Source: Christiangramia sp. OXR-203
GTDB taxonomy: Bacteria; Bacteroidota; Bacteroidia; Flavobacteriales; Flavobacteriaceae
Direction: 5' to 3'
DNA: 64,000 nucleotides
NCBI RefSeq assembly: GCF_034372165.1
Contig: NZ_CP139698.1
Location: forward strand, 3,286,001 to 3,350,000
The notes under the pieces were generated by a model, which was not told where the DNA came from, made no database searches, and was given only the letters and a program-made list of their open reading frames with translations. Below are positions 1 to 64,000 of the stretch, in pieces. How positions within the stretch are numbered: the stretch's first letter is position 1; every line of letters begins with the position of its first letter. The position numbers and the translations under genes were made by a program.

Positions 1-444
1 AGCCACTTCTTTCTGAAACATTCCAGAAAATTCTGGGATCTGGTCACGCATTTGCAAAACCTTAAAAACTATCTGTGTAGAAATATTATAGGGAAAATTA
101 CCAATTACGGCGAACTGTTCCTCTCTAAAGATACTTCCAAGGTCATGTTTTAAGAAGTCTTTTTCATGAATACGACCACGTAAATGCAGGTAATGACTTT
201 CCAGATATTCCACACTTTCTGAATCGATCTCGATTACGTGAACTTCAGTATCTTTTTCAAGAAGATACTTGGTAAGCACACCCATCCCTGGACCTATCTC
301 CAAAGTTTTCCTATATCCGGAATAATCGAGGGTATCCGCGATTTTCCTGGCGATATTCTCATCGGTCAAAAAATGCTGACCCAAATGTTTCTTTGCGCGA
401 ACATCTGTATTGGAGTCCTGTTTTGGTGGCCTGTTATTCTTCAT
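1..444 (-). CDS. ksgA: 16S rRNA dimethyladenosine transferase (partial, 3' end outside window)
   Basis: SAM-dependent enzyme that dimethylates two adjacent adenines near the 3' end of 16S rRNA during small-subunit maturation. The 148 visible residues hold the family marks: [11 protein letters not shown] near residue 18, the SAM-binding loop [15 protein letters not shown] near 48, the acidic VIEID, and the catalytic motif IGNFPYNIS near 115. The start ATG (complement of 442-444) lies 5 bp beyond the stop of the upstream DUF4286 gene, so the two are probably co-transcribed. The C-terminal half runs off the left edge. Identification is firm because motifs I and IV are intact and in order. Confidence 0.93.
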
Positions 445-449
445 GATAA

Positions 450-770
450 TTATTCTGGGGAAGTATATTCACCAATTAGTTCAAGTTCGGTTCTAAAAGC
501 TACAAATTTACCTTCGAAAGCTTTGGAACTTGCCCGCATTTTAGTGGCATCTTCCTGGTAATATCGCTCCAGTACTTCCTTACTTTCCGTAGTATACTGG
601 ACTGAATATGTGATGCCACCCATTGGTTCCTGCACCATCACCTTGGTCATCAAAGCTTTGCTGAACTTTCCGGTTTTCAACATTTCCGGGATATGTTCTT
701 TTTGCATCCATTCCATCCATTGGTCGTGGATCTCTTCCTGAATATTAACGGTGACATTGTATATGATCAT
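450..770 (-). CDS. DUF4286 family protein
   Basis: A small (106-residue) soluble protein of the DUF4286 family, which has a ferredoxin-like alpha/beta look and no established function. It opens [19 protein letters not shown] and contains [13 protein letters not shown], both typical of the family. The open frame extends 16 codons further upstream, but the ATG at 770 gives the usual family N-terminus and is preferred. It is followed 5 bp later by ksgA, a gene order I recall from other flavobacteria, so co-expression is likely. A link to ribosome maturation is only suggested by position. Confidence 0.8.
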
Positions 771-957
771 TTGCAATCTTTTATTGTCAAATATCCGATT
801 TTTGGTCCGGCAAATCAAAATATGCAGAATTATTAAAACTCTTGATGCTTAGACTTCGTTATATATAAATATTATAGTTCATCCATGCTTGGGAGAGAAA
901 TCAGTAGTTTAGAACAAAACAATAATTTATCATCTAATTACTGAATAACAACATGTA

Positions 958-1017
958 GCTTTAACCATAGGTTTACTCACGATTTTAAACTATTAATAAA
1001 AAGGCGATGGTTAAAGC
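958..1017. repeat. 11-bp inverted repeat upstream of lipoprotein gene
   Basis: GCTTTAACCAT at 958-968 is repeated perfectly inverted as ATGGTTAAAGC at 1007-1017, with a 38-base AT-rich spacer. It ends 31 bases before the ATG of the CHRD/cupredoxin lipoprotein. It could be an operator pair or a 5' leader stem. No T-run follows, so it does not look like a terminator. Confidence 0.5.
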
Positions 1018-1048
1018 CTAAGTTCGTCTAACAATTAAATTATTAAAT

Positions 1049-2233
1049 ATGAAACGCTTTATCCATTTAACATTTCTTTCAGTTCTATTATCAGTTATTT
1101 TCGTAGCGTGTAGTAGCGATGATGATAATATAGACGATACAGTCGAAACACCCGTTACACAAATTAATTCTGTTACTTATGAACTAGGCTCTGTATCTAA
1201 TTCTTCAATTTCTGGTAAGGCTAAAATTATTGAAAATAGTGATGCTACAATTACTGTTGAACTCTCATTAGAAAATACTTCTGAAGGTTCAGAACATCCA
1301 GCCCATATTCATTTCAACACAGCCGCAGAAGGTGGTGACATAGCTATTACCCTGGGCAGCGTAAATGGAGATACAGGTGAAAGCAGTGTTACTTTTAATT
1401 CTTTAGACAACGGTACGCCTATAACTTATGAGGAACTGATCGATTTTGACGGCTATATTAATGTACACTTTAGTAGTTCGGAACTTTCTACCTTGATTGC
1501 TCAGGGAGATATAGGACAAAATGAACTAACTGGTAATTTTAAAGCCTATGAACTGAATGAAAAGGACATCGCCGGGATAAGTGGTACAATAGAATTTGCG
1601 GAGCGGGTAAATAAGACTACACTTGTAACTATTTCTTTAGAGGGAACTATTGAAGGGAATACGCACCCAGCTCATATCCACGAAAATGATGTAGCTACAA
1701 CGGGGGATATTATTGCTGGACTAAATGCCGTAGACGGAGCAACCGGTATAAGTAAAACGCAGATTGAGAATTTAGTAGGAGGTGCCACCATTACATACGA
1801 AGAATTTCTTTCCAGCAATGCTTACGTGAACGTACACTTGAGTGATGATAACTTATCAACCATTATTGCCCAGGGGAACATTGGGGATAATGAGAATATC
1901 GATACTGTAGACTCTAAAACATATGATGTTACAAATAATGGTGCAACTGCATATATTTGGAACGGAGAGGAGTTTAATAATAATTCAAATCCCAATCTTA
2001 CTCTGAGAAGAGGTGAAACCTATACTTTCAATCTAGATGCTCCTGGACACCCTTTCTTAATAAAAACTGTTCAAGGTACTGGCACTTCAAATCTTTATGA
2101 CGAAGGCGTTACAAATAACGGTGCTGTTTCAGGAACTATAACTTTTACTGTACCAGAAGATGCTCCAGACACGCTTTACTATAATTGTGAATTTCATGGA
2201 GTAATGACAGGAACAATTAACATTACAGATTAA
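1049..2233 (+). CDS. Lipoprotein with two CHRD domains and a C-terminal cupredoxin-like domain
   Basis: Predicted outer-membrane or periplasmic lipoprotein, 394 residues. A signal peptide ends in the lipobox VFVAC (Cys21), followed by an acidic linker. Two CHRD repeats follow (about residues 40-165 and 170-285); each has the HPAHIH core and the paired NVHxS segment. The last third (about 290-394) resembles a small blue-copper domain: His334 in APGHPF, then Cys380-x2-His383-x2-Met386 near the C-terminus, the amicyanin-type spacing of a type 1 copper site. CHRD domains are of uncertain function; the copper-site reading is inference from ligand spacing. It is monocistronic, with an inverted repeat in its leader and a hairpin downstream. 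Confidence 0.85.
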   Translation: MKRFIHLTFLSVLLSVIFVACSSDDDNIDDTVETPVTQINSVTYELGSVSNSSISGKAKIIENSDATITVELSLENTSEGSEHPAHIHFNTAAEGGDIAITLGSVNGDTGESSVTFNSLDNGTPITYEELIDFDGYINVHFSSSELSTLIAQGDIGQNELTGNFKAYELNEKDIAGISGTIEFAERVNKTTLVTISLEGTIEGNTHPAHIHENDVATTGDIIAGLNAVDGATGISKTQIENLVGGATITYEEFLSSNAYVNVHLSDDNLSTIIAQGNIGDNENIDTVDSKTYDVTNNGATAYIWNGEEFNNNSNPNLTLRRGETYTFNLDAPGHPFLIKTVQGTGTSNLYDEGVTNNGAVSGTITFTVPEDAPDTLYYNCEFHGVMTGTINITD

Positions 2234-2254
2234 TCGATAATTTGATTAAAACTT

Positions 2255-2283
2255 ATGACCCAATGCTCTAAGCATTGGATCAT
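2255..2283. terminator. Hairpin between convergent genes
   Basis: A 13-pair stem (one C-A mismatch) with a 3-base loop: CCAATGCT/AGCATTGG extended outward by ATGA/TCAT. It lies between the CHRD lipoprotein and the convergent TPR gene. No clear T-run follows on either strand, so termination could be inefficient. Confidence 0.55.
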
Positions 2284-2357
2284 ATTATATAGGAATAACA
2301 GCATACGGAAAGGTATGAAAGAAAAAACCTAAAATCCTGTAATCTAATATTTTGGGA

Positions 2358-4142
2358 TTATTCTATAATGTCTCCCCGAAGCAAACGATACTTTTTACGG
2401 GCATCTGTGAAATAAATACTATTGGCAAAGTTAAAGATAATTTGCTCGTAAAGAGTCTTTGCCTTCTCTGGATGTTCCAGCTTGCTTACGTAAAGTTCGG
2501 CAAGATAAAAATGTGCGTTATCTGCCAGGATATCATCACCATACGATTGGATGATTTGTAAATAATTATTCTCAGCCCTATCATAACTTGCTTCGTATTC
2601 AAAAAGCTTTGCCTGCGCATACAAAGCTTCATCCTCTATACTTTCACCCTTATGCGTTTCCAGGATCGTATCCAGCATGGAAATAGCTTCTGAATTTCGC
2701 TTCTGAAATGCCAGCAGGTCTGCCCTTGCATACTTTTTAAGTGCAGTTTGCGTACTATCTTCCTGGCTATTGTCATTGATAAGTAAACTCAGTTCCATGG
2801 CATCATTCGCGATCAATTGCGAAGTAGATTTTTTAAGAATATCAAGCTGAGATTTCGCCCATTCAAAATCACCCTTATAGTAACTAGTCTTAGCAACCTT
2901 CAACCTGGCATCCTGCGCCATGACATCGTTTTTCACCAGGTTTTGCACCTGTGAATAATAGATCAATGCCTGGTCGAACTTTTCCTGCATCACCAGGATA
3001 TCTGCCAGCGCCATTTTTACTTTCGCTTTTTCAAAATTTGATAATTGTAGTTCCTGAGCGTTATCAAGCAAAGCGATCGCTGCTTCTTTTTTATCTCTTC
3101 GGAAAGCTCTAAAGTTTGCCAGATCGATCTGAAGTTCCAGCGTTTCATTATTAACTCCGTATTCTCCAATCAATTGCTCAAATGCCAATTCAAGGTCATT
3201 TAATCCTGCTGAAGTTACCGCTTCTGTTCTGAGTTTTAGCAATAGATGTCTGGCCTGTAAATTAAAGGCCGTTGATGGTGATTCTTCGATCGCATAGGTC
3301 AGGATTTCCTGTGCTACCTCAAATTGCTTCGCTTCCCGTGCGAGCAATGCAAGATTGAGAATCCCCTGTAAGTTCTTTTCTCCTCTTTTATAAATTGCGC
3401 GCTCCTGAGTAAAAGCTTTATCGTATTGCTGCTGCTGCACAAAAAGCCAGCTTAGCATTTGATTATATAATAATCTTGGATCTTCCTGTGACCTCTTCAG
3501 TAGTAATTTTCTAAAATTGATATTGGCTTCCGTAGCAGGATCATCAGTGATATAACGACTAAATTCCCGGTTTGCCAGGCTATAGAATTTTGTATCATCT
3601 TCTATAAGATCGAGATAATTAGAGAACATCTTTTCTGTATTTCCCTGTTCCCCGTAGATTCTTGCAAGTTGTAAATTAAAGTTCTGAGCGGGATTGATCT
3701 CCATTGCACGCTCGTAAGCTTTTACTGCATAGTCGAGTAAACTGTATTTCTCAAAACTTCGGGCAATAGAATAAGCATAATTAGGTCGGGATTCTCCAGC
3801 CTGCAAAGCTTCCTGGTAAAACTGTTCTGCCCGCTCCAGGTTTTGCTGAAGTTCGTAGTTATGACCAATATCAATAAGGATAGCTGGATTATTTGCCGAA
3901 GCGCTCATACGCTCCCGCAAAAGATCTTCCGCAGCTTTGAAATCCTCCAGTTGTTGATATGAACTTACGAGACCGTTAAAAATTATTGGATTGGAAGGAT
4001 TATCCTCGTAAATATCCTGGTAGATCTTAAGTGCTTTTTTGTATTCTCCCTGATCGAAAAAATTCCTGGCAAGCTGCTCAGATTGTGCAACCGCTATAGA
4101 GCCGGTGAGCAGGAAAATCAGCATAAATAAAAAACAGCGCAT
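2358..4142 (-). CDS. TPR-repeat exported protein
   Basis: A 594-residue tetratricopeptide-repeat protein, probably periplasmic. The chosen start (ATG at 4142) gives a signal peptide, MRCFLFMLIFLLTGSIAVAQ; a longer open frame reaches back to 4310, but it would overlap serS and spoil the signal peptide. Helical TPR units run through most of the length, for example FDQGEYKKALKIYQDIYEDN at the N-terminus and ARADLLAFQKRNSEAISML towards the end. No catalytic motif was seen, so it is probably a scaffold. It follows serS by 46 bp on the same strand and is likely read through from it. The family is common in Flavobacteriaceae, and no specific partner can be named. Confidence 0.85.
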   Translation of the reverse strand: MRCFLFMLIFLLTGSIAVAQSEQLARNFFDQGEYKKALKIYQDIYEDNPSNPIIFNGLVSSYQQLEDFKAAEDLLRERMSASANNPAILIDIGHNYELQQNLERAEQFYQEALQAGESRPNYAYSIARSFEKYSLLDYAVKAYERAMEINPAQNFNLQLARIYGEQGNTEKMFSNYLDLIEDDTKFYSLANREFSRYITDDPATEANINFRKLLLKRSQEDPRLLYNQMLSWLFVQQQQYDKAFTQERAIYKRGEKNLQGILNLALLAREAKQFEVAQEILTYAIEESPSTAFNLQARHLLLKLRTEAVTSAGLNDLELAFEQLIGEYGVNNETLELQIDLANFRAFRRDKKEAAIALLDNAQELQLSNFEKAKVKMALADILVMQEKFDQALIYYSQVQNLVKNDVMAQDARLKVAKTSYYKGDFEWAKSQLDILKKSTSQLIANDAMELSLLINDNSQEDSTQTALKKYARADLLAFQKRNSEAISMLDTILETHKGESIEDEALYAQAKLFEYEASYDRAENNYLQIIQSYGDDILADNAHFYLAELYVSKLEHPEKAKTLYEQIIFNFANSIYFTDARKKYRLLRGDIIE

Positions 4143-4188
4143 ATGTAAATATAAACATTTGCGCTGTTCCAGAATGGTGAACCTCAGG

Positions 4189-5460
4189 TTAATCGATAAG
4201 ATCGAAACCGCAATATGGAACCAGAACTTCAGGAACTTTAATTCCTTCTTCAGTCTGGTAATTTTCAAGGATTCCGGCAAGTACTCTTGGTAAAGCCAGG
4301 GCGCTACCATTTAAAGTATGGGCCAGTTCCTTTTGATTTTCTTTATTCTTGTATCGTAATTTAAGTCGGTTTGCCTGAAAGGTTTCGAAGTTTGAAACCG
4401 AACTTATTTCCAGCCATCTATCCTGAGCAGTAGAGAATACTTCAAAATCGAAAGTAAGCGCCGCTGTAAATCCAAGATCACCACCGCATAGACGCAAAAT
4501 ACGGTATGGCAGTTTTAATTCTTTAAGCAGATTTTTAATGTGATCTACCATCCCATCTAAAGCTGCATAAGAGTTTTCCTGAGTTTCAACTCGTACGATC
4601 TCCACTTTATCAAATTGATGTAAACGATTCAATCCTCTTACATGCGCTCCATAAGATCCAGCTTCTCTTCTAAAACATGGAGTATAACCGGTACATTTAA
4701 TTGGAAAATCTGTTTCGGTCATCAAATTATCACGAAACATGTTCGTCATAGGAACCTCAGCCGTTGGGATCAGGTAAAGATCATCTTCGGTAACATGATA
4801 CATTTGCCCTTCTTTATCTGGCAACTGTCCTGTTCCGTAACCTGAAGCTTCGTTGACCATAAGAGGCAATTGATATTCTGTATAACCAGCTTCGGTTGCT
4901 TTATCCAGGAACCAGGAAATTAAGGCACGCTGTAATCTCGCTCCTTTTCCTTTATACACCGGAAATCCTGCTCCAGTGATCTTATTCCCTAGCTCAAAAT
5001 CTATAATATCATACTTCTTAGCCAGTTCCCAGTGTGGTTGAGATCCTTCGGCTAGTACCGGAACATCACCATCTTTAAATATCTCCTCATTGTCCTCTTC
5101 GCTATTACCGGCGGGAACAGATGGATGTGGAATATTTGGGATCGTATATAGCAACTCCTGCAATTGAGCTGTGGTGCTATTAAGTAATTCTGAAAGATCT
5201 TTAGAATCTTCCTTTAATTTCCCGGTTTTTTGCTTTAAAACATTAGCCTTCTGGTGTTCCCCATTTTTGAACATAAGCCCTATTTCTTTCGAAAGCTTAT
5301 TGGATGTCGCCAGGGTATCATCTAATTGCGCCTGCGTGGACCTTCTGGTCTCATCCAGTTCGAGGATCTTATCGAACACAGCTTCAGCCTCAAAATTTCG
5401 CTTTTTGAGTGCCTGTATATATTCGTCTTTATGTTCTGCTATTTTGGAAACCTGTAACAT
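4189..5460 (-). CDS. serS: Seryl-tRNA synthetase
   Basis: Charges tRNA-Ser with serine in the cytoplasm (class II aminoacyl-tRNA synthetase). At 423 residues it has the family length. The N-terminal ~110 residues form the tRNA-binding coiled-coil arm, rich in K, E and Q. Class II motif 2 appears as the TPCFRREAGSYG segment, and motif 3 as the GSALALPRVLAGILENYQ segment close to the C-terminus. Start ATG at 5460 opens with MLQVSKIAEHKDEYIQALKKR, as expected. A promoter-like -7 element lies 44 bp upstream in the short gap after the HTTM gene, so serS may have its own promoter while the TPR gene follows it. Confidence 0.97.
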   Translation of the reverse strand: MLQVSKIAEHKDEYIQALKKRNFEAEAVFDKILELDETRRSTQAQLDDTLATSNKLSKEIGLMFKNGEHQKANVLKQKTGKLKEDSKDLSELLNSTTAQLQELLYTIPNIPHPSVPAGNSEEDNEEIFKDGDVPVLAEGSQPHWELAKKYDIIDFELGNKITGAGFPVYKGKGARLQRALISWFLDKATEAGYTEYQLPLMVNEASGYGTGQLPDKEGQMYHVTEDDLYLIPTAEVPMTNMFRDNLMTETDFPIKCTGYTPCFRREAGSYGAHVRGLNRLHQFDKVEIVRVETQENSYAALDGMVDHIKNLLKELKLPYRILRLCGGDLGFTAALTFDFEVFSTAQDRWLEISSVSNFETFQANRLKLRYKNKENQKELAHTLNGSALALPRVLAGILENYQTEEGIKVPEVLVPYCGFDLID

Positions 5461-5503
5461 AAGGCCTGAAAATTTTAAATGAAGTTGAAATTTTTATAAG
5501 CTG

Positions 5504-5511
5504 CAAATGTA
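5504..5511 (-). promoter_or_regulatory. Candidate -7 promoter element for serS
   Basis: Read on the minus strand the bases are TACATTTG, a perfect match to the Bacteroidetes TAnnTTTG element, 44 bases before the serS ATG. No convincing -33 TTG was found at the usual 19-21 base spacing, so support is partial. Confidence 0.4.
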
Positions 5512-5530
5512 GCAAAAGCAGGCTAGAAAA

Positions 5531-6850
5531 TTAGTCTTCAGTAGAAGGTAAAATCCAGTCATGATGACGAAAATGTTGCCATTCTTCAGCCGCCAGATCT
5601 ACCTTTGGATCAATAAGGGTTTTATAGGGACCACGATTCACCCTTATTTTTCCTTCAGTATAAACCTCTATTTCCATACCTTTTTCAGCATATTCCTGCT
5701 CGAGTCTTTGCGCAAATTGCCAGATCATGTCCGGTTTGCTTGGAATAGCTTTTAATTGTTTTCGGGACAGGTAATCTTCTTTCTGAACAATGATGGTATC
5801 GCTGGTTCCTTTTTCTACTACTTTGAAAGTAATTCTACCACCTTTGCCTCGCAACATCATTCGCCAGCTTAAGCGATGTCCTTCTTCGGTCCATAGTACA
5901 TCATCCTGAAAAAACCAATGTCGTAAAGGCAATGCGATCTGTATAGCGAACCACACTGCCAGAGCGCCAATAAAGATCTTATTCCAGGAAGGAACATTGA
6001 TCTCATTTCCAGTGTAAAATCTCTTCTTTCCACGCAGGAATATCTTGTTGATAGTTTCCGAAGGAAAAAAGAAAATACAGAAAGCGAGCGACATATAGGG
6101 AAAAATGCCAATATGAAAGATAAAGCTATTGAAAAGATGGAAGAATATCGCAGCGATAAATGCTGTTAATCTTGTTCTTTTCCAAAGTAGCAATGGGATA
6201 ATCAGCAGATCAAAAAGGAGTCCGAAATAAGTAATCGCGTAGCGAATCCAGGGTTGTTGAAGAAACTCTCCAACCAGCCAGTAATCCTTCTTAGAAGCCA
6301 TTAGCATCGCAGGAAAACTACCATCCAGCCAGTCTGGGTAAAATTTGGCTACGGAAGCATAAGTATATACAATCCATAACTGAAGTACGATTACCACCCA
6401 GACCCACCTGGGCATGGAAATTCTGCTTATTTCCGGTTTTCTCCACGCATCTATCGAAAACCAACGATGTGCCGGCAGAAAGCTCATGATAAAACATAAC
6501 AACATGAGCAGGTAGTAATGATTATTATAAGAAGATTTCTGCATTAAATACACCCCAGCCCACATGATCCCGTAGAGTACCATGGACATTCGATATTTGA
6601 AACCCATCATAACAAAAATTCCGAAAACCCCCATGATCGCATAATACCAGATCATCCCATTTCCAGGCAGCGGTTGTAGAAATTCGAATCCAATAAAATT
6701 GAAGGTGAATTCTGGTTCTATCATGGTTCGGCGAATCCAACCAGTGAAAATAGCGCCAAATGCTTCAATGGTGATCAATAATCCAAATAACGCACGAAAA
6801 ACAACAAGTGCTGAATTATCGACTTCTTTGAATAACCACCTATTCAGCAT
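5531..6850 (-). CDS. HTTM domain membrane protein (vitamin K-dependent gamma-carboxylase-like)
   Basis: A 439-residue inner-membrane protein. The first ~290 residues carry about eight hydrophobic segments, including ALVVFRALFGLLITIEAFG, the aromatic pair YNNHYYLLMLL, and VIVLQLWIVYTYASVAKFYPDW, which are hallmarks of the HTTM family related to gamma-glutamyl carboxylase. The last ~130 residues are soluble and contain ILRGKGGR-like basic patches and a TEGKIRVNRGPYK segment. The substrate of bacterial members is unknown. Its start overlaps the end of ribF by 11 bp, indicating translational coupling and co-transcription with pth-ribF; a metabolic link to flavin is not implied. Confidence 0.82.
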   Translation of the reverse strand: MLNRWLFKEVDNSALVVFRALFGLLITIEAFGAIFTGWIRRTMIEPEFTFNFIGFEFLQPLPGNGMIWYYAIMGVFGIFVMMGFKYRMSMVLYGIMWAGVYLMQKSSYNNHYYLLMLLCFIMSFLPAHRWFSIDAWRKPEISRISMPRWVWVVIVLQLWIVYTYASVAKFYPDWLDGSFPAMLMASKKDYWLVGEFLQQPWIRYAITYFGLLFDLLIIPLLLWKRTRLTAFIAAIFFHLFNSFIFHIGIFPYMSLAFCIFFFPSETINKIFLRGKKRFYTGNEINVPSWNKIFIGALAVWFAIQIALPLRHWFFQDDVLWTEEGHRLSWRMMLRGKGGRITFKVVEKGTSDTIIVQKEDYLSRKQLKAIPSKPDMIWQFAQRLEQEYAEKGMEIEVYTEGKIRVNRGPYKTLIDPKVDLAAEEWQHFRHHDWILPSTED

Positions 6851-7778
6851 AATTATCCTTGATATATTGACTTGAAAATGCCTGATCCTGCTTCATGGCG
6901 ATCTTTAATTCTTGTACTGAATTAAATTTCTTTTCATCGCGGATCCTTACCAGCATTTCTATGGTAAATTCTTTTCCGTATAGATCTTTATCAAGATCAA
7001 AAAAGTAAGTTTCTATCGTTTGCTCCTTCCCTCCAACAGTAGGATTTGTTCCAATATTCATCATTCCAAAAATGTTCTGTCCATCCATCACAGATCTTAC
7101 TACGTAAACACCATTCTTCGGTATTAGTTTATAATCTTCAGGAATCTCCATATTTGCGGTGGGATAGCCAAGATCTTTGCCAATCCCTCTCCCTCTAACC
7201 ACGGTACCCTTCAGAGTAAATTCGCTTTGAAGGTAAATATTGGCCTGTTCCACTCTCCCCTCCAGAAGTGCTTTTCGAATCTTTGTAGAACTTACAGCTA
7301 CTTGCTCCACGTCCTGCTGAGAGATCTCTTCTACCTCGAAACCAAATTCTTTTCCAAATTGCTTGAGATCATTGATATCTGCAGTGCGATTACGCCCGAA
7401 TCTATGGTCATAACCAATAATGATCTTTTTTGCCCTGAGTTTATTTACAAGGATATCCCGTACGAATTCCAGTGCCGTTAACCTCGAAAATTGATGTGTA
7501 AAAGGATGAACCACAAGGTGATCTATCCCTGTTTGATCTAATAATTGCTTGCGCTCCTCGATCGTATTGATAAGCTTGATATCGCTTTCCTTCTGCAATA
7601 CCATTCTTGGATGAGGAAAAAAGGTTAGCACTACCGCGTCCAGGTTGTTGGCGTTGGCAGAGTTCACAAGGCGATCTATGATCTTGCGATGTCCTGCATG
7701 AACACCATCAAAAGTCCCTATGGTCACTACAGTTTGACGTTCACTACTAAATGAGTTTGCACCTTTATGCTCTTCCAA
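6840..7778 (-). CDS. ribF: Bifunctional riboflavin kinase / FAD synthetase
   Basis: Converts riboflavin to FMN and then FMN to FAD in the cytoplasm. The N-terminal adenylyltransferase domain shows TIGTFDGVHAGHRKI (about residues 20-34), FFPHPR and YDHRFGRNR. The C-terminal kinase domain shows GRGIGKDLGYPTANM near residue 198 and the ETYFFDLDKDLYG segment. Length 312 is normal for the family. It follows pth by 6 bp and overlaps the HTTM gene by 11 bp, so pth-ribF-HTTM form one transcription unit. Confidence 0.96.
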   Translation of the reverse strand: MEEHKGANSFSSERQTVVTIGTFDGVHAGHRKIIDRLVNSANANNLDAVVLTFFPHPRMVLQKESDIKLINTIEERKQLLDQTGIDHLVVHPFTHQFSRLTALEFVRDILVNKLRAKKIIIGYDHRFGRNRTADINDLKQFGKEFGFEVEEISQQDVEQVAVSSTKIRKALLEGRVEQANIYLQSEFTLKGTVVRGRGIGKDLGYPTANMEIPEDYKLIPKNGVYVVRSVMDGQNIFGMMNIGTNPTVGGKEQTIETYFFDLDKDLYGKEFTIEMLVRIRDEKKFNSVQELKIAMKQDQAFSSQYIKDNYAE

Positions 7779-7784
7779 ATCCTG

Positions 7785-8411
7785 TTATTTTCCGTTATAT
7801 GAATTCATGGTATTGGAAACTCCAGCTGTTCCAAAGCTCAATATTAATTCTGCGGAAGTTTTCAAACGTTCCGGCATCTTCTTAAGTTCATCACCTTCCC
7901 ATTCACCAAGTACATAATCTATTTGTTGTCCTTTGGCGAACTCATCACTGATCCCGAATCTAAAGCGATTGTATTTCGTGGTATTTAATTGTGCCTGTAT
8001 ATCTTTGAGTCCATTATGACCACCGTCGCTACCTTTGGTTTTGAGTCTCAAAGTTCCAAAGGAAAGGTTGAGATCATCTGTCACTATTAGTAAATTTTCC
8101 AGGTTGATTTTTTCCTTCTGCATCCAGTAATTTACTGCCTTCCCGCTAAGATTCATATACGTGCTGGGCTTGAGAAGCACAAATGTTCTTCCTTTAAATT
8201 TAAAGCTGGCAACGTCGCCCAGTTTCTGGGTTTCAAAGCTCACCTCTTTTTCTCTGGCAAGTTCATCAAGGATCTTAAATCCTATATTATGCCTGGTATT
8301 TTCGTATTTCGGGCCAATGTTTCCTAAGCCTACGATCAAAAATTTCTTCATGGGATCTATTTGCTTCCCGGTCTCTTTCTTACGTAATATCCTTCCGAAG
8401 AATGAAAGCAT
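7785..8411 (-). CDS. pth: Peptidyl-tRNA hydrolase
   Basis: Recycles tRNA by cleaving the ester bond of peptidyl-tRNA released from stalled ribosomes. Visible motifs: [21 protein letters not shown] (substrate Asn and catalytic His), [20 protein letters not shown] with the catalytic Asp, and the [11 protein letters not shown] segment. The 208-residue call uses the ATG at 8411, which gives a 20-residue basic extension also recalled from flavobacterial relatives; the ATG at 8351 (MKKFLIVG) would give the classical length. It lies downstream of rplY with a hairpin terminator between them, and is tightly coupled to ribF. Confidence 0.95.
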
Positions 8412-8494
8412 CCAATTTAGTTTTCGTAAAGATAAAATTTATCAGCTACTTTGAAATTAGATTACTAAAAACCGAATGATAAAATTCTGCTAAT

Positions 8495-8525
8495 AAAAAA
8501 AGCATTCCGAAGTGGAATGCTTTTC
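8495..8525 (-). terminator. Intrinsic terminator after rplY
   Basis: On the minus strand, AAAAGCATTCC pairs with GGAATGCTTTT across a 5-base loop, and a T-run follows. It begins 22 bases after the rplY stop, so pth must be read through or have its own promoter. Confidence 0.85.
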
Positions 8526-8546
8526 TATATGAATTAAAGACTAAGA

Positions 8547-9203
8547 CTAGTTGTCTTCTCCTTCTTTTACTGCTGCCACATCATCAGTCTCAGTAGCTGG
8601 TACTTCGTCTGGAGCAACTTCATCTTCGTCATCATCATCGTCAAGAGCAACAATGTTACGAGAAGTTCTTACCTGACAGATTACTGTGTTATCTGGATGC
8701 TGGATCACATAATCCTCACTAGCAACACCAGTTACATAAAGCTTCTGACCGATTTTAAGTTTAGATACATCTGCAACGATGTAATCAGGAAGATCTCCAG
8801 GTAAACCTCTTACCTTAAGACGACGAAGGTTGTATCTTAGTACACCACCGTTCTTAACTCCTCTTGCAACACCTTCAGTGTGAACAGGAATTTCCATTGT
8901 AATTGGCTTATCATCGAAGATCTGGTAGAAATCGATGTGAAGGATAGAATCATTCACTGGGTGAAATTGAATATCCTGAAGAATTGCATCAAAAGATTTT
9001 CCATCTTTCAATTTAATTTTAACTGTATGTACATCTGGAGTGTACACAAGGTCTTTGAATGAGATTTCCTCTGCTGCAAAGTGTAGTGGATCACCTTCTA
9101 CGCCGTACAATACGCAAGGAACCTGTCCAGCATTACGTAGTGCCTTCGTTGCCTTCTTGCCTACGCTTTCTCTTTTAGATCCGTTGATCGTAATTGATTT
9201 CAT
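8547..9203 (-). CDS. rplY: Ribosomal protein bL25, general stress protein Ctc type
   Basis: 5S rRNA-binding protein of the large ribosomal subunit; the long CTC/TL5 form with a second beta domain. The N-terminal L25 domain shows [19 protein letters not shown] and [15 protein letters not shown]. The C-terminal TL5 domain includes [19 protein letters not shown] and [14 protein letters not shown]. The tail is strongly acidic, with six consecutive acidic residues near residue 190 and an EVAPDE-type end, as is usual in Bacteroidota. Length is 218 residues. A -7 element occurs 77 bases upstream and a clear terminator downstream, so it may be transcribed alone. Confidence 0.95.
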
Positions 9204-9279
9204 TGTTGTAATTTAAAGTTATAACAAATGTCGTCGGGTCCGCTTTGGACTGCCTTCATTTGCCAAAATTTTGAGGTTG

Positions 9280-9287
9280 CAAAAGTA
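9280..9287 (-). promoter_or_regulatory. Candidate -7 promoter element for rplY
   Basis: Minus-strand TACTTTTG matches TAnnTTTG exactly and would give a ~70-base 5' leader on the rplY mRNA. No good -33 TTG at standard spacing was found. Confidence 0.35.
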
Positions 9288-9421
9288 AAGCTTTTTCTGA
9301 ATCTATAAAATACTGATCCTTAAAAAGTTCAGATGAATTACAGAGATCATGATTTTGGTATCTCTCACTGGAAGTTCATCTATTATTTGTATAAATTGAA
9401 GCTTATTTAATTCTGAAGTAC

Positions 9422-11011
9422 ATGGAGAACCCATCTGAAACTGTAAATGCCAACAAGCGAATAGCCGCGATCGATCTTGGCACAAATTCTTTTCATGCCG
9501 TACTGGTAGATATTTATCCTGATGGAAGTTTTAGAACGGTAGACAAACTGAAGGAAATGGTTATTCTTGCCGAAAAAGGAATGGATAATAAATTAAGTGA
9601 AGAAGCCATGCAACGTGGCCTTAACGCTATGAAAAGAATTAAGTTTCTATGCGATAGCATGCACGTGGAAGAAATCATCGCCTTCGCCACTTCAGCCATA
9701 CGGGAAGCCACCAATGGAGGAGATTTTATTCAACGAATGAAAGCGGAATCTGGCATCAAAGTCAGAGCAATCTCGGGCAGTAAGGAAGCAGCATTAATAG
9801 GGCTGGCGGTTCAGCATAGTATAGCTCTTTCCGAAGAACTGGTCTTGATGGTAGATATTGGAGGAGGTAGCGTGGAATTTATTCTGGGTAATAATGAGAA
9901 GTTTCTCTATTCTCAGAGTTTGAAACTCGGCGTTGCCCGCATGGCGGCAAAATTTGTTTCTAATGACCCTATTAGTAAAGAAGAGATCAAATCCTTAAAA
10001 AAACATTATAAAAAAGAACTTGGTGAACTTTCAGAAATACTAGCAAAACATAAAGTTAGAACCATTATTGGAAGTTCCGGAACCATGGAGAATATAGGAG
10101 CCATGATCGCCAACAGAAACTCTCATACGGTCAATATGAGCCTGAACGAACTGGTTTTTGATGTTTCAGAATTTAAAAAACTTTACAAGGATTTTATTCA
10201 GCTTGATCGCCAAGAACGTGAGGATATTAGTGAGCTGGATGAAAAAAGAATAGATATCATCAATCCGGGAATGGTGCTGGTGAAATATCTTATCAAGGAA
10301 TTTAATATCGAAGAAATCAAAATTTCTGAAGCTGCGCTTCGAGATGGGATGATCCTCGATTTTATCAAAAAGGAACGTCCAAAACTTGATCTGGTCGCTA
10401 ATTATCCTGAACCACGTAAGCGTAGTGTCCATGAACTCTTACGGAAATGTCACTGGATGGAAGATCACTCCCGGCATGTGGCTGCGATGAGCCTGCAATT
10501 ATTCGATGCTTTTCAAAAAGATCTTAAACTGGAAGAAGCAGATCGCGAGCTACTGGAATACGCAGCCTTAATGCATGATATTGGTTATTATATCAACTAT
10601 CGTAAACATCACAAACATACACTGTATATAATAAGACATGCAGATCTACGTGGTTTCAACGAAGATGAGATCAATATCATGGCGCATACCGCTCGTTATC
10701 ACCGAAGAACTATTCCAAAAAAGAGACATTATCTTTATAAGCAGTTATCCAAGAAACTACGCAAAAGGATCGAAAAGCTAGCCGCATTACTACGTCTTGC
10801 CGATGGCCTGGATCGCAGTCACTACCAGAACGTTCAGGAATTGGAGATCATTAGATCTTCAGAGAAGATCAGGTTGCAAATAACAACGCTCGGGGATCCG
10901 GAACTGGAAGTCTGGGGAGGTTTACGCAAGGCAGATCTCCTTAAGGATATTACTGGAAAAGAGATCGAGATCATCACGATAGAAAAACAAAACAAACAGA
11001 ATCAAGCATAA
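9422..11011 (+). CDS. Ppx/GppA family phosphatase (exopolyphosphatase-like) with C-terminal HD domain
   Basis: Cytoplasmic ASKHA-fold enzyme expected to hydrolyse polyphosphate or pppGpp. The N-terminal actin-like domain begins AAIDLGTNSFHAVLVDI (about residues 15-31); the second phosphate loop is MVDIGGGSVEFILG near 143 and a third element is IIGSSGTMENIGAM near 217. The C-terminal third is HD-like: HSRHVAAMSLQLFD, then ALMHDIGYYINYRKHH and HTARYHRR. Length 529 fits long Ppx forms. It sits on the plus strand between prs and rplY, which are minus strand, so it interrupts a gene pair usually adjacent in relatives. Polyphosphatase versus guanosine pentaphosphatase cannot be settled from sequence alone. 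Confidence 0.9.
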   Translation: MENPSETVNANKRIAAIDLGTNSFHAVLVDIYPDGSFRTVDKLKEMVILAEKGMDNKLSEEAMQRGLNAMKRIKFLCDSMHVEEIIAFATSAIREATNGGDFIQRMKAESGIKVRAISGSKEAALIGLAVQHSIALSEELVLMVDIGGGSVEFILGNNEKFLYSQSLKLGVARMAAKFVSNDPISKEEIKSLKKHYKKELGELSEILAKHKVRTIIGSSGTMENIGAMIANRNSHTVNMSLNELVFDVSEFKKLYKDFIQLDRQEREDISELDEKRIDIINPGMVLVKYLIKEFNIEEIKISEAALRDGMILDFIKKERPKLDLVANYPEPRKRSVHELLRKCHWMEDHSRHVAAMSLQLFDAFQKDLKLEEADRELLEYAALMHDIGYYINYRKHHKHTLYIIRHADLRGFNEDEINIMAHTARYHRRTIPKKRHYLYKQLSKKLRKRIEKLAALLRLADGLDRSHYQNVQELEIIRSSEKIRLQITTLGDPELEVWGGLRKADLLKDITGKEIEIITIEKQNKQNQA

Positions 11012-11039
11012 AAAAGCCGGTTTAGAACCGGCTTTTTTT
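11010..11039. terminator. Bidirectional intrinsic terminator
   Basis: A 12-pair stem, AAAAAGCCGGTT/AACCGGCTTTTT, with A-run and T-run on opposite sides. It directly follows the ppx stop and ends 23 bases before the prs stop, so it serves both convergent genes. Confidence 0.93.
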
Positions 11040-11061
11040 AATGTTGTATCAAATACTGAAG

Positions 11062-11997
11062 TTACATGATGAACTTTTCACTAATGGAGCGATTATCATT
11101 TACACTCTTCATCACATCTGCAAAAAGATTTGCACAGCTCACCACCTTGATTTTCTTGCTTTCCTTTCTTAGTGGAATGGAATCGGTAACGATTAATTCC
11201 TCAAGTTTAGATTTTTCTACACGCTCATAAGCTTCACCAGAAAGTACAGGATGCGTACAGATGGCACGAACGCTTAAAGCTCCGCGTTCCATCATAAGGT
11301 CTGCTGCTTTGGTTAGAGTTCCTGCGGTGTCAACCATATCATCTACCAGGACTACATTTTTCCCGGTAACATCTCCAATTAGCTCCATATGGGAGATCAC
11401 ATTTGCTTTCGCTCTTTGCTTGTAGCAAATCACCACATCGGTTTCTAATGCTTTGGAATATGCATAAGCTCTTTTAGAACCACCCATATCTGGAGAAGCG
11501 ATGGTCAGGTTATCAAGTCCAAGATTCTTTAAGTATGGAAGAAAAACAGTACTGGCGTAAAGGTGATCCACAGGTTTTTCGAAAAATCCCTGGATCTGGT
11601 CGGCATGAAGATCCATTGTGATGATCCTGGTTGCACCAGCAGTTTCGAGAATACTTGCGATCATTTTAGCTGCAATGGGCACACGAGGTTTATCCTTACG
11701 ATCCTGTCTTGCCCAGCCAAAATAAGGCATCACCGCAGTAATATGTCTTGCTGACGCACGTTTTGCAGCATCAAGCATTAGAAGCATTTCCATCAGGTGG
11801 TCACTACCGGGATGGGTAGAACCAATGATAAAAACCCTGCTTCCTCTTACAGACTCCTCGAAGGATGGCTGAAATTCACCATCACTATACGTGGAAGTGA
11901 TCACATTCCCAAGATGAGTGCCGTAATGATCGGCGATTTTCTCGGCCAGCTCCTGGCTTTGTGTACAGTTAAAGATTTTAGCTTCCGTAGTCGGCAT
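11062..11997 (-). CDS. prs: Ribose-phosphate pyrophosphokinase
   Basis: Makes PRPP from ribose 5-phosphate and ATP for nucleotide, His and Trp synthesis. At 311 residues it has class I length. Motifs: FNCTQSQELAEKIADHYG at the start, the ATP-binding flexible loop FGWARQDRKDKPRVPIAAK near residue 95, ITMDLHADQIQGFF (catalytic His), and the PRPP-binding loop VVLVDDMVDTAGTL near 215. The upstream gap to the HxlR gene is 129 bp, and a bidirectional terminator lies just beyond its stop. Confidence 0.97.
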   Translation of the reverse strand: MPTTEAKIFNCTQSQELAEKIADHYGTHLGNVITSTYSDGEFQPSFEESVRGSRVFIIGSTHPGSDHLMEMLLMLDAAKRASARHITAVMPYFGWARQDRKDKPRVPIAAKMIASILETAGATRIITMDLHADQIQGFFEKPVDHLYASTVFLPYLKNLGLDNLTIASPDMGGSKRAYAYSKALETDVVICYKQRAKANVISHMELIGDVTGKNVVLVDDMVDTAGTLTKAADLMMERGALSVRAICTHPVLSGEAYERVEKSKLEELIVTDSIPLRKESKKIKVVSCANLFADVMKSVNDNRSISEKFIM

Positions 11998-12126
11998 TTG
12001 TTGTGTTGTTTAGTTGTGTTTGTTATTGTGCCGTAAATTTAGAAAAACTTCCGCGCGAACCGGGCATAATTTGCTAACGGAATTTTAAAAATTACAGTTC
12101 CCCTGTTTAATGAGTTAGATCTATGA

Positions 12127-12438
12127 CTACAGCTGCATTCCCCATTCATCCAATTCACGCAGAATATGCTCCAAAGATTTCCCTTTTTCAGTAAGTTGAT
12201 ATTCAACTTTGGGAGGAACCACCGGGTAAACCTTGCGTAAAACCAGTAAGTCTTTCTCCAATTCACGAACTGTTTGCGTGAACATTTTATTACTGATCTC
12301 TGGAATTCTGGATTTCAGAATACCAGATCTTTCCGGACCATCCAGTAAATGAAAAAGTACCAAAGGTTTCCATTTTGTACCAATAAGGTTCATGGTCGCA
12401 TTTAAAGGACAAATATTCTTAGATATAATTCTCGACAT
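12127..12438 (-). CDS. HxlR family transcriptional regulator
   Basis: A 103-residue winged-helix DNA-binding protein of the HxlR (DUF24) family. It has the family signature CPLNATMNLIGTKWKPLVLFHL with Cys10 at the usual place, a recognition helix region RIPEISNKMFTQTVRELE, and a wing PPKVEYQLTEKGKSLE. HxlR regulators often sense electrophiles or oxidants through the N-terminal Cys and control a divergent gene. Here the divergent gene is a VOC-family protein 112 bp away. An imperfect ACCTA/TAGGT dyad at 12474-12492, just before the VOC promoter, could be its operator but is weak. Confidence 0.92.
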   Translation of the reverse strand: MSRIISKNICPLNATMNLIGTKWKPLVLFHLLDGPERSGILKSRIPEISNKMFTQTVRELEKDLLVLRKVYPVVPPKVEYQLTEKGKSLEHILRELDEWGMQL

Positions 12439-12498
12439 AAACCTCTGATTATGTTCTATTTACTCTTTTTATAACCTATACCACTTTTAGGTAACTTA

Positions 12499-12529
12499 TT
12501 GTTTACGAGGCTAATATACCGTAATTTTG
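12499..12529 (+). promoter_or_regulatory. Bacteroidetes-type promoter for the VOC gene
   Basis: TTG at 12499-12501 and TAATTTTG at 12522-12529 with a 20-base spacer match the TTG / TAnnTTTG consensus. Transcription would start around 12534-12537, shortly before the ATG at 12550. This excludes a TTG start at 12499, which would sit inside the promoter. Confidence 0.65.
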
Positions 12530-12549
12530 AAGCTCTAAACAATAAGGTT

Positions 12550-13062
12550 ATGAAAAAAGAAAACGCTTATCCAAGATCATTTTCACATATTGGAATTACT
12601 GTTCCAGACCTCCAGAAAGCTGTAGATTTTTATTCTGAAGTAATGGGGTGGTACACGATCATGAAGCCGGCGAAGGTAGAGAAAGACCCTGATACTGCCA
12701 TTGGACAGATGTGTATCGATGTATTTGGAAACGACTGGGAAGAATTTGAGATCGCACATATGTCTACTTCAGATGGTGTGGGTATCGAGTTGTTTTCATT
12801 TTCTAAGGGCAAAAAAGAAGCGCCAGCATTCAACCCATTTAACACAGGATTGTTTCATTTCTGTGTACAGGATCCTGACATTGAAGGTCTAATTGAAAAA
12901 ATTGTCGCCAATGGTGGGAAACAGCGAATGCCCATTAGAGAATATTACCCGGAAGAAAAACCTTTTAAAATGTGTTATGTTGAAGATCCTTTTGGAATTG
13001 TATTTGAAATTTATACGCATAGTTATGAACTCACTTATTCATCTGGCGCCTATTCAGAATAG
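12550..13062 (+). CDS. VOC family protein (glyoxalase/bleomycin resistance fold)
   Basis: A 170-residue vicinal-oxygen-chelate protein. Two beta-alpha-beta-beta-beta halves are visible: FSHIGITVPDLQKAVDFYSEV at residues 11-31, whose His is the usual first metal ligand, and GLFHFCVQDPDIEGLIEKI in the second half, followed by YVEDPFGIVFEIYTHSYE with the C-terminal ligand Glu. Function could be lactoylglutathione lyase-like, dioxygenase-like or thiol transfer; the substrate cannot be told. The ATG at 12550 is fixed by the promoter. It is divergent from an HxlR regulator, which suggests induction by a reactive small molecule (inference). Confidence 0.88.
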   Translation: MKKENAYPRSFSHIGITVPDLQKAVDFYSEVMGWYTIMKPAKVEKDPDTAIGQMCIDVFGNDWEEFEIAHMSTSDGVGIELFSFSKGKKEAPAFNPFNTGLFHFCVQDPDIEGLIEKIVANGGKQRMPIREYYPEEKPFKMCYVEDPFGIVFEIYTHSYELTYSSGAYSE

Positions 13063-13113
13063 AATAGTGAACTGAAATATATACCTTGAGACCTATTTAA
13101 ACGTTCTAATTCG

Positions 13114-13392
13114 ATGTTTACTCATGCTGTTTTCAGGTATTTCAAAGAGATCAATACATACAATGTTCCGCTGGCGATCATCATTGGGATCGCTGCCGGA
13201 CCCCTGTATGCCCTGCTTATTTTTAGCAGTTTTGGTGTTTTTACAGGTATGCTTGCATTTGATTATTTCAAAAAGCATCAATACTATATGTATGAGAACC
13301 TGGGATTTAGCAAATCATTCCTGCTAAGTCGTGTTTTTCTTCTTAATATTCTCATTACTGTTATCTGCGGAATAATCCTGTTGCTATTTTGA
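13114..13392 (+). CDS. Small membrane protein paired with an ABC ATPase
   Basis: A 92-residue protein with two to three hydrophobic segments: VPLAIIIGIAAGPLYALLIF, the following SFGVFTGMLAF, and the C-terminal FLLNILITVICGIILLLF. Between them is the charged stretch FDYFKKHQYYMYENLGFSKS; its YENLGFSK core resembles the cytosolic coupling segment of ABC-2 type permeases. Its last codons overlap the TTG start of the ATPase gene (TTGA), so the two are translationally coupled. It is far too short to be a standard ABC permease; it may oligomerise or act as an accessory subunit. No family name is recognised. Confidence 0.75.
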   Translation: MFTHAVFRYFKEINTYNVPLAIIIGIAAGPLYALLIFSSFGVFTGMLAFDYFKKHQYYMYENLGFSKSFLLSRVFLLNILITVICGIILLLF

Positions 13393-14048
13393 GAATTCTT
13401 CAGGCCCGAAATATTCAAAAGAGCTATGCAGATAATATTCTGAATGATCTGAATTTTCAATGTAAAACAGGTGAAATGATCGGAATCTTTGGTAGGAATG
13501 GATCCGGAAAATCTACGCTTCTAAAAATTCTTTTCGGAAAAATAAAACCCGACCAGGGCAGCATTTATCTTGATGAACGGGAACTGACATCATCCTCCAT
13601 CATTTCAGAAAAATTAATCGGCTGCTTACCACAGGATAGTTTTCTTCCGAAGAATTCAACTGTACAGGATATTATTCCTTTTTTCCATCCAGACGGAGAA
13701 GCTCAGGATCGCATATTCTATGCTAAAGGAGTCGGGAATTTTGCTTCGAGAAAGATCAAAGAACTAGCCATTGGCCAGCGGAGGTATCTGGAATTACTTC
13801 TCGTGGGCAATCTTGACCATCCATTTTTACTACTGGACGAACCTTTTTCTATGGTTGAACCTCTTTACAAAGAGTGCATTATTGAGTTCATTACTAACCT
13901 GAAAGCTAGAAAAGGTATTATCATCACAGATCATTATTACCAGGATGTTCTGAATGTTGCCTCTAAAAATTTTCTTCTGAAAAATGGGAATTTAGTAAGT
14001 ATTTCTTCTGAAGCAGATCTGCTTACCGAGGGCTACCTGAAAACATAA
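13389..14048 (+). CDS. ABC transporter ATP-binding protein
   Basis: A 219-residue ATPase. Walker A is FGRNGSGKSTLL (GRNGSGKST at residues 35-43), Walker B is HPFLLLDEPFS, and the switch His is in IITDHYY. The signature loop reads LAIGQRRYLELLL instead of LSGGQ, a degenerate form, and the Q-loop is GCLPQDSFLP. The start is TTG at 13389, overlapping the stop of the 92-residue membrane protein as TTGA; MRILQARNIQKSY is the natural N-terminus and no better ATG exists. With no full-length permease nearby, this looks like a two-gene miniature ABC unit. Export, import or a non-transport role cannot be decided. Confidence 0.9.
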   Translation: MRILQARNIQKSYADNILNDLNFQCKTGEMIGIFGRNGSGKSTLLKILFGKIKPDQGSIYLDERELTSSSIISEKLIGCLPQDSFLPKNSTVQDIIPFFHPDGEAQDRIFYAKGVGNFASRKIKELAIGQRRYLELLLVGNLDHPFLLLDEPFSMVEPLYKECIIEFITNLKARKGIIITDHYYQDVLNVASKNFLLKNGNLVSISSEADLLTEGYLKT

Positions 14049-14132
14049 AAACTCCCTGATTTTTTATATTTTGCAGACCTAAACGTAAAAGAACAGGTTT
14101 CCAATACCTGAATACCACAGACAGTTTTGAAT

Positions 14133-14369
14133 ATGCAAGAACGGCCATTTGGACATAATTTAATCTATAAACCTATAGGATGGTTGTATCTACATTCCCT
14201 GCATTCAGAAAAAACAGCAAAATCTCTACTGAGTGAAAAGTTCAATAACAGGTATGACCTTGCAGGTAGTCGTATAGTGCTTAACCTGGTTAGCTTTATA
14301 ATTCTTGCTGTATTTGTGATTTTTGTAGTAAGCCTCCTTCTTAAATCTGTCCAGTATTTCGTGGCTTGA
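14133..14369 (+). CDS. Small single-pass membrane protein
   Basis: A 78-residue protein with the ATG at 14133 chosen over a TTG two codons earlier. The N-terminal half is soluble (QERPFGHNLIYKPIGWLYLH, then a basic stretch); the C-terminal half holds one strong transmembrane helix, VLNLVSFIILAVFVIFVVSLLL. No family is recognised. It lies 84 bp after the ABC ATPase and ends just before a terminator shared with katG, so it may be the last gene of the ABC unit. Confidence 0.6.
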   Translation: MQERPFGHNLIYKPIGWLYLHSLHSEKTAKSLLSEKFNNRYDLAGSRIVLNLVSFIILAVFVIFVVSLLLKSVQYFVA

Positions 14370-14378
14370 CCTAAAATA

Positions 14379-14405
14379 AAAAAGGGCGGCCAAATGCCAC
14401 CCTTT
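14379..14405. terminator. Bidirectional terminator between small ORF and katG
   Basis: AAAAGGGCGGC pairs with GCCACCCTTTT (one mismatch) across a short AAAT loop, flanked by an A-run on one side and a T-run on the other. It lies between the convergent small membrane protein gene and katG. Confidence 0.85.
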
Positions 14406-14425
14406 TCATGTTATGTTAATTTAAT

Positions 14426-16690
<2,265 letters not shown>

Positions 16691-16934
16691 TTAGATTAAT
16701 AAATTGGATTAGAGTTCGAATTTACGAAAAGGTATTCGATAATTTTTATCTATAGTTTTTATATAATGATAGTTATATTAAATAGCTCGCTACCGAATTG
16801 CTGTAATTTATACAATTAAAGTTTTCAAACCTAACCGTGAAAAGTTTAATTTTTAATATTAATTTTAAGCCTTAATTTAATAAAAAACTGAATATTTAGA
16901 GGCCCTACACTGCACTGTATCTTATATCTAAATA

Positions 16935-17060
16935 ATGATGAAGTTGCTCAAATCTATAGACTGGCTCCTGATCCTGTTTTTAATTGTACTTGCTATTATT
17001 GCGAGTGTTATTATTTCTGAATGGAATTCTATCGTAGATTTTGGTCATGACATCATTTAA
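16935..17060 (+). CDS. 41-residue single-pass membrane peptide
   Basis: A short open frame starting with two ATG codons (16935 and 16938) and ending TAA at 17058-17060. It encodes a basic start (MMKLLKS), one transmembrane helix of about 20 residues (WLLILFLIVLAIIASVIIS) and an acidic tail (EWNSIVDFGHDII), a plausible small membrane protein topology. It sits 61 bp upstream of two further small membrane protein genes on the same strand. No homologue is recognised. The helix composition and position favour a real gene, but there is no strong ribosome-binding site. Confidence 0.45.
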   Translation: MMKLLKSIDWLLILFLIVLAIIASVIISEWNSIVDFGHDII

Positions 17061-17121
17061 ATTTGATAGATTGCTTTTTCTGAAATTCGATTTTGAATTA
17101 TAAAAATCTTGCTGAACCTAT

Positions 17122-17565
17122 ATGACACACAGGTCTGAAAACCCCAATCCTGAAACAGATCATAACCACGATGAATTTGAAGACAATGAAATAACAGAAC
17201 TCATTCCTGCACTATATTCGAAAAGAGTTATTTTCATGTTCTGCCTGCTCTTCTCCACGATCTTTGGGGCAGTTATTCTTATGAGCAACCTGAACAGCGT
17301 TAAGGAGAATAAAGGAAAATGGCAGGTACTGCTCTTTGCACTTTTATATACTGCTGGTCATGCCTATACCGTATTTAATTTCTCCACTACTTATATTGGC
17401 TTAATGCTGAATTTAGGTGGCGCTTTAATTCTCACAGAATACTTCTGGAACAGGTATATAGGAATGGAAAAAGAATTCATCCGGAAAAGCTGGACAAAAC
17501 CAGCGTTAGTATCAGCTTTAATTACAGTACCGCTTATTGTAGCAGCTGTACTTACTACTCAGTAA
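17122..17565 (+). CDS. Multi-pass membrane protein of unknown function
   Basis: A 147-residue protein. The first ~30 residues are acidic and His-containing (NPETDHNHDEFEDNE); then come four predicted transmembrane segments: VIFMFCLLFSTIFGAVILM, QVLLFALLYTAGHAYTVF, TYIGLMLNLGGALILTEYF and LVSALITVPLIVAAVL. No enzymatic motif. The next gene begins 10 bases after its stop, so the two form an operon, possibly with the 41-residue peptide upstream. Family not recognised. Confidence 0.75.
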   Translation: MTHRSENPNPETDHNHDEFEDNEITELIPALYSKRVIFMFCLLFSTIFGAVILMSNLNSVKENKGKWQVLLFALLYTAGHAYTVFNFSTTYIGLMLNLGGALILTEYFWNRYIGMEKEFIRKSWTKPALVSALITVPLIVAAVLTTQ

Positions 17566-17575
17566 ATTTTTGATC

Positions 17576-17998
17576 ATGAATACTGAAATAAAACTTCTAC
17601 CTAGTTATTTCAAAATTACTGGTTGGATCCTTTTAGTCATAAGTATTATCGTTCTAATATTATTTCTAGTACTGGGCATAGATGAAACAGAGTACAACTG
17701 GATCCTTACAACGAATAAGCTCATTTGTCTTCTAGCTTTAACTTTCGTTAGCTTCAGCCGGATGAGGAACGAAACTCCTGAAATTGTTCGCAAACGTAAA
17801 ACTTACTTAGTACGTGCATTGATATTTGGATCTGGCATTACAATCATTGAGCTTGCATTAGACTTGATTTTTGAAAGTAAGGATTCTATGAGAGATTCCG
17901 TAGAAATGATGTACTTGATCTTCGGATACTACCTTTTTACATTCTATGGAGATTCTAAAGTGAAAATGTTAAACAAAACCGATAAGTCTGCTAAATGA
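17576..17998 (+). CDS. Multi-pass membrane protein of unknown function
   Basis: A 140-residue protein; the ATG at 17576 is preferred to a TTG two codons upstream. Three to four hydrophobic segments are visible: ITGWILLVISIIVLILFLVLG, LICLLALTFVSFS, ALIFGSGITIIELALDLIF and MMYLIFGYYLFTFYG. The middle loop is basic (RMRNETPEIVRKRKTYLVR). No known family. It follows the previous membrane gene with a 10-bp gap, and both are probably co-expressed. Confidence 0.72.
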   Translation: MNTEIKLLPSYFKITGWILLVISIIVLILFLVLGIDETEYNWILTTNKLICLLALTFVSFSRMRNETPEIVRKRKTYLVRALIFGSGITIIELALDLIFESKDSMRDSVEMMYLIFGYYLFTFYGDSKVKMLNKTDKSAK

Positions 17999-18046
17999 CC
18001 TCACTGCCCTTTCAATTTTTGATATATTTAAATAAAAAGAATAATT

Positions 18047-18469
18047 ATGGCTTCAGAAGGAAAGATCGAAATTGAGAGTAAAATAAATGCAGAACTAGAC
18101 CGGGTTTGGGAATACTGGACTAAACCAGAGCATATTACCAAATGGAATAAAGCCAGTAAAGATTGGTTATGTCCCAACGCCGAAAATGATCTTAAGGAGG
18201 GCGGAAAGTTTAAATATCGAATGGAATCTGAAGATGGAAAAGTCGGTTTTGACTTCGCCGGAACTTATAAAGAGGTCAGAGAAAAAGAGAAACTCACTTA
18301 TGAACTTGAAGATGGCAGGAATGCTGAAGTAACATTTTCAGAAGAAGATGGGAACGTAATGATCAAAGAAATCCTGGATACAGAAGATGATAATCCGGTG
18401 GATCAGCAAGAGCAAGGCTGGAAATCTATTCTTCAAAGTTTTAAAGCTTATACTGAAGAGCAATCATAA
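18047..18469 (+). CDS. SRPBCC / AHSA1-like protein
   Basis: A 140-residue START-like protein of the AHA1-homology (SRPBCC) superfamily, which binds hydrophobic ligands in a cavity. Evidence: the N-terminal pattern KIEIESKINAELDRVWEYWT, the segment PEHITKWNKASKDWLCPNAENDL, FDFAGTYKEVREKEKLTYEL, and the C-terminal helix GWKSILQSFKAYTEEQ, all in family order. The ligand is unknown and the protein is soluble. It ends at a strong bidirectional terminator. Confidence 0.9.
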   Translation: MASEGKIEIESKINAELDRVWEYWTKPEHITKWNKASKDWLCPNAENDLKEGGKFKYRMESEDGKVGFDFAGTYKEVREKEKLTYELEDGRNAEVTFSEEDGNVMIKEILDTEDDNPVDQQEQGWKSILQSFKAYTEEQS

Positions 18470-18471
18470 CG

Positions 18472-18505
18472 AAAAAAGGCCGGAAAAAATTCCGGCCTTT
18501 TTTTT
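18472..18505. terminator. Bidirectional intrinsic terminator
   Basis: AAAAAAGGCCGGAA pairs with TTCCGGCCTTTTTT across a 4-6 base loop. It lies between the convergent SRPBCC gene and the ferredoxin-reductase-like gene. Confidence 0.95.
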
Positions 18506-18522
18506 GTTATATATGAGAAGAA

Positions 18523-19191
18523 CTATTGATCATCCAGCTGAACAGCATCGGTATCTGCTCCCATATTTTTCAAAGTTTTGTTGATATCTTCTGTCATTTC
18601 AGGTGGTCCGCATATATAAAATTGTTTACTAAGATCAGATACGTTGCTTTTCAGAAATTCCTCGTTCAAATAAGCATTTGTATGCTTAGTGTCTTTCTGA
18701 TCTGTAATTACATAAGTAGCATTTTCACCAAGCATGCTATCCAGCTCCTCTTTCAGAATAATGTCCTTATCGGTCTTATTACTGAAGAATAAATTCATAC
18801 CATCCAGTTTATTTTTCTTCTTAAGATCCCGAAGCATCGAAATATATGGTGTGATCCCGGCTCCTCCGGCAATAATATACCCAGGACCTTTATACTCTAT
18901 TGCTCCCCAGGTATCTCTTACAATTAATTCGTCACCTTCCTTGAGTTTAGATAATTGCTCCGTTACTCCATCATGATCTGGATAGATCTTGATAGTAAAC
19001 TCGAGATGAACGTCTTCGTTTAAACTGGTGAAAGTAAAAGGTCTTTTTTCATCTTTCCACTCTTCCTGGTTGATCGAAATTTCTGTGGCATGTCCCGGTG
19101 TAAACTCATAGCCTTCAGGTTTCTCAACAATGAATTGCTTCACATCGTGCGTTACCTGCCCAATCGATTTGATCTTCACTACCTTTTCCAT
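18523..19191 (-). CDS. Ferredoxin-NADP reductase-like flavin oxidoreductase
   Basis: A 222-residue FAD/NAD(P)H reductase. The FAD domain has KRPFTFTS (the RxYS/T flavin motif), VTEQLSKLKEGDELIVRDTWG, and the nucleotide-binding GPGYIIAGGAGITPYISMLRDL near residue 105; the C-terminal domain ends with FYICGPPEMTEDINKTL. The partner electron carrier is not identifiable from the neighbourhood. The ATG at 19191 (MEKVVKIKS) is chosen over an upstream start at 19236 because it matches the beginning of the FAD barrel. A terminator shared with the convergent SRPBCC gene lies after its stop. Confidence 0.87.
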   Translation of the reverse strand: MEKVVKIKSIGQVTHDVKQFIVEKPEGYEFTPGHATEISINQEEWKDEKRPFTFTSLNEDVHLEFTIKIYPDHDGVTEQLSKLKEGDELIVRDTWGAIEYKGPGYIIAGGAGITPYISMLRDLKKKNKLDGMNLFFSNKTDKDIILKEELDSMLGENATYVITDQKDTKHTNAYLNEEFLKSNVSDLSKQFYICGPPEMTEDINKTLKNMGADTDAVQLDDQ

Positions 19192-19303
19192 AATTTTTTT
19201 TATTTTCAAGATAAAGGAAATGAGTGCTTGAGTCAAATACGTTTGCTACTGTATGCAGTAATTTAACCATACTTAACGACTGTGCTTCTGCATTTAAGGA
19301 AGT

Positions 19304-20308
19304 TTAGGAATTAATTTCCTGCATCACTTCTGAAAAAATGCGGTACGACCTAAGTCTATCTTCCTGATGGTAGATATGAGAAGCAACAATGACCTCATCA
19401 ACCCCGGTATCCTTCAGAAATTCTTCAGTTTTGTTTTTGATGTGCTGTTTGTCTCCTACGAACGAATATTTCAGCATTCGCTGTAAAGCGGGATTATCGC
19501 GAACTTCACGTAATTCAGCATCCATTTCGACGGGCTTTTGCAAATAGTCCAGATTCCCAGTAAGGACACCCACCATCATTCTAAGTGAGCTGGTGGAAAG
19601 TTTTTCGGCTTCTTCGTTGGTCTCTGCGGCGGTCACATTGATCCCTGCAATAGTATAAGGTTTTTCAAGATATGCTGAAGGCTGGAATTCTCTGTAATAA
19701 ATTTCCATAGCTTCAAATAACTGTCCAGGTGCAAAATGACTGGCAAAAACATAGGGAAGCCCCTTTTCTGCAGCCACATGAGCACTATCAGTGCTCGAAC
19801 CTAAAACGTACATAGGCACGTTAACCCCTTCAGCAACAGTAGCTCTTACTTTTGTAGATTTTAAGCTATTCTTAAAGTATCGCTGAATTTCATCGATCTC
19901 ATGCGGGAATTTAAAAACAGAATTCATGCGATCACTTCGAATCGCGTGCGCAGTTACCTGGTCTGTTCCCGGAGCCCGGCCAAGTCCCATATCGATCCTG
20001 TCTGGATATAGAGACCCTAAAGTTCCAAACTGTTCAGCAACAATTAACGGAGAGTGATTTGGTAGCATAATACCGCCACTTCCAATACGAATACTATCTG
20101 TTTTAGCCGCGACATGACTCATCAGAACAGTCGTCGCAGAGCTCGCGATACTCACCATATTATGGTGCTCTGCGAGCCAGAGTCTTTTATACCCTAGTTT
20201 TTCTCCCTGCTGAGCAAGGTCTACGGTATTTTTGAAAACCTGAGAATGTGAAATATCCTGACCTACAACTGCAAGATCCAGAATAGAGTAATTTATATGT
20301 TTGGTCAT
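19304..20308 (-). CDS. Luciferase-like (LLM class) flavin-dependent oxidoreductase
   Basis: A 334-residue TIM-barrel protein of the bacterial luciferase-like family, group YhbW/MsnO8. Evidence: YSILDLAVVGQ at the N-terminus, LGYKRLWLAEHHNM near residue 45, RIGSGGIMLPNHSPLIVAEQF near 80, LGSLYPDRIDMGLGRAPGTD near 105, and a C-terminal GVDEVIVASHIYH. The FMN-dependent reaction is unknown. The chosen ATG at 20308 gives the family N-terminus; the frame is open 20 codons further upstream. The preceding minus-strand gene is tRNA-Leu. Confidence 0.9.
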   Translation of the reverse strand: MTKHINYSILDLAVVGQDISHSQVFKNTVDLAQQGEKLGYKRLWLAEHHNMVSIASSATTVLMSHVAAKTDSIRIGSGGIMLPNHSPLIVAEQFGTLGSLYPDRIDMGLGRAPGTDQVTAHAIRSDRMNSVFKFPHEIDEIQRYFKNSLKSTKVRATVAEGVNVPMYVLGSSTDSAHVAAEKGLPYVFASHFAPGQLFEAMEIYYREFQPSAYLEKPYTIAGINVTAAETNEEAEKLSTSSLRMMVGVLTGNLDYLQKPVEMDAELREVRDNPALQRMLKYSFVGDKQHIKNKTEEFLKDTGVDEVIVASHIYHQEDRLRSYRIFSEVMQEINS

Positions 20309-20494
20309 AAATTTAAAATTTGAAACCTGTATCTCTACAGGCCGGGATTTCGTCTCAACTCTATCCAAAACCTTACAGTGTTCAAACCCAAAGGAGGTTC
20401 AATGCCAATTTTCTGAAGTGAAAAATGCTGCTCTTAGAATACTGATAGCAGGAAGTGAGCTGAATTCTGCAATTTAATGTCGAATGATTGCAAA

Positions 20495-20527
20495 GAAAAA
20501 CCCTCACAGATTTCTGTAAGGGTTTTC
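20495..20527 (-). terminator. Terminator after tRNA-Leu
   Basis: On the minus strand AAAACCCTTACAGA pairs with TCTGTGAGGGTTTT, followed by TTC. It starts a few bases after the tRNA 3' end. Confidence 0.85.
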
Positions 20528-20530
20528 AAG

Positions 20531-20612
20531 TACTCGAGGCGGGAATCGAACCCGCACTCCCGAAAGAACTGGATTTTGAATCCAGCGCGTCTACCAATTC
20601 CGCCACTCGAGC
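20531..20612 (-). tRNA. tRNA-Leu (CAA anticodon)
   Basis: An 82-nucleotide class II tRNA. The acceptor stem GCTCGAG pairs with CTCGAGT (G1-U72 wobble, as in E. coli tRNA-Leu), the discriminator is A, and CCA is not encoded. D-arm GGCGGAATTGGTAGACGC, anticodon stem CTGGA/TCCAG with loop TTCAAAA (CAA, reading UUG), a long variable arm with TTCTTTCGGGAG, and T-arm GCGGGTTCGATTCCCGC. Confidence 0.97.
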
Positions 20613-20835
20613 TTGTGGACGGCAAAAATATAAAAAAAATGTAACCGCAACTTATAATTTGCAGAAAATATAGGGAAAGACACTTCCGTACTCAACCTAA
20701 AACTCAATCAGTTTTATCGACCTCTTAACTAACTAAATACTAGTGTTTTGTAAAATGTAGAAAAATTTTATCACCGATGTAAAAGCAATTGAATTTTGAC
20801 ATACATTCGCCCGATTTTAAATTATATCACATAAA

Positions 20836-21069
20836 ATGAAAAAACAATTTTTTGGTGCTTTAGCACTTGCTCTTATGGTTGCAACCATCTCTTGTACAGA
20901 CAAGAAAGAAGATTCTACTGAAACTCCTATCTCTCCGGTAGCAACTCCGGTAGATGCTGAAGCTTCTCTAGATCAGGATTCTGAGACTACATCTGAAATG
21001 ATGAGCTCTGAAACTGCGATGGATACTACTGTAACTCCTGAAGCAACTTCTGAAGTTCCACAAATCTAA
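20836..21069 (+). CDS. Small Thr/Ser/Glu-rich lipoprotein
   Basis: A 77-residue predicted lipoprotein. The signal peptide MKKQFFGALALALMVATISC ends at lipobox Cys20; the mature part is disordered, acidic and rich in T, S, E and P, with no Trp, His or Arg. No family recognised. Such short acidic lipoproteins are common in Flavobacteriaceae and are usually of unknown function. A terminator follows, so it is a single-gene unit. Confidence 0.75.
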   Translation: MKKQFFGALALALMVATISCTDKKEDSTETPISPVATPVDAEASLDQDSETTSEMMSSETAMDTTVTPEATSEVPQI

Positions 21070-21091
21070 GAATATTACTTCCTAAGATTAG

Positions 21092-21116
21092 AGCCCTGTT
21101 TACAGGGCTTTTTTAT
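21092..21116 (+). terminator. Intrinsic terminator after small lipoprotein
   Basis: AGCCCTG pairs with CAGGGCT across TTTA, followed by a T-run. Nothing else was recognised between here and the hupE promoter at 21320. Confidence 0.92.
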
Positions 21117-21319
21117 TTTTCAACACTTCCTGAATTTCAGATTAAAATCAGACTTTTCTATTTTCTGAGATGATTAAGAGCTTTCATCATATTCAACCCT
21201 GAACATTGTATTGCTATAAACTCTTTCAGAAGTTATATTAAGAAGCTAGCATAAGCCGACTAAGACTTAAGGATGATATTTCCAGTCCTAGGATCATCCC
21301 AGAAAGGCTTAGGTTCATC

Positions 21320-21350
21320 TTTGCAATTTTATGAATAAGTCGTACTTTCG
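21320..21350 (+). promoter_or_regulatory. Bacteroidetes-type promoter for hupE
   Basis: TTTG at 21320-21323, a 19-base spacer, then TACTTTCG at 21343-21350 (one mismatch to TAnnTTTG). The ATG lies 20 bases after the -7 element. Confidence 0.6.
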
Positions 21351-21370
21351 AGGCCCTATAACTTCGTTTT

Positions 21371-21958
21371 ATGTCACAATTTTGGGTTTATTTCGAGCTT
21401 GGTTTAGATCACGTTTTAGATTGGCAGGCTTATGACCATGTTCTTTTTATAGTTGTCCTGGTAGCTTCTTATGGTTTCACGACCTGGAAAAGAGTGCTTG
21501 GCCTGGTAACTTTATTTACAGTGGGTCATACCCTCGCGTTGTTTCTTTCGGTTTACAAAATCCTTAAAGTAGATCCCAATTATGTAGAATTTTTAATTCC
21601 GGTTACGATACTCGCTACGGCAATTTTCGATATTGCCACTGCCGGTAAAAAAGTTCGGAATACAAATTATAACCTCCTCTATTTTACAACTGCCTTTTTC
21701 GGACTCGTTCACGGACTTGGTTTTTCTTCCTATTTTAAAATGATCGCTTCCGGGACCAGCAATAAGTTCTGGCCTCTGGTGGAGTTCGCTCTCGGGATCG
21801 AAGCTGCACAAATACTCGTAGTGTTAGCGGTGATGATCATAGGATTTGTTTGTCAGAATCTATTAAAGGTCTCCAAAAGGGACTGGATCATTGTGACTGC
21901 TTCTATCGTAATTGGAGTCATTCTACCAATTCTGCAGGAAACCTATCTGGCATTGTAG
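21371..21958 (+). CDS. HupE/UreJ family membrane protein
   Basis: A 195-residue integral membrane protein of the HupE/UreJ family, thought to pass nickel or other metal ions. About six transmembrane segments. The family signature GLDHVLDWQAYDHVLFI at residues 12-28 carries two His and two Asp residues likely to bind metal; further marks are TVGHTLALFLS, the LVHGLGFSSYFK segment and GIEAAQILVV. No hydrogenase or urease genes are near, so the metal and purpose are unclear; solo copies occur widely in Bacteroidota. It has its own promoter. Confidence 0.88.
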   Translation: MSQFWVYFELGLDHVLDWQAYDHVLFIVVLVASYGFTTWKRVLGLVTLFTVGHTLALFLSVYKILKVDPNYVEFLIPVTILATAIFDIATAGKKVRNTNYNLLYFTTAFFGLVHGLGFSSYFKMIASGTSNKFWPLVEFALGIEAAQILVVLAVMIIGFVCQNLLKVSKRDWIIVTASIVIGVILPILQETYLAL

Positions 21959-22046
21959 ATTTAAACACTACGAATCATAAAGTTTCGCAATAATCTTTTA
22001 ATTTGCAGGTAATTAATAATGCATTGCAAAGAGCTATTGAATTCTT

Positions 22047-22481
22047 ATGAATCAGCAAAAACAACTCAAATTTGATCGGGCATATCTTCGTATCGCCCGG
22101 GAATGGAGCAAATTATCACATTGTAATAGAAAACAGGTTGGCGCGTTAATAGTTAAGGACAGAATGATCATTTCTGATGGCTACAACGGTACCCCAAGTG
22201 GATTTGAGAACTTCTGTGAAGATGATGAAGGCTACACGAAGTGGTATGTCCTGCACGCTGAAGCAAACGCGATCCTTAAGGTAGCTGGTTCTACGCAGAG
22301 TTGTAAAGATGCTACTTTATACATTACAATGTCACCTTGCAAGGACTGTAGTAAGCTTATTCATCAATCGGGGATTAAACGCCTGGTTTATCAGATTGAT
22401 TATAAGGACAATGCCGGGCTGGACTTTCTTCGGAAAGCTGGCGTTGAGCTGGAGCAGATCACTGAACTGGAAGAAAATTGA
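22047..22481 (+). CDS. dCMP deaminase family protein
   Basis: Zinc-dependent cytidine/deoxycytidylate deaminase fold, 144 residues. Zinc and catalytic motif: HAEANAIL at residues 72-79 (His ligand and catalytic Glu) and SPCKDCSKLI near 97 (two Cys ligands). The N-terminal RKQVGALIVKDRMIISDGYNGTP fits the ComEB/dCMP deaminase subgroup. The likely reaction is dCMP to dUMP, feeding thymidylate synthesis. Its stop overlaps the TTG start of the S41 protease gene by 4 bp, so the two are translationally coupled despite unrelated functions. Confidence 0.93.
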   Translation: MNQQKQLKFDRAYLRIAREWSKLSHCNRKQVGALIVKDRMIISDGYNGTPSGFENFCEDDEGYTKWYVLHAEANAILKVAGSTQSCKDATLYITMSPCKDCSKLIHQSGIKRLVYQIDYKDNAGLDFLRKAGVELEQITELEEN

Positions 22482-24070
22482 AAAAAAGAAATAAAATATA
22501 TACCCCTTTACTTTTAAGTATCGCATGTGCTGCGGGATTGGTCCTGGGTGCGAGACTTAATTTTGATACCGGTGATGAATTATTCTCTGCCAATCCAAAA
22601 AAGCAGAAATTAAATCGCCTTATCGACTATATAGATTATGAATATGTTGATGATGTAAATACAGATAGCATCGTAGATATTACTGTTAATAAAATTCTTG
22701 AAAACCTGGATCCACATTCGGTTTATATTCCGAAGGATGAGTATGCGAAAGTCAGCGAAAACATGAAAGGCGATTTCGTTGGAATTGGCGTAAGCTTTTA
22801 CCAGGTGAACGATACTATCGTCGTCATACAGGCTCTTGAAGGTGGACCTAGTGCAAAGATTGGGATTCGCGGCGGAGACAGGATATTATATGCTAACGGG
22901 AAAGCTCTTTTCAAAAGCGATGTAACGGAAGACTCCGTCATTGCACAACTTAAGGGAAAGGAAAACTCAAAAGTTTCTTTAAAAGTTCTTCGGAAGGGAA
23001 GAGACGAGTTACTTACATTCAATGTAAGAAGAGGTGTTGTCCCCATAAAAAGCGTTGATGCCAGCTATATGCTTACCAAAGAGCTGGGCTATATAAAGAT
23101 CGATCGTTTTTCTGAAACTACCTATGAAGAATTTAGTGAAGCCATACAGGAACTAAAAGCCAGTGGCGCGTCACAAATCGCTTTGGATCTAAGGGACAAC
23201 CCTGGAGGATACCTTTCTGAAGCGATCAATATAGCCGACGAATTTATCAAGGACGACAAACTAATTCTGTTCACCAAAAATAAAAGTGGTTCCATTGAAG
23301 AAACCTTTGCTCAGAGGGAAGGTGAATTTGAAAACGGGAAAGTTTTTGTTCTGATTAATGAAAATTCCGCTTCCGCCAGTGAAGTGGTAGCCGGAGCTTT
23401 ACAGGATAATGATGTAGGAACTATCGTTGGGCGTCGCTCCTATGGAAAAGGTTTGGTACAACGCGAAATGGAACTGGGTGACGGTAGCGCGGTAAGACTT
23501 ACCATAGCGAGATATTATACTCCTACGGGAAGATCTATTCAGAAACCATATGATAATGGCAATGAGTCCTACTTCAATGATTATATGGAAAGATATGAAA
23601 ATGGGGAATTAAGCAGTCGGGATTCGATTGTCACCAATGACAGTCTTCGTTATATCACTCCCGGTGGAAAAGTCGTATATGGCGGCGGCGGAATCATCCC
23701 GGATATTTTTGTTCCAAAGGATACCAATCTGGAAAAGGAAAAGCTCACCTTGCTTCTAAGAGGTGGTTATATGAGCCGATTTATATTTGATCTTCTGGAA
23801 AAGGACCGGACATTTTACAACAGTATTACCAGGAAAAATTACCGCGAGAAGATCGAAATTACAGATAAGATGATTTATGATTTTAATCGCTATTTAAAAT
23901 ATCAAAACATTGGTTTAGGAAATGTTAGTGAAGAGCGTAAGCCTATTTTAAAGAAATATTTAAAGGCTGAAATTGCACAGCAACTATTTGGCACTAATGT
24001 ATTTGAACGGTATTTAAATGAAGATGATCGATTAATCGAGAAAATAATCCAGTTGTCGATGGAAAAATAA
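22478..24070 (+). CDS. S41 family C-terminal processing peptidase
   Basis: A 530-residue periplasmic or membrane-anchored protease of the CtpA/Prc type that trims protein C-termini. An N-terminal signal/anchor (IYTPLLLSIACAAGLVLGA) is followed by a PDZ domain around residues 95-180 (VVIQALEGGPSAKIGIRGGD) and the S41 domain. The catalytic Ser-Lys pair is Ser299 in NSASASEVVAGAL and Lys324 in RSYGKGLVQ, 25 apart as in plant D1 protease. The C-terminal ~110 residues form a helical extension. The start is TTG at 22478, overlapping the dCMP deaminase stop as TTGA; there is no suitable ATG. Confidence 0.94.
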   Translation: MKKRNKIYTPLLLSIACAAGLVLGARLNFDTGDELFSANPKKQKLNRLIDYIDYEYVDDVNTDSIVDITVNKILENLDPHSVYIPKDEYAKVSENMKGDFVGIGVSFYQVNDTIVVIQALEGGPSAKIGIRGGDRILYANGKALFKSDVTEDSVIAQLKGKENSKVSLKVLRKGRDELLTFNVRRGVVPIKSVDASYMLTKELGYIKIDRFSETTYEEFSEAIQELKASGASQIALDLRDNPGGYLSEAINIADEFIKDDKLILFTKNKSGSIEETFAQREGEFENGKVFVLINENSASASEVVAGALQDNDVGTIVGRRSYGKGLVQREMELGDGSAVRLTIARYYTPTGRSIQKPYDNGNESYFNDYMERYENGELSSRDSIVTNDSLRYITPGGKVVYGGGGIIPDIFVPKDTNLEKEKLTLLLRGGYMSRFIFDLLEKDRTFYNSITRKNYREKIEITDKMIYDFNRYLKYQNIGLGNVSEERKPILKKYLKAEIAQQLFGTNVFERYLNEDDRLIEKIIQLSMEK

Positions 24071-24079
24071 TATTTTAGG

Positions 24080-24388
24080 ATGCTCATGAATGAATTCCTG
24101 GAATACCTTTCAGCGATCTGGCCGCTTACCCCGTTACTGCTATTTATACTTGCAGTAACTTTCCGACTATTAGATAACAGCACTTCTCTATTTCTACAAA
24201 AAGATATTCTTGTGAATCATTCCAATGTTTCAAGAGGATTAATGCGTGACGCCATGAAACATAATGAGGATGAACGCTTTAAGAGCAAACTTAAAACCGC
24301 ACTTATCTTTAGGAATCTGCATCACGGGCTTATGATCCTTGCCGCAATTACACTTCCAATAAGTTTGATCCTGTTCTTTCTACGCTAA
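24080..24388 (+). CDS. Small two-helix membrane protein
   Basis: A 102-residue hypothetical protein with an N-terminal helix (AIWPLTPLLLFILAVTFRLL) and a C-terminal helix (LMILAAITLPISLILFFLR) around a charged, His-containing middle (SRGLMRDAMKHNEDERFKSK). A second ATG at 24086 is also possible. It follows the S41 protease by 9 bp and is probably in the same operon. No family recognised. Its last 9 bases overlap the end of the convergent oxidoreductase remnant. Confidence 0.65.
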   Translation: MLMNEFLEYLSAIWPLTPLLLFILAVTFRLLDNSTSLFLQKDILVNHSNVSRGLMRDAMKHNEDERFKSKLKTALIFRNLHHGLMILAAITLPISLILFFLR

Positions 24389-24995
24389 CTTATCATGGAT
24401 TTTGCTATGCTCACCGTTATTCCACTCAGTTAGAATATCGGTTGCAACTGCTGCACCACTGCCCGCAGCTATTGAATACTGACTACCCCAGCCTGCTAAA
24501 GTTCCAGCTACATAGAGACCCTTAGTTACAAAGTGATCTTCATTCTGTAATTGAATTCGATTTTTCTCTGTTTTTGCTTTTTTATGCGGAATCACATACT
24601 CCTCCAAACCTTTAATTCGCATTGGACTCGTGTACAGTAGCAATAACAAGTCTTTCTGAAGTATACACATTCTTGTTTGTAGTTAACTGGAATCCTTCAG
24701 ATAGAGAAAAAATTTCTTTCGCTTTCTCCTTCGGAATAAGTTCTATATCTGTATAAAGTTCTTCTAAATGCAGAATACTTTTCTCAAGGAGCTCCTTACC
24801 ATTGGTTCCGGGAGCTATTCCGAAGGCATTATTGAGCAAAGCTGAGTTTAAGTGAGAGTTCCTGTGATGTAACAAAATACCTACTTTTCGATTTAAAGCG
24901 TAAGGCTTCTCGAGAGCAGAACCAAGCACAAGTGCACAGGAAATTCCTGCTACTCCAGCCCCAACAATTAGTACATCATAATGGAAATTACCCAT
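24380..24995 (-). pseudogene. Frameshifted FAD-dependent oxidoreductase
   Basis: A small flavoprotein of thioredoxin-reductase type broken by one frameshift. The 5' part (from ATG at 24995) has the FAD loop YDVLIVGAGVAGISCALVLG and reads to SERLVIATV, then runs into a stop at 24612-24614. The 3' part continues in another frame from about 24635: YTSPMRIKGLEEYVIPHKK, then LYVAGTLAGWGSQYSIAAGSGAAVATDIL, the normal C-terminal FAD motif. Restoring two bases near 24635 would give IATGYTSP, the expected link, and a protein of about 206 residues. Genuine decay, programmed shift or a sequencing error are all possible. The gene overlaps the upstream small membrane protein by 8 bp. Confidence 0.8.
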
Positions 24996-25182
24996 GTTTT
25001 CTTGAAATCGTTCTGGAAACCAGAAGGATCGACATTAAAATGATCACACAAAGACTTGCAAGAATAACGATAAGCGCATTTGCACTATCACCTTCAAGAA
25101 GAGCATTGAGATCAAGTGAACTTACGCTCACTCCAATAAAAACAACAGCTAGGAAAATGATGAAATAAATAAAATACTTCAT
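24988..25182 (-). CDS. Two-helix small membrane protein
   Basis: A 64-residue protein with two transmembrane helices (YFIYFIIFLAVVFIGVSV and ALIVILASLCVIILMSILLV) and a basic end (SRTISRKHG). Its ATG shares a base with the MarC stop, and its end overlaps the oxidoreductase start by 8 bp, so marC, this gene and the oxidoreductase form one operon. No family recognised. Confidence 0.7.
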   Translation of the reverse strand: MKYFIYFIIFLAVVFIGVSVSSLDLNALLEGDSANALIVILASLCVIILMSILLVSRTISRKHG

Positions 25183-25760
25183 TAGAATAAATTCTGAATA
25201 TTTGCGGCGAAAAGCTTCACGGCGATAGCAAGTAAGATCACACCAAAGACTTTTCTAATTACATTAATACCCTGAGATCCAAGAATCTTCTCGATACGTC
25301 CGGAAGATTTAAGAACCAGGTATACAAATATAATATTGAATATGATAGCGACAATGATATTTATTGTTTCATATTCTGCCTGCAACGAGACCAAAGTAGT
25401 CATCGTACCAGCTCCTGCAACTAATGGGAATGCCAAAGGCACTATAGACGCAGATTCGGGAGCATCATCTTTATAAAGACTAATTCCCAGGATCATTTCC
25501 AGGGCCAGGAAAAATAAGATAAAGGAACCGGCGACAGCAAATGAGTTTACATCAATTCCAATTAGATTCAGGATCTCTTTTCCCAGGAAGAGAAAGACCA
25601 CCATAAGACAACCGGCAACGATCGACGCTTTTTCACTCTGTATATGACCAACCTTTTTTCGCAGATCTATAATAATAGGAATACTTCCTACGATGTCTAT
25701 TACCGCAAAAAGAATCATTCCAGCGGTGAATATTTGCTTGAAGTCCAATACTTTAAACAT
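25182..25760 (-). CDS. MarC family integral membrane protein
   Basis: A 192-residue, six-helix inner-membrane protein of the MarC/YhgN (UPF0056) family. Evidence: GMILFAVIDIVGSIPIIIDL near the N-terminus, the GKEILNLIGIDVNSFAVAGSFILFFLA segment, PLAFPLVAGAGTMTTLVSLQ with the family PLA-P-AGPG-type loop, and a C-terminal GVILLAIAVKLFAANIQ. Function is unknown; the old antibiotic-resistance link was not upheld. First gene of a three-gene minus-strand operon with a well-formed promoter. Confidence 0.9.
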   Translation of the reverse strand: MFKVLDFKQIFTAGMILFAVIDIVGSIPIIIDLRKKVGHIQSEKASIVAGCLMVVFLFLGKEILNLIGIDVNSFAVAGSFILFFLALEMILGISLYKDDAPESASIVPLAFPLVAGAGTMTTLVSLQAEYETINIIVAIIFNIIFVYLVLKSSGRIEKILGSQGINVIRKVFGVILLAIAVKLFAANIQNLF

Positions 25761-25795
25761 AACCTAAACCTTTAAAAATAAGCGGCAAAAGTAAT

Positions 25796-25825
25796 TCAAG
25801 ATTTCTGATTGACAATCGATGAGAT
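25796..25825 (-). promoter_or_regulatory. Bacteroidetes-type promoter for the marC operon
   Basis: On the minus strand, TTG (25823-25825), a 19-base spacer, then TACTTTTG (25796-25803), an exact TAnnTTTG. It gives a leader of about 30 bases before the ATG at 25760. Confidence 0.68.
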
Positions 25826-25882
25826 TATTAAATTTCCATAAATTTTGGAGGCCATTTCTTTAGGTCTGTAAAAGGATAGATT

Positions 25883-25890
25883 TATCTTTG
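25883..25890 (+). promoter_or_regulatory. -7 promoter element abutting the DUF3109 start codon
   Basis: TATCTTTG is an exact TAnnTTTG match only 4 bases before the ATG at 25895. Transcription would begin at or within a few bases of the start codon, implying a leaderless or nearly leaderless mRNA. TTTAG at 25859-25863 is a weak -33. Confidence 0.5.
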
Positions 25891-25894
25891 CAGC

Positions 25895-26467
25895 ATGTTT
25901 CAATTAGGTAAGACTTTAGTTTCTGAAGAGATCATCAAGAATGATTTTTTGTGCAATCTTTCTGCGTGTAAAGGCGCATGCTGTATAGATGGTGAGGCCG
26001 GTGCTCCGGTAGAGCCAGAAGAACGTGAGATCATGGAAAGAATCTACCCTAAAGTGAAACAATATCTTCGTCCTGAAGGTATAGAAGCTATCGAACGCCA
26101 GGGTGTTTATATCACCCGCGAAAATGGTGAAATTGAAACTCCGCTAATCAACAATGCAGATTGTGCTTACGTAACTTTTGACGAAAAAGGTACAGCACTC
26201 TGCGGAATTGAAGAAGCTTACAACCAGGGCGATATCGACTGGAAAAAACCTGTAAGCTGCCATTTATACCCTGTTAGAATCCAGGAATACACTTCATTTT
26301 CTGCAGTGAACTATCATCGCTGGGAAATTTGTGATGATGCCTGTAGTCTTGGGGCAGAACTACAGGTGCCCATTTACAAATTTGTAAAGGAGGCACTGGT
26401 TAGAAAGTTTGGTGAAGAATGGTATCAGGAATTAACTGTTATTGCAGATGAGATTCAGAAAAAATAG
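25895..26467 (+). CDS. DUF3109 family protein (Cys-cluster protein)
   Basis: A 190-residue cytoplasmic protein of family DUF3109. It is marked by clustered cysteines likely to bind zinc or an Fe-S cluster: FLCNLSACKGACC at residues 19-31, the NADCAYVTFD segment, LCGIEEAYNQG, VSCHLYPVRI and ICDDACSLG. The N-terminus MFQLGKTLVSEEII matches what I recall of the family start, which supports the ATG at 25895 even though the promoter lies almost on top of it. Function unknown; there is a general resemblance to YkgJ-type zinc/iron-chelating proteins. Confidence 0.87.
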   Translation: MFQLGKTLVSEEIIKNDFLCNLSACKGACCIDGEAGAPVEPEEREIMERIYPKVKQYLRPEGIEAIERQGVYITRENGEIETPLINNADCAYVTFDEKGTALCGIEEAYNQGDIDWKKPVSCHLYPVRIQEYTSFSAVNYHRWEICDDACSLGAELQVPIYKFVKEALVRKFGEEWYQELTVIADEIQKK

Positions 26468-26527
26468 ATCGCCGCATACCACTTTTAGCATTTCTGAAAT
26501 TTAATTCCGCTGTTAACAAATCTCTAT

Positions 26528-26651
26528 TTTGTTTAATGTTTTACGCCGAATCTTTTTCAGAAATAGATCATTAGAACCTGATTACACCTTAAATCAAGTG
26601 AATTTATGGCCAATTCCTATCAGTTTCTACCGGTCAAAAACATTAAACAAA
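26528..26651. repeat. 15-bp perfect inverted repeat, 94-bp spacer
   Basis: TTTGTTTAATGTTTT at 26528-26542 is perfectly inverted as AAAACATTAAACAAA at 26637-26651. Complementarity stops sharply on both sides. No target-site duplication flanks it, so a MITE is not supported. Confidence 0.75.
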
Positions 26652-26655
26652 GGCC

Positions 26656-26698
26656 CTAAAACCCCTAATTTTTGATGGTTTTCTTCTAAAACCCTTAA
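26656..26698. repeat. 13-bp direct repeat, 30-bp period
   Basis: CTAAAACCCCTAA at 26656-26668 and CTAAAACCCTTAA at 26686-26698 differ by one base and start exactly 30 bp apart, close to three helical turns. This spacing suits a regulator binding one face of the DNA. Confidence 0.65.
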
Positions 26699-26721
26699 CA
26701 TGTATTACTGTTCTGTAATTC

Positions 26722-26769
26722 AATAGCTTAGATGGGTGATTTAACATAAATCTAAGAATAATAGCTATT
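26722..26769. repeat. Nested inverted repeat
   Basis: Inner arms CTTAGAT (26727-26733) / ATCTAAG (26750-26756) and outer arms AATAG (26722-26726) / CTATT (26765-26769), with an 8-base bulge on one side. It could fold as a hairpin in DNA or RNA. Confidence 0.5.
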
Positions 26770-26773
26770 TTCA

Positions 26774-26795
26774 TTGTTGAAAACTTTGTTGAAAA
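26774..26795. repeat. 10-bp tandem direct repeat, 12-bp period
   Basis: TTGTTGAAAA occurs at 26774-26783 and again at 26786-26795, between the nested inverted repeat and the probable nrdB promoter. Confidence 0.55.
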
Positions 26796-26892
26796 GGTTC
26801 TACCCTGTTTCCTCTTTTATATGTCTGATTTTTAAATCTTTGTTAGAGAACGAAAGAACAAAAATTACCGATATACTTAAAACCTCCCATTT

Positions 26893-27870
26893 ATGTCTCA
26901 AATAGAACCAATTTTGCAGGAAAATAAAGATCGATTTGTGATCTTTCCAATCAAACATAATGATATTTGGGACTGGTATAAAAAAATGGAAGCTTGCTTC
27001 TGGACTGCGGAAGAAATTGATCTTCACCAAGACCTTACCGACTGGTCAAATAAATTGAACGCAGATGAGCGTTACTTTATAAAACATATCCTCGCCTTCT
27101 TTGCTGCTTCAGATGGTATTGTGAATGAAAACCTTGCTGAAAATTTCGTGAACGAAGTACAATATTCGGAAGCCAAGTTTTTCTACGGTTTCCAGATCAT
27201 GATGGAAAACATTCATTCTGAGACCTATTCCCTTTTGATTGATACCTACGTTAAAGATGAAAAGGAAAAGAATCAGCTATTTAAAGCTATCGAAGTTTTC
27301 CCGGCTATCAAGAAAAAAGCAGACTGGGCACTAAACTGGATTGAATCAGATTCTTTTGCTGAAAGACTGATCGCTTTTGCGGCGGTAGAAGGTATCTTCT
27401 TTAGCGGAGCCTTCTGCTCTATATTCTGGTTGAAGAAACGCGGACTCATGCCCGGCCTTACGTTCTCCAACGAATTGATCTCCAGAGATGAAGGAATGCA
27501 TTGTGATTTCGCGGTACATCTGCATAACAATCACCTTATAAATAAAGTTCCGAAGGAAAAAATACGCAAGATCATTATCGATGCTCTTAACATCGAACGA
27601 GAATTTGTGACTGAATCACTTCCCGTGAGCCTGATTGGGATGAATGCGAAATTAATGACCCAATATCTTGAATTCGTCACAGACCGACTTCTGGTAGAAC
27701 TCGAATGTGAAAAAGAATTTAATGTTACAAATCCATTCGATTTTATGGATATGATCAACCTGCAGGGAAAAACGAACTTTTTTGAGAAAAGAGTGAGCGA
27801 ATACCAGAAAGCAGGAGTGATGAATAAGGATAAAGAATCAGATGAAATCAGCTTTGACGCCGATTTCTAA
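26893..27870 (+). CDS. nrdB: Class Ia ribonucleotide reductase, beta (radical) subunit
   Basis: Carries the di-iron tyrosyl-radical cofactor used to start ribonucleotide reduction. The 325 residues resemble the eukaryotic R2 type. Metal ligands: Asp43 in AEEIDLHQD, Glu105 and His108 in MMENIHSE, Glu166 in AVEGIFF, and Glu200 and His203 in [10 protein letters not shown]. The radical Tyr is Tyr112 in SETYSLL, so this is a normal tyrosyl-radical enzyme. The C-terminal tail ends in FDADF, the peptide that docks on the alpha subunit. nrdA follows 146 bp later, with two hairpins between. Upstream is an unusual repeat-rich leader. Confidence 0.97.
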
Positions 27871-27879
27871 AGTCCAACT

Positions 27880-27966
27880 GCGCTGCGCCCCCCAATGCAG
27901 CGCTTGTTGAGCTTTTCTAAGAATACCATTTAAGATCTAAAATTATTAATCCGGTTACATAACCGG
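27880..27966 (+). promoter_or_regulatory. Two hairpins in the nrdB-nrdA gap
   Basis: First, GCGCTGC (27880-27886) pairs with GCAGCGC (27897-27903), followed by a T-rich but interrupted stretch. Second, CCGGTT (27951-27956) pairs with AACCGG (27961-27966). They may attenuate or stabilise the message between the subunits, or shelter a separate nrdA start. Confidence 0.5.
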
Positions 27967-28016
27967 GCAGGGATGCCTTTGTTCAGACTTAAGCTCCCAA
28001 AAAACAATTCCAGCTT

Positions 28017-30476
28017 ATGTATGTTGTAAAAAGAGACGGCCATAAAGAACCTGTAATGTTTGATAAGATCACCGCCAGGGTCAAGAAACTTTGCTATGGT
28101 CTAAATGAACTTGTAGATCCTGTTAAAGTTGCTATGCGTGTGATCGAAGGTCTGTACGATAATGTATCTACCAGTGAACTCGATAATCTCGCTGCTGAAA
28201 TTGCCGCGACGATGACTACTTCTCATCCAGATTATGCGAAACTCGCTGCCAGGATCTCGGTTTCAAATCTTCACAAAAACACGAAAAAGAGTTTTTCTGA
28301 AGTGATGACAGATCTTTATGAGTATGTGAATCCGCGTACCAGTGAAAAGGCAGCCCTACTTTCAGAAGAAGTATATGAGGTGATCCTGGAGAATAAAGAA
28401 AAACTAGACTCCACTATTATTTACAACCGGGATTTCAATTATGATTATTTCGGCTTTAAAACTTTGGAAAGATCCTATCTTTTAAAACTGGATGGTAAGA
28501 TCGTGGAAAGACCTCAGCATATGCTTATGCGTGTTTCTATAGGGATTCATCCTGATGATCTTGATAGTGCAATAGAGACCTATGAACTTATGTCTAAAAA
28601 GTACTTTACACATGCTACCCCAACACTTTTTAACTCCGGAACACCAAAACCCCAAATGTCTTCCTGTTTTCTACTTAGTATGATAGACGACAGCATTGAT
28701 GGAATTTACGATACACTGAAGCAGACTGCAAAAATCTCTCAATCGGCTGGAGGTATAGGTCTCTCTATCCATAATGTGAGAGCCACTGGTTCTTATATTT
28801 CAGGAACCAATGGTACTTCCAATGGAATTGTGCCGATGCTTAGGGTATTTAATGATACCGCCAGATACGTGGATCAGGGTGGTGGAAAAAGAAAAGGATC
28901 TTTTGCGATGTATGTGGAACCATGGCATGCTGATATCTTTGATTTTCTGGATCTTAAAAAGAACCACGGAAAAGAAGAAATGCGTGCTCGTGACCTCTTT
29001 TATGCCATGTGGATCCCAGATCTTTTTATGAAAAGGGTGCAGGAAAATGGTAGCTGGACGCTTATGTGTCCCCATGAATGTCCTGGCCTTTTTGATACTT
29101 ACGGAGATAATTTCGAAGCGCTTTACGAAAAGTATGAAGCTGAAAATAAAGGTCGAAGAACTATTAAAGCCAGAGAGTTGTGGGAAAAGATCATGGAGTC
29201 TCAAATAGAAACTGGAACTCCATATATGCTTTACAAAGATGCCGCTAATAGAAAGTCTAATCAAAAAAACTTGGGAACGATTCGCTCTTCCAATCTTTGT
29301 ACAGAAATTATTGAATATACCAGTAAGGATGAAGTCGCCGTTTGCAACCTTGCATCTATCGCCTTGCCGATGTTCATTAAGAACAATGAATTTGATCACA
29401 AGGAACTTTTTAAGATCACGAAAAGAGTGATCAAGAACCTGAATAAGGTGATCGACAGGAATTACTACCCGGTTAAGGAAGCTGAAAATTCCAATATGCG
29501 TCATCGCCCGGTTGGTCTGGGAGTTCAGGGACTTGCAGATACTTTTATTAAACTACGATTGCCTTTTACAAGTGACGAGGCAAAAAAACTGAACCAGGAG
29601 ATCTTTGAAACTCTTTATTTCGCTGCGGTTACGGCATCTATGGAACTTGCAAAAATAGAAGGTCCATACTCTACGTATGAAGGTTCGCCGATTAGCCAGG
29701 GAGAATTCCAGTTTAATATGTGGGGAATTAAAGATGAAGAACTAAGCGGTCGCTGGGATTGGGGTAAACTTAGAAAGCAGATTGAAGAAAATGGGGTTCG
29801 AAACTCCTTACTATTGGCACCAATGCCAACCGCTTCCACTTCCCAAATATTAGGAAATAACGAAGCTTTTGAACCTTATACCTCCAATATATATACAAGA
29901 AGAGTACTTTCCGGAGAGTTTATCGTGGTGAACAAGCATTTACTGGAGGACCTTGTTACCCGGGATTTGTGGACAGAAGATGTGAAAAATGCTATTATGA
30001 GAAACAACGGTTCTGTTCAGGATATCGATGTGATCCCGCAGGACCTTAAAGAACTTTATAAAACGGTCTGGGAAATGAGCATGAAAGATATTATAGATAT
30101 GTCAAGACATCGTGGTTATTTCATTGATCAGTCTCAATCGCTGAATCTATTTATGGAAAACGCGAATTACAGCAAGCTTACCTCCATGCATTTCTACGCC
30201 TGGAAAAGCGGACTCAAAACTGGCATGTATTACCTGAGAACGAAATCGGCGGTAGACGCTATTAAGTTTACGCTTGAGAAAGAGAAAAAGCAGGAACCGG
30301 TTGCGATTACTTCGGAAGCTCCTATGCGAGCTGCTGAAAAGCTTCAGGAAAATACACAGCCTGTAGTTTCAGAAAAAACAGAAACTGAAGGAGCGCTGTC
30401 CCCGGAAGAACTTAAAGCACTCATTGCACAATCCAAAGAAGCTGAAGGTGACGACTGCCTGATGTGCGGATCTTAA
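28017..30476 (+). CDS. nrdA: Class Ia ribonucleotide reductase, alpha (catalytic) subunit
   Basis: Reduces ribonucleoside diphosphates to deoxy forms. At 819 residues it has the eukaryote-like R1 length. The N-terminal ATP-cone ([18 protein letters not shown]) implies allosteric activity control by ATP/dATP. Catalytic features: Cys217 in PQMSSCFLL, the active-site pair in NLCTEIIEY with NxC-E spacing, and the radical-transfer Tyr region near the C-terminal domain. The tail DDCLMCGS carries the Cys814/Cys817 pair that re-reduces the active site. About 60 residues before it form a flexible Glu/Lys-rich linker. A terminator follows immediately. Confidence 0.97.
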
Positions 30477-30506
30477 GAATTTTGGCTAATTCAAATTTGA
30501 ATGTTG

Positions 30507-30536
30507 AAAGGGAGGCAGTTATTGCTTCCCTTTTTT
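30507..30536 (+). terminator. Intrinsic terminator after nrdA
   Basis: AAAGGGAGGCA pairs with TGCTTCCCTTT (one G-T pair) across GTTAT, followed by a T-run, 30 bases after the nrdA stop. Confidence 0.88.
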
Positions 30537-30537
30537 A

Positions 30538-30545
30538 TATTTTTG
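30538..30545 (+). promoter_or_regulatory. Candidate -7 promoter element for dgt
   Basis: TATTTTTG matches TAnnTTTG and lies 21 bases before the dgt ATG, directly after the nrdA terminator. No -33 TTG at the right spacing was found. Confidence 0.42.
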
Positions 30546-30566
30546 AAGCTCAACAACTGGAAAATC

Positions 30567-31913
30567 ATGACCTGGGATCAACTCTTATCACTTAAACGTT
30601 TCGGAGACAAGAACAAACGACTGCGTATAGAGCAGAATGAAACACGTTTAGGTTTTGAAGTAGATTATGATCGTATCATATTTTCTTCAGCATTTAGAAG
30701 CTTGCAGGACAAAACGCAGGTGATTCCACTTTCCAAGACAGATTTTGTGCATACCAGGCTAACGCATAGCCTCGAGGTTTCAGTCGTTGGAAGGTCGCTG
30801 GGAAGGTTAACGGGACAGAAGTTGTTGCAGAAACATCCACATTTAAAGGATTCTTCAGGTTACCAGATGAATGATTTTGGGGCTATTGTCGCAGCGGCTG
30901 CTCTTGCTCATGATATTGGAAATCCGCCTTTTGGACATTCCGGAGAGAAAGCGATTGGAGAATACTTCAGTCATGGAAACGGTAAAAGGTTCAAAGAATC
31001 TCTTTCAGAAGCAGAATACCAAGATCTGGTAAAATTTGAAGGAAATGCCAATGGTTTCAGAATACTTACAGAAAACAGACCAGGAATTAGCGGTGGCCTA
31101 CGATTGTCCTATGCTACTTTAGGAGCATTCACAAAATATCCGAAAGAATCCCTTCCGCATAAGCCAAGTTCAAAGATCGAAGATAAAAAGTTTGGATTTT
31201 TCCAGAGTGAAAAAGAAACCTTTGAAGATATCGCTGAAGAATTAGGATTAAAAATGACGCGCGAAGGCAAACACATTGGATATGCACGGCATCCTCTGGC
31301 CTTCTTGGTTGAGGCCGCAGATGATATTTGCTATACGATCATTGATTTTGAAGATGGAATTAATCTTGGACTCATCGATGAAGATTACGCTCTGGAATAC
31401 CTCATCAAACTTGTAAAGGACAGCATCAATACTTCCAAATATCATGAACTTCAAACCACTTCAGACAGGCTGGCGTATTTGCGTGCTCTAGCTATTAACA
31501 CACTAATTACAGAAGCCGCAGAGATCTTTCTAAAAAATGAAGATGCCATTCTGATAGGAGAATTTCATGAAGCTTTATTCGATAAAAGTAAATACGAGGC
31601 TCAGATTCGGGATATTATTAAGATAAGTGTGGAGAAGATCTATCAAAGCGAAGAGGTGATCGGGAAGGAAATTGCCGGCTTTAAAATGCTCACTTATTTG
31701 CTGGATATATATACCCAGGCTTTCCTTGCAGATGCTGAAAATGAAGATTCCAACTTCACAAAACTGGTAAAAAAATCTGTTCCACAGCTAAACTATTTGA
31801 ATGACGAACATTCAGTTTATGATACGTTGATCGCAATCTGTTCATATATAGCTTCGCTAACCGATGGTCTAACCGTGGCTTCCTTTAAACGATTTCAGGG
31901 TCTGGATGCTTAA
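30567..31913 (+). CDS. dgt: Deoxyguanosinetriphosphate triphosphohydrolase-like (dGTPase)
   Basis: HD-domain enzyme that hydrolyses dNTPs to nucleoside and triphosphate, balancing the dNTP pool. The ATG at 30567 (MTWDQLLSLKRFGDKNKR) gives 448 residues. Motifs: DRIIFSSAFRSLQDKTQV, HTRLTHSLEVS (first metal His), AALAHDIGNPPFGHSGE (the HD pair), FEGNANGFRILT, and FLVEAADDICYTIIDFEDG (last metal Asp). It lies directly after nrdBA, so synthesis and removal of dNTPs are neighbours, though separated by a terminator. Confidence 0.94.
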   Translation: MTWDQLLSLKRFGDKNKRLRIEQNETRLGFEVDYDRIIFSSAFRSLQDKTQVIPLSKTDFVHTRLTHSLEVSVVGRSLGRLTGQKLLQKHPHLKDSSGYQMNDFGAIVAAAALAHDIGNPPFGHSGEKAIGEYFSHGNGKRFKESLSEAEYQDLVKFEGNANGFRILTENRPGISGGLRLSYATLGAFTKYPKESLPHKPSSKIEDKKFGFFQSEKETFEDIAEELGLKMTREGKHIGYARHPLAFLVEAADDICYTIIDFEDGINLGLIDEDYALEYLIKLVKDSINTSKYHELQTTSDRLAYLRALAINTLITEAAEIFLKNEDAILIGEFHEALFDKSKYEAQIRDIIKISVEKIYQSEEVIGKEIAGFKMLTYLLDIYTQAFLADAENEDSNFTKLVKKSVPQLNYLNDEHSVYDTLIAICSYIASLTDGLTVASFKRFQGLDA

Positions 31914-31934
31914 AACGTTAAAAAATTAACGTTT
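31913..31934. repeat. 9-bp perfect palindrome after dgt
   Basis: AAACGTTAA (31913-31921) and TTAACGTTT (31926-31934) with a 4-base A spacer. It overlaps the dgt stop codon. It may be a weak terminator or an operator for the following histidine kinase gene; the downstream T-run is poor. Confidence 0.5.
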
Positions 31935-31974
31935 AGTATTAATTATTCTTTCTAGTCTAAAGTAATTTCACGAC

Positions 31975-32014
31975 TTAAGCTTCTGACACTTCAATATTTA
32001 AGCATCAGGCACTT
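31975..32014. repeat. 17-bp tandem direct repeat upstream of histidine kinase
   Basis: TTAAGCTTCTGACACTT at 31975-31991 and TTAAGCATCAGGCACTT at 31998-32014 agree at 14 of 17 positions with a 23-bp period. The second copy ends 14 bases before the ATG. This looks like a two-site operator of the downstream gene. Confidence 0.62.
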
Positions 32015-32028
32015 ATATAGTTAGTGTT

Positions 32029-33171
32029 ATGAAAAAGGTTACTCAAATTTTAGAGAATAATTCTCAGCTTATCATCGAGGACTGGGAACGACAGGTTCTC
32101 GAACTCGTAAAATCCTCTACTTCTGCCAATAGAATCGCACTTCGCGATCATGTTCCTAACATCCTGAATGACATTATTGGTATCATGGAACAATATGATA
32201 TCATTGACTGGAATCTTGAGGATCCTAAAATTGCATTGATCGAGAGTAATAGCATTGAGCATGGGAGACATCGCGCCAGTTCCGGAAGCTTTTCTGCAGA
32301 TGAAATTCTTCACGAATATATCATCTTTCATAATGTGATTCTTAGGGTGCTCAACATAAATGGAATTACAGATCATAATGCATACAATATTTTAAAGTGC
32401 TGTGTTGATAAATCTATGCTGAAAAGCCTGGAGGCCTACACAAAGTCGATCCAAGAGATGCAAAGTAAACTAGTTGCTACGCTTGCTCACGATATTAGAA
32501 ATCCACTCTCTGCCGCGAGATTGGGAATCGAAATGCTAAATACAGAGGATATAGATCAGGATCGCAGTATCAGGGTCAAGAAAATGACCATGAATAGTGT
32601 GAATAAAGCACTGGAAATGCTGGAAGGATTACTGGATAGTATTACTGTAAAGGCCGGTGAAGGGATGATGCTTACTTATGCTCAAACAGATCTGTATAAC
32701 GATATAGAATCTATTTACCAGGAAGCTTCAGAGATCTATTCTGAAGAGATCATATTAGATTGTGCGGACAAGGATCTTTATGGGATTTATGACGCTGTAG
32801 CAGTACGCAGAATGCTCGAAAATCTAATTACCAATGCAATTAAATATGGAGATAAAGATACCCCGATCACGCTAAAAATTGAAAAAGATGGGGACGACTA
32901 CTTATTGCTTTCTGTCCATAATCTTGGAAATCCTATTCCGAAGGAGAAACAAAAGGCGATCTTCGATTTTCTACAATACGGAAAACAAAATAACAACCCT
33001 AAACTCAAAAGCTGGGGCATAGGACTCACACTGGTTAAAATGGTTGCTGAAGCGCACGGCGGTGCGGTTGAACTCACCAGCGAAAAAGATAAAGGAACAG
33101 AATTTAAGATCAGGATTTCCAACAAAGCGAATCAACCCGGTAAAACACGCACAAGACTGAACCTGGTCTAA
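32029..33171 (+). CDS. Cytosolic sensor histidine kinase with RsbRD-like N-terminus
   Basis: A 380-residue kinase with no transmembrane segment. Residues 1-140 form an all-helical sensor (NNSQLIIEDWERQV...HGRHRASSGSFSADEILHEY) resembling the RsbRD N-terminal domain found in stressosome and some flavobacterial kinases. The H-box is KLVATLAHDIRNPLSAARL with phospho-acceptor His154. ATPase motifs: ENLITNAIKYG (N-box), SVHNLGNPIPKEKQ (G1), and SWGIGLTLVKMVAEAHGG (G2). No response regulator is adjacent, so it is an orphan. Its stop overlaps that of the convergent DUF3078 gene. A tandem 17-bp repeat sits just upstream. Confidence 0.9.
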   Translation: MKKVTQILENNSQLIIEDWERQVLELVKSSTSANRIALRDHVPNILNDIIGIMEQYDIIDWNLEDPKIALIESNSIEHGRHRASSGSFSADEILHEYIIFHNVILRVLNINGITDHNAYNILKCCVDKSMLKSLEAYTKSIQEMQSKLVATLAHDIRNPLSAARLGIEMLNTEDIDQDRSIRVKKMTMNSVNKALEMLEGLLDSITVKAGEGMMLTYAQTDLYNDIESIYQEASEIYSEEIILDCADKDLYGIYDAVAVRRMLENLITNAIKYGDKDTPITLKIEKDGDDYLLLSVHNLGNPIPKEKQKAIFDFLQYGKQNNNPKLKSWGIGLTLVKMVAEAHGGAVELTSEKDKGTEFKIRISNKANQPGKTRTRLNLV

Positions 33172-34160
33172 AACTCATAAACAACTCCAACACCAAGCAT
33201 TTGCTTTAGCTGAATTCTGGCACCGGAAGTTTCCAGTTTACCATCGCCATTGGTATCTTCCTTAAACTTTACATCATCATCATAACGAATATGGGTTCCA
33301 ACATTGGCCTTTACGAAGTCATTGACCTTCATATTTACTGCCAGTTGCCAGTCTACATCCACATTTCCGAAGTTATTGAGGTAATCTGAATACAGGCTCA
33401 ATTGATTACTAAGATCAATATTCTCAAAAACTTCCTTGTTATATTCACTGGTAAAGAGAAAACCGAATTCTGTTCTAAGCATCTCACCTTCTTTGATAAT
33501 ATTCCCAAGTTCATCGGTCACTGCAGGTTCCACACCAAACATCCCTTCGTTGGCAAGTCTTTGATCTAGTACGAAAGTTGATTTCACGGTTATAGGAGAA
33601 AGGTATATGGTAAGATCCTCTACAGGATGAGAAAATTCTGTTCCTGCACCAAGAAAGGTATAGCCAGGAGCCATTAATTTCGAAATTGGTACTTCGGTAT
33701 CAGGATATTTGTAACCGTTGGTGAATTGCGTGTTGAAACTAAATTTACCTGAATAATACCAGTTCGACGTACTGTCGGTTCTAAAACCAAAGGAGGAACT
33801 CAATCTTAATTCATCTTCTGTCTTTCTAATTTCCCTGCCTTCCTGCGCATTAATTCCATACCTCAACTTTGCCGAATTCTTCCAAATAGTATAGTCTTTT
33901 TCAAAATCCCGCTCAAAACCAGCATAAAATAAAGCCGAAATTGAGTTGTTTCCCCCAGCATTCCAGTTTACGAAAGCCACTTCACTTAGATTCATTCCGA
34001 AGGTGTTCTTCTCGGTCCAGTAGATCAACATGGAATCTGAAGCAGTAGTATCCTTAGCCGCCGTTGCTGTAGTATCATTCACCCTAACATGTTTAATATG
34101 AGCAGCTGAACTATAGAATGAAGTAAATATAAAAAGGAAGCTTAGTAGGTAAAATTTCAT
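33168..34160 (-). CDS. DUF3078 domain-containing protein
   Basis: A 330-residue exported protein of family DUF3078, probably an outer-membrane beta-barrel-like protein. Signal peptide MKFYLLSFLFIFTSFYSSAA from ATG 34160 (an in-frame ATG at 34184 would add eight residues). The body is rich in alternating aromatic strands: NMKVNDFVKANVGTHIRYDD, NTQFTNGYKYPDTE, LSLYSDYLNNFGNVDVDWQ, and it ends in a terminal Phe (GVGVVYEF), as outer-membrane barrels do. Function unknown. It follows dxs on the same strand with a 34-bp gap, and a -7 element of its own lies in that gap. Confidence 0.82.
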   Translation of the reverse strand: MKFYLLSFLFIFTSFYSSAAHIKHVRVNDTTATAAKDTTASDSMLIYWTEKNTFGMNLSEVAFVNWNAGGNNSISALFYAGFERDFEKDYTIWKNSAKLRYGINAQEGREIRKTEDELRLSSSFGFRTDSTSNWYYSGKFSFNTQFTNGYKYPDTEVPISKLMAPGYTFLGAGTEFSHPVEDLTIYLSPITVKSTFVLDQRLANEGMFGVEPAVTDELGNIIKEGEMLRTEFGFLFTSEYNKEVFENIDLSNQLSLYSDYLNNFGNVDVDWQLAVNMKVNDFVKANVGTHIRYDDDVKFKEDTNGDGKLETSGARIQLKQMLGVGVVYEF

Positions 34161-34181
34161 CAGGTAGGGATTACAGAATCG

Positions 34182-34189
34182 CAAAAATA
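34182..34189 (-). promoter_or_regulatory. Candidate -7 promoter element for DUF3078 gene
   Basis: Minus-strand TATTTTTG matches TAnnTTTG, 22 bases before the ATG at 34160. It sits between the dxs stop and this gene. The -33 element is not clear. Confidence 0.4.
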
Positions 34190-34194
34190 TAAAA

Positions 34195-35967
34195 TCAGTT
34201 CAAAGTTTCCAGCTTTTGCCGTATTCCTTCAACGTTAATTCCCGCAATTTCTTGTAATTGATCGATATTTCCATGTTCTATAAAATTATCGGGCACCCCC
34301 ATGATCTCAATTTTACCCTTATAATCAAGATGCATAGCAAGCTCCAGGATCGCACTTCCAAAACCTCCGGAGATTACGCCATCTTCAATAGTGATAATTT
34401 TATCAAATTTTTCGAAGATCTCTTTTAGCAGATCTTTATCTAGCGGTTTTACAAATTTCATGTCGTAGTGCGCAATACTCCCTAACCCTTTATAACTTTT
34501 AATTGCTTCGGAAGCGTTTGCAGCCATATTTCCGATCGTTAGAACGGCGATATCAGTTCCTTGCTGAAGGCACTCAGCTTTACCAATAACAGTCTTTTGA
34601 AAAGGTTTTTTCCAATCAATCTGAGATCCTCTTCCGCGGGGATAGCGAATTACTAATGGTTTGTCTAAACCAAGCTGGGCCGTGTAGAGAAGGTTTCTAA
34701 GCTCGGTTTCATTTCTTGGAGCTGCGATCATAAGATCTGGAATAAGTCTGCAGTAGGCAATATCAAAAACACCGTGATGCGTAGCTCCGTCTTCTCCTAC
34801 CAAGCCAGCACGATCCAGGCAAAATATCACCGGCAGTTTTTGCAAGGCAACATCGTGAATTAACTGATCGTATGCACGTTGAAGGAAAGTAGAATAAATA
34901 GCACAAAAAACAGTAAATCCCTGGGTGGCCATTCCGGCAGATAAAGTCACAGCATGCTGCTCTGCGATACCTACATCAAACGCCCTGTCTGGAAAAGCAT
35001 CCATCATATATTTGAGCGAACTACCTGTAGGCATCGCTGGGGTGATCCCAATAATTTTGTCATTTTTTTCCGCCAGTTCTACTAGCGTTAGACCGAAAAC
35101 ATCCTGAAACTTTATGGGTAAACCTTCGGTTTCATACTTCAGCAATTCACCAGTTGCAGGTTCAAACTTACCGGGTGCATGATATTTTACCTGGTCTTCT
35201 TCAGCTTTTTTTAAACCTTTCCCTTTTTTGGTAATGACATGTAGAAATTTAGGTCCGCTGATTTCCTTCATTTCCTGTAAAACCTTCAGTAATTCAGGTA
35301 GATCATGACCATCTACAGGCCCGAAATATTGAAAATTGAGCGCTTCAATGATATTATCGCTGGCAGGTTTATGTCCAACTCTTGCTTTGGTTAGATATTC
35401 TTTTAAGGCCCCAACGCTGGGATCGATACCAATCGCGTTATCATTCAATATAACCAGCAAGTTCGCTTTGGTTACTCCGGCATGATTTAAACCTTCGAAA
35501 GCCATTCCGCTGGCGATGGAAGCATCTCCAATCACGGCGATATGTTGTTTTTGATAATTGCCTTTAAGTCGGGAAGCGATCGCCATCCCAAGCGCTGCTG
35601 AGATGGAAGTAGATGAATGCCCTACGCCAAAGGTATCGAACCCACTTTCAGTTCTTTTTGGGAATCCGCTAATTCCATTAAGCTGTCGGTTGGTATGAAA
35701 AGTACTTTTTCTGCCAGTTAATATTTTATGACCATAAGCCTGGTGACCAACATCCCAGACCAGCAGATCTTCAGGGGTATTAAAAATATAATGTAATGCG
35801 ATGGTAAGTTCTACAACACCAAGACTTGCCCCCAGATGACCTTCCTTGGTTGCTACGATTTCGATGATAAATTCTCTAAGTTCCCTGGCTAGATCCTGTA
35901 AGCTGGCTTCCGGAAGCTTTCGCAGATCTTGCGGAAAGTTGATGGTATCTAATAATTCTCTGGTCAT
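34195..35967 (-). CDS. dxs: 1-deoxy-D-xylulose-5-phosphate synthase
   Basis: Thiamine-diphosphate enzyme that condenses pyruvate and glyceraldehyde 3-phosphate, the first step of the MEP isoprenoid pathway. The ATG at 35967 (MTRELLDTINFPQDLRKL) gives 590 residues; the frame is open eight codons further. ThDP-binding motif: AVIGDASIASGMAFEGLNHAG through NDNAIGID (GDG-type Asp to Asn end). Others: ATKEGHLGASLGVVELTIALH, GISGFPKRTES, FDVGIAEQHAVTLSAGMA (catalytic Glu) and DRAGLVGEDGATHHG. Complete and normal. It is divergent from tadA. Confidence 0.96.
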   Translation of the reverse strand: MTRELLDTINFPQDLRKLPEASLQDLARELREFIIEIVATKEGHLGASLGVVELTIALHYIFNTPEDLLVWDVGHQAYGHKILTGRKSTFHTNRQLNGISGFPKRTESGFDTFGVGHSSTSISAALGMAIASRLKGNYQKQHIAVIGDASIASGMAFEGLNHAGVTKANLLVILNDNAIGIDPSVGALKEYLTKARVGHKPASDNIIEALNFQYFGPVDGHDLPELLKVLQEMKEISGPKFLHVITKKGKGLKKAEEDQVKYHAPGKFEPATGELLKYETEGLPIKFQDVFGLTLVELAEKNDKIIGITPAMPTGSSLKYMMDAFPDRAFDVGIAEQHAVTLSAGMATQGFTVFCAIYSTFLQRAYDQLIHDVALQKLPVIFCLDRAGLVGEDGATHHGVFDIAYCRLIPDLMIAAPRNETELRNLLYTAQLGLDKPLVIRYPRGRGSQIDWKKPFQKTVIGKAECLQQGTDIAVLTIGNMAANASEAIKSYKGLGSIAHYDMKFVKPLDKDLLKEIFEKFDKIITIEDGVISGGFGSAILELAMHLDYKGKIEIMGVPDNFIEHGNIDQLQEIAGINVEGIRQKLETLN

Positions 35968-36057
35968 TTGCAACAAAGTTACATCATGCAAACTGAATTA
36001 TTAACCTGAAACGAAAACGGAATTTTCAAAAATGATATCTTGCACAAAAACCTGGGA

Positions 36058-36507
36058 ATGATCAATCCATACGATGACACTTATTTTATGCGGAAAGCGC
36101 TGGAAGAAGCGGAAACTGCTTATGAAAAAGGGGAAATTCCCGTTGGAGTGGTTGTAGTCATCAACGACAGGATCATCGCAAGAGGACATAATCTTACAGA
36201 AACGCTGAACGATGTAACTGCTCATGCCGAAATGCAGGCTATCACAGCCGCTGCAAGCTTTCTGGGGGGTAAATATCTTAAGGATTGTACTATGTACATC
36301 ACCCTGGAACCCTGCCAGATGTGTGCCGGTGCCCTCTATTGGAGTCAGATCTCAAAAATTGTTTTTGCTGCGGAAGATAGCACAAGAGGTTATAGAAAGA
36401 ATGGAGTCCAGCTTCATCCCAAGACTAAGGTAGCTTCAGGGATTCTTGAAGAAGAAGCTTCCACTTTACTGAAGCGTTTCTTTATAGAAAAAAGAAATCT
36501 GAATTAA
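36058..36507 (+). CDS. tadA: tRNA-specific adenosine deaminase
   Basis: Zinc enzyme that converts wobble adenosine 34 of tRNA-Arg(ACG) to inosine. With the ATG at 36058 (MINPYDDTYFMRKALEEA) it has 149 residues. Zinc and catalytic motifs: TAHAEMQAI at about residues 55-63 and LEPCQMCAGALYWS near 84; the TadA-type substrate loop includes ARGHNLTETLNDVTA. The alternative upstream TTG start would lie inside the shared dxs-tadA promoter gap. It ends at a terminator shared with the GH16 gene. Confidence 0.94.
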   Translation: MINPYDDTYFMRKALEEAETAYEKGEIPVGVVVVINDRIIARGHNLTETLNDVTAHAEMQAITAAASFLGGKYLKDCTMYITLEPCQMCAGALYWSQISKIVFAAEDSTRGYRKNGVQLHPKTKVASGILEEEASTLLKRFFIEKRNLN

Positions 36508-36531
36508 AAAAGCCCCAATATGGGGCCTTTT
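36505..36531. terminator. Bidirectional terminator, tadA / laminarin locus
   Basis: AAAAAGCCCC pairs with GGGGCCTTTT across AATAT, with A- and T-runs on either side. It marks the downstream end of the polysaccharide utilisation operon. Confidence 0.88.
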
Positions 36532-36534
36532 ACT

Positions 36535-37314
36535 TTAATATTCTTCAGGTAGTTCAGTTACCTTGATATGATCTACATAGAATCTGTCTGGCAATGCCGA
36601 CTCATCTATTTCAGCACCTCCAAGATTTCCTCCAACGGCCATATTGATTAGAAAATAGAAATCCTTCTTAAAAGGATACTCTTCCTCGTTATAGTTTTCC
36701 GGAGTAAAGCGGTATAACTGATTCCCGTCTACAAAAAATTCAATATAATCCGGCGTCCACACAGCTTTGTAAGTGTGATAACCTTCTTCAATATCTGCAA
36801 TTTTCGTTTTCTTAGTATTGATCGTGTTCCCGTGACTCGCCGGGGTATGCAGGGAAGTAAAAACGATGCCCGGCTCTCTGCCAATATATTCCAGAATATC
36901 GATCTCACCACTGGCAGGCCATCCAACCTCACTAATGTCTGCACCCAACATCCAGATAGCTGGCCAGAGACCTTTGCCCGTAGCAAGTTTTGCTTTTACT
37001 TCAATCACACCGTAAGTAAACTCCACATTATCCTTGGAATTAATCTTTCCTGAATAATAGGTATCACCTTTTTTTTCCGCAGTGATCACCAGTTTACCAT
37101 CTTCCAGGGCAACATAATCGCGATTATAGATCTGCTTTTCGTTGTTCCCCCAACCACAAAGATCAGGACAACCGTCCCCTTCTTCATAATTCCAGACCTC
37201 CATATTTAGAGTATCTGCGTTGAAATCCTCTTCGAAAATTATTTTTTCCTGTGCACTGGCCGTAGAAACCAGGACCAGGCACAGGATCAAATATGAGTAG
37301 GGTCTCTTCATCAT
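36535..37314 (-). CDS. Secreted GH16 family endo-beta-1,3-glucanase (laminarinase)
   Basis: Cleaves internal bonds in beta-1,3-glucans such as laminarin. 259 residues: signal peptide MMKRPYSYLILCLVLVSTASA, then a single GH16 jelly-roll. Catalytic motif SGEIDILEYIG with nucleophile Glu137, Asp139 and acid/base Glu142; the expected GLWPAIWMLG strand precedes it. No lipobox Cys, so it is periplasmic or secreted rather than surface-anchored. Specificity for 1,3 or mixed 1,3/1,4 linkages cannot be read off directly. The ATG overlaps the GH3 stop as ATGA, so it is the last gene of the locus and translationally coupled. Confidence 0.93.
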   Translation of the reverse strand: MMKRPYSYLILCLVLVSTASAQEKIIFEEDFNADTLNMEVWNYEEGDGCPDLCGWGNNEKQIYNRDYVALEDGKLVITAEKKGDTYYSGKINSKDNVEFTYGVIEVKAKLATGKGLWPAIWMLGADISEVGWPASGEIDILEYIGREPGIVFTSLHTPASHGNTINTKKTKIADIEEGYHTYKAVWTPDYIEFFVDGNQLYRFTPENYNEEEYPFKKDFYFLINMAVGGNLGGAEIDESALPDRFYVDHIKVTELPEEY

Positions 37315-39587
37315 TTCTGAAAATTAAGTGTCACTGTTTGCAATTTTTCTGAATTGGTTCCAACCATCAACCTGAATTCTCCTTCTTCAGCTTCCCACTT
37401 TTCATTAGCGGTATAAAACTGAAGCATCTCTTCTGAAATTTCAAACTCTACAGTTTTAGTTTCACCCGCTTCCAGTTCGATCAGCTCAAAACCTTTCAAT
37501 CCTTTTACAGGTCTGCTCGTGCTAGCCACCATATCACGTAGATATAGTTGCACAACTTCTTTCCCTTTGGTATCCCCAGAATTTGTGACTGCAACACTCA
37601 AGGTCGCAGTTTCACCTGAAGTTAACGTAGCTGAGCTCAAAGTTGGTTTAGCGTAATCGAAAGTTGTGTAACTAAGCCCGTAACCGAATGGAAATAAAGG
37701 TCCGTTTTCGATATCTGTATAATGCGAGTAGGTCACATGCTGTTCGCTGTATGGTCTCCCAGTGTTTTTATAGTTATAATATAATGGCTCCTGTCCCACA
37801 GCTCTAGGAAAAGAAACCGGTAATTTGCCGGAAGGATTGTACTTTCCAAGAAGCACATCTGCGATAGCATTTCCACTTTCAGAACCAAGCTGCCAGGCTT
37901 CAACGATAGTAGGAATATTTTCAGCAGACCAGCTTAATTCCATTGGTCTTCCATTTATAAGTACCAGAACGATATTCTTATTTACAGCGTAAACTTTTTT
38001 CAAAAGCTCTAGTTGCAGTCCGGCGAAACCAATATTTGCCTGACTTCTACCTTCCCCAGATTGAAATGCATCTTCACCAAGAACCATAACCACCACTTCA
38101 GCGTCTCTGGCATTCTTAACGGCCTCACCCATTCCTGTAGTATCGGTTTTGTTGATTTTAAGCGGCATTAAAAAGCTACGTTCTCCCATCCCTAACTTTA
38201 CTCCTTCAGAATAAACAATTTCAGAGTCTGGTAATTGATTTTTTAAACCTTCTACAACAGATACGGCAGAGTTCGCTTTACCCTGGGCTCTCCAGTTTCC
38301 AATTGGCGTGTCCTTGTCATTAGCAAGCGGACCAATCACTGCGATCTTTCCTGCGGAAGCCGACATTGGTAAAAGATCATTTTCATTCTTCAGAAGAACA
38401 ATAGATTTTCTGGCAATATCACGTGCTGTTTCAAGATGTTGCTCATAAGGCACTTCATTTTTTACTTCAGCATTGATATAACGATAAGGATCATCGAAAA
38501 GCCCCATCATAAATTTCACTCTCAGGATTCTGCGAACTGCATCATTGATAAGCTCTTCATCAACTTTTCCTTCAGCAACCAATTGCTCGAGTCCGGCCTG
38601 GTAAGCTCCGCCTTCCATATCCATGTCGCTACCAGCCTTTACAGCGATTTCAGCAGCATGCACTTTATCACGGGCAAATCCATGAGGTATCATTTCTGAA
38701 ATAGAACCCCAATCTGACACTATAAATCCATCCCAGCCCCATTCAGTTTTTAATAACTCACGCTGAAGGCTTTCACTACCGGTCGCAGGAATACCATCAA
38801 TTGTGTTGAAGGCATTCATAAAAGTAGCAGCTCCAGCATCTGCCGCAGCTTTAAACGGTGGCAAAATGACATTATGAAGTTCGTTCTTACCAATATTCAC
38901 TGTGTTATAATCCTTTCCACCTTCAGCAAAACCATATCCGGCAAAATGCTTAGCGGTTGCTGCGATCGTATTAGGATCTGCAAGGTCATCTCCTTGGTAT
39001 CCATTTACTTTTGCCACCGCAACCTGAGAAGTTAAATAGGGGTCTTCCCCGGAGCCTTCCATAATCCGTCCCCAGCGAGCATCGCGTGAAACATCGATCA
39101 TCGGAGAAAACGTCCAGTTCACACCTTCTGCTACAGATTCTAAAGCGGCAATTCTAGCCGACTCCTCTGCAGCTTCCATATCCCAGCTAGCAGTTTCTGC
39201 CAACGGCACTGGAAAAATTGTTTTATATCCATGAATTACATCATATCCAAAAATAATCGGAATCTTGATGCGTGAATTTTCCATGTTGAGCTTTTGTGCT
39301 TTTTCGGTCGCTTCTACGGAAAGCACATTTAGCATAGATCCAACCAGACCTTTCTTTAGCCTGTCTTCTTTTTGTTTATTACCGGTTTCAGAAGCGGGTC
39401 CAGTAAGATCCCAACTCCCGTTGTACTGGATCATCTGGCCTACTTTCTCTTCCAGGGTCATGATGTTTAAAACCGAATCTACCTTGGCTTCGACATTCTT
39501 TACTGAACTTTTGAGACCTGTTTCCTGCGCATGCAGTCCTATGGTCCCGACCACGAGTGAAAGGGTACTTAAGAATAACTTTCTCAT
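37311..39587 (-). CDS. GH3 family beta-glucosidase
   Basis: Removes glucose from the ends of beta-gluco-oligosaccharides in the periplasm. 758 residues, BglX-like. Signal peptide MRKLFLSTLSLVVGTIGLHA; N-terminal TIM-barrel with the nucleophile Asp292 in GFIVSDWGSISEM; KHFAGYGFAEGGKDYN with substrate-binding Lys-His; second alpha/beta domain (VVMVLGEDAFQSGEGRSQ); C-terminal FnIII-like domain beginning near GKEVVQLYLRD. It is downstream of the GH16 lipoprotein gene with a hairpin between, and overlaps the last GH16 gene by 4 bp. Confidence 0.95.
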   Translation of the reverse strand: MRKLFLSTLSLVVGTIGLHAQETGLKSSVKNVEAKVDSVLNIMTLEEKVGQMIQYNGSWDLTGPASETGNKQKEDRLKKGLVGSMLNVLSVEATEKAQKLNMENSRIKIPIIFGYDVIHGYKTIFPVPLAETASWDMEAAEESARIAALESVAEGVNWTFSPMIDVSRDARWGRIMEGSGEDPYLTSQVAVAKVNGYQGDDLADPNTIAATAKHFAGYGFAEGGKDYNTVNIGKNELHNVILPPFKAAADAGAATFMNAFNTIDGIPATGSESLQRELLKTEWGWDGFIVSDWGSISEMIPHGFARDKVHAAEIAVKAGSDMDMEGGAYQAGLEQLVAEGKVDEELINDAVRRILRVKFMMGLFDDPYRYINAEVKNEVPYEQHLETARDIARKSIVLLKNENDLLPMSASAGKIAVIGPLANDKDTPIGNWRAQGKANSAVSVVEGLKNQLPDSEIVYSEGVKLGMGERSFLMPLKINKTDTTGMGEAVKNARDAEVVVMVLGEDAFQSGEGRSQANIGFAGLQLELLKKVYAVNKNIVLVLINGRPMELSWSAENIPTIVEAWQLGSESGNAIADVLLGKYNPSGKLPVSFPRAVGQEPLYYNYKNTGRPYSEQHVTYSHYTDIENGPLFPFGYGLSYTTFDYAKPTLSSATLTSGETATLSVAVTNSGDTKGKEVVQLYLRDMVASTSRPVKGLKGFELIELEAGETKTVEFEISEEMLQFYTANEKWEAEEGEFRLMVGTNSEKLQTVTLNFQK

Positions 39588-39594
39588 AATCTCT

Positions 39595-39628
39595 AAAAAT
39601 AAATCCCGGAACCTGAAAGATCCCGGGA
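39595..39628 (-). terminator. Hairpin plus T-run inside the laminarin operon
   Basis: On the minus strand TCCCGG (complement of 39623-39628) pairs with CCGGGA (complement of 39604-39609) over a 13-base loop, followed by a TTTATTTTT run. It lies between the GH16 lipoprotein and GH3 genes, so it could reduce transcription of the two downstream genes. Confidence 0.5.
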
Positions 39629-39645
39629 GTTGTTAGCTAAACAAA

Positions 39646-41301
39646 CTATTTATATACTCTGATGTAATCCACTTCCATAGAAGCTTCGCTAAATTCTGCA
39701 GGGATATCTCCGCCAAGTGCGCCTCCCATTGCTACATTCATGATAAGGAAGAAATCCTTGTTGAATGGTAAAGAAGATTCATTGGAAAAGGTGAAGTTCA
39801 CCTCATTATCTACCAGAAAGGTTATTTCATCTGCTGTCCATTCTACGGCATATGTATGCCACTCTGTAGCTGCATTTTGAATATTGGTTGCTTCAAAAAT
39901 TGCATTTCCACCTGAATTTCCAGGGAAATGTAATGCTGAAGAAACTTCATTTGGTTTGTTACCTACAAATTCCATGATGTCGATCTCACCGGTAGCAGGC
40001 CATCCAACGACATCAAAATCGGCTCCAAGCATCCAGATCGCTGGCCACGTTCCTCCACCTTGAGGCATCTTGGCACGAGCTTCTACTCTACCATAAGTTA
40101 CTTCAAACTTGTCCATAGTAGTAATTCTTGCAGAAGTGAAATCAAATCCACTTTCTGCCTCTCTTCTGGCTGTTATGATAAGACTACCGTCTGCTACAGA
40201 CACATTATCTTCAGTATAATACTGTAATTCTCCATTACCCCAGCCATTAGTTCCGTTTCCTGTTTCGTAGTTCCAGATATCGGTATCGAGGGCATCTCCG
40301 TCGAATTCATCACTCCAGAAGATTTCAGTGAATTGAGAAACAAATGCTTCTTCTTCCTCTTCCTCTTCTTCTCCACCTGTACCAGCTTGTTGCTGCTCAA
40401 AGGGAGTTGTGGTGAATTTCAAGTACCAGGCAAGATCAGGATTGCTTCCTGGAATTGCTCTTACATACATGGTATTTTCAGTAATACTAAGAACCTCGTA
40501 ATTGCTGGCTCCAATATAGTAGCTCATAAAACCACCGCCACCTAACTGGATTTCAGTTCCGGTCGTAGCATCTGCAGGAACTCCATTTTCTGCAGGAGCC
40601 AAAGTAACCGACTTATCGCCAGAAGTATCGTAATCGATACATTCATCCTGGCCACCGCCACCACCAAATTCAGCAACATAGTCTACATTAAAGAATGTTC
40701 GACCCATATTATCCTGATTGTAGGTGATGTTCTCCCCACTTTCAGTAAAAGTCAGCTCATCTGTGTAAAAACATGAAGATATTTCATCACCTGCTTTTTC
40801 AAAAGGTGCTGCTTGATAATATTCTGGAAAAGCACTTGCAACTCCGTCTGCTACGAAATTAGGTCCTACTCCAAGATGTCCAGCTTCAACTGCTGCAACA
40901 TACCAAGTTTTAGAACTTCCTCCAGTAAGAAATTGCTTAGTTTCAGGATCATTGAAATCACTCTCAACTTCGACTTCCAGAGACATCGAGCTACTAACAC
41001 CACCTTTTCCATAGGCTACTACGGTTACGAGGTACGTATTGAGTCCTGTTCTGGTGAAACGTTTCGTATAGTTTCCACTTGGAGCAACAGCAGAGGAGCC
41101 ATCGCTAAAGTTATACTCGTAAGTAATAGCATCGTTGGCGGTAGCATTAAATTCTACCATTCCAGAGCCATCGTCACTAATATTTGTACTCACCTGAAGA
41201 TCTGTAGGAACTACGATCGTATCGAGGGTGAGATCATCTTCCTGGCAACTCATCATAAAGAGAGTTGCAAACAGGAAGCTTATTAATTTAATATATCTCA
41301 T
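39646..41301 (-). CDS. Multi-domain GH16 lipoprotein (surface laminarinase)
   Basis: A 551-residue surface-anchored endo-glucanase. Signal peptide with lipobox MMSC (Cys19). Residues 30-115 are a PKD-like beta-sandwich (FSDGSS, then YLVTVVAYGKGG). Residues 122-300 are a separate beta-rich module starting FLTGGSSKTWYVA, with many Gly and aromatic residues. Eight consecutive Glu (311-318) form a linker. Residues 322-551 are GH16: ATGEIDIMEFVG gives nucleophile Glu439, Asp441 and acid/base Glu444, preceded by TWPAIWMLG. It sits between the glycan-binding lipoprotein and GH3. Expected role: first cut of laminarin at the cell surface, close to SusCD. Confidence 0.93.
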   Translation of the reverse strand: MRYIKLISFLFATLFMMSCQEDDLTLDTIVVPTDLQVSTNISDDGSGMVEFNATANDAITYEYNFSDGSSAVAPSGNYTKRFTRTGLNTYLVTVVAYGKGGVSSSMSLEVEVESDFNDPETKQFLTGGSSKTWYVAAVEAGHLGVGPNFVADGVASAFPEYYQAAPFEKAGDEISSCFYTDELTFTESGENITYNQDNMGRTFFNVDYVAEFGGGGGQDECIDYDTSGDKSVTLAPAENGVPADATTGTEIQLGGGGFMSYYIGASNYEVLSITENTMYVRAIPGSNPDLAWYLKFTTTPFEQQQAGTGGEEEEEEEEAFVSQFTEIFWSDEFDGDALDTDIWNYETGNGTNGWGNGELQYYTEDNVSVADGSLIITARREAESGFDFTSARITTMDKFEVTYGRVEARAKMPQGGGTWPAIWMLGADFDVVGWPATGEIDIMEFVGNKPNEVSSALHFPGNSGGNAIFEATNIQNAATEWHTYAVEWTADEITFLVDNEVNFTFSNESSLPFNKDFFLIMNVAMGGALGGDIPAEFSEASMEVDYIRVYK

Positions 41302-41315
41302 AGTTTTTCTTTTTT

Positions 41316-43427
41316 CTAATTGTGGAAATACACATTGTCTATGTACACAGTAGCTTCAGCTGTAGGGTTTGCAGAGAATATGTACTGTGCAATATTTGAT
41401 GTATTACTTAAGCCTGTAAAATCTGAAAGTGGAATATCAAGCTTCACCCAGGTATTAGGAGTTACTGTAAACTCTATCTCGTGTTCGGTATCATCCCCAC
41501 CATCAAAAGCGGCATCAGGACCAAAATCAACCAGTTTAACCCTGAACGCAGTAGCATTTCCGGTCCAATAATCTACATGAAAGTGAGTCATTTCCGACGC
41601 ATCCACCTGATTGGCAACCGTTTCAATACCCACAAAATTAAGTTGGTCATACAATTTTATATTATTCCCTTCTACCGTAGTTTCAGAGTAAACAGCATCA
41701 GACCAATCTGTTCTCCAGGTATCTACAGTTACATTTGTGTATGCATCACTAAAAAGTGAAATTACATTTGCTTCAGGTTCTGTAGGTGTTGCTGCTGCAG
41801 AAACAGGTTCTGTTGGCGGTACAAGTACTTCATTAGAAAAATACAGGTTATCTATATAGAAGCTTCCTCCATTATCTGGCTGTACGTCAAACTTGAATTG
41901 GAATACATCGCTAATATCTAATCCCTGACTTGTAAATTCTGATAATGGGATTTGTATAATATTCCACTGGTTTGGCATAACCTCTAGATTAACCGCATTC
42001 TCACCTGTAGAAGAAATTAGAAAGAAAGGAATTGAAGTATAATCTCCAGACCATACAGCAATATTTACGAATTCAAAAGCTGTAGCATCAACACTTTCTC
42101 CAATATCAATTCCCTGGTAATTTGCGTTATCGTATTTAATAACGTTGTCTCCATCCAAGGAGATCATCTCGTAAGTAGTAGACTGACCCCAATTTGGGAA
42201 ATAGTTAATATTTGCAGGATCTGTATAAACATCGCTGAAAATAGAGAATACATTTTCCTGAGCGGCTGTTGGTGCATCAGGTGCTACAGTAGGATCCTTT
42301 TGTGCCTCTTCTCCTTTTTTGATATCATCTATGTAAAAAGTACCAGCAGTAGTGCCAGGACCATCGATGAAAATTACGATTGTTGAATATTGACCAGTTG
42401 GAACAAATGGCTCACCAACACCTTGAGATCCATCGATAAAGCTTTTAATCGCGTCTGTAGCAAAATCGAAACTCAATACTTCCCATCCTGTACCACCGTG
42501 ATCTGCGGAAACTTCCGTTTGTCTTTCACCATTAACACCACCTTCAAATTTTAGAAGTACCGGTAAAGCCACATCAGACCAAACCTTCATAGTAATAGTT
42601 TTAGAATCTGCACTAAAATCTACTGGTTCACCAAGAGTATAGGCAATACCCTCGAACTGCGCTCCAGAATTTGTTACGGCAGCAACATTAGTTTCTGAAG
42701 TATTGGCACCTGAAAGATCAGGATTAACAACAACTTCATAACTAGTACCATTAAATGTTCCGGCAGCATAGTTTACTGTTCCCATATCAAATGTAATAGG
42801 AAGCTTTAAAGGATCTGTTGCTTCTGGAACAATGATGATTTCATCTTCTTCCAAAGTAGCCGCACCAGCTCCACGTGCAATAACTGTCAATTCATATACT
42901 CCAGGTTCGTAAGTATGTTCGATAGATTCTCCTGGCATAAGTTGCGTAGGTTCCTCATCATCCATGTCACCAAAATAAACATCGAAAACCGTAGCATTAT
43001 CTGCAGTAGCAGAAACCGTAATCGTTTTTGGATCAGTGTCCGGTTGATCTACGTTGATCACCAAGTTTTCAGGAGCTTTAAATGAGATATTCAGCATTTG
43101 ATTGTATTCGCTGGTTAGGCCCGTAGAGCCAACTGCTACAATTTCCACCATATATTCTCCTTCATCATAAATGGTAGTAACCGACTCACCATTTGCGATT
43201 TCGGTAGTCTCACCATTTCCAAGATCAATTTGAAAAGTCTGAGCACCAACACCGCTTGGAGTAATTGTTACTGTTCCAGTATCATCCTGGCTAATATCAA
43301 AGTCTGCTGTTACATCTGTTGGAGCAGAGATTTCCTGGAACGCGTAGTTCGTAATTTCATCATCTTCACATCCTGTAAAAAGCAGAAGCGAGATGGTAAG
43401 CATTGCTAAAATTCTGAATATTTTCAT
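41316..43427 (-). CDS. Surface glycan-binding lipoprotein (SusE-position, PKD plus binding modules)
   Basis: A 703-residue lipoprotein in the position of SusE/F. Signal peptide with lipobox FTGC (Cys20). Two PKD-like repeats follow (about 37-115 and 120-200, each ending in a YxVxIxARG/VAVGS-like strand). The remainder holds three similar beta-sandwich modules of ~150 residues; each ends with a FYIDxxxx strand (FYIDDIKKG, FYIDNLYFSN, VYIDNVYFHN), the hallmark of CBM-type discoidin/galactose-binding-like modules. The linkers are Pro/Thr/Ala-rich. No catalytic residues. Likely binds beta-glucan and feeds SusCD. It lies 24 bp after susD. Confidence 0.85.
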   Translation of the reverse strand: MKIFRILAMLTISLLLFTGCEDDEITNYAFQEISAPTDVTADFDISQDDTGTVTITPSGVGAQTFQIDLGNGETTEIANGESVTTIYDEGEYMVEIVAVGSTGLTSEYNQMLNISFKAPENLVINVDQPDTDPKTITVSATADNATVFDVYFGDMDDEEPTQLMPGESIEHTYEPGVYELTVIARGAGAATLEEDEIIIVPEATDPLKLPITFDMGTVNYAAGTFNGTSYEVVVNPDLSGANTSETNVAAVTNSGAQFEGIAYTLGEPVDFSADSKTITMKVWSDVALPVLLKFEGGVNGERQTEVSADHGGTGWEVLSFDFATDAIKSFIDGSQGVGEPFVPTGQYSTIVIFIDGPGTTAGTFYIDDIKKGEEAQKDPTVAPDAPTAAQENVFSIFSDVYTDPANINYFPNWGQSTTYEMISLDGDNVIKYDNANYQGIDIGESVDATAFEFVNIAVWSGDYTSIPFFLISSTGENAVNLEVMPNQWNIIQIPLSEFTSQGLDISDVFQFKFDVQPDNGGSFYIDNLYFSNEVLVPPTEPVSAAATPTEPEANVISLFSDAYTNVTVDTWRTDWSDAVYSETTVEGNNIKLYDQLNFVGIETVANQVDASEMTHFHVDYWTGNATAFRVKLVDFGPDAAFDGGDDTEHEIEFTVTPNTWVKLDIPLSDFTGLSNTSNIAQYIFSANPTAEATVYIDNVYFHN

Positions 43428-43451
43428 TTTTATTCGTTTTAATGGTAGTTT

Positions 43452-44924
43452 TTAGTATCCTGGATTTTGCTCCCAATTGTTTCCTGCAAGCTCAATTTCG
43501 ATAGCCGGGATAGGGAATAATTCGTGTTTTCCTGTAACGAAACCGTCGATTTCATCTGCTGCTCTTCCTGTTCTTACCAAGTCGAAGAAACGATGCCCTT
43601 CTCCTACAAGTTCCAGTCTGCGATCTTCATAAATCTGATTTAGCAGATTATTACCAGAAAATGATACATCTTCCAGTCCGGCTCTGTCTCTTACTCTGTT
43701 CAAATAAGTTCTGGCACGATCTTCATTACCAGATTTGAAATTAGCTTCCGAAGCCATTAGTAGCACATCTGCGAAACGAATTGCGCGGTAGTTATTTGGA
43801 TTTGTAAGGTTTTGATCACCGGTATTCAAATCCCCAGCTCTTGCGATATATTTTCTGTTATAATATCCAGTATGCTCATAACCTACAGCATAGCTCGCTC
43901 CGGTTGCAGCAGCATGTGCTTCGATATCAAGAATAGCTACGTCTTTACGAATATCATCGTCTGAAAACTCATCGACTACTTCCTGTACCGGAACATTGAA
44001 ACTAAATCCAGAATCAAATACAGCATTTTCTGGATTTGGATAAGAAATGTTTCTTACACCATTAAATCCAACAGCCACATTTCCTTCTGAACATTGAAGA
44101 CACCCAAAACCAGCACCTTCTTTATCTGTATACTGAACTTCGAAAACTGCCTCCGCATTATTTTCGCCTTCTGGTTCAAATATGAAGTTATAATCCTGCA
44201 CGAGGGAGTAAGGTCCGCTAATTACAGGTTCGAAAGCAGTAGCCGCTTCTGCAAATTTATTCTGAAACAAATAAGCTTTTCCAAGCAAAGCCTGAGCTGC
44301 TCCCGAAGTTACACGACCTTTTACGCTTTGGACAGCCGGAAGGTTTGCCGCAGCGAACATAAGATCCTGCTCGATCTGAGCATAAACTTCAGCCTTTGGA
44401 GTTCTAGGAATATCGAATTGCTCTCCAAACTGGATTCTATTGTCTACCGCTAATGGCACATCTCCAAACCATTTTACCAGTTCGAAATAATAATAAGCTC
44501 TTAGAAATCTTGCCTGGGCAATGATTTCAGTCTTACCTTCAAAATCCAGAGCGTCCTGAAATTCAAGCACATAGTTTGCACGATTTACACCCGCAAACAT
44601 CCAGCTCCAGATATCTCTTAATTGCTGGTTTACAGGAGTATGCTCCATATTGTCAATTTCCTGAATTCCAGGCGTATCGTTCGCACTCTCACCACCCGCA
44701 AGGGTATTGTCTGAAGCGATCTCGCCCAGCATTACATTAAGGTAAGTAGATTGAAGCAGGTCATAAGCTCCTACTAGTGCAAGATCATAATCTTCGGGTG
44801 TATTAAAGAAATCCTCAGAATTTTCATCCTGGCTATCTACATCCACGAAGTCATCACTACATCCAGATAGCGCCAGAAATGCGAAGGCGAGTATCCAATT
44901 GATTGTATATAATTTCGTTCTCAT
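43452..44924 (-). CDS. susD: SusD/RagB family nutrient-binding lipoprotein
   Basis: Outer-membrane lid lipoprotein that captures oligosaccharide and closes over its SusC partner. 490 residues. Signal peptide with lipobox ALSGC (Cys22), acidic start DDFVDVDSQDENSED; TPR-like helices in the N-terminal half (ARFLRAYYYFELVKWFGDVPL is the classic SusD segment). C-terminal hallmark: NYRAIRFADVLLMASEANF, RTYLNRVRDRAGL, DRRLELVGEGHRFFDLVRTG and LFPIPAIEIELAGNNWEQNPGY. All in family order. Its ATG lies 4 bp beyond the susC stop, so the two are coupled. Confidence 0.97.
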   Translation of the reverse strand: MRTKLYTINWILAFAFLALSGCSDDFVDVDSQDENSEDFFNTPEDYDLALVGAYDLLQSTYLNVMLGEIASDNTLAGGESANDTPGIQEIDNMEHTPVNQQLRDIWSWMFAGVNRANYVLEFQDALDFEGKTEIIAQARFLRAYYYFELVKWFGDVPLAVDNRIQFGEQFDIPRTPKAEVYAQIEQDLMFAAANLPAVQSVKGRVTSGAAQALLGKAYLFQNKFAEAATAFEPVISGPYSLVQDYNFIFEPEGENNAEAVFEVQYTDKEGAGFGCLQCSEGNVAVGFNGVRNISYPNPENAVFDSGFSFNVPVQEVVDEFSDDDIRKDVAILDIEAHAAATGASYAVGYEHTGYYNRKYIARAGDLNTGDQNLTNPNNYRAIRFADVLLMASEANFKSGNEDRARTYLNRVRDRAGLEDVSFSGNNLLNQIYEDRRLELVGEGHRFFDLVRTGRAADEIDGFVTGKHELFPIPAIEIELAGNNWEQNPGY

Positions 44925-44928
44925 CTAA

Positions 44929-47900
44929 TTAAAATTTCAGATTAATTCCTAGCATATAAATTCTTGGCACTGGATAGAATCCCTGGTCTATACCACCACC
45001 AATTGGAGCTCCATTAGAAGCTGAAGGATCATACCCGCTGTATTCTGTAAGCGTAAATGCATTATTTACTGAAGCATATACTCTAAACTTCTCTACACCA
45101 GTATTTGCAATAAGATCTGAATCCAGTGTGTACCCAACCTGTACATTTTGTAATCTCAGGTAAGAACCGTCTTCTACGAAGAAATCTGAAAACTGGTTGT
45201 TGCTGGTAGCACCAACGGTCACTCTTGGGAAGCTATCTGTCGTTCCTGGTCCAGTCCATCTACCTAAGAAAGCATTAGTTCTATTCGTATTTGGCTGATT
45301 TCTTTCAAAGTTTCTTACGATCTCATTTCCGAGGGAAGCAAAAGCATATGCGTTAAAATCCCAGTTCTTGAAGGTGAACCCAATATTTGCACCCATGGTA
45401 AGGTCTGGAATTGGATCTCCAATATCTGTTCTATCATCACTATCAATAACTCCGTCACCGTTTTGATCTACAAAACGAATATCTCCTGGTGCAGCGTTCG
45501 CTTGCGTTGCAGCAGCATCAACTTCTGCTTGCGTCTGGAAAATTCCATTGGTTTCTAATCCATAGAAATATCCAATAGGTTTTCCTGGCTCCATTCTGGA
45601 TGGTGGTTCCTGTCCTATTCCAAAAACTCCTCCGGGAATGAGTCCACTTTCACTATTTACGTAAAGCACTTCATTTCTAAGAGCTGTAAGGTTATAGTTT
45701 ACATTAAACTTAAAATTATCATTTACAACCTGGTTATATCCAATAGAGAATTCAAGTCCCTCGTTTTCAACTCCTCCACCATTTACAAACGGTGCAGAAG
45801 ATCCAGGAGCAGCAACTCCTAAAATTCCTGATACCTGCGGAATCACAAGAAGGTCTTCGGTTTTCTTTTTAAAATAATCGATAGTAACATCAATACTGGA
45901 ATTGAAGAACCTGGCGTCAAGTCCAATATCAAGTGTCTTCTGTTTTTCCCATTTAATTTCAGGGTTTCCCAGAGCACCACTTGCCTTTCCGAAGATAATT
46001 TCATCATTAAATACATAAGCACCTTCACCGTTCAGTAGAGAGGCATATCTAAAAGCAGGAATTCTATCATTTCCAATGATCCCGTAACTACCTCTTAATT
46101 TTAAGAAATTTAAAGTACCGTTGTCATTAATAAAATCTTCATCTGAAATTACCCAACCTACAGAGGCAGATGGGAACCATCCAAATTTGTTTTCAGGACC
46201 AAAAGCAGTCGAACCATCACGTCTTATCAAACCAGAGAATAAATATTTTCCCTCATAGTCATATTGAACACGTGTGAAGTAAGACAATAATCTAGTATCG
46301 AAAGTATCTCCCCCATTCTGATAGTTATCTACAACTTCCGCAGCATTTGAAACTCTCGCCGCGTCATATTCATTAGATGGAAGTTCAAATCCTGTTAAAG
46401 AGGCAAGATCTCCGGTAGTTTTAAAAACAGACATACCCAATAACCACTTAAGATTATGATCACCAAAGCTGTCATTATAGGTTAAGAAGTTATCCCAGGT
46501 ATAATCTCTATAGATCTCAAAGTTCTCTGTTACATTATTACGGTCTACGTTGAAAACCTTTCCAGAACCATAGAAAACCTCTGGAGAGAAATATCTTCCA
46601 TCAACTTCAGAATAGTTGAACTGGAATTGAGTCTTCGCAGTTAATTTATCCCAAATAGTATATTCCAGTCCACCAACACCACTAATTTTATCTACACGTG
46701 TATCATTGAAAGCGTTGTTGATCTGAGCAAGTGGATTGACAACTTCATTTCCAAGCCCTTCAGCCAGAGAGAAATTTCCATCAGCATCACGCACAGGAAT
46801 ATTCGGATTCATGTTCACCGCATTGAAAAGTACAGACCCAAGTGCATTTTCAGCTAAAGTCTTACGGTTACTATTAGTATAGATCCCGGATAAATTAAGT
46901 TTCAGGTTATCTATGATTTCAAGATTATAATTTACACGCCCTGTAAAACGATCATAATTAGACTTGCTTCCACCAACAATACCATCCTGGTTAAAGTAGG
47001 AAGCTCCAAAAGAATACTTTGATCGATCTCCACCACCAGAAATATTCAGGTTCATATCAGACATTGGCGCTGTTGTAAAAACCTCATCCTGATAATCTGT
47101 CCCTTCACCAAGGTTTCTATAATTTGGGTAAGGAGGATTTTGACCAGCGGCTGCGTAAGCTTCGTTAACGATTACTGCATATTCGGTTGCATTCAAAGCA
47201 GGTAATCTTCGTGTAGTTTGCTGAACACCTGTATAAGCATCAAATTCAACCTGAAGATCTGCATTGTATGAACCTGTTTTAGTAGTAATAAGAATTACCC
47301 CGTTGGCAGCTCTAACACCATAAATACCAGCAGTTGCATCTTTCAACACATTAATGCTTTCAATATCATTTGGGTTAATAACACTAAGGTCTTCGATCAC
47401 GTTACCATCAACCAGGATCAGAGGTCGGTTATCACCATTGGTACTTATACCTCTAATATTAATTGTGGAAGCACTTCCTGGAGAACCTGAAGTAGAGGTG
47501 ATATTCACCCCTGCTACTCTACCCTGTAAGGCCTGTTCAACTCGTGCCGGGTTCAAATCCTCTATGGTTTCTGAACCTACCACACTTACCGCACCGGTTA
47601 TTTCCTTTCTTGACTGAGTACCATACCCAATCACTACTACTTCATTTAATGCTTCTGAATCTGTTTGAAGCGTTACATTGATCGTTTGTTGATCATTCAC
47701 TGTAATTTCCTGGGTTTGAAAACCTAAATAACTGAACTGAAGTACATCTCCAGAGGAGATATTCTGTACCGTATAATTTCCGTCAAAATCTGTAGTAGTA
47801 CCTCTTGACTCATTTTTTACGATCACATTTACTCCCAGTAAAGGCATTTTGTTCTCATCGGTGATAGTTCCGCTAACCGAAAACGATTGCGCGTAAGCAC

Positions 47901-47949
47901 CGAAAAACCCGCTTAGAAATACAATCAAAAGACAGGTAAATTTCCTCAT
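44929..47949 (-). CDS. susC: SusC/RagA family TonB-linked outer-membrane transporter
   Basis: TonB-dependent transporter that imports glycan oligosaccharides with SusD. 1006 residues. Signal peptide (cleaved after about Ala20), a carboxypeptidase-regulatory-like domain with LLGVNVIVKNESRGTTTDFDG and VLQFSYLGFQTQEI, the SusC box NEVVVIGYGTQSRKEITGAVS near 107, and a plug with GRVAGVNITSTSGSPGSASTINIRG and NDIESINVLKDATAGIYG. The last ~750 residues are barrel strands and the protein ends in a Phe (MLGINLKF). No obvious N-terminal signalling domain of the FecR type, so regulation probably lies elsewhere. First gene of the laminarin operon. Confidence 0.97.
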   Translation of the reverse strand: MRKFTCLLIVFLSGFFGAYAQSFSVSGTITDENKMPLLGVNVIVKNESRGTTTDFDGNYTVQNISSGDVLQFSYLGFQTQEITVNDQQTINVTLQTDSEALNEVVVIGYGTQSRKEITGAVSVVGSETIEDLNPARVEQALQGRVAGVNITSTSGSPGSASTINIRGISTNGDNRPLILVDGNVIEDLSVINPNDIESINVLKDATAGIYGVRAANGVILITTKTGSYNADLQVEFDAYTGVQQTTRRLPALNATEYAVIVNEAYAAAGQNPPYPNYRNLGEGTDYQDEVFTTAPMSDMNLNISGGGDRSKYSFGASYFNQDGIVGGSKSNYDRFTGRVNYNLEIIDNLKLNLSGIYTNSNRKTLAENALGSVLFNAVNMNPNIPVRDADGNFSLAEGLGNEVVNPLAQINNAFNDTRVDKISGVGGLEYTIWDKLTAKTQFQFNYSEVDGRYFSPEVFYGSGKVFNVDRNNVTENFEIYRDYTWDNFLTYNDSFGDHNLKWLLGMSVFKTTGDLASLTGFELPSNEYDAARVSNAAEVVDNYQNGGDTFDTRLLSYFTRVQYDYEGKYLFSGLIRRDGSTAFGPENKFGWFPSASVGWVISDEDFINDNGTLNFLKLRGSYGIIGNDRIPAFRYASLLNGEGAYVFNDEIIFGKASGALGNPEIKWEKQKTLDIGLDARFFNSSIDVTIDYFKKKTEDLLVIPQVSGILGVAAPGSSAPFVNGGGVENEGLEFSIGYNQVVNDNFKFNVNYNLTALRNEVLYVNSESGLIPGGVFGIGQEPPSRMEPGKPIGYFYGLETNGIFQTQAEVDAAATQANAAPGDIRFVDQNGDGVIDSDDRTDIGDPIPDLTMGANIGFTFKNWDFNAYAFASLGNEIVRNFERNQPNTNRTNAFLGRWTGPGTTDSFPRVTVGATSNNQFSDFFVEDGSYLRLQNVQVGYTLDSDLIANTGVEKFRVYASVNNAFTLTEYSGYDPSASNGAPIGGGIDQGFYPVPRIYMLGINLKF

Positions 47950-47996
47950 GTGTTTTAAAATTAAATTTGCTTTTACAATATATTAACATGAAGTGC

Positions 47997-48191
47997 GTAG
48001 AGAGGATTTTCAACCTTTACAAAATATCTACAATTATAGATTTATCAATTTTAAGCGCCTCAAATTACAGAAATCGCAATAAGGATAGGCGTTAGATGCC
48101 ATTTTCAAGAACAGTAGCTAAGGTGTTAAAATTTAGGAATTTAAGCGAATGTAGAGGTAATGTAGAGTTATTTTCTACAGTTGTAAAGGTT
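47997..48191. promoter_or_regulatory. TGTAGA/TCTACA motif cluster in the susC promoter region
   Basis: In the 240-bp gap between the regulator and susC: GTAGAG at 47997-48002, TCTACA at 48027-48032 (inside the near-palindrome TCTACAATTATAGA), TGTAGAG at 48150-48156 and again at 48161-48167 (11-bp period), and TCTACA at 48174-48179. Also AACCTTTACAA (48012-48022) is inverted as TTGTAAAGGTT (48181-48191), the second arm touching the regulator stop. A good TAnnTTTG was not found on the minus strand. It is the most likely binding region for the adjacent regulator. Confidence 0.55.
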
Positions 48192-51030
48192 ATAGAGAAA
48201 GAATATATTCGGTTAAATTTGTTTCCCGGTCAAGATCCATCTTCTTACGCAAACGATATCGTTTAATTTCTACACTTTTCACCGAAATATTTAAAAGAGG
48301 AGCAATTTCTTTAGAGCTAAGATTTAGTCTCAAATAGGCACATAATTTGAGATCGTTGGAAGTAAGTTCCGGATGTTTTGATTTAATCTTTTTGAAAAAG
48401 TCTTTATCAGCATTGCTAAATGCTTTTTTGAAGAATTTCCAGTTGTCTTCTTCGCTAATGTCCTTATCGATGGTATTAATTACCGATTGTACTTTTCCGG
48501 TTTTTTCGTATTCCTTCAGTTGATCTTTAATCTTGGTTAGAAACTCGTTCTTCTTGATCAGGCTCATGGTAGTTACCGCAAGTTCCCGGTTTTTACCTGC
48601 CATATCCTGTTCCAGTTTCTCATTTTGCAACTTGATGATTTCCTTTTCGGCCTCAAGATTCTTCAGTTTGAGTGCGCGTTCATTTTCTGCCAGGTATTTT
48701 CGATGATGTCTCCTGTTCATTAAATGAACCGCATAAAGAATAAGCAGAAAGATCAGGACATGTAAAATGATGGCGCCAGTACTTAAATAGAAAGGTCTCT
48801 CTACGGTAAATGATATGATTGCAGGTTCAGTTTCAGAATTACCAACCCGGGCTTTAACCTCAAAAATGTAATCCTCGAAATTCAGATTTTCGTAAGACAC
48901 TTCATGTTCTTCACTCCATGTACTCCAGTTTGAAGAAAGACCAACGAGACGGTAACTGTATTTGGTGTTGGTGTATTTTTTGAAGATCGGCGCGCTAAAC
49001 TCAAATTTGAGGTTATTACGACGGAATGGAAGTTCTATCTCTTCCGAAGAATTTAAAGAAACTCCGAGTGAATCTACAGAGCTTGCTGTAATTCGATCTA
49101 CGCTGATCTCGAAATCCTCAAAATCCAAATCTGCCGCTGTATCATCAAAGCTTACATAACCATTGGCAACTCCAAGTAAATACCTGTCATTATTTAATTT
49201 ATTAATGTTCTCATACCCTACCGCAATATTCCTATAGTCCTGGTCAATAAAAATATAGTCAAGCTGGTAATCACTGCCAATTCCCTCAGGCTCAATTGAA
49301 AAAATACCTTCTTCGGAAAACCCCCATAGAACATCATCTTCCTCCACGATCATTCTACCGGAAACCCTTTCCACATCGCTTACCAGATGATTTAAAGAAT
49401 TATCCAGATCGAATCGATCTTCAACCTGATCAAATTTGTAAATATTGGCGAGGCTACTATAATATAAACTATCATTGAAATGAAATACTCCGGAAGTTAT
49501 TCCAGATTCCTCTTCAAACTTGTAGTTGATGGTATTAGAAGCAGCGCTTAGCGAATCGTTAAGCTGAAGATTAAAAACTCCTTTATGCTCATTACCTATC
49601 CAGATACTGAGATTCTTATCAACCACAATACTTTTGGAGGAATGTGGAAAGTTATTCAGCATAGGCAGATCTTCAAACCCTGAATCCTCTTTCCGTAGAA
49701 AACTGATTCCATTATAATGTCCCTGTATATAGAGGTCCTCCTTATACTTCTTAACGATCCAGGTTCCTAGCCGCTCGCTGATCTTATCTGCAGTGGCGCC
49801 TTCAATCAGGAACGTCCCACTATTATGGCCACAAAACAGATTACCGTCGATCTCATCCAGAAACCAGACCTGTCCATTAGTTCCTGGTATTAGCTGAAAT
49901 TCTTCGGAATCATCCTCTTTGACATATAGTCCCTGGTTTGTGCCCAGGTATAACAAATCGTCTTTTTTATATGAATCGTAGACTGAGCCAATTTTACCCC
50001 TGTTATCCTGAAAAGATCTAAATGTAGACCCAAGGTCAATAACGCTAATTCCGTAATCTAGTCCTGTCCATACATTGCCAGACTGATCAAGGTGCAAATC
50101 CAGGGTTGTATTATTTTGCAAAATATTATTCTGATCAAATCTACCAATGATCCTGCCATCCTGAGCGATCTCAATCACACCACTTCCTACTGTTCCCAGT
50201 ACTAGATTTCCATTATCAAGATCCAGTGCATCGAGCGCATTTGGTTTTCCAATATTATCACTAAGCTGTCCATAAAACTGTTCCAGCAAACCTGATCGCA
50301 TTTTATAAAATTCTGAATTCCCGGTAATCATGGAAAGCCCATCCTCGTCGAGATCGTATAAATGCATGATCGCAATATCTCCTAATTGCTCCCCGCTAAT
50401 GATTTGCCTGGGCTGGCCTTTTTCAAATTTGTACAATCCTTCGCCAACAAGCTGAAAGTAAAGTTCATCTTCAAAATTGAAAATATTGGAAACAGGTTTC
50501 CCTGTTGGATTAGCCATTTTCGTAACCTTATCACGTTCCAGGTCGTATAGATATATGCCTGCAAAACTTCTAAAAACAACCTGTCCATCTATATATTCAA
50601 TATCCCAGAATTGTTCGCCATCATTAAGATCAGGGAACTTTGAGATAAGACTTTGAAAAACCAGCTCTCCATTATTTCTTGGAGTCCAATATCCCGCTTC
50701 CATGTAAGCTCCCGTGAAGATTTTTTCTTTTACAACTTTTACAGATCTAACTATAGATTTATTGGGTACCGGGTATAATCTCCAACGCTCGCCATTATAT
50801 TCAAGCAAACCTGTGCTATTTGCGAAATACAGGTTCTTGTTATCAGCCTGGGAAATCATCCAGTTCTGATTGCCTGCGGAATAGTCATTGGGGCTGAAAT
50901 TGGTAACCGGAGGGAGTTCCTGCGCATATGTTTGCAGATCACATACTAAAAGTCCGCTAAGAATAAGCATGAACAGCATTCTTGAATGCTGGATCTCAAA
51001 AACATTAAACTTAAACTGAATCCTGAACAA
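48190..51030 (-). CDS. Propeller / Y_Y_Y membrane sensor with LuxR-type DNA-binding domain
   Basis: A 946-residue one-protein transmembrane regulator. Signal-like N-terminus (MLFMLILSGLLVCDLQTYAQ; ATG at 50979 is a possible alternative start). Residues ~40-640 form beta-propeller repeats of the two-component-regulator-propeller type (for example LYFANSTGLLEYNGERW, NVWTGLDYGISVIDL). Next is a Y_Y_Y domain (NTKYSYRLVGLSSNWSTWS), one transmembrane helix near 745-766, a coiled coil, and a LuxR-type helix-turn-helix near 885-940 (LTSNDLKLCAYLRLNLSSKEIAPLLNIS, SVKSVEIKRYRLRKKM). There is no histidine kinase or receiver, so it differs from hybrid HTCS regulators. Position suggests control of the laminarin operon. 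Confidence 0.92.
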   Translation of the reverse strand: MFRIQFKFNVFEIQHSRMLFMLILSGLLVCDLQTYAQELPPVTNFSPNDYSAGNQNWMISQADNKNLYFANSTGLLEYNGERWRLYPVPNKSIVRSVKVVKEKIFTGAYMEAGYWTPRNNGELVFQSLISKFPDLNDGEQFWDIEYIDGQVVFRSFAGIYLYDLERDKVTKMANPTGKPVSNIFNFEDELYFQLVGEGLYKFEKGQPRQIISGEQLGDIAIMHLYDLDEDGLSMITGNSEFYKMRSGLLEQFYGQLSDNIGKPNALDALDLDNGNLVLGTVGSGVIEIAQDGRIIGRFDQNNILQNNTTLDLHLDQSGNVWTGLDYGISVIDLGSTFRSFQDNRGKIGSVYDSYKKDDLLYLGTNQGLYVKEDDSEEFQLIPGTNGQVWFLDEIDGNLFCGHNSGTFLIEGATADKISERLGTWIVKKYKEDLYIQGHYNGISFLRKEDSGFEDLPMLNNFPHSSKSIVVDKNLSIWIGNEHKGVFNLQLNDSLSAASNTINYKFEEESGITSGVFHFNDSLYYSSLANIYKFDQVEDRFDLDNSLNHLVSDVERVSGRMIVEEDDVLWGFSEEGIFSIEPEGIGSDYQLDYIFIDQDYRNIAVGYENINKLNNDRYLLGVANGYVSFDDTAADLDFEDFEISVDRITASSVDSLGVSLNSSEEIELPFRRNNLKFEFSAPIFKKYTNTKYSYRLVGLSSNWSTWSEEHEVSYENLNFEDYIFEVKARVGNSETEPAIISFTVERPFYLSTGAIILHVLIFLLILYAVHLMNRRHHRKYLAENERALKLKNLEAEKEIIKLQNEKLEQDMAGKNRELAVTTMSLIKKNEFLTKIKDQLKEYEKTGKVQSVINTIDKDISEEDNWKFFKKAFSNADKDFFKKIKSKHPELTSNDLKLCAYLRLNLSSKEIAPLLNISVKSVEIKRYRLRKKMDLDRETNLTEYILSL

Positions 51031-51178
51031 TTGCAGATAAACCTTAATTAGTAAAAATTTTAGGAGTGGTTGTTAAAGTATTATAAAGAGCTATGACATC
51101 CTAAATTAAATGAATTTTTTTGAAGGTTATTAGCAGAATACTACTACTATACTGAATTCAATCAAACTCCTACCTTCA

Positions 51179-54100
51179 ATGAGCATAATTACTAAACTAA
51201 CCCTACAAACACAAGTCGGCAGCAAAACTTTATTTCTTGGAATTCTATTCGCATTTCTTGGAAATATGACCGGATATTCTCAAACGAATTCGAAAGAGGT
51301 CGTGCATTCTGTTTATGTCACTTCCAATACAGGACTTCGTTCTAATGAAGATAATAAGCAAATACTCGATCAAATCGTAAAGTCCTCCCAGGCAGGTGAA
51401 TCTAACAGTTTGGTGATGGTCGGGAATATCGTACCACAAAGCGGGTTTCCAGATAAGGATAACGGACGTTCTCAGGTGGAAACAGATTTAAAGAAAAATC
51501 TGCTGGATAAGATTAAAGATTTTAACGGAAAGATCATTTATACCCCTGGCTATAATGAATGGCAGGAAGACGCTCCAGATAACATCGATGACCTGGAATC
51601 CTTCTTACAGGATACCCTGGAATCTGATTTCTGGCCAAATGATGGTTGCCCAATTGAGAGTGAAAGCCTTAGTGACGATGTGCAGCTTATAATGATAGAT
51701 TCTCAATGGTATATCGAAAACTGGGATGATCATCCTTATATCAATAACAAATGTGAGATCAAAACAAGGCTTCAGTTTCTGGATGAATTTAATGATGAAT
51801 TAGAGGATAGCCAGAGAAAAACAGTTCTTGTAGCTGTTCATCATCCTGCGATGACGCAAACCAAAATTGGATTTTTAGAAAAGATGTTAGGTCATGGTAC
51901 CCAAACAAGTCGCAATCCGCAGCTAAAAAAACTGATGGGTAGTCTCGAAGCGCTTGCCAGACAATATAATGATGTCATTTTCCTTTCAGGTAAAGATAAA
52001 AATCTTCAGTTCGTACATGATGACGGGATCGAACAGATCATTACTGGGGTCACTAAAGAAATTGAGAAGGCGAGACCAGATAAAGAAGAAGGTGATTTTG
52101 TAAGTTATGAACTCGGTTATGCCAAGATCAATATCTACAAGAACGGGGCATCAAACGTAGAATATTTCTCGGTTTCCCCAGAAGGTGAAAAACAGATCTA
52201 CAGTTACGAAATGGCGAGGGAACGACCAACTCTAGACGAAGTAGAATGGCCAGATACCAAATTAGGTAAAACTACTACCACTTCTGTTTACACTGAAGAA
52301 GAAACCAATAAGGACGGACTTTACAAAGCACTGTGGGGAGAACATTACAGATCTCTATACAGTAAAAAATTTGAATTCCCTGTTCTTTATTTAGACACTA
52401 TTCCGGGGAATATGAAAGTACTGGGTGCCGGAGGTGGACATCAATCAAGATCGCTGGGATTCATTGATGACGATGGACACGAATATACTTTGAGAGCTTT
52501 GAAGAAAAGTGCACTTCAGTTTTTGCAGACTACCGTGATCACAAATCACTATGTTGAAGATTATTTAGAAAACACGGTAGCTGAACGATATGTACAGGAT
52601 TTTTACACTACAGCTTTTCCTTACGGTACTTTCCCGGCAGGAAAATTTATGGACGAACTTAATATTTTCCACCCGAATTCTGAACTTTACTATGTTCCTA
52701 AACAGGAAGCATTAGGGGTTTATAATGAGGAATATGGTGACGAACTATATATGTTCGAAGCACATATTGGAGGAGAAAACAAAGATCTACCAATTTTTGA
52801 TGGAGCTGAAGATATCCTGAACTCATCAGATCTACTTCTGGAAATGCAGGAATCAAAAGATGCTTATGTAGATGAAGAGATCTACATTAGAGCAAGGCTT
52901 CTCGACATGTTCCTGGGTGACTGGGATAGACATGAAGGACAATACGAATGGGCAGAATTCGAGGACGAAGAAGGTATGAAAAGATATGTGCCCATTGCAA
53001 AAGACCGTGACCAGGTATTTTCTAAAACTGATGGTTTTATACTATCCTTACTTCGTGTAGGTTTCCCTCAAATTAGAGCGATGGAACCATTTACAGAAAC
53101 TGTAAAAAGACCAAAATGGTTCAACCATGCTGGATATCCATTAGACAAAGCAGTAATTCGAGACAACAACTGGAATACCTGGAAGGAACAGGCTGAATAT
53201 CTTCAGAATACTCTTACAGATGAAGTTATTCAGGAAGCTTTCGATGTATTACCTGCAGATATAGCAGATGATGAATACGTAAAGGACATCAAAAGCACTC
53301 TTAAGGTAAGACGAGGGAACATGATGGAGATCGCACGTGAATACTACGATTACCTGGTGAAATTTGATATCTTCCTTGGAACCGAAGATGATGATGCTTT
53401 TCTTATCACTCATAAACCTGACGGAATTACGCAAATAGAGCTAACCAATGAAGATGGAAAAGTAGTTGCTCAAAAAACTTACGATAGTGAGGAGACCAAA
53501 GAAGTATGGATCTATGGACTTGATGGTGATGATGAATTTAAGATCGTAGGTGAAGGTTCTTCTCTAGTAAAACTAAAAGTTATTGGTGGCGAAGAGAATG
53601 ATATTTATGACTTTCAGAATACAAAAAAGGCAAAACTTTACGATTACAAGAGTAAGGATAACACCATAAAAACTTCAGGTGCAAATAAAATGCTTGTAGA
53701 CTCTTACGATATCAATAACTACGATCCTAAAAAGAGAAAAAGTAACCAATTCACCTTTTTTCCTAGTGCCGACTTTAACTCAGACCAGGGATTCAGCTTA
53801 GGGGTTAAAAATACATTTACTACCTATGGTTTGGTTCGTAATCCATTTACATCTCAACATAATCTCTCTGCAAACTACTATTTTGCGACCCAAGGATTTG
53901 ATGTTGGCTACTATGGCGAATTCGCAAACGTATTCTATAAATGGAATTTAGGAGTAGATGCCTATTATTCAAGTCCGAATTTTGTGATTAACTATTTTGG
54001 AACAGGAAATGATACAGAGTATGATGACGACGATGTTTCCAGGGATTTCAACAGGGTGAAAATTGAACAATGGAGAATTGCACCTTCACTTATATATAGA

Positions 54101-54793
54101 AAGAACAATAATGTATTCTTCAGTATTAAACCAATGATCGAATCGAAGCAGGTTTCTTACGATGCAAATAGAATTGTAGCCGAAACTTTTGATCAGGATA
54201 ATGATGTTTTTGAAGAACAACTATACGCTGGTGCAGAGGTGAATTACAACTATTATAATAAGGATAGAGTTGCATTTCCATCAAGAGGGATTGAAGTGGA
54301 TCTAACCGCGGGTTATAAAAGCAATATTGATGAGTTTGACAATAAATTCGCTTACGTAAGACCTATGCTTTCTTTAAATTATCCATTACACGAAAGTGGT
54401 TTTGCGGCTATTGCGACAAAAATAGGTGGTGAAGCGATCCTGGGAGATGAGTACGAATTCTATCATGCGGCAACACTTGGCGGCGGAAATAGAAATACGC
54501 TTAGAGGTTATCGTAATGAACGTTTTAATGGCAAATACGCATTCTATCAGAATATTGATATTCGAAGTGGGATCGCTCAATTCAGAACTAATTTTATCCC
54601 AATTCGTATGGGAGCCAGCATTGGTTATGACTACGGTAGAGTTTGGGTAGATGATGATGATAGTAACGAATGGCATTCCAACGTGGGTGGATCGATCTTT
54701 ATCAACGCGTTCAAAGCCTTTACCGGAAACATTGGATACTATGTTGGGGACGAAGGAGGTCGTTTGAACTTCACCGTCAACTTTGACTTCTAG
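51179..54793 (+). CDS. Outer-membrane fusion: degenerate metallophosphoesterase, kinase-like segment, Omp85-type barrel
   Basis: A 1204-residue protein. Signal peptide to about residue 36 (LGNMTGYSQ). Residues ~43-330 follow the layout of calcineurin-like phosphoesterases, but the metal motifs are altered: GD becomes VGNIVP, GNHD becomes PGYNEW, GHxH becomes SGKDKNLQ; only VAVHHPAMT looks normal. Residues ~410-720 are kinase-like: Gly-rich GAGGGHQSRS with Lys442/443, then LGDWDRHEGQ (Asp583) and KDRDQVF (Asp609/Asp611), as in CotH/FAM20-type kinases. Residues ~880-1204 form an Omp85/surface-antigen barrel with GGGNRNTLRGYR (1101-1112) and terminal NFDF. The domains are read directly; the kinase idea is inference. 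Divergent from the regulator gene. Confidence 0.78.
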   Translation: MSIITKLTLQTQVGSKTLFLGILFAFLGNMTGYSQTNSKEVVHSVYVTSNTGLRSNEDNKQILDQIVKSSQAGESNSLVMVGNIVPQSGFPDKDNGRSQVETDLKKNLLDKIKDFNGKIIYTPGYNEWQEDAPDNIDDLESFLQDTLESDFWPNDGCPIESESLSDDVQLIMIDSQWYIENWDDHPYINNKCEIKTRLQFLDEFNDELEDSQRKTVLVAVHHPAMTQTKIGFLEKMLGHGTQTSRNPQLKKLMGSLEALARQYNDVIFLSGKDKNLQFVHDDGIEQIITGVTKEIEKARPDKEEGDFVSYELGYAKINIYKNGASNVEYFSVSPEGEKQIYSYEMARERPTLDEVEWPDTKLGKTTTTSVYTEEETNKDGLYKALWGEHYRSLYSKKFEFPVLYLDTIPGNMKVLGAGGGHQSRSLGFIDDDGHEYTLRALKKSALQFLQTTVITNHYVEDYLENTVAERYVQDFYTTAFPYGTFPAGKFMDELNIFHPNSELYYVPKQEALGVYNEEYGDELYMFEAHIGGENKDLPIFDGAEDILNSSDLLLEMQESKDAYVDEEIYIRARLLDMFLGDWDRHEGQYEWAEFEDEEGMKRYVPIAKDRDQVFSKTDGFILSLLRVGFPQIRAMEPFTETVKRPKWFNHAGYPLDKAVIRDNNWNTWKEQAEYLQNTLTDEVIQEAFDVLPADIADDEYVKDIKSTLKVRRGNMMEIAREYYDYLVKFDIFLGTEDDDAFLITHKPDGITQIELTNEDGKVVAQKTYDSEETKEVWIYGLDGDDEFKIVGEGSSLVKLKVIGGEENDIYDFQNTKKAKLYDYKSKDNTIKTSGANKMLVDSYDINNYDPKKRKSNQFTFFPSADFNSDQGFSLGVKNTFTTYGLVRNPFTSQHNLSANYYFATQGFDVGYYGEFANVFYKWNLGVDAYYSSPNFVINYFGTGNDTEYDDDDVSRDFNRVKIEQWRIAPSLIYRKNNNVFFSIKPMIESKQVSYDANRIVAETFDQDNDVFEEQLYAGAEVNYNYYNKDRVAFPSRGIEVDLTAGYKSNIDEFDNKFAYVRPMLSLNYPLHESGFAAIATKIGGEAILGDEYEFYHAATLGGGNRNTLRGYRNERFNGKYAFYQNIDIRSGIAQFRTNFIPIRMGASIGYDYGRVWVDDDDSNEWHSNVGGSIFINAFKAFTGNIGYYVGDEGGRLNFTVNFDF

Positions 54794-54812
54794 TTCTCGA
54801 TACTATAAATTT

Positions 54813-54840
54813 AAGCCACACCTTACAGTGTGGCTTTTTT
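54813..54840. terminator. Bidirectional intrinsic terminator
   Basis: AAGCCACAC pairs with GTGTGGCTT across CTTACA, followed by a T-run. It lies between the convergent fusion protein gene and HAD gene. Confidence 0.9.
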
Positions 54841-54842
54841 GG

Positions 54843-55508
54843 TTATAATTCTTTTGCCAGTTCTTCTATAGATTCTACCAATAGATCGGGTTCTTTCGCC
54901 AATCGAAACGGAAATTTTCCCGGTCTGCGTACAAAAGCTGTTTGCATTCCAGCCCTTCCTGCTCCGGTTATATCCCATCCATGAGCTGCAACCATCATAC
55001 AATCGCTTTTATTTACTTCGGAAGCATCTACAATGTATTTATAACTATCAAGATGAGGTTTGTATTTCTTCACGTTCTCAACGCTTACAATATGATCGAA
55101 GAAATGATCAATTTCAGCAAATTCCAATTGTTTTTGAAGTACATCTGGCTTACCGTTACTGTAAGCTATCAATTTGAACCCTGAATTTTTCAAACGTTTT
55201 AAACCTGGCATCACATCTGGATACGCTTCTAGACTGGTGATTGGTTTCAAAGTTTCTTGTAATTCTTCTTCGGAAAGTTCTAAATCATATTTCAGAGCAT
55301 TCATTCTTAGTACCTCCTGCGCTATTTGACTAAAGTTGTGATAGGAATCACTTACAGATTCTACAAGGGAATATTGTAAAAGTTCGGCAAACCAGATATC
55401 AGCTGCATATTCCTTACCCAGGGTTTTATTGATGCTTTCCTTCAGCGGAGACAGATCGAGAAGAGTTTCGTTCACATCGAAGATGAGTACTTTAGGAGTA
55501 GATTTCAT
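54843..55508 (-). CDS. Haloacid dehalogenase type II (HAD superfamily)
   Basis: A 221-residue cytoplasmic HAD hydrolase of the L-2-haloacid dehalogenase type. Motif I is IFDVNETLLDL with nucleophile Asp10; motif II is AYSNGKPDVL with its Ser near 119; motif III Lys is in VENVKKYKPH; the C-terminal AAHGWDITGAGRAGMQTAFV is the subtype mark. Its true substrate may be a phosphate ester or a halo-acid; the sequence favours the dehalogenase-like clade but does not decide it. Stands alone beyond a terminator. Confidence 0.9.
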   Translation of the reverse strand: MKSTPKVLIFDVNETLLDLSPLKESINKTLGKEYAADIWFAELLQYSLVESVSDSYHNFSQIAQEVLRMNALKYDLELSEEELQETLKPITSLEAYPDVMPGLKRLKNSGFKLIAYSNGKPDVLQKQLEFAEIDHFFDHIVSVENVKKYKPHLDSYKYIVDASEVNKSDCMMVAAHGWDITGAGRAGMQTAFVRRPGKFPFRLAKEPDLLVESIEELAKEL

Positions 55509-55583
55509 TTCGTTTTTTAGATAAAATTACAAATCTTAATCCCGATAGTTAGACCCGGTAACAATAAAGCTGAAGAGTTCTAA

Positions 55584-55811
55584 CTAATAAGGTGCTGGAG
55601 GATTCAAAGCCGAAGTATTACTCAACTGCTCTCCCGTGAATTCCTCTTCCTCAATTATGGTAACTGAATCTGAATAGGTACTGGAAGTAATTAAAAATAC
55701 AAGAAGACTGATAGCGAGTAGAAATAGAGCTTTAGTGAGAACAGATAAATACCGAACCTGTCTATCGATTTTAACTTCGTCCTGAAGACTTGCAACTATG
55801 GTTGGTTTCAT
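55584..55811 (-). CDS. Small single-helix membrane protein
   Basis: A 75-residue hypothetical protein with the ATG at 55811 (MKPTIVASLQDEVKIDRQ); the frame is open ten codons further. One transmembrane helix (ALFLLAISLLVFLITSS) follows a charged N-terminus, and the tail is acidic then Pro-rich (TIIEEEEFTGEQL, NPPAPY). No family recognised. It lies 75 bp upstream of the HAD gene. Confidence 0.55.
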   Translation of the reverse strand: MKPTIVASLQDEVKIDRQVRYLSVLTKALFLLAISLLVFLITSSTYSDSVTIIEEEEFTGEQLSNTSALNPPAPY

Positions 55812-56203
55812 AGCATAAATACTATGTAGCAGATAGGGCACTACAGGTTAATAATAAGTTCTTTCCAGGTAGGGTTAATTTTGATAATTTAAGATAGGAA
55901 TCTAATTAACTGACTGCAAGTCTTTTATCAATTAAAATAAATAGGATATCAACAGGTAGAAAACTCCAAATTGCTGATGTTTACTGCATTAAACCGACTT
56001 ATAAACAATTTAACACTTTACGGGCAAATCGATTAAGTGCAAATTAGACCGATCAAATACACTAGTAGCCAGGTAATTAGAGGAACATAAATCATCAAAC
56101 AGTATCCTGTTTTCAAACATAAGATTAAGAAGTGCGACTTCGCAATGAAATAACTTAATTAATGAATTTCATAACAATTGAATCCTATTATGAGGAGAAA
56201 TTG
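55812..56203. other. Intergenic, no gene recognised
   Basis: About 390 AT-rich bases between the small membrane protein gene and tRNA-Arg. No open frame of coding character, no convincing promoter, hairpin or repeat was recognised. Confidence 0.6.
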
Positions 56204-56275
56204 TAGCCTCACCAGGAATCGAACCTGGATCTAAAGTTTAGGAAACTTCTATTCTATCCATTGAACTATGAGGCC
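56204..56275 (-). tRNA. tRNA-Arg (CCU anticodon)
   Basis: A 72-nucleotide tRNA with acceptor GGCCTCA/TGAGGCT (G1-U72), D-arm with AGTTCAATGGATAGAAT, anticodon stem GAAGT/ACTTT with loop TTCCTAA (anticodon CCT, reading AGG), and T-arm CCAGGTTCGATTCCTGG. Discriminator A; CCA not encoded. Confidence 0.96.
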
Positions 56276-56373
56276 GTTGGACGAATTTATAAAAATCGGT
56301 GTAGACTTCGATACTACATAATTCTAAAATTTACAGTCTTATTCTATATCTTTAGACTTTAAGTTCGTTAAGT

Positions 56374-57357
56374 ATGAAAAAATTAGTTTTAGCAGTTTTC
56401 TGTTTATCAATATTCAGCACTCACGCACAGAATATTGGACATGAAAAGAGCGCATTTGCACATACCTTTTCAATTGTTGCCAGAGATACAGTGACCGGTG
56501 AAATGGCTGTAGGAGTTCAAAGTCACTGGTTTTCGGTGGGTTCCATCGTTTCCTGGGGAAAATCTGGTGTAGGAGTGGTTGCTACTCAATCTTTCGTAAA
56601 TCCGGCATACGGTCCTCAAGGTCTTGAATTAATGGAAAATGGAATGCCTGCCGATATTGCGCTGGCTAAAATGGTAGATGAAGATGAAGGCCGTGCTTTC
56701 CGTCAGGTTGCTTTTCTGGATGTAAACGGTAACGTTTCTGCCTATACAGGTGATAAATGCGTTCAGGCTGCGGAAGATATACAGGGTAATAATTTTTCTG
56801 TACAGGCAAATATGATGTTAAATGAGAATGTAGTTCCTGCCATGGCGAATGCCTATGCTACGAATTCAGATCTTCCTTTAGCTGAAAGAGTGGTTGCTGT
56901 GATGCTGGCCGCACAGGAAGCCGGTGGTGATATACGAGGAAAACAATCTGCTGCTCTTATTGTCGTAGGTCCTGAAAAAACCGAAAAAAGCTGGGAAGAT
57001 AAAAAGGTGGATCTTAGAGTGGATGATCACGAAAATCCAATCAAGGAACTTGGAAGATTACTGAAGGTGCATCGTGCTTACGAGCATATGAATAAAGGAG
57101 ATCTTGCTGTGGAAGCAAACGACATGGAAAAAGCACTTCAGGAATATGGTGCTGCAGAAAAAATGTTTCCTGAAAACCTGGAAATGAAATACTGGAAAGC
57201 TGTAGCTCTTGCCAATAGTGGGAGAATGGATGAAGCTAGACCAATTTTCAAAAAAGTTTTTGCTGCAGATGAAAACTGGAAAGAAATGACCACAAGGTTG
57301 CCTGCATCAGGACTACTGAATATTTCAGAAGAAGAATTAGAGACCCTTACTAAATAA
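56374..57357 (+). CDS. DUF1028 domain-containing exported protein
   Basis: A 327-residue periplasmic protein. Signal peptide MKKLVLAVFCLSIFSTHAQ, then a DUF1028 domain (about 28-225) with the family pattern HTFSIVARDTVTGEMAVGVQSHWFSVG, ATQSFVNPAYGPQGLELM and FLDVNGNVSAYTGDKC; this family has an Ntn-hydrolase-like fold with unproven activity. A TPR-like C-terminal part (EANDMEKALQEYGAAEKMFPENLEMKYWKA) may mediate binding. The next gene follows after 9 bp, so they are co-transcribed. Confidence 0.9.
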   Translation: MKKLVLAVFCLSIFSTHAQNIGHEKSAFAHTFSIVARDTVTGEMAVGVQSHWFSVGSIVSWGKSGVGVVATQSFVNPAYGPQGLELMENGMPADIALAKMVDEDEGRAFRQVAFLDVNGNVSAYTGDKCVQAAEDIQGNNFSVQANMMLNENVVPAMANAYATNSDLPLAERVVAVMLAAQEAGGDIRGKQSAALIVVGPEKTEKSWEDKKVDLRVDDHENPIKELGRLLKVHRAYEHMNKGDLAVEANDMEKALQEYGAAEKMFPENLEMKYWKAVALANSGRMDEARPIFKKVFAADENWKEMTTRLPASGLLNISEEELETLTK

Positions 57358-57366
57358 GATAGCCAT

Positions 57367-57726
57367 ATGATGAAATTGATGAAAATTAGTTTTTTAAGCC
57401 TTCTGGTCATAGCATTCATTGCTTGTGAAGAAACTAAAAAAGAAGAAGAGAAAACTTCCGAAGAAAAAGAAACCGTAAGCACTGCGAATTCGATGAAAAC
57501 GAATATGGAAGCAGATAGTGAGCTAAAATATAATCCTGCTCATGGCGTAGAAGGACATCGTTGTGAACTACCGGTAGGAGCTCCTCTTAGAAGTGAGGGA
57601 AATACCGCGGCTCAACCTATGACCACGAGTCCTGTTAGAATGCAGAGCGCCACTCCAACGATTAATCCTCCACACGGGCAACTTGGGCATGACTGTTCAG
57701 TAGCTGTGGGTGCTGAGCTCAATTAG
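57367..57726 (+). CDS. Lipoprotein with repeated NPxHGxxGHxC motif
   Basis: A 119-residue predicted lipoprotein with lipobox FIAC (Cys20) and a Lys/Glu-rich linker. The body carries two copies of one motif: NPAHGVEGHRCELPVGAPL near residues 56-74 and NPPHGQLGHDCSVAVGAEL near 100-118, separated by a Thr/Met-rich spacer. Each has two His and one Cys in fixed spacing, suggesting metal or haem-type binding, but no defined family function is known to me. It shares an operon with the DUF1028 gene. Confidence 0.75.
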   Translation: MMKLMKISFLSLLVIAFIACEETKKEEEKTSEEKETVSTANSMKTNMEADSELKYNPAHGVEGHRCELPVGAPLRSEGNTAAQPMTTSPVRMQSATPTINPPHGQLGHDCSVAVGAELN

Positions 57727-57771
57727 CATTAAAATCCGAAATTTTTATATATCCATTTCGACAGAAGTTCT

Positions 57772-58926
57772 ATGATGGACAAGCATCGTAATTTCTATAC
57801 CCAAGTCCCAATTAGTGATCTGGCTATTCATGAACTTTTTCGGGATAGAAATAATTTTCAGGAGGTTCCACCAACATGGCATGTCCTGGTTGCGGATATT
57901 CGGGATTCTACCCAAGCAGTCAACGATGGCAGGCATGAAGAAGTGAACCTGGTAGCTACCGGCTGTGTGATCGCGATACTTAATTTGTCCATTTCTGAAG
58001 GGATCACTGTTCCTTTCTTTTTTGGAGGCGATGGAGCTACATTTTTAATACCTGATAGTTTAACTACCAAAGCTTTATCTGTACTCGAAAAACACAACAG
58101 GAACGTTCAGAAGAATTTTAAATTCGAACTTTCATTGGGAACCTATCCCGTAAGGGATCTTTATAAGGATGGGATCGAATTAAATATAGCCCGCGTAAGT
58201 ACTACAGAATCTCTGGTGATCCCAGTTATCATGGGTCAGGGATTACTAATTGCTGAAAAGCTTATCAAAGAAACACCTAACAGTTTACCTATCGAGATCG
58301 ATGAAGTGCCGGTTAATCTTTCCGGGATGGATTGTAAATGGGACAAAATCAAACCACCCTTGGAAAACCAGGAAGTGTTAAGCCTGCTTATAGCCGGATG
58401 CGGCGATGCTAACTATCCTGAAGTTTACTCAGATATTCTCGAAAAACTCAACGAGATCTACGGTTCCACGCAACGCAGAAGACCAATCTCTACAGACAAG
58501 CTTAAAATGTCCACCAGTTTTGACCGTATTAGCAATGACGTAAAGATGAAGTGGGGTGATACTAATATTCCGGAATTTCTGAAAGGAGTATTGATTAGCC
58601 TGTTCGGTGAATTTTATCTTAGAAACACCAATCTTGGTAAAACATATCTAAAACGAATGGTCGAATTATCTGATAATCTAAGTCTCGATGGCAGAATTAA
58701 TACAGTGATCACCGGAAGCGCAGACCAAAGAAAAGAACTTTTCAAATACTTAGATAGTATTGAAGATCAAGGCCTCATCAAATATGGTTTTCATATTAGT
58801 GAAGAAAGTATCATGTCCTGCTATGTTCGAAACATGAAGACAGATGAACATATCCACTTTATAGATGGTGGAAATGGCGGATATACAAAAGCGGCCAATG
58901 TGCTCAAAAAGAAATTGGCAAATTGA
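57772..58926 (+). CDS. DUF3095 family protein (nucleotidyl cyclase-like)
   Basis: A 384-residue cytoplasmic protein of family DUF3095. Residues ~33-160 resemble a class III cyclase or GGDEF palm: WHVLVADIRDSTQAVNDGRH supplies the first metal-type Asp in a beta1 strand, and FFFGGDGATFLIPDS gives a GGDG hairpin near residue 86. The remainder is mixed and ends YTKAANVLKKKL. No receptor or membrane segment. Whether it makes a cyclic nucleotide is unknown. Start MMDKHRN at 57772; the second Met at 57775 is equally likely. It lies 45 bp after the His/Cys lipoprotein gene. Confidence 0.8.
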   Translation: MMDKHRNFYTQVPISDLAIHELFRDRNNFQEVPPTWHVLVADIRDSTQAVNDGRHEEVNLVATGCVIAILNLSISEGITVPFFFGGDGATFLIPDSLTTKALSVLEKHNRNVQKNFKFELSLGTYPVRDLYKDGIELNIARVSTTESLVIPVIMGQGLLIAEKLIKETPNSLPIEIDEVPVNLSGMDCKWDKIKPPLENQEVLSLLIAGCGDANYPEVYSDILEKLNEIYGSTQRRRPISTDKLKMSTSFDRISNDVKMKWGDTNIPEFLKGVLISLFGEFYLRNTNLGKTYLKRMVELSDNLSLDGRINTVITGSADQRKELFKYLDSIEDQGLIKYGFHISEESIMSCYVRNMKTDEHIHFIDGGNGGYTKAANVLKKKLAN

Positions 58927-58949
58927 CCGCTTCCATAATTATTTAATTT

Positions 58950-60506
58950 TTAATCTTCGTCCAGACCTCCTCTACGAGTTGCATCGCGTGGCTCTGGCCA
59001 GGTCATCTGCTCTCCGGTTCTACGACTTTTTGGTAAGCTAATCTGTTCTCTGGATGTCTTTTCAGGATCTTCACTAGCCATATAAGCAAGTACCGCTGTA
59101 AGGATCACGTTGTTTCTAACATCATCGAAAACGATCTTATCATAAGTATCCCTGTTGGTATGCCATGTGTAATTCCAGTAATCCCAGCTCAATGAACTTA
59201 GGTTGAATGCTGGTGCTCCAGCCGCTACAAAAGAAGCATAATCAGATCCTCCTCTTCCTGGAGATCCAGGGAAATTGGTTTCAATATGTGTAGTAACGTT
59301 TTCTGGTACTTCGTACAACCAACGCCCTAAATAGTCATATGCATGCAGGAATCCATTTCCAGAAATATTCACTACCCTTCCAGTTCCGTTATCCTGGTTA
59401 AATAATGCCTGTGTATTTTCAACGATTTCTGGATGATCTTTTACGAATGCTCTGGATCCATTCAATCCCTGTTCTTCACTACCCCAGTGCCCTACCAGAA
59501 TTGTTCTTTTTGGGTTAGGATACAACTTTTTAAGAATTCTCATCGCTTCCATCATTACGATAGTTCCTGTTCCATTATCAGTTGCACCTGTAGCACCATC
59601 CCAGCTATCAAAGTGTGCTGAAAGAATTACATATTCTTCAGGTTTTTCTGAACCTTTGATCTCTGCAATTGTATTGAAAGTTGAAACTTCTCCCAGCTCC
59701 TGAGATTCAGCTACTACTTTTAGTTCGGGTTTATCACCATATTCTGCAAGTCGGTATAGCATCCCATAATCCTCCAGTGAAATATCGATGGTTGGAATTT
59801 CTTCGGTATATGAAGAAAACACTTTGTTTACGCCAAATCCTCGAGACCAGTACGATGAAATGATTCCGGCTGCTCCTGCTTTTTCCAGTGCCTGCGGTAA
59901 TTCTCTTCTGGATAATCCGCTAGCTGAAGTACGTTCTCTCCAAACTTCACTTAAACTATCACGATCCTTTTTCATCTTTTCAAATGACTCTTCTGTAGCC
60001 CATTCTTCCCAGTTATCATCTGGTCTTCCCGTTGGCTGTGGCATTGAGATCATCACAAATTTTCCTTTAACCGACTTCAATTTATTTACGAAGTCCATCG
60101 AGTCTTTTGCTGCCGGAAGGATGATTACTTCAGCCTGCACTCCTTTTTTCCCGGTAGATGGACTCCAGGCCAGCTGTCGTGCTTCAAGGCTCTGAATCCT
60201 TGGAGAGATAAGATCAACATGTGTGATACCGCGTTCCCAGCCTTTCCATTTACCCCATTCTTCGTTTCTGGCATCAATATCCCAGCTTTTATACTTATTT
60301 ACCGCCCAGTCGTTAGCCTGTTTCATTTGAGGCGTCCCAACAAGTCTTGGACCTACAACGTCCAGTAATTCATGCGCAAGATTTTCAAGTTCAGAATTGC
60401 CTTCTGCTTCTTTTACGATCTTCTCCACCATTTCCTGGGTGCTTTGCGCAAAAGCAGCCGAAAAGGAGATAAAAAATAAAAAGGCTAAGGATAATTTTTT
60501 TGTCAT
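58950..60506 (-). CDS. M28 family zinc aminopeptidase/carboxypeptidase-like
   Basis: A 518-residue exported metallopeptidase. Signal peptide MTKKLSLAFLFFISFSAAFA; a PA-like insert (ALEKAGAAGIISSYWSRGFG); the M28 zinc core AHFDSWDGATGATDNGTGT (His and Asp), then GHWGSEEQGLNGSRAF (catalytic Glu pair), FNQDNGTGR, and a late His in YTWHTNRDTYD. The C-terminal extension is Arg/Glu-rich (PEPRDATRRGGLDED). Likely degrades peptides in the periplasm or outside. Divergent from the S9 peptidase gene 143 bp away, which may share the regulatory gap. Confidence 0.92.
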   Translation of the reverse strand: MTKKLSLAFLFFISFSAAFAQSTQEMVEKIVKEAEGNSELENLAHELLDVVGPRLVGTPQMKQANDWAVNKYKSWDIDARNEEWGKWKGWERGITHVDLISPRIQSLEARQLAWSPSTGKKGVQAEVIILPAAKDSMDFVNKLKSVKGKFVMISMPQPTGRPDDNWEEWATEESFEKMKKDRDSLSEVWRERTSASGLSRRELPQALEKAGAAGIISSYWSRGFGVNKVFSSYTEEIPTIDISLEDYGMLYRLAEYGDKPELKVVAESQELGEVSTFNTIAEIKGSEKPEEYVILSAHFDSWDGATGATDNGTGTIVMMEAMRILKKLYPNPKRTILVGHWGSEEQGLNGSRAFVKDHPEIVENTQALFNQDNGTGRVVNISGNGFLHAYDYLGRWLYEVPENVTTHIETNFPGSPGRGGSDYASFVAAGAPAFNLSSLSWDYWNYTWHTNRDTYDKIVFDDVRNNVILTAVLAYMASEDPEKTSREQISLPKSRRTGEQMTWPEPRDATRRGGLDED

Positions 60507-60649
60507 AATGTAAAGATTGGTTGATGTGTTTTACAATATCGTTCTTTTTAGAACAATTGCTCTGAAATTAGACCGCAGTGGTACGAAAACGTTTAATACG
60601 GAGTTAAAATTTAGCTATATTGGCGTTCCAAAATCGTAAATTTTCACCA

Positions 60650-63019
60650 ATGCTTCAAAGATTCGCGTTTCTCGCCATCCTATGCCTACCCTTTTTACAG
60701 CTAAATGCCCAGACTTCAGAACTTAGTGTCCAGAAGATCATGCAGGATCCACAATGGATGGGTAATTTTCCAGATAGAGTTCGCTGGGGAATACACAGTG
60801 AAAATGTCTATTTTCAGTATAATCCTGAAGGGAATCCCGCAGACAGTCTTTATAAAATCGCTGTAAATGATCCTCAAAAGATCCTAAAAGTTTCTGCGGA
60901 AGAATCGAAAGCAATGATCCCAACGTATGGCGACTTCAGTAGTGATCGAAAGAAAATGCTGTATACAGATGACGGAAGACTTACTATCTATGATATGAAT
61001 GATCGATCAAAAAAGGAATTGATCAGTTTACCCTTCAGAATAAGTAATCCTGAATTTTCAGCTTCAGAAGATGAGATCCTATTCCAGGCTGAAGACAATG
61101 CATTCATCTATCATCTTGAAAACGGAACGCTTCAGCAACTTACCAATATCAAATCTGGAACAAAAAAAGCTTCCGCAGATAAAAAACTAAACGAAAAGGA
61201 TCAATGGCTTCAGGATGAAAATCTTGATCTTTTACAGGTTGTGAGAGAAAGAAAGGAGAACAGGGAAGCATCTAAAAAGTACCGTGAATCCACCAGCGAG
61301 CCGGAAGAGTTTATATTTTACCTGGACAACAAGAGCATGAGCAATTTCGTTATCTCGCCAAATGCTAAATATGCTGCATTCAGCCTTATCGATCGGGAAA
61401 GCGGAAAAAACACAGGCGTTCCTAATTATGTGGATGAAAGTGGGTATACCGAAGATCTTTCTGCCAGAAGCAAGGTTGGAGATCTAAAATATTCTGCAGA
61501 ACTGGCACTTTATCAAATTGAAAAGGATACGGTACTAAAGTTTGATTTTACCAGTCTACCAGGAATTTCGAAACTGCCTGATTATACTGCAGATTATCCT
61601 GAAAAAGAATGGAAAGAAGAGCCGCGACCGGTAATTCCATCCTCCATGAAATTTAGTCCTGAAGGAGACAAAGCTGTAGTAAACATACGCTCTACAGATA
61701 ACAAGGACCGCTGGATCGTTGCTGTAGATCTTGAAACCGGAGAATTTGAATCGCTCGACCATCAACGCGATGAAGCATGGCTCGCAGGACCAGGAATTGG
61801 CTATACTTATTATGGTTATGAAACTATGGGATGGTTGCCAGACAACAAGCATATTTATTTTCAGACTGAAGAATCAGGCTATTCTCATTTAGTGATCCTG
61901 AATACAAAAACAGGAAAAAAGAAAGATCTTACTCCCGGGAATTATGAAGTTTTTGATCCTATGATCTCAAACGATGGGAAGCACTGGTATTTCACTTCTT
62001 CGAAAGTACATGCCGGGGAAAGACATTTCTATAAAATGCCATTAATGGGCGGAGATATGGAGCAACTTACTTCCATGACCGGGAACAACGATGTACGATT
62101 ATCTCCAGATGAATCGCAAATGGCGATCACCTATTCCTATATGAACAAACCGGAAGAACTATTTCTAAAAGAAACCTCATCTAAAGCTCAAACGATCCAG
62201 GTAACCGATGGCAGATCTGAAGCCTTTAAAGCTTACGACTGGCGTGAACCTCAACTTATTAAATTCACGGCGCAGGATGGAGCGAAAGTTCCAGCCAGAC
62301 TATACCTTCCTGAGGAGGATGTGAAAAATGATGCCGCAATCGTATTTGTTCATGGCGCTGGTTATTTGCAAAATGCTCACAAATGGTGGTCAAGTTATTT
62401 TCGCGAGTACATGTTCCATAACCTTTTAACTGATCTTGGTTACACCGTGATCGATATCGATTATCGTGGTAGCGCCGGTTATGGAAGGGATTGGAGAACT
62501 GGTATTTACAGACATATGGGCGGGAAAGACCTAAGTGACCAGGTAGACGGCGTGAAATATCTTGTGGATGAACATGATATCAATCCTGAAAAAGTGGGAA
62601 TTTATGGTGGTAGTTATGGCGGATTTATCACCTTGATGGCCTTATTTACTGAAGCTGATACTTTCCAGGCTGGAGCTGCTTTAAGGTCTGTAACAGACTG
62701 GGCACACTACAACCATGGATACACCAGCAATATTCTTAACGAACCTTCCCAGGATCCAATTGCTTACAAACGCTCATCACCCATTTATTTTGCTGAAGGC
62801 CTTGAAGGTGATTTGTTGATCGCCCACGGAATGGTAGATGTAAACGTGCATTTTCAAGATGTGGTTAGACTAAGTCAGCGTTTGATTGAATTAGGAAAAG
62901 AGAATTGGGAGCTTGCCGTTTATCCAGTGGAAGATCACGGATTCGTGGAGCCTAGTAGCTGGACAGATGAATATCGAAGAATACTGGAATTATTTAATGA
63001 AAACCTATTGGAAAAATGA
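60650..63019 (+). CDS. S9 family peptidase (dipeptidyl peptidase/prolyl oligopeptidase-like)
   Basis: Periplasmic serine peptidase, 789 residues from the ATG at 60650 (a TTG at 60620 would precede the signal peptide MLQRFAFLAILCLPFLQLNA). The N-terminal beta-propeller is rich in WD/TolB-like segments (PEFSASEDEILFQAEDN, MKFSPEGDKAVVNIRS). The C-terminal alpha/beta-hydrolase has the nucleophile Ser655 in GIYGGSYGGFITLM, Asp in HGMVDVNVHFQD and His in PVEDHGFVEP; the oxyanion region is IVFVHGAGYLQ. Its stop overlaps the ATG of the aminotransferase gene as ATGA. Confidence 0.94.
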   Translation: MLQRFAFLAILCLPFLQLNAQTSELSVQKIMQDPQWMGNFPDRVRWGIHSENVYFQYNPEGNPADSLYKIAVNDPQKILKVSAEESKAMIPTYGDFSSDRKKMLYTDDGRLTIYDMNDRSKKELISLPFRISNPEFSASEDEILFQAEDNAFIYHLENGTLQQLTNIKSGTKKASADKKLNEKDQWLQDENLDLLQVVRERKENREASKKYRESTSEPEEFIFYLDNKSMSNFVISPNAKYAAFSLIDRESGKNTGVPNYVDESGYTEDLSARSKVGDLKYSAELALYQIEKDTVLKFDFTSLPGISKLPDYTADYPEKEWKEEPRPVIPSSMKFSPEGDKAVVNIRSTDNKDRWIVAVDLETGEFESLDHQRDEAWLAGPGIGYTYYGYETMGWLPDNKHIYFQTEESGYSHLVILNTKTGKKKDLTPGNYEVFDPMISNDGKHWYFTSSKVHAGERHFYKMPLMGGDMEQLTSMTGNNDVRLSPDESQMAITYSYMNKPEELFLKETSSKAQTIQVTDGRSEAFKAYDWREPQLIKFTAQDGAKVPARLYLPEEDVKNDAAIVFVHGAGYLQNAHKWWSSYFREYMFHNLLTDLGYTVIDIDYRGSAGYGRDWRTGIYRHMGGKDLSDQVDGVKYLVDEHDINPEKVGIYGGSYGGFITLMALFTEADTFQAGAALRSVTDWAHYNHGYTSNILNEPSQDPIAYKRSSPIYFAEGLEGDLLIAHGMVDVNVHFQDVVRLSQRLIELGKENWELAVYPVEDHGFVEPSSWTDEYRRILELFNENLLEK

Positions 63020-64000
63020 TGGATATCAATTTTGTAAGAGAACAATTTCCTGCTCTTGAACGGGATTTCGTTTTTATGGATAATGCCGGAGGATCACAGG
63101 TTTTAAAGCAGGTCACTAACAAGATCACAGATTACCTGCTTCACTCCAATGTACAACTTGGTGCTTCCTACGCTGTTTCCCAGGAAGCCGGAGATAGACT
63201 AAAAAGCTCTACGGAAGTTGTTTCAGAGCTTATCAATGCTTCCAGACCTGAAGAGATCGTGATTGGCTCCAGTACGACCATGCTTATGCGAATTCTTAGC
63301 CTGAGCATTAGTAAGAACTGGGAAAAAGGAGATGAGATCATTGTTACCAATACAGACCATGAGGCAAATGTTTCTCCATGGACAGATCTTGAAAAGTCTG
63401 GGTTTAAAGTTAAGATATGGCATGTAAATCCAGAATCTCTGGAACTTGACACTAAAGATCTTGAACATTTATTGACAGAAAAGACGAAACTCGTTGCCGT
63501 TACTCACGCATCGAACGTGCTGGGAACGATCAATCCTGTTAAGCAATACGCTGAAATAGTACATAAAGCAGGTGCTTTGATCTGTGTAGATGGTGTCGCC
63601 TATGCACCGCATAGAAAAGTGGACGTTCAGGACCTGGATGCCGACTTCTATACGTTTAGCTGGTACAAGACTTATGGACCACACCTGGCCATGATGTATG
63701 GTAAATATGATCTATTGAGAGAGCTGGAAAGTATCAACCATTATTTTATAGACAAAGATGCTGTTCCATATAAACTGCAACCCGGAAATTTCAATTTCGA
63801 ACTTACCTATGCGGTTTCCGGAATTACCGATTATTATACTGAATTGCACGATCATCATTTCGACGGAAAAGATCTTCAGTTTAAGGAAAAATTGAATAAA
63901 ACCTACGAGCTTATTTCTGCCCATGAAGAAAAACTGGCCACAAGACTTCTGGATTATTTGAATTCAATTTCAGAAATAAAGATCATCGGGCAAACAAGTG
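63016..64000 (+). CDS. Class V aminotransferase, cysteine desulfurase-like (partial, 5' part)
   Basis: PLP-dependent enzyme cut by the window end after 328 codons. It opens MMDINFVREQFPALERDFV and carries FMDNAGGSQVLKQV, the substrate loop SSTTMLMRILSLSIS, NTDHEANVSPWTDLEK (His stacking on PLP), and THASNVLGTINPV. The PLP-binding Lys is in FYTFSWYKTYGPHLAMM, within the usual strand. This layout is the SufS/CsdA-like subgroup that can include non-desulfurase members; no conserved active-site Cys loop is visible because the 3' part is missing. The ATG overlaps the S9 peptidase stop by 4 bp, so expression is coupled. Confidence 0.88.
   Translation, partial: MMDINFVREQFPALERDFVFMDNAGGSQVLKQVTNKITDYLLHSNVQLGASYAVSQEAGDRLKSSTEVVSELINASRPEEIVIGSSTTMLMRILSLSISKNWEKGDEIIVTNTDHEANVSPWTDLEKSGFKVKIWHVNPESLELDTKDLEHLLTEKTKLVAVTHASNVLGTINPVKQYAEIVHKAGALICVDGVAYAPHRKVDVQDLDADFYTFSWYKTYGPHLAMMYGKYDLLRELESINHYFIDKDAVPYKLQPGNFNFELTYAVSGITDYYTELHDHHFDGKDLQFKEKLNKTYELISAHEEKLATRLLDYLNSISEIKIIGQTS

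Follow-up and report, generated by a model that had tools for sequence, protein, structure and literature searches.

A predicted protein-kinase-like domain between a degenerate phosphoesterase and an Omp85 barrel in Christiangramia sp. OXR-203

Can a bacterial outer-membrane protein carry a kinase beside the remains of a phosphatase? The question is raised by a gene of Christiangramia sp. OXR-203 (contig NZ_CP139698.1) in the window, that is, the whole stretch of 64,000 nucleotides analyzed here. An earlier note had described the product as three parts in one 1204-residue chain, and the open reading frame, its motifs, alignments and structure models bear this out. The gene is a single intact frame (51179..54793, + strand) that starts with ATG and encodes 1204 amino acids. 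The motifs quoted before, PGYNEW, HH, GKDKN, the Gly-rich loop, GDWDRHEGQ and KDRDQVF (residues 608-614), were read again at their sites.

Layout of the chain and its phosphoesterase domain

The following features make up the chain.

51179..54793, + strand: entire gene, with pseudophosphatase, kinase-like domain, beta linker domain and Omp85 barrel (ORF, full-length model)
51179..51283, + strand: putative N-terminal export signal, residues 1-35 (sequence reading only)
51290..52213, + strand: calcineurin-like phosphoesterase domain with lost metal ligands, residues 38-345 (alignment to intact paralogue and relatives)
51545..51562, + strand: lost GNHD site, now PGYNEW, residues 123-128 (alignment to intact paralogue)
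51839..51844, + strand: retained HH, H221-H222 (alignment to intact paralogue)
51989..52003, + strand: lost GHxH site, now GKDKN, residues 271-275 (alignment to intact paralogue)
52325..53383, + strand: protein-kinase-like domain, residues 383-735 (AlphaFold, Foldseek)
53363..53668, + strand: beta-rich linker domain with acidic GLDGDDEF and GGEENDIYDF stretches, residues 729-830 (sequence, model)
53741..54790, + strand: 16-strand Omp85 (BamA/TamA-type) barrel, residues about 855-1204 (NCBIfam, model, Foldseek)

No Pfam model reached its cut-off with the window protein. Its putative export signal is a hydrophobic run ending in ...TGYSQ and has no lipobox, unlike the paralogue encoded in the same genome (L032:5400-9116), whose N terminus contains a lipobox-like SCAS. 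The full-length model (pLDDT 87.4, pTM 0.84) bore out the surface-antigen barrel claimed earlier for the end of the chain, with 16 barrel strands counted from the DSSP string, and Foldseek matched the barrel to BamA/TamA (best E, 1.3e-13). The NCBIfam model Omp85_fam aligned over residues 1028-1204 with an E value of 1.8e-13, yet scored 50.8 bits where its cut-off is 200. LRGY and the C-terminal Phe are presumably Omp85 barrel motifs.

Alignment to the paralogue, whose phosphatase is intact (Pfam Metallophos, E 8.9e-10), showed replacement of the first D by N, GDN by GNI, GNHD by GYNE and GHEH by GKDK, with HH unchanged, and the loop that follows HH in intact relatives is missing from the window protein. 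Scored for the ligands of an active calcineurin-like phosphoesterase (D, D, N, H, H, H, H), the window protein retains one of seven metal ligands, in agreement with the earlier view that the metal motifs were lost and one HH kept. PF00149, the calcineurin-like phosphoesterase model, is matched by the paralogue; the window protein aligns with the paralogue but itself falls below the model. The estimated dN/dS of the dead domain is about 0.04, a value from the 2 unsaturated pairs out of 231. We rejected the possibility that this domain is decaying junk, as dN is low across every domain, with dS saturated in nearly all pairs. In the clade of the window protein, purifying selection retains the phosphatase domain despite its lost metal site, which suggests a role most probably as a scaffold, in substrate binding or in regulation.

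Phosphoesterase-plus-barrel proteins, which the earlier note rightly took as known, were published as the Omp85 'Metallo' subfamily (Heinz and Lithgow 2014, PMC4104836), which pairs a PF00149 domain with an Omp85 barrel that lacks POTRA domains. In the part of that article available to us, the PF00149 domain is called a metalloprotease and the word kinase is absent. The layout of the window protein resembles that of this subfamily, with the PF00149 match itself found in the paralogue; in contrast, the phosphoesterase is dead in the clade of the window protein, and a kinase-like domain lies between phosphoesterase and barrel. Literature searches turned up no report on a kinase-Omp85 protein, in line with the earlier note, which knew of no description of the kinase-like centre. 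In the accessible parts of two papers on the Bacteroidota BAM and TAM (PMC12611786 and PMC12045153), neither a kinase nor a phosphatase is mentioned, and PMC10281475, as far as its accessible part goes, deals with an unrelated TonB-dependent receptor.

The kinase-like middle domain

Four elements of the middle domain correspond to kinase motifs.

52430..52444, + strand: Gly-rich loop G418-G419-G420-H-Q422 (GGGHQS, 418-423), between strands 1 and 2 (model, conservation)
52505..52507, + strand: K443, end of strand 3, equivalent of the nucleotide-binding Lys (in LKK, 441-443; conservation)
52916..52942, + strand: catalytic-loop equivalent G580-D581-W-D583-R-H585-E-G-Q588 (conservation)
53003..53011, + strand: D609-R610-D611, metal-binding (DFG-like) position after strand 8 (conservation, register with DYDNTF of CotH)

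AlphaFold predicted residues 383-735 with a pLDDT of 92.1 and a pTM of 0.91. Secondary structure elements come in kinase order: strands 1 and 2 flank the Gly loop, strand 3 ends with K443 and a helix carries D474; next comes a helix running into GDWDRHEGQ, followed by two strands and DRD. A Foldseek search yielded eight PDB chains at E ≤ 1e-3, all of kinase fold: CtkA first (E 2.2e-5), PI4KIIalpha second, CotH twice (5jd9, E 3.1e-4), RIO2, PI4KIIbeta (rank 6), COQ8A and MSMEG_1954, which we take to be a kinase-fold protein. HipA, HipT and Fam20 (E 5.3e-3) followed at ranks 9, 11 and 28. The TM-scores of the best eight chains are low (0.24-0.40 by query length), so that the kinship is remote. 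The earlier note had allowed for a fold unrelated to protein kinases in this region, and kinases are what the model matched. On the predicted fold, activity aside, the middle domain is probably a remote member of the protein-kinase-like superfamily.

Sequence profiles pointed the same way at low scores. CtkA was the top match in PDB profile searches, with the DRH motif aligned and weak E values of 0.029 and 0.021. In the profile-profile comparison proposed earlier, hhalign placed GDWDRH and DRDQVF in register with GNWDxY and DYDNTF of CotH, but with a probability of only 4.6% (P 0.0088), and HipA gave 0.5% (P 0.11). No Pfam or NCBIfam model covers the kinase-like domain in the window protein or among the 25 of 32 families listed for 37 members. 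HipA (PF07804) and FAM20 have no match in the window protein and are absent among those 25 listed families, and CotH (PF08757) stayed short of its cut-off, with 2 of the 37 members scoring (best E, 0.058). Membership in the HipA or CotH families was therefore rejected, as neither model was reached.

Comparison with known kinases gave a mosaic of likenesses. CtkA, the best match by fold and by PDB profile, shares the DRH catalytic motif, but its fold alignment has 11% identity, and unlike CtkA/HipA-type kinases the window protein lacks HipA_C, is exported and is fused to a barrel. The CotH spore-coat kinases share the fold and the register of GNWD and DYDNTF with GDWD and DRDQVF, whereas the DRH motif is not common to both and the barrel is found in the window protein. 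FAM20C and FAM20A are an active/inactive pair of secretory kinases. With them the window protein shares DRH and, by inference, a kinase outside the cytosol; however, the motif is the sole sequence match, and the window protein is bacterial, barrel-tethered and has Q where FAM20 has E at D+5. Gln at this position is unusual among kinases.

Conservation was assessed in 49 relatives collected by whole-protein similarity with no motif filter, and in a second set of 53, also without use of kinase motifs. K443 is K in 49/49 and 52/53 relatives, and D583 is present in 49/49 and 49/53, D609 in 48/49 and 53/53, and D611 in 48/49 and 52/53; G418-420 are conserved alongside. Asp583 and Asp609/611 are hence nearly invariant, as the earlier note had asked of them, and of its Lys442/443 pair K443 holds but K442 does not (K in 25/49). 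The proposed kinase order of Gly-rich loop, Lys, GDWDRHEGQ and KDRDQVF is borne out by model and conservation, and is found in homologues of as little as 27% identity. Near-invariance and fold led us to reject chance as the origin of these motifs. Not every copy can be active, since D583 is replaced by Gly or Glu in 4/53 relatives and some relatives carry GDWSRR. In two genomes a GDWSRR copy adjoins a GDWDRH copy, and these adjacent active-looking and inactive-looking copies resemble the FAM20C/FAM20A pair.

Relatives and gene neighbours

The dead phosphatase is not confined to this subgroup, a point that the earlier note had asked to see checked: dead and intact states alternate, with no fewer than 4 to 5 changes needed on a tree that does not distinguish gain from loss of the site. 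Of the 22 genus orthologues, 14 were dropped before the tree was built, as were 6 rows that were partial or masked; a truncated match and two duplicates had been set aside earlier. All 30 rows with a dead phosphatase retain K443, D583, H585, Q588, D609 and D611, where most tree rows stem from 80 loci of a scan on two kinase motifs, which favours intact kinase motifs. Those loci include Flavobacterium species that have an intact copy. The phosphatase domain has drifted at its own site in chains whose kinase catalytic set is nearly invariant.

The kinase-like domain is present in 142 of 395 sampled Bacteroidota genomes, as phosphatase+kinase+barrel, kinase+barrel, kinase lipoprotein or kinase alone. 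One standalone homologue has a length of 426 aa. Five relatives are plasmid-borne, four annotated as hypothetical protein and one unannotated. A polyphosphate kinase 1 (PPK1) gene lies within 16 kb of the kinase gene in 33 of the 74 genomes that have both (about 1.2 expected), a limit chosen after one family had shown distances of 13-14 kb; narrowing it to about 8 kb leaves 18/74. HipA genes, used as a control, were within 16 kb in 0/15 genomes with both listed, and we thus rejected the idea that any gene would seem linked.

Neighbours were also counted at 52 loci of the phylum, hand-picked from listed places, the first two for CotH adjacency. HD-PycTM is near the kinase locus in 32/52, and at least one of the neighbours counted in 42/52 (35/52 without PPK1). 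The PPK1 count (20/52) was not used as evidence because some stretches had been placed so as to reach that gene. CotH genes are near 3/12 kinase+barrel loci, two of the three having been picked for CotH. The window copy has neither PPK1 nor HD-PycTM nearby; the intact paralogue of the same genome has an HD-PycTM neighbour. SusCD, a Y_Y_Y regulator and a HAD hydrolase next to the window copy give no functional clue, nor do the neighbours of a standalone kinase copy (L031).

A proposed function and its alternatives

Probably, the window protein is exported, is anchored in the outer membrane through its own barrel and acts as a kinase-like enzyme, its phosphatase being kept non-catalytically. We infer catalysis, membrane side, donor, substrate and the role of the dead phosphatase as follows. 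The Gly-rich loop, K443 and D609/D611 would enclose the phosphate donor, a nucleotide or another compound; D583 would be the catalytic Asp, and Q588 (D+5) would provide the second metal ligand. Phosphate would pass to a protein, lipid or glycan of the envelope, most probably in the periplasm. The calcineurin-like phosphatase that many relatives carry in the same chain could undo or counterbalance the reaction; in the clade of the window protein, the dead domain, most probably a scaffold, a substrate-binding module or a regulator, would leave the kinase working one way. Intact key kinase residues beside a dead phosphatase suggest that these bacteria may phosphorylate something in the cell envelope. 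The faint sequence kinship with established kinases, the low TM-scores, the Gln at D+5, a periplasm held to be free of ATP and the lack of a PPK1 or HD-PycTM neighbour at the window copy weigh against this reading.

Instead of proteins, the enzyme may phosphorylate lipids, inositol phosphates or glycans, its target being an outer-membrane component beside the barrel. PI4KIIalpha and PI4KIIbeta among the fold matches, a DRHxxQ motif like the DRHxxN of PI-kinases, the membrane tether, and PAP2, a Porin_O_P match and an SdiA-regulated protein among some relatives' neighbours are consistent with this possibility. It is a tentative one, and the protein kinases CtkA and CotH score equally well.

Somewhat less probable is a pseudoenzyme, in which the kinase-like domain would bind nucleotide, phosphate or polyphosphate and, with no phosphotransfer, serve the barrel as a scaffold or sensor. 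The periplasm is held to be without ATP, and the Gln at D+5, the retained relatives with altered D583 and the adjoining GDWSRR and GDWDRH copies fit such a function; against it, the catalytic set is nearly invariant in the 49 unfiltered relatives while the phosphatase site of the same chains drifted.

It is unlikely that the N-terminal domains pass through the barrel, or travel together with it, to the cell surface and that the kinase acts extracellularly. PlpD-type patatin proteins share an enzyme domain N-terminal to an Omp85 barrel, with patatin and POTRA there and phosphatase and kinase-like domain here. Surface delivery is reported for the patatin domain of PlpD, and considered for 'Metallo' proteins, in the accessible part of PMC4104836. 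The N-terminal domains of BamA and TamA, however, are periplasmic. Many intact relatives of the window protein also have a lipobox-like N terminus, a feature read in PMC4104836 as a sign of periplasmic-face anchoring among Omp85 lipoproteins. More speculative still, the family might be Bacteroidota-wide outer-membrane kinases that use exported, PPK1-made polyphosphate as donor and act on envelope components where ATP is absent, with the on-chain phosphatase as off-switch and the window copy, its dead phosphatase retained as scaffold, as a one-way writer. A middle domain unrelated to kinases with a coincidental motif match is very improbable, given the high-confidence model, its kinase matches and kinase-order motifs at 27% identity, even though sequence-only scores against known kinases fall under normal thresholds.

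If the exported kinase-like enzyme that we favor is active, its family would be one of outer-membrane-tethered kinases, with members in 142 of the 395 phylum genomes sampled and no Pfam or NCBIfam model of the domain, and the question of a phosphate donor outside the cytoplasm would arise. The linkage to PPK1 provides a concrete first candidate, polyphosphate. The repeatedly dead phosphatase beside a conserved kinase would also offer an example from nature of a pseudophosphatase that is retained in a non-catalytic role.

A kinase-like domain joined to an outer membrane barrel

The gene is an intact open reading frame, and all the motifs listed in the earlier note were found in its product, in the order claimed. 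The protein and its two own-genome relatives are as follows.

51179-54793, plus strand: window protein, 1204 residues
L032:5400-9116: own-genome paralogue, 1238 residues, with a lipobox-like SCAS motif and a Pfam Metallophos match (E 8.9e-10)
L031:6610-7890: own-genome standalone copy, 426 residues

The window protein reached no Pfam cut-off and had no phmmer match among PDB sequences at E≤10; an NCBIfam Omp85 match at residues 1028-1204 lay under the model cut-off. Similarity searching gave matches in 42 of 59 genomes (own, genus, family and order). Among the 24 genus genomes (own counted), two of them below 75% completeness, orthologues of the window protein are present in 23, the second paralogue, of ~37% identity, in all 24, and the standalone protein, which matches the window protein over residues ~380-726 only, in 22. 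The kinase-like domain was found in 142 of 395 sampled Bacteroidota genomes, in frames of ~1240 aa (phosphatase, kinase and barrel), 850-960 aa (kinase and barrel), 520-590 aa (kinase with linker, judged lipobox-like on inspection) and ~430 aa (kinase alone). A tblastn search of 72,556 plasmids with the standalone domain returned five records, from Hymenobacter (three), Persicobacter (one) and Parabacteroides (one).

The earlier note had read the middle of the chain as kinase-like, and structure prediction agrees with this reading. The domain, aligned with 57 of the 80 loci of a motif scan, gave a model (pLDDT 92.1, pTM 0.91) whose secondary structure elements come in the order known from kinases: two strands with the Gly loop between them, strand 3 with K443 at its end, then a D474-bearing helix, more strands, a helix leading into GDWDRHEGQ, two strands and DRD. 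Foldseek gave eight PDB matches at E≤1e-3, namely CtkA (2.2e-5), PI4KIIalpha (3.0e-5), CotH (3.1e-4, twice), RIO2, PI4KIIbeta, COQ8A and MSMEG_1954; HipA, HipT and Fam20 ranked 9, 11 and 28. TM-scores were low, so the relation to known kinases is remote: by query they span 0.24-0.40 for the eight, with CtkA at 0.40, and by target CtkA has 0.49. In sequence-profile searches of the PDB, too, CtkA ranked first (E 0.029 and 0.021), and its alignment included the DRH motif. An hhalign comparison with 30 CotH proteins put GDWDRH opposite GNWDxY, and DRDQVF opposite DYDNTF (P 0.0088, probability 4.6%); 30 HipA proteins aligned at the DRH region only (P 0.11, probability 0.5%). Pfam searches of 37 members matched 32 families; the 25 listed include CotH, hit by two members (best E 0.058), and LepB_N, hit by a single one (E 0.035), no match being convincing.

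Conservation was assessed in proteins found without a motif filter. Of the residues singled out in the earlier note, K443 and D583 are invariant in 49 similarity-search proteins and D609 and D611 occur in 48; K442 did not hold up, being Lys in 25 of 49. In the same 49, R439 and D581 are also invariant, and Q588 occurs in 48. Among 53 phylum-loci proteins, R439, D581 and D609 are invariant, K443 and D611 occur in 52, D583 in 49 (Gly in three, Glu in one), Q588 in 49 (Asn in four) and G420 in 43. D581 is thus Asp in 102 of 102 unfiltered proteins, and in 128 of 129 of an older set. Three phosphatase-kinase-barrel paralogues (L275, L278 and L281) read ADFGKHEDN, with D583 replaced by Gly, H585 kept and Asn at D+5. 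At two loci (L162 and L166), adjacent divergent kinase-lipoprotein genes pair a GDWSRREDQ copy, in which the catalytic Asp and the His are lost, with a GDWDRHEGQ copy, resembling a pseudokinase-kinase pair.

The full-length mature model (47 sequences; pLDDT 87.4, pTM 0.84) has 16 barrel strands by our count, and its Foldseek matches included BamA and TamA (best E 1.3e-13), the best 50 rows listed being barrel matches. The linker, residues 729-830, is acidic and beta-rich.

Heinz and Lithgow (PMC4104836) described an Omp85 'Metallo' subfamily with a PF00149 domain, which they termed a metalloprotease; PF00149 is the calcineurin-like phosphoesterase model. The word "kinase" is absent from their text. 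Our literature search found no description of a kinase centre in phosphoesterase-Omp85 proteins, which is no proof of absence, since most subscription papers and all preprints lay outside it.

Loss and retention of the phosphatase

In the 49-protein alignment, the metal sites of the genus orthologues are degraded (first Asp to Asn, GDN to GN[ILV], GNHD altered, GHxH broken), and the loop that follows HH in intact relatives is missing. The 80 motif-scan loci were added to the alignment set, and 109 of 129 proteins were taken into a kinase-domain tree. Phosphatases keeping at most 5 of 7 ligands were called dead by our own rule, giving 30 dead and 74 intact among 104 scorable proteins. The dead state is not limited to the subgroup of the window protein, a point raised as a check in the earlier note: the label needs five changes on the tree, at least four on starred branches, the direction not being inferred.

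In the dead rows, K443, D583, H585, Q588, D609 and D611 are each present in 30 of 30; the exceptions at other kinase sites are single cases of Asn for D581, Trp for R610 and Ala for Q422. L035 carries three tandem copies: in two the phosphatase is dead and the kinase motifs are complete, and in the third all 7 scored phosphatase ligands are kept but the kinase motifs are degraded.

Among 22 genus orthologues, pairwise dN/dS was low in every domain, at 0.037 (median) for the dead phosphatase, 0.029 for the kinase domain and 0.021 for the barrel, from only 2, 4 and 3 usable pairs of 231, respectively. Mean dN over all 231 pairs was 0.213, 0.170 and 0.178. Together, these values indicate that the dead phosphatase is constrained, though evolving slightly faster. 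Given this retention, it is probably a structural or regulatory part of the window copy.

Gene neighbourhood and possible role

Frequent neighbours of kinase-and-barrel genes encode polyphosphate kinase 1 (PPK1), a histidine phosphatase (PF00300, "SixA-like" in our own labelling), HD-PycTM and an SdiA-regulated protein (PF06977). One SdiA-regulated neighbour also had a sub-threshold phytase-like match; both families are propeller proteins. CotH, a Porin_O_P match and PAP2 also lie near some of these genes.

The commonest neighbour is HD-PycTM, in which an HD domain is joined to a Pycsar-type transmembrane domain (PF18967); it is present at 76 of 134 loci and lies one gene from the kinase gene in 43. 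It occurs in 32 of 52 phylum loci, the SdiA-regulated gene in 25, and at least one of these two or the histidine phosphatase in 35. Among motif-scan loci, HD-PycTM is near 36/57 intact versus 6/17 dead copies, and a conserved ~284-aa protein (e.g., L066:8459-9313) near 38/57 versus 0/17; one tested member of the latter family had no Pfam match. The intact own-genome paralogue (L032) and an HD-PycTM gene (L032:4159-5391) are divergent, their ORFs 8 bases apart as listed. The genes flanking the window copy encode a Y_Y_Y regulator and a HAD hydrolase; the HAD gene recurs under 22 locus labels, window included. A SusC/SusD pair with a Y_Y_Y/LuxR-type regulator lies upstream on the opposite strand (43452-51030), with no evidence found that it belongs to the gene. 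A conserved ~790-aa protein (e.g., L114:983-3355; 47 loci) is encoded near many phosphatase-kinase-barrel genes; it had no Pfam match, the own-genome member giving a sub-threshold GAF match only.

PPK1 was searched for in 78 of the 142 positive genomes and was present in 74, lying ≤16 kb from the kinase gene in 33, against ~1.2 expected at random placement, the genomes being related and not independent. The 33 span eight family codes; one code (f38) contributes 16, at 13-14 kb in 15 and 8 kb in one, and the distance is ≤6.1 kb in the other 17. A HipA control showed linkage in 0 of 15 genomes, and no kinase copy lies near either of the two PPK1 genes of the own genome. The genomes of L275, L278 and L281 also have a PPK1 gene nearby.

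Conservation of the catalytic residues, together with the fold prediction and the barrel, suggests an enzyme tethered to the outer membrane. The N-terminal domains of BamA and TamA are periplasmic, and by analogy the putative kinase would most likely be anchored on the periplasmic side. The PPK1 linkage of its relatives suggests a tie to polyphosphate metabolism, and polyphosphate may, speculatively, be a candidate phosphate donor.
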